From positions 1-6,245 of the forward strand of contig CACYEJ010000317.1 of assembly GCA_902773395.1 (NCBI GenBank): DNA of 6,245 bases, written 5' to 3'. Numbering within the stretch: the first letter of the stretch is position 1; each line of letters opens with the position of its first letter. The notes beneath the pieces were generated by a model. That model saw only the letters and a list, made by a program, of their open reading frames with translations. It had not been told where the DNA came from and did not search any database. Source of the stretch: an uncultured Ruminococcus sp. (lineage in GTDB: Bacteria; Bacillota_A; Clostridia; Oscillospirales; Acutalibacteraceae). Shown here in pieces: positions 1 through 6,245 of the stretch. Made by a program: the position numbers and the translations under genes.

Positions 1-1338
1 AACTGTGAATGTGTTACCTGAAACTGCGTCCTTATATGTACCTGCCTTAGCGTATCCGCCGCCGTTTGCAACGGAAACCTGACCGCTTCCGCTGCCCTTG
101 ACGATAACAGCACCGCCGTCTTTACGAGTAATTACGGAGCAGCCGTTGGAAGCTGTGTAATAATCAGCCTTGCCAATCATTGCGTTATGGAACTTATTAA
201 CCTCTGCAACTTCCTTGCTTGTGAAGTGAGTACTTCCCTTGTCGCCTACATGAGTGTTTTCCTTTGCACTCGGGTCGGAGAACGGACGTGAGAAGTAAAG
301 TGATGTAGCCAAGTTACGAGCAGCAACAACTGCATAGCAGCGGTCGATTACGTTTTGGCTCATATGGTGAGAATAACCCCAGTCATAAGCATTTGCCCAT
401 GTATCGTGGCTTTCACCCCAATATACAATCTTATCAGATGTAAGACCTCTTGCCGCCCAGTTTGCATATCCTTCCGGCACGCTGCCCTGTCTAGCGGCAT
501 TTCTAAGTGAGTGACCGTAACCTGAGTCTGTGATGCCGATGTACTTAGTATAATTTTTCATTACAGTAACAGCATCTCCGCCCGGATCATCAAGAATCTC
601 GCCGTAGTTCCACATACCGGAAACAGATGTTACTGTAGGCCAGAAGTCGCCCTGCTCGCCGGGAAGTCCAATGTGCTTTGCTGCGTCCCAACGGATACCG
701 TCAACGCCAATGCTCTTTAACTCTTCAACATAACGCTTAACCTTGCTCTGAACAAATTCATTTTCTGTAGCGAGATCTTGCATACCAATATCACCAAAGA
801 TTACCCAATTACGATCTCCCCATTTATCATCGGGAACTTGTCCCCAAGTGTGCCAATACTGACTAGGCTTAAGCTCATCGTCAATATCGCTGTGGTTACC
901 CGAAAGGTGGTTAGCAACAACGTCAACAACGATCTTAATTCCATACTTATCTGCTTCGGAGCAGAGAGCAGTAAGATCCGCTTTTGAACCAAGTCCGTTA
1001 TTTCCTACATAAAAACCCTTCGGCTGATAAAGCCAATACCATGTGTCAGTACCGTTAGGCTGCGCAGGTGAAGTCTGTACCGAAGTAAAGCCTGCTGCCG
1101 CAATGTTCGGAAGTTCAGCTTTTATGTCGTTGTACTTCCAGTCAAAACAGTGGAGAATTACACCGTCCTGAATGTTAGACGCAAGACCATAGCTCGCAGC
1201 TGACGCTTCCTCAGACACTGCCGCTGTAGACTCTTCAACATTGACTTCGGCTGCTGATGCGACAGTCTCTGCCATAACTGCGCTTGGAACAAGCATAGTT
1301 GCAGCGAGTAATGCACACATCGTTCTTTTTAGTGTCAT
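1..1338 (-). CDS. Secreted GH13 alpha-amylase, AmyE-like (3' end outside window)
   Basis: Extracellular alpha-amylase cleaving alpha-1,4 bonds in starch. 446 codons are visible, starting at ATG 1338; the frame stays open to the window edge, so the C-terminus is missing. Residues 1-23 or 1-30 form a Sec signal peptide (KR, then a hydrophobic core, with possible cleavage at VMA-ET or SAA-EV). The (beta/alpha)8 barrel runs from about residue 56 to 390 and shows the GH13 motifs: region I DVVANH (139-144), region II GIRWDAAKH with nucleophile D218, region III YGEIL with acid/base E247, and region IV ESHD with D312. All three catalytic residues are intact. The QTSP (88-91) and WYWLYQP (100-106) segments and AAKH/YGEIL resemble B. 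subtilis AmyE (subfamily GH13_28 by recollection). The beta-sandwich domain C begins near 395. Start choice: GGGAGG lies 7 nt upstream. A starch-binding module or dockerin could lie beyond the window but is not visible. The gene has its own promoter and a long leader. Confidence 0.95.
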   Translation of the reverse strand, partial: MTLKRTMCALLAATMLVPSAVMAETVASAAEVNVEESTAAVSEEASAASYGLASNIQDGVILHCFDWKYNDIKAELPNIAAAGFTSVQTSPAQPNGTDTWYWLYQPKGFYVGNNGLGSKADLTALCSEADKYGIKIVVDVVANHLSGNHSDIDDELKPSQYWHTWGQVPDDKWGDRNWVIFGDIGMQDLATENEFVQSKVKRYVEELKSIGVDGIRWDAAKHIGLPGEQGDFWPTVTSVSGMWNYGEILDDPGGDAVTVMKNYTKYIGITDSGYGHSLRNAARQGSVPEGYANWAARGLTSDKIVYWGESHDTWANAYDWGYSHHMSQNVIDRCYAVVAARNLATSLYFSRPFSDPSAKENTHVGDKGSTHFTSKEVAEVNKFHNAMIGKADYYTASNGCSVITRKDGGAVIVKGSGSGQVSVANGGGYAKAGTYKDAVSGNTFTV

Positions 1339-1345
1339 ATTAATT

Positions 1346-1351
1346 CCTCCC
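1346..1351 (-). promoter_or_regulatory. Ribosome-binding site of the amylase gene
   Basis: GGGAGG on the minus strand, 7 nt before ATG 1338. The ten bases GATTGGGAGG recur exactly before the protease start (3698-3707). The site fixes the amylase start and leaves everything upstream as untranslated leader. Confidence 0.85.
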
Positions 1352-1374
1352 AATCATAATTTTTATTTTGACCA

Positions 1375-1404
1375 ACTCCCTCTCACTCACAACATAGAAG
1401 GAGT
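1375..1404 (-). repeat. Leader stem-loop III
   Basis: In minus-strand RNA, ACUCCUUCU pairs with AGAGGGAGU: nine pairs with one U-G wobble around a 12-nt loop. The stem ends 23 nt before the Shine-Dalgarno sequence. The wobble makes the pairing fit the minus-strand RNA; as plain DNA the repeat has one mismatch. Confidence 0.55.
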
Positions 1405-1421
1405 GTATCACCAGATTAAAA

Positions 1422-1475
1422 ATACCAATATCTCCCAAAGTGCAGATAATACTTATTAATTTTTGATATTGGTAT
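1422..1475 (-). repeat. Leader stem-loop II, 11-bp perfect inverted repeat
   Basis: Arms ATACCAATATC (1422-1432) and its exact complement (1465-1475) flank a 32-nt loop. On the minus-strand transcript the second arm runs straight into UUUUU and then AA. This looks like a weak, AU-rich intrinsic terminator or attenuator. The low GC and large loop make efficient termination uncertain. Confidence 0.55.
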
Positions 1476-1530
1476 AGATTCAATAATAATCAAAAGATAT
1501 TCTCTACAGCACTTCCAATCACTACCGAAA

Positions 1531-1630
1531 AATTTTACACAATGGCATTTTTAGGAAAACTTGAACAAATCGTGAAGAAACACTTCACATAAAATTCACA
1601 ATCGACCCAAGTAAATTATTGTGTAAAATT
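1531..1630 (-). repeat. Leader stem I, 13-bp perfect inverted repeat with inner hairpin
   Basis: AATTTTACACAAT (1531-1543) is exactly complementary to 1618-1630, with 74 bases between. The 5' arm starts about 10 nt after the predicted transcription start. Inside the loop, GTGAAG (1572-1577) pairs with CTTCAC (1583-1588) around five bases. No target-site duplication flanks the pair, so a small transposon is unlikely. It is either an RNA domain or two inverted protein-binding sites. Confidence 0.55.
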
Positions 1631-1646
1631 CCCTAATCCTATTATT

Positions 1647-1675
1647 ATTATAAAAAATTAATTGCCGCTTGTCAA
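1647..1675 (-). promoter_or_regulatory. Perfect-consensus sigma-A promoter of the amylase gene
   Basis: Minus-strand TTGACA (1670-1675), a 17-bp spacer, then TATAAT (1647-1652): an exact match to the vegetative promoter consensus. The start of transcription is expected near 1640, about 300 nt upstream of the amylase ATG. No other gene lies downstream before the amylase. A promoter this strong on a catabolic gene suggests that control acts by an operator or through the leader. Confidence 0.85.
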
Positions 1676-1707
1676 GTAGCAAAAGTGTTTAATTTATGAA
1701 GTTTTAT

Positions 1708-1721
1708 TGAAAAGTTTTCCA
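1708..1721. promoter_or_regulatory. Possible cre-like operator upstream of the amylase promoter
   Basis: The minus-strand 14-mer TGGAAAACTTTTCA is nearly palindromic and matches the outer positions of the CcpA/LacI-type cre pattern (TG..AA......CA). It lacks the usual central CG. It is centred about 75 bp upstream of the predicted start. Weak evidence, recorded because amylase genes are classic catabolite-control targets. Confidence 0.25.
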
Positions 1722-1918
1722 CATATTCAACACAGCCTAAAAACGGCTTATTTCCTAGCTTTTTTCAAATTGATATGCTGCGCAGAAAATTACAGTTCGT
1801 CAAAATTAACAAATTACTCAGCATTTTTAAAGGCTCATTTTAATCTTTATTTGAGAATAGATTATCTGATTTTTTCATTAAAAAAAATTATCAACTCTTA
1901 TCTTTAAATATAACGTTC
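1722..1918. other. AT-rich intergenic stretch with no supported gene
   Basis: About 200 bases between the protease terminator and the amylase upstream region. A 66-codon plus-strand frame at 1707-1907 starts with TTG, has no ribosome-binding site and resembles no family, so it is not called. I see no RNA gene, mobile element or further promoter with good spacing here. Confidence 0.6.
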
Positions 1919-1958
1919 AAAAAGCTCTGCCAAAGCAACAAATTTCCTTTGGCAGAGC
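1919..1958 (-). terminator. Rho-independent terminator of the protease gene
   Basis: A perfect 12-bp stem (1947-1958 with 1924-1935) around an 11-nt loop. On the minus strand it is followed at once by UUUUU (1919-1923). It lies about 28 bases after the protease stop and separates the protease transcript from the amylase unit. Confidence 0.9.
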
Positions 1959-1985
1959 AATTGGATTTTTATTAGATAAAAAAAT

Positions 1986-3689
1986 TTAATAATCCGTAAT
2001 AAGATTTACCGATCTTCTAAGAATAATGAGTGAATCCTCCGAAGTAATCTTGCCGTCAAAATTAACATCAGAATTAATTAGCTGTTCGCTGTCAAAATTT
2101 TCAAGATGTACTGAGTATCTAAGAGCAAGCAGAGCATCTGTTACATTAGATTTGCCGTCGTTGTTGATGTCGCCCAATAGGTTAGTTGTAGTAATCGCCT
2201 TGATTACAAGCGTGCCCCCAACATTATCGTTATTGTTAGCATAAACATCAAGCAAATCATAGGCTTCGTTTCCATTAATAATGAAGCTATCGCCTTTTTT
2301 CGGGGTGGGCTTAAAAATAAAATCTCCATTTTTAGCTGTAAGCCACTCGTCTACGCCAATTGAAGCATAATCATTTACAGCCGAGCCGTCAATCTCAATA
2401 CCAATTGCACCAACACCAGCCGGAATAATTGCTCCCTCTGTATTTACTCTAATATATCCTGCGCTGTCAATATTGCCGCTGCTAAGATAACTCCACTTTG
2501 ATTTATCAGCAACAGGCTTATTGTTCTCAACAGGAATATAATAAGCAGTATATGCAGAATTTTCATTAAGGGTCTGGAACACAATGCTTTCCAAACGATT
2601 ATGTACATCGTCAAAATCAAACACATTTGCAAATGTAACACATTTAAGCTTATTGTTATTTTTATCTTTCAGATAAGTATAATACGTAGCGCCGTAACGC
2701 TCGTTCTGATATAGCTTATCATAAGGGTTAGCAGTTTTCACTGAGGTAAATGCAACATTCTCTCCCCATACATTGGTGTTAAACGCATACAAATCATAAT
2801 ACGACACCCAGAGATAACCTTCATCTCCGCTGCTCGGTCCCCAGCTATTTTTAGCAAGCCACGCACCGTCTGCCGGAGGACGACTGTTTTCATTAAAATT
2901 GTCTGCTGAATAATCATCGTCCCAGCCAATGACGGTAATCGCATGACCGGAAAACCTTGTAACCTCTTTATCCGAATAATAGCATTTGCGTCCGCTGCCG
3001 TAGCCCGAACCATTATTATAAGAAGTCGCAACAGCGCCATAATTCTTAATAGCCGTTTTAATCGAAGTGATATCATTATTCACATATTGAATACCGGTTA
3101 CATTGAAAGAGTTCGAATAATCGTCCATATCCTCAGGATAAACAGAATGACCATAAGGCACATCGCTTTCAAGCTTTGGACCCTGCCACGACGCAAAGTA
3201 GCCGGCATAAGTCTTACTGTAGCCACCGGGAGCAAATGTTCTGTTAAGCCAGCCGGTTCCGTCGTCATTGTTGTGATAAGCTGTAGCCCACCACGCCAAA
3301 TGCTCCTCAGATAAGTCATTAAGCCCCTTATCCTGAGAAGACAGAAAAGCCTCTAGTGTACCGATACCCGAAAAAGCCCAGCATGTATTATTGCTGCCCT
3401 GATTTCTGATTTCGGTTGTTTTAGTAACATAGCTGCTTGGCAAAGCACCTGACGGCTCTAAGACTTTACCGGGTACTGTGTAAGGTGCAATACCTACGCC
3501 CGAATCCTCCGAAACCTCCACCTCACCGTTCAAGTAAGCAGTATACAGCTCGTTGTATTCGCCAGCCAAAACTGCCTGCACAGGGATTTCTTCTTTGTTC
3601 TGGGCACTCGCCTCAGCAGCAGCCGAAACAGCCATTGCCGCAGCCATTAATGCAGCCAACGTTTTTTTATAAAATGAACTGTCAGCCAT
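1986..3689 (-). CDS. Secreted papain-family (C1) cysteine protease with C-terminal dockerin
   Basis: 567 residues from ATG 3689. Residues 1-30 are a signal peptide (KK, an alanine-rich core, possible cut at ASA-QN). About 30-85 is a short pro-like segment. The papain fold spans about 86-310: oxyanion Q97, catalytic C103 in TCWAFS, H249 in SGHAITVIGW, and N281 in KNSWG. The Q97-C103 spacing equals papain's. Residues about 311-500 are a beta-rich region that probably corresponds to the 'lectin-like' domain that follows C1 domains in many clostridial proteins. Residues 505-567 are a type I dockerin with two calcium loops: D507/N509/D511/D518 and D541/N543/D545/D552. The protein is probably attached to a cohesin on a cell-surface or secreted scaffold. 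Start choice: an in-frame ATG at 3737 lies essentially at the predicted transcription start and has no ribosome-binding site, while ATG 3689 has GGGAGG 8 nt upstream and begins a proper signal peptide. The substrate is unknown. Confidence 0.93.
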   Translation of the reverse strand: MADSSFYKKTLAALMAAAMAVSAAAEASAQNKEEIPVQAVLAGEYNELYTAYLNGEVEVSEDSGVGIAPYTVPGKVLEPSGALPSSYVTKTTEIRNQGSNNTCWAFSGIGTLEAFLSSQDKGLNDLSEEHLAWWATAYHNNDDGTGWLNRTFAPGGYSKTYAGYFASWQGPKLESDVPYGHSVYPEDMDDYSNSFNVTGIQYVNNDITSIKTAIKNYGAVATSYNNGSGYGSGRKCYYSDKEVTRFSGHAITVIGWDDDYSADNFNENSRPPADGAWLAKNSWGPSSGDEGYLWVSYYDLYAFNTNVWGENVAFTSVKTANPYDKLYQNERYGATYYTYLKDKNNNKLKCVTFANVFDFDDVHNRLESIVFQTLNENSAYTAYYIPVENNKPVADKSKWSYLSSGNIDSAGYIRVNTEGAIIPAGVGAIGIEIDGSAVNDYASIGVDEWLTAKNGDFIFKPTPKKGDSFIINGNEAYDLLDVYANNNDNVGGTLVIKAITTTNLLGDINNDGKSNVTDALLALRYSVHLENFDSEQLINSDVNFDGKITSEDSLIILRRSVNLITDY

Positions 3690-3697
3690 AAAGCCAA

Positions 3698-3703
3698 CCT
3701 CCC
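3698..3703 (-). promoter_or_regulatory. Ribosome-binding site deciding the protease start
   Basis: GGGAGG 8 nt before ATG 3689. It lies inside the 16-codon extension that the upstream ATG (3737) would add, which argues that the extension is not translated. Confidence 0.85.
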
Positions 3704-3745
3704 AATCGTTATATTCTAAAATCTGAAAATTCAGCATTCAAATTA

Positions 3746-3774
3746 ATTATAACAGAACTGGGAGGTAAAGTAAA
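3746..3774 (-). promoter_or_regulatory. Sigma-A promoter of the protease gene
   Basis: Minus-strand TTTACT (3769-3774), a 17-bp spacer, then TATAAT (3746-3751) with an extended -10 TG (TGTTATAAT). Transcription should begin near 3739, giving a leader of about 50 nt before ATG 3689. Confidence 0.8.
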
Positions 3775-3785
3775 CATTTTTTTCA

Positions 3786-4373
3786 TTAGTAATCGAAATT
3801 GGTATTTCTCTTGTTCACAGCTTTACAAAGCTGAGTAACTTCACGGTCATATACCTCATTCAAAGTGATTGAGCATAACCTATAATTCTTATCACCGCAC
3901 ACGACATAAAGTGAGCTGGACTCGCCCTCCTTGGCTTTTTGATAATTGCTTACATCTTTTGCTTCCTGATATATTCTTTGAATATCATCGTACCAAGCAA
4001 TCATACCGGTATTTGCACCGATAAGACAATCCTGTCCGACAATTATGCTTCCGCCAAGCTGTCTTTCTCCTGTGTTAAAATCCCTCAGCACAAAATCAAG
4101 CAGCTCATTATTTTTGAAATACTGCACTCGACTTTCAAAAAGCTTCAGCTGCTTATCGAACACCATCTTTTTTATCAAAAAGTAAAGAATCCAACCAAAA
4201 AGAAAAGCAATCGCCACAGAACACATATTAAACAGTGCAAAGTCAATAGTAACATATCTTCCTCTGATTGTCTTATATGCTACAAAAACAATAATCGCCA
4301 TTAGAATAATTATATATACACGAAGCTTCATCAATACACCATAAGGTACACAATATTTTCTTAACTCATCCAT
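3786..4373 (-). CDS. Two-helix membrane protein of unknown function
   Basis: 195 residues; family not recognised. Two hydrophobic helices, about 17-33 and 45-69, are joined by a short basic loop (KTIRGR) and followed by KK, giving a small membrane hairpin with a soluble C-terminal domain of about 125 residues. That domain alternates beta-type segments (GGSIIVGQDCLIGA 107-120, MIAWYDDIQRIY 124-135, SLYVVCGDKNYRLCSI 154-169) with a final helix. The layout recalls membrane-anchored bacterial PH-like (YcxB-type) proteins, but this is only resemblance in pattern. The C-terminal domain is probably cytoplasmic. Start: GAGGGAG (4382-4388) lies 8 nt before ATG 4373. It has its own promoter, and no terminator is visible after its stop, so some read-through into the protease gene is possible. 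Confidence 0.8.
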   Translation of the reverse strand: MDELRKYCVPYGVLMKLRVYIIILMAIIVFVAYKTIRGRYVTIDFALFNMCSVAIAFLFGWILYFLIKKMVFDKQLKLFESRVQYFKNNELLDFVLRDFNTGERQLGGSIIVGQDCLIGANTGMIAWYDDIQRIYQEAKDVSNYQKAKEGESSSLYVVCGDKNYRLCSITLNEVYDREVTQLCKAVNKRNTNFDY

Positions 4374-4431
4374 TTTCTACACTCCCTCGAATCGCACAGG
4401 AAAGAATTGCTTATAATTCTGTACAGTATTT

Positions 4432-4460
4432 ATTATAAATCATTTCCAAAAATAAATCAA
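4432..4460 (-). promoter_or_regulatory. Sigma-A promoter of the membrane-protein gene
   Basis: Minus-strand TTGATT (4455-4460), a 17-bp spacer, then TATAAT (4432-4437). The start of transcription is expected near 4425. A perfect 8-bp palindrome, CTGTACAG (4419-4426), sits on that start and could be a small operator. Confidence 0.7.
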
Positions 4461-4488
4461 CACTTATTCGAAAATTTATCTACTAATT

Positions 4489-5130
4489 CTATTTTATAAT
4501 TGTAGGAACATTTCCGACAAGCACTGTTTCCCCCAGAAGCACAGAAGTTTTCAGTTCAATAGGTTCTTGCTCGCCGCCTCCGATAATCAGCAAATCGCCT
4601 GTTATATCAATATAAAGCCTATGAATAGTCTGATTTACGCCTGCCGATTCAAACTCACTTCTGAAATCAGATTTGACATCGCCCGTCACGATATTGTTAA
4701 ACTCGATAGATTTACCCGAACCGCTTAAAAACTCTGTATTAATAATACTGCCCACAGGTATTTCCACCACATATTCAAATTTGTTTGAGAGTAATCCTGA
4801 AAGCTCTGTAGTAACCTCATTTTTAAGCCTGTTGACTGTAACAACGTCTGTATTCAGCGACTGAACCTCGCCGTTATTAGAATATGTAATATTCATCAGC
4901 TTATCATAAGACAGATTAAGCTCAGACATTTTTTCATTCACAATTTCGCTGAACAGTTCGGTAATCGTCTGTTGTCCTTTCATAATGGTATAATCCCTCA
5001 TAAATGGCGACACCTTTTCTTCAAAATATACCATTACCAAAATAGAAGCTATTAGCAAAACAGCAAGTATTGTCCTGCCCAGTAAAATATATTTTTGATA
5101 TGTACTTCTGCGAAGCCTTATTTTACGCAT
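4489..5130 (-). CDS. yunB: Sporulation protein YunB
   Basis: 213 residues from ATG 5130. YunB-family proteins are needed for normal sporulation in Bacillus (sigma-E-dependent, mother cell); their biochemical role is not established. The protein has a basic N-terminus (RKIRLRRSTYQK), one membrane helix at about 15-35, a helical region, and the conserved C-terminal half with IPVGS (124-128), TGDVKSDF (149-156), a GVNQTIHRLYIDI stretch (164-176) and a closing VLLGETVLVGNVP segment (197-209), matching the Bacillus pattern 'IPLG...VGDVHSDVKT...GINNALI.IYV'. Length is a little below the Bacillus protein. Start choice: a GTG three codons upstream (5137-5139) overlaps the Shine-Dalgarno AAGGGG, so ATG 5130 is preferred. 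The site is part of a hairpin. The gene follows the zinc-ribbon gene by 56 bases. Confidence 0.9.
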   Translation of the reverse strand: MRKIRLRRSTYQKYILLGRTILAVLLIASILVMVYFEEKVSPFMRDYTIMKGQQTITELFSEIVNEKMSELNLSYDKLMNITYSNNGEVQSLNTDVVTVNRLKNEVTTELSGLLSNKFEYVVEIPVGSIINTEFLSGSGKSIEFNNIVTGDVKSDFRSEFESAGVNQTIHRLYIDITGDLLIIGGGEQEPIELKTSVLLGETVLVGNVPTIIK

Positions 5131-5138
5131 AAAAATCA

Positions 5139-5163
5139 CCCCTTAAGCATAATACTCAAGGGG
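5139..5163 (-). promoter_or_regulatory. Hairpin overlapping the yunB ribosome-binding site
   Basis: In minus-strand RNA, CCCCUUGAG (5155-5163) pairs with CUUAAGGGG (5139-5147): nine pairs with one G-U and a 7-nt loop. The 3' arm contains yunB's Shine-Dalgarno AAGGGG, and UGAUUUUU then the ATG follow directly. It could end transcription from the upstream efp/zinc-ribbon genes, hide the yunB ribosome-binding site on read-through mRNA, or both. Confidence 0.65.
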
Positions 5164-5186
5164 CGATAAAGATGTTAATTTTCGTA

Positions 5187-5624
5187 TTATTCTTCTTCCG
5201 ACTCGTTATTAATCTCATCGGCTGAGAGAGTTGAGAAATCAAACTCTAGTTTTTTGCCGCAGCTAGGACACTCTATACTGCCCTCAATTAGGATATCCTC
5301 GGAAACACAAATCTCATCTCCGCAGCTTGGGCAAACTACCTCGTAATATTCACCGTCTTCATCAAAGTCATCGAAATCATCGAAATCCTCATCGTCTTCC
5401 TCCTCGTCATAGAGATCATCCTCAACGATAGAAAGATCCTGATCTATTTCTTCTACCTGATCGCTAAGGTCATCATAAAGCTCACCAAGCTCTGTAACCT
5501 CATCGGAGATATCCTCCAGCAAATCAATAACAGCTTTCAGCACTTTGACTGTATCATCATTATCATTAAGCTTCAGGCCATCAGTAAGACCTCGAATGTA
5601 AGCTACCTTTTCGTTAATATCCAT
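5187..5624 (-). CDS. Acidic zinc-ribbon protein, CD1247 N-terminal domain type
   Basis: 145 residues, probably cytoplasmic (no signal or membrane segment). The N-terminus, MDINEKVAYIRGLTDGL, is typical of clostridial 'CD1247 N-terminal domain' proteins; their function is not established. Residues about 20-70 are heptad-like and probably a coiled coil (VKVLKAVIDLLEDI ... LYDDLSDQVEEI). Residues 61-92 are about two-thirds Asp/Glu, with a DFDDFDD repeat. A zinc ribbon follows, with CPSC at 98-101 and CPSC at 119-122, plus an extra C106. The tail is acidic (ESEEE). Start: AGAGG (5634-5638) lies 9 nt before ATG 5624. It sits 63 bases after efp with no terminator between, so the two are probably co-transcribed. 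Some relatives carry automatic annotations as transcription regulators; nothing here shows a DNA-binding domain. Confidence 0.85.
   Translation of the reverse strand: MDINEKVAYIRGLTDGLKLNDNDDTVKVLKAVIDLLEDISDEVTELGELYDDLSDQVEEIDQDLSIVEDDLYDEEEDDEDFDDFDDFDEDGEYYEVVCPSCGDEICVSEDILIEGSIECPSCGKKLEFDFSTLSADEINNESEEE
5359..5385 (-). repeat. Three 9-bp near-identical units coding for the acidic D-F-D run
   Basis: Units tcatcaaag, tcatcgaaa and tcatcgaaa (plus strand) in tandem. They encode the repeated Asp/Phe/Asp of the zinc-ribbon protein. The in-frame unit could gain or lose three residues by slippage without breaking the gene. Confidence 0.6.
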
Positions 5625-5687
5625 CTGTGTAAACCTCTTTTACAGAAATATGATTTTGTGCTATTGCGGCGTATTTTTTATGCCAAA

Positions 5688-6245
5688 TCAAGCACGTCCG
5701 AGATACTCGCCTGTACGTGTATCAATCTGAATCATTTCGCCCTCGTCGATGAAGAGAGGAACTCTTACCTCTGCACCTGTTTCAACTGTTGCAGGCTTTG
5801 TTGCATTTGTAGCGGTATCGCCCTTAAAGCCCGGCTCTGTAGCAGTAACTTTAAGCTCTACGAAGTTCGGCGGCTCAACACCGAAAACGTTGCCCTTGTA
5901 GGAAAGAACCTTACAAACCATGTTCTCCTTAACAAACTTGAAGTTATCGCCAAGTACTGACTTGCCAATCGGAATCTGCTCCCAAGTTTCTGTATCCATA
6001 AAGTAATAGAGATCGCCGTCGGAATAGCTGTACTCCATTTCTTTTCTCTCGATGTAAGCTGTTGGATACTTATCGTTAGGGTTGAAAGTTTTCTCAACTA
6101 CAGCACCTGTAATTACGTTTCTAATCTTTGTACGAACGAAAGCAGCACCCTTACCCGGCTTTACGTGCTGGAACTCGATGATAGAAACTACCTGACCGTC
6201 CATTTCAAATGTAACGCCGTTTCTGAAATCTCCTGCTGATATCAT
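5688..6245 (-). CDS. efp: Translation elongation factor P
   Basis: 185 residues, complete; its ATG is the last three bases of the window, so its ribosome-binding site and promoter are outside. EF-P binds the ribosome between the P and E sites and relieves stalling at proline runs. Three domains are visible: the KOW-like domain (about 1-64) with the [10 protein letters not shown] loop at 27-36, an OB domain (about 65-126, containing [15 protein letters not shown]), and a C-terminal OB domain (about 127-185) with the family signature near [11 protein letters not shown]. The tip residue is K32, as in B. subtilis EF-P, where that lysine carries a 5-aminopentanol group. No modification enzyme is visible in the window. 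The length is standard. It probably heads an operon with the zinc-ribbon gene. Confidence 0.98.

What the first reader, a model, noticed from the sequence alone, without database searches (positions are those of the whole stretch)
1339..1675. Perfect promoter feeding a ~300-nt structured leader before an alpha-amylase gene
An exact TTGACA-17-TATAAT promoter lies far from the amylase ATG. The transcript between carries three independent long stems (13, 11 and 9 pairs) plus a nested hairpin. Two of the stems are perfect, in an AT-rich spacer where such pairing is unlikely by chance. No recognised riboswitch or T-box motif is present. A leader-RNA control of a starch enzyme would be a new regulatory element if conserved.
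Basis: partly seen in the sequence, partly recalled or inferred. Interest (0 to 1): 0.7.

Follow-up and report, generated by a model that had tools for sequence, protein, structure and literature searches.

The report
Conserved structured leader of amylase mRNA
The untranslated start of a secreted starch-degrading enzyme's mRNA in a Ruminococcus-like gut bacterium is a folded RNA kept by evolution in related species; it matches no RNA family on record and probably helps set how much enzyme is made.

Summary
On the minus strand an exact TTGACA-17-TATAAT promoter (1675-1647) lies 308 nt before the ATG (1338) of an Amy16-like GH13 amylase, and the leader folds better than shuffles (z -3.59). The leader is conserved. 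L001 and L005 share promoter and leader; of 64 pairs of their common fold, 10 changed on both sides and stayed paired, against 0-3 in slid controls. In the genus 19 of 21 orthologous genes have the exact promoter; the 5' stem P1 recurs, and a covariance model built without the window finds the window leader in place. Rfam has nothing. Best reading: a new leader-RNA family gating translation of one starch enzyme; the switch is inferred. In relatives, 13 of 14 readable amylase 3' ends carry an anti-SD-like motif (core ACTCCTATAT in 11) before the terminator. In four genomes it stands alone behind the same promoter type: a candidate small RNA.

The parts
1695..1711 (-). upstream box (weak copy of TTCANAAANNTATCACA, 19 nt before the -35)
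   Evidence: consensus at fixed spacing in orthologues; window copy matches 10 of 14 specified bases (read); inside the stretch aligned to L001/L005
1647..1675 (-). promoter TTGACA-17-TATAAT, exact
   Evidence: exact in 19 of 21 orthologous genes
1638..1642 (-). predicted transcription start
   Evidence: inference: about 7 nt after the -10
1336..1640 (-). structured 5' leader RNA up to and including the ATG
1632..1640 (-). P0 closing stem, 5' arm
   Evidence: 2 of 7 pairs with two-sided change
1413..1420 (-). P0 closing stem, 3' arm
1619..1631 (-).
1530..1542 (-). P1 3' arm
1571..1589 (-). nested hairpin inside P1, not conserved
   Evidence: gap in L001 and L005
1512..1529 (-).
   Evidence: 6 of 19 consensus pairs with two-sided change
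1479..1496 (-). P2 3' arm
1465..1475 (-). P3 5' arm (11-pair stem)
   Evidence: two compensatory pairs in L005
1422..1432 (-). P3 3' arm
1388..1402 (-). anti-SD arm of P4 (UCCUUCUA...)
   Evidence: 14 pairs, 13 invariant
1345..1358 (-). P4 3' arm, covers the Shine-Dalgarno GGGAGG (1351-1346)
1375..1383 (-). anti-anti-SD arm (9-pair hairpin with 1404-1396)
1..1338 (-). GH13 alpha-amylase, cut by the window edge; relative of R. bromii Amy16
1919..1958 (-). intrinsic-terminator-like hairpin after the upstream papain-dockerin gene
   Evidence: 12-pair stem then T-run, read; inverted repeat I1; not listed, whose loop limit is 8

Best explanation
The window carries a dedicated promoter and a conserved, structured 5' leader of the amylase mRNA, a leader-RNA family found here only in one genus of Ruminococcus relatives. 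SHOWN by sequence: conserved promoter and leader, recurring P1, compensated P2 and P3, a strongly conserved 3' part. INFERRED: the 5' part (P0-P3 junction) is a sensing or scaffold domain, and the 3' part is an expression platform. In it the segment UCCUUCUA pairs either with the Shine-Dalgarno site (P4, translation off) or with GAGGGAGU just upstream (9-pair hairpin, translation on). The signal (metabolite, protein, small RNA or growth state) is unknown.
For: BLAST aligns window 1718 down to the ATG with L001 and L005, so the similarity stops about 40 nt above the -35. Consensus fold -39.8 kcal/mol, z -5.9, 0 of 200 column shuffles as good. Of the 64 long-stem pairs counted (of 82 predicted), 10 have two-sided change; 1 of 500 shuffles reaches it, slid controls 0-3. 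P1 in 17 leaders, 14 distinct: 87% paired, 7 two-sided cells against 3.5, 1 of 500 shuffles. A covariance model from 7 other leaders hits window 1649-1528 at 29.1 bits, E 1.1e-4; best in 415,585 bases around 42 other amylases 18.9 bits. Two near-equal states of the 3' domain in all three leaders: SD paired -11.7/-12.6/-11.8, SD free -13.5/-10.6/-12.1 kcal/mol. 66 of 77 ungapped columns identical in the last 82 before and including the ATG, 105 of 210 before that.
Against: P4 is 13 of 14 pairs invariant, so it has no covariation support; 42, 32 and 62 of 500 shuffles bury the SD as well, 2, 17 and 23 of 500 do both. In full-leader ensembles with 36 nt of coding sequence P4 is not the main SD partner in the three leaders; most of the SD prefers bases after the ATG. 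L001's MFE is not better than shuffles (z 0.5). The fold was derived from the same three sequences, which favours it over slid controls. Other P1 measures are weaker: 3 pairs with two-sided change (105 of 500 shuffles), pair types 485 of 500, covariation score 24 of 500. Within group 1 P1 shows no covariation; the alifold covariation term is unfavourable for groups 1 and 2, for group 2 worse than all 200 shuffles, and for the window group 11 of 200 shuffles do better. G010 and G016 have ~105-nt leaders in which no P1 arm was found; L069 (G004) has no such promoter.
Confidence: 0.45

Rival explanations
1. The leader is a 5' stabiliser: P1 and the junction protect a highly transcribed mRNA from ribonucleases, with no switch.
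For: P1 close to the 5' end is the stem shared by the three leader groups; an exact consensus promoter in 19 of 21 genes suits high constitutive output; the P1 loop varies in length.
Against: The most conserved part in the window group is the RBS-proximal stretch, not the 5' end; P2 and P3 are conserved far from the 5' end.
Confidence: 0.2
2. Control is at transcription start by a factor bound at the upstream box; the leader is a passive spacer.
For: Box TTCANAAANNTATCACA at a fixed 19 nt from the -35: 20 places in 18 of 22 genus genomes, 0 reversed-control hits; 15 at amylases, 4 at the stand-alone RNA, 1 inside a reading frame (G013:C71). Outside the genus near chance: 22 places in 20 genomes against 11 control hits (398 genomes searched, 6 further matching genomes are in the genus).
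Against: A passive spacer would not keep compensatory changes; the window's own box is weak, 10 of 14 bases.
Confidence: 0.16
3. The leader is mainly the target of an anti-SD RNA: the amylase 3' UTR, or the stand-alone RNA derived from it, pairs with the RBS or leader and blocks translation, as in icaR.
For: Motif in 13 of 14 readable amylase 3' ends and alone in four genomes; all seven group-1 RBSs pair with it better than any of 76 background RBSs; L079, L082 and L088 leaders z -2.9 to -4.1.
Against: Window group only z -1.2 to -1.5; L077 z -0.9, L160 z -1.9. The seven RBSs are related, only 17 background RBSs have AGGAGG, and CUCCU pairs with any SD. The target site differs between groups. 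The window's own 3' UTR is not held.
Confidence: 0.14
4. Chance pairing in AT-rich spacer DNA.
For: 7 of 20 leaders fold with z above -0.5.
Against: Conservation and compensation across species.
Confidence: 0.03

Closest known systems
Riboswitch-type leaders with translational expression platform
   Same: Long 5' leader, junction domain, mutually exclusive pairings possible around the SD
   Different: No ligand known, no Rfam family matched; the model found no clear second locus in the genus genomes
icaR mRNA of S. aureus, 3'-UTR/SD pairing (PMC3868564; 12 passages seen, one from the abstract)
   Same: An anti-SD motif in the 3' UTR of the same mRNA can pair with its SD in several relatives of the window
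   Different: Here there is also a conserved structured leader, and the 3' module exists as a separate transcript unit; nothing tested experimentally
Ruminococcus bromii Amy16 (PDB 9qf9; PMC5814915, passages seen)
   Same: Closest solved relative of the encoded enzyme, E 3.7e-181; described there as a dockerin-containing alpha-amylase
   Different: That paper has no hit for 'untranslated'; the held locus nearest to Amy16, L006 (75% over 403 residues), has no such promoter; R. bromii's own Amy16 leader was not looked at

Membership tests
Known Rfam leader/riboswitch classes (incl. T-box) | covariance-model score above the family's threshold | tested here: not met
   Searches (E<=5, window; gathering, 9 related loci): no match in the leader
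Leader RNA acting through SD occlusion | anti-SD segment able to bury the SD, with an alternative pairing | tested here: met
   both states within about 2 kcal/mol for the isolated 3' domain of all three leaders (prediction only)
Leader RNA acting through SD occlusion | covariation in the SD stem, or a measured effect on translation | tested here: inconclusive
   13 of 14 pairs invariant; 6-12% of shuffles bury the SD as well; full-leader ensembles prefer other SD partners; no experiment
Transcription attenuator | conserved intrinsic terminator in the leader | tested here: not met
   flags only the nested hairpin 1589-1571 in the leader, which L001 and L005 lack
icaR-type 3'UTR-5'UTR regulation | anti-SD motif in the 3' UTR of the same mRNA | tested here: inconclusive
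   present in 13 of 14 readable 3' ends of relatives; the window is cut before the stop codon
icaR-type 3'UTR-5'UTR regulation | RNase III cleavage of the duplex | not testable with these tools
   needs experiment
RNA thermometer | temperature-dependent melting of the SD stem | not tested
   not computed

The most novel reading that the evidence does not exclude
The amylase transcription unit is a two-ended RNA regulator. A bistable 5' leader gates translation, and the 3' UTR module (UAUAACUCCUAUAUUCAAUUUUCGGC plus terminator) is a small RNA that pairs with the amylase RBS or leader. The module matters enough to be kept, behind the same box and exact promoter, as an independent non-coding gene (G001, G002, G021, G025); in G021 and G025 it sits beside the gene that flanks the amylase in other species, as if the 2-kb coding sequence had dropped out and the RNA had stayed.
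Probability: 0.25. Interest if true: 0.78.

Novelty: new variant of a known kind. Interest (0 to 1): 0.57.

Why it matters
The paper listings seen showed no RNA-level control of starch degradation in Ruminococcus. A leader conserved across a genus on an Amy16-like amylase gives a direct, testable handle on how these starch degraders set enzyme output. The free-standing version of the 3' UTR module would be a natural case of an mRNA end turning into a small-RNA gene.

Tried and rejected
Regulon idea: the leader model finds no clear second locus in 22 genomes (the extra rows are antisense hits at the same loci and one 26.8-bit hit in G003). That search scored at most 150 first-look candidates a genome, and found 11 of 22 genomes in all, so a missed copy is possible.

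Leader peptide: the AUG inside the window-group 3' block is followed at once by a stop in the window (AUG UUG UGA) and by a 9-codon frame in L001/L005; no SD seen by eye; not pursued (read).

Pseudoknot between the 5' end and the P1 loop (UUAGG/CCUAA in the window): seen by eye, not tested.

Viral contigs: no relative or motif. Other amylases: of 47 loci scanned, 46 have no exact promoter within 600 nt; the exception, L025, has the promoter and spacing of L079. The two best weak model hits among 42 of them (18.9 and 18.8 bits) lie just upstream of amylases. Only L006, L008 and L010 of those 42 were checked to lie outside the genus.

Rows dropped: the P1 count left out L071 (no good partner), L072 and L073 (no arm), L069 (no homologous leader) and the G021 amylase (found later). 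18 of the 82 predicted pairs of the window fold (small hairpins and stray pairs) were not given; over all 82, 12 have two-sided change. The window fold rests on 3 sequences. 3' ends not reached: G004, G013, G021 and, by their coordinates, G001, G002, G018. One search printed nothing (faulty search expression); one search repeated it. In one search loci matched on the minus strand were printed unflipped; corrected.

Full report
WHAT IS THERE. The amylase is on the minus strand (start 1338, running off the window; GH13 by Pfam). Its closest solved relative is R. bromii Amy16. Upstream on the same strand lie a papain-type protease with a dockerin, ending at 1986, and then a 12-pair hairpin with a T-run (1958-1919, read), so the amylase probably needs its own promoter. 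An exact TTGACA-17-TATAAT is at 1675-1647. Between it and the ATG no other minus-strand site reaches 9 of 12. The leader folds to -75.9 kcal/mol, z -3.59. Rfam has no family for it.

CONSERVATION NEAR THE WINDOW. A scan of species genomes with the amylase gave 59 loci; the nearest, L001, is labelled uncultured Ruminococcus (that 'RUG' isolates are rumen genomes is recalled). In L001 (86% identical amylase) and L005 (68%) the promoter and leader align to the window; the BLAST match runs from window 1718 to the ATG and stops there. Gapped global alignment of the 310 nt further up gives 64-68% over aligned columns, so that figure alone would not separate the two regions. The common fold of the three leaders has a closing stem P0, three arms P1, P2, P3 and a separate stem P4 over the Shine-Dalgarno site. 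Of 64 pairs counted, 10 show a change on both sides with the pair kept (P2 six, P3 two, P0 two); 1 of 500 shuffles reaches that and slid controls give 0-3. The consensus energy beats all 200 column shuffles, z -5.9; its covariation term is less striking (11 of 200 shuffles do better).

CONSERVATION ACROSS THE GENUS. 22 genomes of L001's genus are held, and all 22 encode relatives of the enzyme. The upstream region could be read for 18 orthologous genes, two more and one more: 19 of 21 have the exact promoter, one 11 of 12 (L091) and one none (L069); those lie 105-341 nt from the ATG. A box TTCANAAANNTATCACA sits 19 nt before the -35 at 15 amylase genes in 14 genomes, no reversed-control hit. 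P1 is found in 17 leaders at matching places, 14 distinct, 87% of cells paired, with A-U to G-C exchanges at two pairs and U-A to A-U at one; 1 of 500 shuffles reaches the two-sided cell count, but 105 of 500 reach the number of such pairs. Within group 1 alone P1 gives no covariation. A search for the best partner of the 5' arm gave 12 of 18 leaders at or below 5% of shuffles, but in five of these (L070, L074, L077, L079, L082) the best partner is a second, more distal site and not the P1 site. That is what a strand with two rival partners would show, but it also weakens a simple P1 claim. Independent check: a covariance model from seven group-1 leaders finds four of the five group-2 leaders and the window leader at E below 0.01 and L005 at 0.07 (window alone 29.1 bits, E 1.1e-4), while 415,585 bases around 42 other amylases give at most 18.9 bits. 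It does not list L001, L079 or L076. Antisense hits at true loci reach 30.7 bits, so the strand is fixed by the promoter and not by the score.

HOW IT MAY WORK. The 82 columns up to the ATG are the most conserved part of the three window-type leaders (66 of 77 ungapped columns identical, against 105 of 210 before). There UCCUUCUA (1402-1395) can pair with the SD region (P4, 14 pairs) or with GAGGGAGU (1382-1375). For the isolated 3' domain the two states differ by about 2 kcal/mol or less in all three leaders. I read this as a translational gate. The limits: P4 is nearly invariant, 6-12% of shuffles bury the SD as well, having both states as good is rarer (2, 17 and 23 of 500), and in full-leader ensembles the SD mostly pairs with the start of the coding region. 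A stabilising 5' structure or promoter-level control remain possible.

THE OTHER END. The box pattern also hit four places without an amylase: L150 (G001), L157 (G002), L154 (G021), L158 (G025), each with an exact promoter. No ATG frame over 70 codons starts before the terminator (shorter frames were not excluded); the stretch runs to ACTCCTATATTCAATTTTCGGC and a strong terminator-like hairpin. The same 22-mer (two mismatches allowed) occurs once in 10 of 22 genomes, exact in 9. In six of them it lies 9-31 nt after a dockerin-ending frame, the amylase (in G011 on another contig than the amylase start), just before the hairpin. Of 14 amylase 3' ends that could be read, 13 in 12 genomes have a recognisable version: exact in 5, core ACTCCTATAT in 11, degenerate in G016 and the first G012 copy. 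The miss is G003, where the frame ends without a dockerin and is followed by what looks like foreign (ExbD-like, recalled) sequence, so its assembly is doubtful. Outside the genus it was not found at two mismatches: 8 of 398 family genomes match at 3 or fewer, three of those in the genus. In G021 and G025 the stand-alone RNA sits beside the gene that flanks the amylase in G014, G015, G022 and G023 (in G025 it points the other way relative to that gene); G021 has a separate amylase with its own exact promoter and a weak leader hit (23.7 bits, E 0.02). In G001 a ~200-nt insertion splits the RNA, which speaks against strict function there. The motif pairs with the RBS of all seven group-1 genes better than with any of 76 background RBSs, and with a leader site in L079, L082 and L088 (z -2.9 to -4.1), but only weakly with the window group. 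It resembles the icaR case without being shown to be one.

PRIOR WORK. The held library gave no paper with Ruminococcus, amylase and 'leader RNA' together; searches on the amylosome, on starch with riboswitch terms and on Amy16 (listings seen) showed no RNA control of these genes in titles or abstract starts. PMC5814915 and PMC3868564 were searched for terms only.

VERDICT. The conserved structured leader is well supported; its mechanism is a reasoned guess.

Noticed in passing
L150, L154, L157, L158, from the promoter to the terminator: Stand-alone non-coding stretch with the same box, an exact promoter, the 22-mer ACTCCTATATTCAATTTTCGGC and a terminator-like hairpin; candidate small RNA.
   Followed up: partly
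L162-L165, L167, L171, L174, L178, L179, L181, L183-L185 (amylase 3' ends): Anti-SD-like motif between the amylase stop codon and the terminator in 13 of 14 genes whose end could be read; missing in G003 (L186).
   Followed up: partly
L186 (G003:C28, from 19153): The amylase frame ends in a non-dockerin tail followed by an ExbD-like frame (recalled resemblance), as if the contig were joined to foreign DNA.
   Followed up: no
L150, between the 5' part and the motif: About 200-nt insertion with strong inverted repeats splits the non-coding RNA in G001.
   Followed up: no
L110 1500-1531 (G001:C63): A second copy of the region upstream of the -35 in front of decayed-looking sequence.
   Followed up: no
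L017 4860-4921, L029 4787-4840: The two best weak leader-model hits among 42 other amylase loci lie directly upstream of amylase starts.
   Followed up: no
window 1986-3737: Papain-type cysteine protease with a dockerin next to the amylase.
   Followed up: no
L077, L079, L082, L088, L160 leaders: In group 2 the 5' arm has two possible partners (UUUGUGCAG and GUGCAAUUUACCCC type), as if alternative folds were kept.
   Followed up: partly
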